Source of the DNA: CBDUXZ01 sp965371325 [NCBI: uncultured bacterium]
GTDB lineage: Bacteria; JAUYMQ01
Direction: 5' to 3'
DNA: 6,377 nt
NCBI GenBank assembly: GCA_965371325.1
Contig: CBDUXZ010000119.1
Coordinates: forward strand, 1-6,377
Part shown: positions 1 to 6,377 of the stretch, one piece after another
How the letters are laid out: every line of letters begins with the position of its first letter
Numbering within the stretch: the stretch's first letter is position 1
Program-made: the position numbers and the translations under genes
The notes under the pieces: generated by a model
The model's input: only the letters and a program-made list of their open reading frames with translations
What the model was told of the DNA's origin: nothing
Databases searched by the model: none

Positions 1-593
1 GGAAGGATCGGCAGGTCGATGAAGATTGAACTGGCAGCCCTCCCCGCAGGCCGGAGGGCGCTCCCGATCTTTCCGAGAGCACGCGAGAAGAAGGGCCCGT
101 AGAGGAGAGAGAACGTAAACAGATAGGCGATGAACCAGAGATGGCCCCAGCTGAAGTACTCGAGACGCGTGAAAAAGCCAGGCAGAAAGTCGAGGAAAGC
201 CTGGTCATAGTTTTCCAGGTGCCCGAGGCCGTGGAAATTCAGGTTCTGGCCGCCACGAAGCTCGATGTACTTGATTGGAGGCATCAGCACGAGACATCCG
301 AACACGAGAGGCACGAAAAGCCGCCGAACACGTTCCCGGTAGAACCCCCTCGCGCTCCGCCGCGAGAGGGAATGCAACACAGACCATCCCGCAAGAAGAA
401 AAAAGAGCGGCATGTGCCACTGGGCGATGAAGCCCGCGAGAATGCCGAGGGCTTCGGATCTCTCGGCGTTGGCTACGTGATAGAAGGGGAAGGGGGCGAA
501 GACCATCGCGCTGTGGAAGACGAAAAGCGTGTAGGTCGCAAGAATACGGAGGAAATCAATATCGGGTCGTCGATGGGGGGGTAGACTGCTCAT
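1..593 (-). CDS. Acyltransferase 3 family membrane protein (N-terminal part, cut by window edge)
   Basis: Reading the minus strand from the ATG at 593 gives 197 open codons that run off the left edge, so the C-terminal half is missing. The protein begins MSSLPPHRRPDIDFLRIL, followed by a hydrophobic segment ending in VFHS (His27). A second segment contains QWHMPLFFLLAGWS (about residues 58-71), a basic loop RRSARGFYRERVRRL, then further hydrophobic stretches near 92-105 and 150-167. An Arg-Asp start, an early FxxH histidine and the MPLFFLLAGWS-like stretch are typical of the acyltransferase 3 (OpgC/OafA-like) integral membrane family, which acylates sugars, glucans or lipids at the inner membrane; the substrate cannot be told here. 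The start is supported by AAGGAG eight bases upstream. Its ATG overlaps the stop of the TetR gene (ATGA), so the two are probably translationally coupled and co-transcribed. Confidence 0.87.
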   Translation of the reverse strand, partial: MSSLPPHRRPDIDFLRILATYTLFVFHSAMVFAPFPFYHVANAERSEALGILAGFIAQWHMPLFFLLAGWSVLHSLSRRSARGFYRERVRRLFVPLVFGCLVLMPPIKYIELRGGQNLNFHGLGHLENYDQAFLDFLPGFFTRLEYFSWGHLWFIAYLFTFSLLYGPFFSRALGKIGSALRPAGRAASSIFIDLPIL

Positions 594-1294
594 GAATGCT
601 TCTCCTTCATAAGGCCGTACACCAGTATCTGAACGAGTGTGTCTTCGACGGTGCTCTCTTCCATGACCTGCGGCGAAGGATCCCAGTGGCGGTGAATAGC
701 GAACAGGACGACGGTTTCAAGAACGACGCGTGCCGCGACCGGGGGGTCGGGGATCGGACGAAGAAGTTCTCGCCGGCGCCGATCCTGCAGGTACTCCGTG
801 AGGCGCACCATGAGATCGCGGCGGCCGCGTTTGAACCAGATTGCTGCCAGCTCGGGGTAGTCCGAGGCGCAGCGATCCACGAGTTTGATAGCGCGACGGT
901 TCCGGTAGAGGTTCCGGTAGAGGCCGCGGACAATACCCTCGAACTCTGCCTGGGCGTCCGTGACACGGCGCCGTGCGAGCGCTTCATCGAGGGCCGGGAA
1001 CCGTTGTTCGCCGGCGATCCGCTTTTCCACCATCGCAATGGTCGCGCCCGGTGCGGGCGTCGGAACCGGGAGGGCCGGGCGAGCCCAAGGAAGCTTTCCG
1101 GCCTGGGCGCACTGGAGAACGAGATCGAAGAGCGCCTCCTTGCTCTCGACGTAGAGGTAGAGCGTGCCGGGGGCGATACCCATGGCCTTTGCAACATCGG
1201 CCATCTGTGCACGCCGGTAGCCGAGAGCCGTGAAAACCGCCGTGGCGCTCTCGACGAGGCGTTCAATCCTGTCTTCGGGTCGCTTTCTGGACAT
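590..1294 (-). CDS. TetR/AcrR family transcriptional regulator
   Basis: This 234-residue protein has an N-terminal TetR-type DNA-binding domain. RIERLVESATAVFTALGY (about 9-26) is helix 1, and AQMADVAKAMGIAPGTLYLY (29-48) followed by VESKEALFDLVL is the helix-turn-helix with its usual GTLYxYxxSKExLF signature. The remaining ~170 residues are the variable ligand-binding and dimerisation region, with no recognisable ligand signature. Proline-rich residues 73-83 form a linker between the two parts. I chose the ATG at 1294 over an in-frame ATG at 1321, because the latter lies inside the promoter spacer and adds an untypical tail (MNYSFIIIF). No Shine-Dalgarno sequence precedes 1294, and the predicted transcript starts at or beside this ATG. 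The inverted repeat over its promoter suggests it represses itself and the downstream acyltransferase, whose ATG overlaps its stop codon. The inducer is unknown. Confidence 0.93.
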   Translation of the reverse strand: MSRKRPEDRIERLVESATAVFTALGYRRAQMADVAKAMGIAPGTLYLYVESKEALFDLVLQCAQAGKLPWARPALPVPTPAPGATIAMVEKRIAGEQRFPALDEALARRRVTDAQAEFEGIVRGLYRNLYRNRRAIKLVDRCASDYPELAAIWFKRGRRDLMVRLTEYLQDRRRRELLRPIPDPPVAARVVLETVVLFAIHRHWDPSPQVMEESTVEDTLVQILVYGLMKEKHS

Positions 1295-1301
1295 GAAGAT
1301 G

Positions 1302-1329
1302 ATTATAAATGAATAGTTCATTCAGTCAA
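1302..1329 (-). promoter_or_regulatory. Sigma70-type promoter of the TetR gene
   Basis: On the minus strand a -35 box TTGACT (1329-1324) is separated by 16 bases from a perfect -10 box TATAAT (1307-1302). This is the closest match to a housekeeping promoter that I found in the window, and it sits in a locally AT-rich patch within GC-rich DNA. Transcription should begin about 6-8 bases downstream, at about 1294-1296, which coincides with the chosen TetR start codon. It would drive the TetR-acyltransferase pair independently of the upstream BolA operon. Confidence 0.8.
1308..1322. promoter_or_regulatory. Probable TetR operator (perfect inverted repeat)
   Basis: AATGAA-TAG-TTCATT is a perfect 6-bp inverted repeat with a 3-base centre. 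It lies entirely within the spacer between the -35 and -10 boxes of the TetR promoter. A TetR dimer bound here would block RNA polymerase, the usual autorepression arrangement for this family. Assigning it to this particular regulator is inferred from position. A further half-site-like TGAATGA occurs at 1381-1387. Confidence 0.7.
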
Positions 1330-1419
1330 GAGAAAAACGAAAAAACAAGAAGCCCGCGGGAAATGCATAACCACCTGTATTGAATGATGTTTTCGACGAA
1401 CGGGGACCGGGCTGGGAAT
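1323..1419. other. Intergenic spacer between bolA and the TetR promoter
   Basis: This gap is AT-richer than its surroundings. In the transcription direction of BolA (minus strand) a CCCGCGGG palindrome (about 1352-1359) is followed closely by T-rich stretches (TTTTTT and TTTTT at about 1331-1346). The arrangement resembles a weak intrinsic terminator for the BolA operon, but the palindrome has no loop and would form only a short stem, so termination is uncertain. No small gene is visible. Confidence 0.35.
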
Positions 1420-1695
1420 TCACCCCTTCCACTGGGCGGGCGCAAGCGGGGCGAGCGTGAGGGCGTGGATATCTCTTCTGAGAAGGGCGGCGAGGGCCTC
1501 GTGCACCAGGCGGTGCCGGGCGATGGGCGGCAGGTTCTCGAAACGCGCGCTGACAATCGTCACCCGGTAGTGGCCACCCCCGGAAGCGGCGCCGGCATGC
1601 CCCGCGTGCTGAGCGCTCTCGTCGTGAATCTCCAGATGAACCGGCTGGAACTGCTCCTCCAGTATCCTCCCGATCTGATCCGCGGTGCTCTCCAC
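1420..1695 (-). CDS. bolA: BolA family protein
   Basis: This 91-residue protein matches the compact BolA fold over its full length. Residues 17-27 read QPVHLEIHDES, the family's second-strand signature. GHYRVTIVSARF (41-52) and the helix RHRLVHEAL (60-68) follow, then DIHALTLAPLAPAQW (75-89) near the C-terminus, containing the conserved His77. BolA proteins pair with monothiol glutaredoxins through a shared [2Fe-2S] cluster and affect envelope shape and stress responses; some versions also bind DNA. The start is GTG, supported by AAGGAG about nine bases upstream. It is the last gene of the probable hydrolase-hydroxylase-BolA operon, 37 bases after the hydroxylase stop. Relative to classic BolA, the loop at residues 29-41 (QHAGHAGAASGGG) is Gly/Ala-rich. 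The sequence looks more like the BolA than the IbaG branch; that branch assignment is moderately sure. Confidence 0.92.
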   Translation of the reverse strand: MESTADQIGRILEEQFQPVHLEIHDESAQHAGHAGAASGGGHYRVTIVSARFENLPPIARHRLVHEALAALLRRDIHALTLAPLAPAQWKG

Positions 1696-1732
1696 TCGCT
1701 TTCTCTCCTTTCGATTTGCCCGGCAGCCCTCG

Positions 1733-2569
1733 TCAGTCGCTCCGGTCCGTGATGGGGTAGCGCCCCGCCCCCTCCCGCGTGGGCTGGGTAAGCATGCGGT
1801 CGAGTCGATACTCCGCAGGGTCGCGGAACACCTCGATCCCGATCTTCATCTCCGTGTGGCCGTCCTGCGGCTGATCGCGGTAGGTGCCAAGCAGGCGATC
1901 CCACCAGGGGAGACTGAAGCCGAAGTTGCTGTTGGTCTCCCACGCGTAGACCGAATGGTGCACCCGATGCATGTCGGGTGTGACAACGAACCATCGGAGA
2001 AGGCGGTCGATCCCGGTGGAAATCCGCACGTTCGCATGATTGAAGAGGGACGTTCCATTCAGAAGAATTTCGAAGATCAACACGCCCAGCGCTGGTGGGC
2101 CGAGGGCCGCGATAAATGCGATCTTGATGATCATCGAGAAGAGAATTTCGATGGGATGGAAGCGGCCTCCGGTGCTGACGTCGAGGTCAATGTCGGCGTG
2201 GTGCATTCGGTGCAGGCGCCAGAAGGCGGGTACCGCATGAAACATCACGTGCTGCAGATAGATGGCGAGATCGAGAAGGATGACGGAGCCGGCGACAGTA
2301 AGCCAGCCGGGCAGGGAGAGATTGTTAAACAATCCCCAGCCGCCGGATCGCGCGATGAGGGCTGTGCCTACAGCGGCGGTCGGAAAGAGAAAGCGCAACA
2401 GAAGCGTGTTCAGGGCAAGGACGCCCAGGTTGGAGGGCCATCGGATGCCCCGGGAAAGCGACTGCCCGCGCCGCGGAAGGGCCGTCTCCCAGATCGCCAT
2501 CGATGCAAAAATACAGATGAAGATGGCAAGGCGAAGAAGGGCCTCGTTTTCCGGCAGGTCGTTGCTCAT
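1733..2569 (-). CDS. Sterol desaturase / fatty acid hydroxylase family membrane di-iron protein
   Basis: This 278-residue protein has the histidine boxes of the membrane fatty acid hydroxylase superfamily (ERG3/sterol desaturase type): HVMFH (107-111, HxxxH), HRMHH (120-124, HxxHH), FHP with His138, an NH at 177-178 and HRVHH (201-205, HxxHH). These ligate a cytosolic di-iron centre that uses O2 to hydroxylate or desaturate a C-H bond of a lipid. Hydrophobic segments lie near residues 11-28, 47-72, 90-106, 141-156 and 158-170. WWDRLLGTY (222-230) is another typical element of the family. The length is normal and all boxes are intact, so it should be active; the lipid substrate cannot be named. 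The ATG at 2569 has GGGAG seven bases upstream. It lies 59 bases after the hydrolase and 37 bases before bolA, implying joint transcription and perhaps membrane lipid modification together with iron-sulfur or redox control by BolA. Confidence 0.94.
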   Translation of the reverse strand: MSNDLPENEALLRLAIFICIFASMAIWETALPRRGQSLSRGIRWPSNLGVLALNTLLLRFLFPTAAVGTALIARSGGWGLFNNLSLPGWLTVAGSVILLDLAIYLQHVMFHAVPAFWRLHRMHHADIDLDVSTGGRFHPIEILFSMIIKIAFIAALGPPALGVLIFEILLNGTSLFNHANVRISTGIDRLLRWFVVTPDMHRVHHSVYAWETNSNFGFSLPWWDRLLGTYRDQPQDGHTEMKIGIEVFRDPAEYRLDRMLTQPTREGAGRYPITDRSD

Positions 2570-2628
2570 GAGGGCGCTCCCATCGTTGCTTCCCTCCGCC
2601 TACAGCAGGCCGGGCGCCGTGAACGGTA

Positions 2629-3528
2629 TCACGTTGCCATCGCCAGGAAAGCCCTGAGAGCATCGCAATAGCGCCCGGGCTGCTCCAGCTCCGGAAAGTG
2701 TCCCGCTTCCTCGAACTCCAGATAGCTGCCGTTTGGTAGGTGCACGAGCGTCGATCGCCGGTCGGTGTGGCGATGGGTCCGGTCTTTCATACCCCAAAGC
2801 AGGAGCGCACTCTGCTCCAGCGAGCCGAAGATTGGTTCGGGCTCCACCGCCAGTTTCTGGAATGCCGTGGCGAGGGTGTAGGCGGCGCCCCGATCGAATC
2901 CCGTCTGGGCCACGCGGTCGAAGCGTGAGGCAACCCCGGCGTCTGGCGTCGCCATTCGGTACCACCCGCGGGCGACCTTGCGTCTGCCGATCGCGAGGAG
3001 CAGCTGCCCGAGCAGAGGTGTTCCCAGCCTTCCCCCCGGATCAACGCGGCGGCACCACTTCATCTGCTCGGCCCAGGAGGGTGTTTGAGAAAGTGCCAGA
3101 TGCGAGACAAGATCGGGCTGCTCGGAAGCCAGCTTGAGACCGATCTGTCCGGACACGCAGGAGAAGGCAATGACATAGGGACCCGCATCCAATGTTCGCA
3201 GCACCGATTCGACGACGCGTGTCTGGCCTCCGAGGGAGAAGTCGAAGCTTCGCCTCGGCCTGGAAAAGCCGAAGCCGGGCAGCTCGAGACAGAGAACCCG
3301 GAAGTCGGTTGCAAGAAGATCGAAGATTGCGTCGTAGTGCTCGATAAGGTTTGGCGGGTCCGGTGTGAATACGATGGTGACGGGCCCGTCGCCGAGGAGT
3401 CTCTGCCGGATGAGCGCATCGTCGACTTCGAGATAACGCATGCCATTTCGGCTGAGAGTGTCCTCGTTCCGCGCGATTCGCGAGCGGTCTCGTCCGAGGA
3501 GAAGCCTATCGATCCATGCGCCGTCCAT
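2629..3528 (-). CDS. Alpha/beta hydrolase fold protein with atypical nucleophile elbow
   Basis: This 299-residue protein has the alpha/beta hydrolase layout. A beta strand VTIVFTPDPPN (50-60) supplies the oxyanion-hole region. FRVLCLELPGFGFS (76-89) is the strand and loop seen in most family members. The elbow is VIAFSCVSGQIGLKLA (119-134), an acid is expected at Asp249 in LLLWGMKDR, and the catalytic His277 lies in EEAGHFPELEQP. Canonical GxSxG is absent: the local sequence is AFSCVSG, so either Ser123 or Cys124 is the nucleophile. Counting back from IGLKLA favours Cys124. There is no signal peptide, so it is probably cytoplasmic. The ATG at 3528 is the first possible in-frame start; the Shine-Dalgarno match is weak (GGGGA). 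It is the first gene of the minus-strand operon, upstream of the lipid hydroxylase, which suggests an ester, thioester or lipid-linked substrate. The exact reaction is unknown. Confidence 0.9.
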   Translation of the reverse strand: MDGAWIDRLLLGRDRSRIARNEDTLSRNGMRYLEVDDALIRQRLLGDGPVTIVFTPDPPNLIEHYDAIFDLLATDFRVLCLELPGFGFSRPRRSFDFSLGGQTRVVESVLRTLDAGPYVIAFSCVSGQIGLKLASEQPDLVSHLALSQTPSWAEQMKWCRRVDPGGRLGTPLLGQLLLAIGRRKVARGWYRMATPDAGVASRFDRVAQTGFDRGAAYTLATAFQKLAVEPEPIFGSLEQSALLLWGMKDRTHRHTDRRSTLVHLPNGSYLEFEEAGHFPELEQPGRYCDALRAFLAMAT

Positions 3529-3593
3529 GGGTGGTCCCCAAGTTCGTAATTTCCGGCGGCGGTGAGCGCACCCGCCTCTCCACGACCGCCATG

Positions 3594-3602
3594 TATGTTA
3601 GC
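3594..3602 (-). promoter_or_regulatory. Possible extended -10 promoter for the hydrolase-bolA operon
   Basis: On the minus strand TGCTAACAT contains an extended -10 (TGn) followed by TAACAT. It lies about 66 bases upstream of the hydrolase ATG. No good -35 box lies at the right distance, which extended -10 promoters can tolerate. This is a motif match only. Confidence 0.35.
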
Positions 3603-3606
3603 ACCC

Positions 3607-3616
3607 GTGCGCGCAC
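3607..3616. repeat. 10-bp palindrome GTGCGCGCAC
   Basis: This perfect self-complementary sequence lies immediately upstream (minus strand) of the possible extended -10 box of the hydrolase operon, in the spot where a -35-proximal operator would sit. It could be a regulator binding site or a chance event in GC-rich DNA. Confidence 0.4.
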
Positions 3617-3636
3617 GCGGCGTGGCCCGATCAATG

Positions 3637-3655
3637 CGCCCCGATGCTCGGGGCG
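3637..3655. repeat. Strong GC-rich hairpin in the divergent spacer
   Basis: CGCCCCGA-TGC-TCGGGGCG is a perfect 8-bp inverted repeat with a 3-base loop. No T-run follows directly on either strand; a TTTT lies about nine bases downstream on the plus strand. Its position between divergent start sites makes an operator or a leader structure more likely than a terminator. Confidence 0.55.
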
Positions 3656-3669
3656 GCGCACGGTTTTCG

Positions 3670-3698
3670 TTGACGAGGCGAGACAGATTTGGGAGACT
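3670..3698 (+). promoter_or_regulatory. Weak promoter candidate upstream of the DoxX gene
   Basis: TTGACG (3670-3675) matches the -35 consensus in five of six positions. The -10 hexamer at 17-base spacing is poor (GAGACT). It lies about 100 bases ahead of the DoxX start. No better plus-strand candidate was found in the spacer. Confidence 0.2.
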
Positions 3699-3794
3699 TC
3701 GCCGGCCTCGGGTACGCGTGCTGCATCGAAACGAAGCTTGGCGCGATTCGGAGGCGTCGGGCGGGTGAGATTTCATTGAACGACGGGAGGCGGC

Positions 3795-4244
3795 ATGCGC
3801 GGTTCTGGTTCCGGCCCGGCCGGGTTCGTCCTGGACAACACCACACGGCACGGCCCGGGCTCGGCGGGCATCCTGATCCTGCGGATCGGTGTGGGCGGGA
3901 TGCTGCTCTTCGGCCACGGCTGGCAGAAGCTCTTCGGCTTTGCCGAGAAGGCGGGCGTTTTCCCCGATCCCCTGGGGGTCGGAAGCGCCGTGAGCCTGGG
4001 GCTCGTCGTATTCGCCGAGTTCTTCTGCGCAATCGCGCTGATTCTCGGATTTGCGACGCGGCTGGTGGCCTTCCCCCTCGTGATTAACATGCTCGTGGCC
4101 GCGATCGTCATCCATAGCGACGATCCCTGGGGGAAGAAAGAGTTCGCGCTCCTGTACGCCGTACCCTTCATCACGCTACTTTTTGCGGGTGGTGGAAAAT
4201 ATTCCCTCGATGCGATCGTCTGGCCCCGCACCATCGGAAAATAG
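3795..4244 (+). CDS. DoxX family integral membrane protein
   Basis: This 149-residue protein has four predicted membrane segments, near residues 24-41, 65-86, 89-107 and 116-132. DoxX-family hallmarks are GHGWQKLFGF (40-49) after the first segment, VVFAEFFCAIALILGFATRL (71-90) and FALLYAVPFITLLFAGGGKYSLD (central part, 117-139). DoxX proteins are small membrane subunits related to the thiosulfate:quinone oxidoreductase small subunit. In some bacteria they couple to redox enzymes in oxidative-stress defence, but many have no known function. The hydrophilic N-terminal ~20 residues are longer than in many family members, so a later start cannot be excluded. However, GGGAGG lies just ahead of this ATG (spacing about four bases). 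It precedes the methyltransferase gene by 121 bases on the same strand. The distance allows but does not require co-transcription, and a function in arsenic redox handling would be speculation. Confidence 0.9.
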   Translation: MRGSGSGPAGFVLDNTTRHGPGSAGILILRIGVGGMLLFGHGWQKLFGFAEKAGVFPDPLGVGSAVSLGLVVFAEFFCAIALILGFATRLVAFPLVINMLVAAIVIHSDDPWGKKEFALLYAVPFITLLFAGGGKYSLDAIVWPRTIGK

Positions 4245-4256
4245 CCGAGCCGGCTA
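4242..4256 (+). other. Short inverted repeat at the DoxX stop codon
   Basis: TAGCCG-AGC-CGGCTA is a perfect 6-bp stem with a 3-base loop that starts with the DoxX TAG stop itself. No T-tract follows (AAACAGG comes next), so it is not a standard intrinsic terminator. It may stabilise the upstream message or be chance. Confidence 0.3.
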
Positions 4257-4295
4257 AACAGGCATTACCCCCCTGACAGAATGAGCGGACCTGAA

Positions 4296-4327
4296 CCCTT
4301 CTCACCGTTCCGGCATCAGTGAAGGGG
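4296..4327 (+). promoter_or_regulatory. Possible bulged hairpin in the arsM leader
   Basis: CCCTTCTCAC (4296-4305) can pair with GTGAAGGG (4319-4326) as an eight-pair stem with a two-base bulge. A small CCG-TTC-CGG stem (4305-4313) can form inside it. It ends about 38 bases before the methyltransferase ATG, so it could be a leader element. It matches no riboswitch I recognise and has no terminator T-run. No clear promoter or ArsR-type operator is visible in the 4245-4365 gap. Confidence 0.25.
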
Positions 4328-4365
4328 CAGGTGTGTCTCCCGGAAAACGAGTAGGAGGAAGAGAA

Positions 4366-5538
4366 ATGGCTTCACCCCCTGATTGTTCTACGCTGGATGT
4401 CGAAAGTGCGGTGCGTGAGCGATATGGGTCGGCGGCCCGGGAGCGCGAGGAGGCGCTCTGCTGCCCGGTGGAATACGACCCCCGACACCTCGATGCCATC
4501 CCCCAGGAGGTACTCGAGCGGGACTACGGCTGCGGCGATCCGTCGCGTTACCTGAAAGAGGGAGACGTGGTTCTCGATCTGGGGAGTGGTGGCGGCAAGA
4601 TCTGCTTCATCGCTTCGCAGGTTGTGGGCAGGAAAGGGCTCGTCGTCGGTGTCGACATGAACGACGAGATGCTCGCCCTCGCCCGGAGGTCGGCCCCCGA
4701 GGTCGCGGAGCGAATTGGCTACGCGAATGTGACCTTCCACCGGGCACGTATCCAGGATCTCGCGCTCGATCTCGATCGCCTGGAGGCCCGGTTGAAAGAG
4801 AACCCCGTGATGAATGTCCGTGAGCTCGCCGGTCTCGAAGAGTACGCGGAACGGATGCGGCGCACGGAGCCGCTCATCGCCGATGACTCGGTGGATGTCG
4901 TAATTTCGAACTGTGTATTGAACCTCGTCCGGGACGCTGACAAGTCATGGCTTATCCGCGAGATCTTTCGCGTGGTCAAGCCAGGCGGGCGGATCGCCAT
5001 TTCGGACATCGTGAGCGACGAGATCGTCCCCGATCAGCTAAAGGCCGACCCCAAACTCTGGAGTGGATGCATCGCGGGCGCATTCCAGGAAGACGAACTC
5101 CTGCGCCGCCTGGAAGATGCCGGCTTCTACGGGATCGCCCTTGATAGCTGGAGTGACACGCCCTTCAGTGTCGTCGAGGGGATCGAGTTCCGCGCTGTCA
5201 CGATCACGGCCCGGAAGGGGAAGGAAGGCCCCTGCTACGAGGGGAATCACGCGATCATCTACAAAGGGCCGTGGAAACAGGTGGAGGATGACGACGGCCA
5301 CCTGCTCCGGCGGGGTGAGCGGACGGCGGTCTGCGCGAAGACCTTCCGGATTTATTCGCAGCCCCCGTACTCTGGGCACCTTATTCCCGTTCCACCCCGT
5401 GTCGAGGTGCCCGAAGGCGAACAGAAGGCCTTCGACTGCGGCCGAACCGCGCCGCGTCACCCCAGGGAGACCAAGGGCGCGGGCTATGACGAAACTTCTG
5501 AGGGGAGTGGCGGCTGCTGCCCGCCCGGAGCCGCCTGA
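4366..5538 (+). CDS. arsM: Arsenite methyltransferase-like protein with C-terminal Cys-rich extension
   Basis: This 390-residue class I SAM-dependent methyltransferase has motif I VVLDLGSGGGKICF (68-81), the acidic VVGVDMNDEML (93-103), and VDVVISNCVLNLV (176-188). PGGRIAISDIVSDE (206-219) and SGCIAGAFQEDEL (233-245) follow. Cys56 (in YGCGDP), Cys183 and Cys235 correspond in position to the three As(III)-binding cysteines that ArsM enzymes need; Cys32-Cys33 may match the fourth. The reaction would be stepwise methylation of arsenite with SAM in the cytoplasm. About 40 residues (130-172) are inserted between the SAM core and the Cys183 motif. Residues ~284-390 form an extension with YKGPWKQVEDDDGHLLRRGE (299-318), Cys290, Cys323 and Cys358, and a C-terminal GGCCPP. 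I recall similar extensions on arsenosugar-type ArsM proteins, but this needs a search. The start was chosen from AGGAGG seven bases upstream, rather than a GTG at 4333. The PiT gene begins two bases after its stop. Confidence 0.88.
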   Translation: MASPPDCSTLDVESAVRERYGSAAREREEALCCPVEYDPRHLDAIPQEVLERDYGCGDPSRYLKEGDVVLDLGSGGGKICFIASQVVGRKGLVVGVDMNDEMLALARRSAPEVAERIGYANVTFHRARIQDLALDLDRLEARLKENPVMNVRELAGLEEYAERMRRTEPLIADDSVDVVISNCVLNLVRDADKSWLIREIFRVVKPGGRIAISDIVSDEIVPDQLKADPKLWSGCIAGAFQEDELLRRLEDAGFYGIALDSWSDTPFSVVEGIEFRAVTITARKGKEGPCYEGNHAIIYKGPWKQVEDDDGHLLRRGERTAVCAKTFRIYSQPPYSGHLIPVPPRVEVPEGEQKAFDCGRTAPRHPRETKGAGYDETSEGSGGCCPPGAA

Positions 5539-5540
5539 TC

Positions 5541-6377
5541 GTGGGTGAATTGCTCGTCCTGTCGGCGCTTCTTCTGGCTTTCTCCAACGGCGCCAATGAC
5601 AACATGAAGGGTGTGGCGACCCTCTACGGCGCCGGTTCGCTCTCCTACCGCGGCGCGCTCAGCCTGGCGACGCTCTCTACCGCGATGGGCTCGCTCCTGT
5701 CGGTCCCTCTGGCAATGGGCCCCGTGAAGGTTTTCGCAGCGAAGGGGCTGGTACCCGAAAACGTCCTTGACGTGTCTTTTCTCGCTTCGGTGGCGTTGGG
5801 CGCGGCGGTTACGGTGCTCGTTGCGACCCGCGTCGGACTTCCAATCTCGACCACCCACGCCCTGGTTGGCGCGCTCGCCGGCGCCGGAATAATCGCCGCG
5901 GGGCCGAAGGTCAATTTCGCGGCGCTTGGCGGGCTCGTCCTCCTTCCGCTTCTCGCGAGCCCGCTCATGGCGCTTCTTCTTGCGCGCGGTACCTACCGCG
6001 CATCCCGCGATGCAGGCGAGCGGCTCGGTGTGGAGATGACTTCCTGCGTCTGCGTGGGGAAAGAGTGGGTGCCCGTCGGATCGCCAGCGGCGGCGGTACA
6101 GCTTCAGCTCTCCGTCGGTGTCGGGAACGACCCCGAGTGCAGTGATCGGTACATCGGCAGGATTGCCGGCATCTCCGCCCAGCGGCTTGTCTCGGCCGGT
6201 CACATTGTGAGCGCCGGGCTCGTCGGCCTGGCCCGCGGAATGAACGACACGCCCAAGATTCTCGGCCTCATCGTCGGGGCCTCCGTGCTCAGCCCTCTCC
6301 ACGGCGCAGTCGCGATCACCGCCGCGATGGCCCTCGGGGGACTTCTCGCCGGGCGCCGGGTCGCCGTGACGATGGCA
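5541..6377 (+). CDS. pit: PiT-family inorganic phosphate transporter (cut by window edge)
   Basis: Reading from the GTG at 5541 gives 279 open codons that run off the right edge. The N-terminal membrane segment contains FSNGANDNMKGVATLYG (14-30). GLPISTTHALVGALAGAG (99-116) and SAGLVGLARGMNDTPKILG (224-242) follow. These duplicated GANDN and GMNDTPK motifs and the PISTTHA segment are the signatures of PiT/PHO4 carriers, which take up phosphate (often as a metal complex) and also arsenate using an ion gradient. About nine or more hydrophobic stretches are visible. The hydrophilic loop between the two halves (about 150-222) holds Cys169, Cys171 and Cys200, which I do not associate with ordinary phosphate permeases. 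No in-frame ATG lies between the upstream in-frame stop (5499) and 5541, so GTG is the likely start. Its two-base distance from arsM and weak Shine-Dalgarno (GGAG, 11 bases away) point to translational coupling. A role in arsenic metabolism is inferred from context. Confidence 0.93.
   Translation, partial: MGELLVLSALLLAFSNGANDNMKGVATLYGAGSLSYRGALSLATLSTAMGSLLSVPLAMGPVKVFAAKGLVPENVLDVSFLASVALGAAVTVLVATRVGLPISTTHALVGALAGAGIIAAGPKVNFAALGGLVLLPLLASPLMALLLARGTYRASRDAGERLGVEMTSCVCVGKEWVPVGSPAAAVQLQLSVGVGNDPECSDRYIGRIAGISAQRLVSAGHIVSAGLVGLARGMNDTPKILGLIVGASVLSPLHGAVAITAAMALGGLLAGRRVAVTMA

What the first reader, a model, noticed from the sequence alone, without database searches (positions are those of the whole stretch)
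6036..6150. Cys-x-Cys...Cys loop in a PiT transporter coupled to arsM
The central hydrophilic loop carries Cys169, Cys171 and Cys200, three cysteines in a protein otherwise free of cysteine in this window. With the gene two bases after a methyltransferase that binds arsenite through cysteines, the loop could be an arsenical-binding sensor or docking site, making the carrier specialised for arsenate or an arsenic product instead of plain phosphate.
Basis: partly seen in the sequence, partly recalled or inferred. Interest (0 to 1): 0.6.

Follow-up and report, generated by a model that had tools for sequence, protein, structure and literature searches.

The report
Arsenic-linked phosphate-type transporter with cysteine triad
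A bacterial membrane transporter related to phosphate carriers belongs to a separate branch that travels with arsenic-methylating genes and carries three cysteines that are kept or lost together, which suggests a built-in site for sensing arsenic or another soft metal.

Summary
The PiT-like gene (5541-6377, cut by the window end) starts two bases after arsM and has exactly three cysteines (169, 171, 200), all in its central loop.

The gene belongs to a PiT clade well separated from ordinary PiT. In 81 members the loop cysteines are the only well-conserved cysteines: 72 have all three, eight have none in the loop, one has a single cysteine in a shortened loop. None of 34 other PiT proteins has C-x-C. 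In three phylum surveys 47 of 60 genomes with the clade carry ArsM, against 73 of 526 without it; in Planctomycetota there is no link to the arsenite pump Acr3. Members also sit beside arsenosugar genes, in one bisenarsan-like cluster and in one arsinothricin cluster. Both PiT signatures are altered (NGxNDxxK, RGxNDxPK).

Best reading: an arsenic-dedicated PiT subfamily, probably importing arsenate, with a cytosolic three-thiol site, most likely for As(III). Substrate and metal binding are inferred; nothing was assayed.

The parts
4366..5538 (+). ArsM-type SAM methyltransferase, 390 aa; cysteines 32/33, 56, 183 and 235 are invariant in 22 aligned relatives
   Evidence: (NF040538 361.6 bits against cut-off 500; PRK11873 201.7 against 263)
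5541..6377 (+). PiT-like transporter (PF01384), GTG start two bases after the arsM stop, 279 aa, runs off the window
5586..5612 (+). N-terminal repeat signature NGANDNMKG (residues 16-24); NGxN[DA]xxK is in 81 of 81 clade members; most controls have IGANDVANA-type
6027..6176 (+). central soluble insert (residues 163-212) between the two membrane halves, predicted as a hairpin plus a short helix
   Evidence: cytoplasmic side by homology (PMC3126765, passages)
6045..6047 (+). Cys169, first of the C-x-C pair
   Evidence: Cys in 72 of 81
6051..6053 (+). Cys171, second of the C-x-C pair
   Evidence: Cys in 72 of 81
6138..6140 (+). Cys200, third loop cysteine, 29 residues after Cys171 (12 to 114 in relatives, median 35)
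   Evidence: Cys in 73 of 81, spacing
6234..6260 (+). C-terminal repeat signature RGMNDTPKI (residues 232-240); [RH]GxNDxPK in 73 of 81 clade members; most controls have HGSNDVANA-type

Best explanation
It is a member of a distinct PiT-derived transporter subfamily that serves arsenic metabolism, above all methylation and organoarsenical synthesis, and not general phosphate supply. Most likely it brings arsenate (or arsenate plus phosphate) into the cell for a pathway in which the arsenic is reduced to As(III) and methylated by the co-transcribed ArsM. The three loop cysteines face the cytosol and form one three-thiol site, best read as a site for trivalent arsenic. As(III) made from the imported arsenate would bind there and throttle further uptake until ArsM has used it up; hand-over of As(III) to ArsM at the same site is a variant of this idea. 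Shown: the gene order, the clade, the unit behaviour of the triad, the altered signatures, the co-occurrence with ArsM. Inferred: the substrate, the cytosolic side (by homology), As(III) as the ligand, the gating.
For: The window PiT groups with a clade set apart from ordinary PiT (SH-aLRT 100, long stem); in genomes that have both kinds the scores differ widely (G008: 481 against 85 bits). Triad: 72 of 81 members with all three, 8 with no loop cysteine, 1 (L144) with one cysteine in a loop cut to 26 residues. At least 4, and on the best tree 7, separate changes are needed. Four members keep a long loop but have replaced all three (L016, L138, L182, L186; in L182 the aligned letters are S, S, S). 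Loop length and most loop positions vary. Co-occurrence with ArsM: 47 of 60 against 73 of 526 genomes (odds ratio 22). In 199 Planctomycetota genomes it goes with ArsM (29 of 35 against 34 of 164) and not with Acr3 (12 of 35 against 68 of 164), and its link to ArsS disappears within ArsM-bearing genomes. Gene clusters: ArsS-like genes in 22 of 85 loci and arsenosugar glycosyltransferase-like genes in 9 of 85 for each of two types; Acinetobacter plasmid cluster; Streptomyces bsn-like cluster with ACR3, ArsO, ArsC-like and ArsR-like genes; Priestia arsinothricin-type cluster. Both substrate signatures are changed. In human PiT2 the loop between the halves is cytoplasmic and dispensable for phosphate transport, which fits a regulatory part (PMC3126765, abstract and passages).
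Against: 29 of 72 cysteine-bearing members have no arsenic gene found in the flank fetched, though some contigs are short. 10 of 52 surveyed genomes with a cysteine-bearing member show no ArsM at E 1e-30. Cysteine-less members can have ArsM in the genome (5 of 9) or adjacent (L144). The tie between triad and adjacent ArsM (38 of 72 against 1 of 9, p 0.03) is not significant once kinship is allowed for (4 independent pairs, median p 0.5). The Priestia member serves an As(III)-using pathway without the triad. No coordinates were available, so the closeness of the three sulfurs is untested. Fisher tests treat related genomes as independent.
Confidence: 0.5

Rival explanations
1. The triad is a soft-metal or redox site with no arsenic role: Zn, Cu or Fe binding, or a disulfide switch, regulating a PiT that carries metal-phosphate.
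For: Three cysteines kept as a unit fit any thiolate metal site. 29 of 72 cysteine-bearing members have no arsenic gene found nearby; L161 lies next to a ZnuA-like gene.
Against: The clade tracks ArsM genome-wide and in gene order; the ZnuA neighbour was seen in one locus only.
Confidence: 0.25
2. The carrier moves a methylated or other organic arsenical (for example methyl- or dimethylarsenate) in or out, and the cysteines hold the trivalent product or dock ArsM.
For: Two-base spacing to arsM; the clade is linked to ArsM and not to Acr3 in Planctomycetota; both signature motifs are altered.
Against: The Streptomyces member lies in a bsn-like cluster with no ArsM in that genome, where the published scheme uses inorganic arsenate (PMC12159101, section 8). 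Known PiT proteins are importers of inorganic oxyanions (recalled).
Confidence: 0.15
3. It is an ordinary phosphate carrier kept near arsenic genes to offset arsenate competition or to feed phosphorolysis; the cysteines are incidental.
For: PF01384 membership and TmPiT-like fold. A pitA gene near arsinothricin genes of Burkholderia gladioli is described as a low-affinity phosphate/arsenate carrier (PMC8552651, passage).
Against: The GANDVANA cores are replaced in both repeats, including the C-terminal His shown to be critical in human PiT2; the cysteine triad is conserved in a loop that otherwise varies.
Confidence: 0.1

Closest known systems
PiT family (PF01384), solved example TmPiT 6L85
   Same: Two repeats, STTH motifs, same fold (Foldseek TM 0.72 for the L003 relative; VIA Z 21.0, rmsd 3.4 over 238 residues for the window protein).
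   Different: About 22% identity; both GANDVANA signatures replaced by NGxNDxxK and RGxNDxPK; an insert with the C-x-C...C triad.
E. coli-type PitA
   Same: PiT family; three of 34 control PiT proteins also have Lys in one signature (NDAQK). That E. coli PitA has a similar Lys and is proton-coupled is recalled.
   Different: The window protein scores 21.2 bits against the PitA model (cut-off 800); Lys is in both repeats here.
CysP sulfate permease (NF053884)
   Same: PiT-type permease for an anion other than phosphate; weak hit.
   Different: 39.7 bits against a cut-off of 400 for the window protein and 99.2 for the Acinetobacter relative.
As(III) three-thiolate sites of ArsR, ArsD and ArsM (geometry recalled)
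   Same: Three cysteines, two of them close in sequence, in an arsenic context.
   Different: Here inside a transporter loop; no sequence kinship was tested or claimed.
pitA in the arsinothricin region of Burkholderia gladioli
   Same: A PiT gene near arsM and arsL has been noted in print as a phosphate/arsenate carrier (PMC8552651, passage).
   Different: It lies on the other strand beside arsR and aioAB; whether it belongs to this clade was not checked.

Membership tests
PiT family (PF01384) | Match to the family profile above the curated cut-off | tested here: met
   111 bits, cut-off 33.7
PiT family (PF01384) | PiT fold | tested here: met
   6L85 is the only strong match: TM 0.72 (L003 model), Z 21.0 (window model; next row 9.0)
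Canonical phosphate-transporting PiT | GANDVANA core in both repeats, His before the C-terminal core (from passages of PMC3126765) | tested here: not met
   NGANDNMKG and RGMNDTPKI
Canonical phosphate-transporting PiT | Phosphate transport | not testable with these tools
   no assay
ArsM (gene before it) | SAM methyltransferase with the four conserved arsenic-site cysteines (positions 44, 72, 174, 224 of CmArsM; PMC5552862, passage) | tested here: met
   methyltransferase domains; invariant C32/C33, C56, C183, C235 in the 22-row alignment; the pairing with CmArsM positions is by motif, not by an alignment with CmArsM
Arsinothricin ArsM (NF040538) | Score above the curated cut-off | tested here: not met
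   361.6 against 500
Arsenite methyltransferase PRK11873 (NF008823) | Score above the curated cut-off | tested here: not met
   201.7 against 263
Three-thiolate As(III) site | Three cysteines required together | tested here: met
   72 of 81 with all three, 8 with none in the loop, 1 with one
Three-thiolate As(III) site | Three sulfurs close in space and As(III) bound | not testable with these tools
   model coordinates are not given; no binding assay
Arsenosugar cluster | ArsS radical SAM gene beside ArsM | tested here: inconclusive
   ArsS-like genes in 22 of 85 related loci, none recognised among the window's genes tested, but the window ends inside the PiT gene

The most novel reading that the evidence does not exclude
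A PiT-derived arsenate (or methylarsenical) carrier whose cytosolic loop holds a three-cysteine As(III) sensor that gates transport or passes arsenic to ArsM: a dedicated entry gate for organoarsenical synthesis, with Lys in both signature motifs suggesting loss of sodium coupling.
Probability: 0.3. Interest if true: 0.8.

Novelty: new variant of a known kind. Interest (0 to 1): 0.6.

Why it matters
How arsenic enters organoarsenical pathways is usually put down to leaky phosphate carriers. A PiT subfamily that tracks ArsM, sits in arsenosugar, bisenarsan-like and arsinothricin-type gene clusters, has altered substrate signatures and carries an all-or-none cysteine triad would be a dedicated arsenic carrier and a possible example of a transporter regulated by a thiol-bound metalloid. 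It gives a marker (NGxNDxxK, RGxNDxPK, C-x-C...C) for finding organoarsenical gene clusters and a small soluble loop that can be tested directly.

Tried and rejected
Rejected: cysteines as chance. Rejected: cysteines common in all PiT proteins (0 of 34 distinct controls with C-x-C; the controls are unselected PiT proteins that the A1 profile also found, not a full sample of the family, and fragments were left out). Rejected: general arsenic resistance as the reason for the link (no association with Acr3 in Planctomycetota).

Considered and kept open: strict dependence of the triad on ArsM. The plain test gives p 0.03 for adjacency, but p 0.16 for any arsenic gene in the flank and no significance with kinship taken into account.

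Bias: the first scan used six peptide patterns, two of which contain the loop cysteines. The phylum surveys used a whole-protein profile; members without the triad still scored 336-416 bits with it, so the three columns do not decide recovery. The surveys score at most 8-14 first-look candidates per genome. Rows dropped from the 81: broken or partial genes L010, L021, L023, L192; another PiT, L195; L026 has no PiT; later finds L196-L198 (all three with C-x-C) and L199 (no triad). Two members of the 81 come from one genome in four cases (G335, G590, G530, G552). In one search I had left out G446 and G507; one search counts them and replaces it.

Led nowhere: Pfam names for the neighbours of members without ArsM nearby showed no common partner; phage records hold no match to the window PiT; the Pseudomonas amygdali arsinothricin cluster shows no PiT in the region fetched; the TmPiT paper was not found. 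Print: the searches listed no paper that, by title or opening abstract, describes this clade or triad; listings only, in an open-licence library.

Full report
WHAT IS THERE. The window holds, on the + strand, a DoxX-family gene (3795-4244), an ArsM-type methyltransferase (4366-5538) and the 5' part of a PiT-type transporter gene (5541-6377, open at the end). The arsM stop and the PiT GTG are two bases apart. In L003 the PiT start (TTG) overlaps the arsM stop, and L007 likewise has stop and start on top of each other.

RELATIVES. A scan of public genomes with the window protein gave 23 loci in many phyla; 18 of the 23 have an ArsM-like frame in the locus. A profile of 21 PiT proteins (A1) was then run over genome samples. 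Matches that I assign to the clade were found in 12 of 188 genomes of the phylum of L003, 13 of 199 of the phylum of L001, 35 of 199 of the phylum of L008, 1 of 246 of the Streptomyces phylum and 4 of 135 of the phylum of L018. In genomes with both kinds, clade members and ordinary PiT score far apart (G008: 481 against 85 bits). A tree of the 81 members and five ordinary PiT proteins separates the two with SH-aLRT 100 and a long stem (quick tree).

THE TRIAD. In the alignment of 81 members (80 from loci plus the window) 72 have Cys in all three columns. One of these, L025, has C-C instead of C-x-C, and its third cysteine follows after 12 residues. Nine lack it. Eight have no loop cysteine at all; L144 has one, in a loop cut to 26 residues. 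Four of the nine keep a loop of 48 to 66 residues and have other residues at all three places (L016 T/A/A, L138 A/Y/T, L182 S/S/S, L186 M/E/I); these letters depend on the alignment of a variable loop, but the absence of loop cysteines does not. No other Cys column is held by more than 28 of 81. The tree without loop columns needs seven changes for the loss (7-8 in bootstrap trees; at least four by well-supported branches). Cysteines lost together in separate lineages are what a single three-thiol site predicts. Of 34 distinct other PiT proteins none has C-x-C anywhere.

WHERE THE LOOP LIES. AlphaFold2 models of L003 (pLDDT 89.8) and of the window protein (85.3) show a PiT fold (6L85: TM 0.72; Z 21.0). 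The cysteines lie on a strand (169, 171) and a short helix (200) of an insert between the two halves. In rat PiT2 the corresponding domain was assigned to the cytoplasm by experiment, and in human PiT2 it is not needed for phosphate transport (PMC3126765, abstract and passages). So the cytosolic side is inferred by homology.

SIGNATURES. All 81 members have NGxN[DA]xxK in the first repeat, and 73 have [RH]GxNDxPK in the second; 30 of 34 controls have the NDxxN form twice. The His before the C-terminal core, critical in human PiT2, is nearly always Arg here. The altered residues are in the family's two signature motifs, so the substrate or the coupling ion may have changed. That Lys at this place could stand in for a cation is my inference; no source was found.

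ARSENIC LINK. ArsM of the aligned type (A3, E up to 1e-30) occurs in 29 of 35 against 34 of 164 Planctomycetota genomes with and without the clade, in 11 of 13 against 17 of 186 genomes of the phylum of L001, and in 7 of 12 against 22 of 176 of the phylum of L003; in all 47 of 60 against 73 of 526, odds ratio 22 (Fisher tests ignore kinship). In Planctomycetota, ArsS shows 19 of 35 against 46 of 164, a link that vanishes within ArsM-bearing genomes (17 of 29 against 23 of 34), whereas the link to ArsM holds within ArsS-bearing (17 of 19 against 23 of 46) and ArsS-free genomes (12 of 16 against 11 of 118). Acr3 shows none (12 of 35 against 68 of 164). ArsM was also found in 18 of the 19 first-scan genomes searched, all but the Streptomyces genome, at the looser limit E 1e-20.

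GENE CLUSTERS. ArsM lies on the same strand within about 2 kb of 38 of 72 cysteine-bearing members (L137 counted through a split contig). Any of ArsM, ArsS or an arsenosugar glycosyltransferase is in the fetched flank of 43 of 72. ArsS-like genes (representative 404 bits to TIGR04167, cut-off 300) are in 22 of 85 loci. The Acinetobacter portensis plasmid has both arsenosugar glycosyltransferases, a methyltransferase and the PiT in a row, with mtnP next to it on the other strand. Two cysteine-less members tell something else. In Streptomyces ochraceiscleroticus (L016) the PiT follows an EPSP-synthase-type and a phosphoglycerate-mutase-type gene, with ACR3, ArsO and ArsC-like and ArsR-like genes in the locus. 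This resembles the bisenarsan (bsn) cluster, where BsnM and BsnN of these types act on As(V) and no SAM enzyme is present (PMC12159101, section 8); no ArsM was found in that genome. In Priestia megaterium (L199) a loop-less member lies downstream of ArsL (699.7 bits, cut-off 450) and directly after an ArsD-related vicinal-cysteine protein, VcpD (186.1, cut-off 90), with ArsN1 and ArsC nearby. One attractive but untested idea is that the cysteine function sits in the transporter where As(III) is methylated, in a separate small protein in Priestia, and is missing where As(V) is used directly. It rests on one locus each.

WHAT SPEAKS AGAINST. 29 of 72 cysteine-bearing members have no arsenic gene found nearby. 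Ten of 52 surveyed genomes with a cysteine-bearing member show no ArsM. Members without the triad often have ArsM in the genome (5 of 9: G075, G446, G473, G537, G015) or adjacent (L144). With kinship allowed for, triad and adjacency are not significantly linked. So the triad marks the clade more than the neighbourhood.

MECHANISM. Most likely: arsenate enters by this carrier, is reduced to As(III), and As(III) binds the three cytosolic cysteines and slows uptake while ArsM consumes it. The steps up to clade, triad and ArsM link are shown; substrate, ligand and gating are inferred. Rivals are other metals or redox control, transport of a methylated arsenical with docking to ArsM, and plain phosphate supply.

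KNOWN OR NEW. A pitA gene near arsinothricin genes is mentioned in print as a phosphate/arsenate carrier (PMC8552651, passage). None of my ten paper searches listed a paper that, by its title or opening abstract, describes this clade, its signatures or its triad. I rate it a new variant of a known kind.

Noticed in passing
window 3795-4244: DoxX-family gene (PF07681; 57 bits to the HvfX model, cut-off 80) upstream of arsM on the same strand; its role next to arsM is unknown.
   Followed up: no
window 1736-2569 (-) and L024 7042-7851 (-): A fatty-acid hydroxylase/sterol desaturase gene lies in the window, and a sterol desaturase gene lies beside the Acinetobacter arsenosugar cluster; related frames occur in L156 and L177. 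Possibly a lipid link, possibly chance.
   Followed up: no
L199 5285-5665: VcpD, an ArsD-related vicinal-cysteine protein, lies directly before the cysteine-less PiT in a Priestia arsinothricin-type cluster; perhaps the separate counterpart of the loop cysteines.
   Followed up: partly
L016 1679-7014: A clade PiT in a bsn-like (bisenarsan-type) Streptomyces cluster, after EPSP-synthase-type and phosphoglycerate-mutase-type genes.
   Followed up: partly
L177 3688-6365 (-), L189 78-2420 (-): VTT-DUF547 and MerA-like FAD oxidoreductase frames recur in related arsM/arsS loci (clusters of 29 and 20 of 84 loci), suggesting unassigned arsenosugar-cluster genes.
   Followed up: partly
L158, L162, L164, L166, L174, L175 and others: In several genomes the ArsM-like domain is part of long open frames of 600 to over 1300 codons, possibly fusions of ArsM with other domains.
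   Followed up: no
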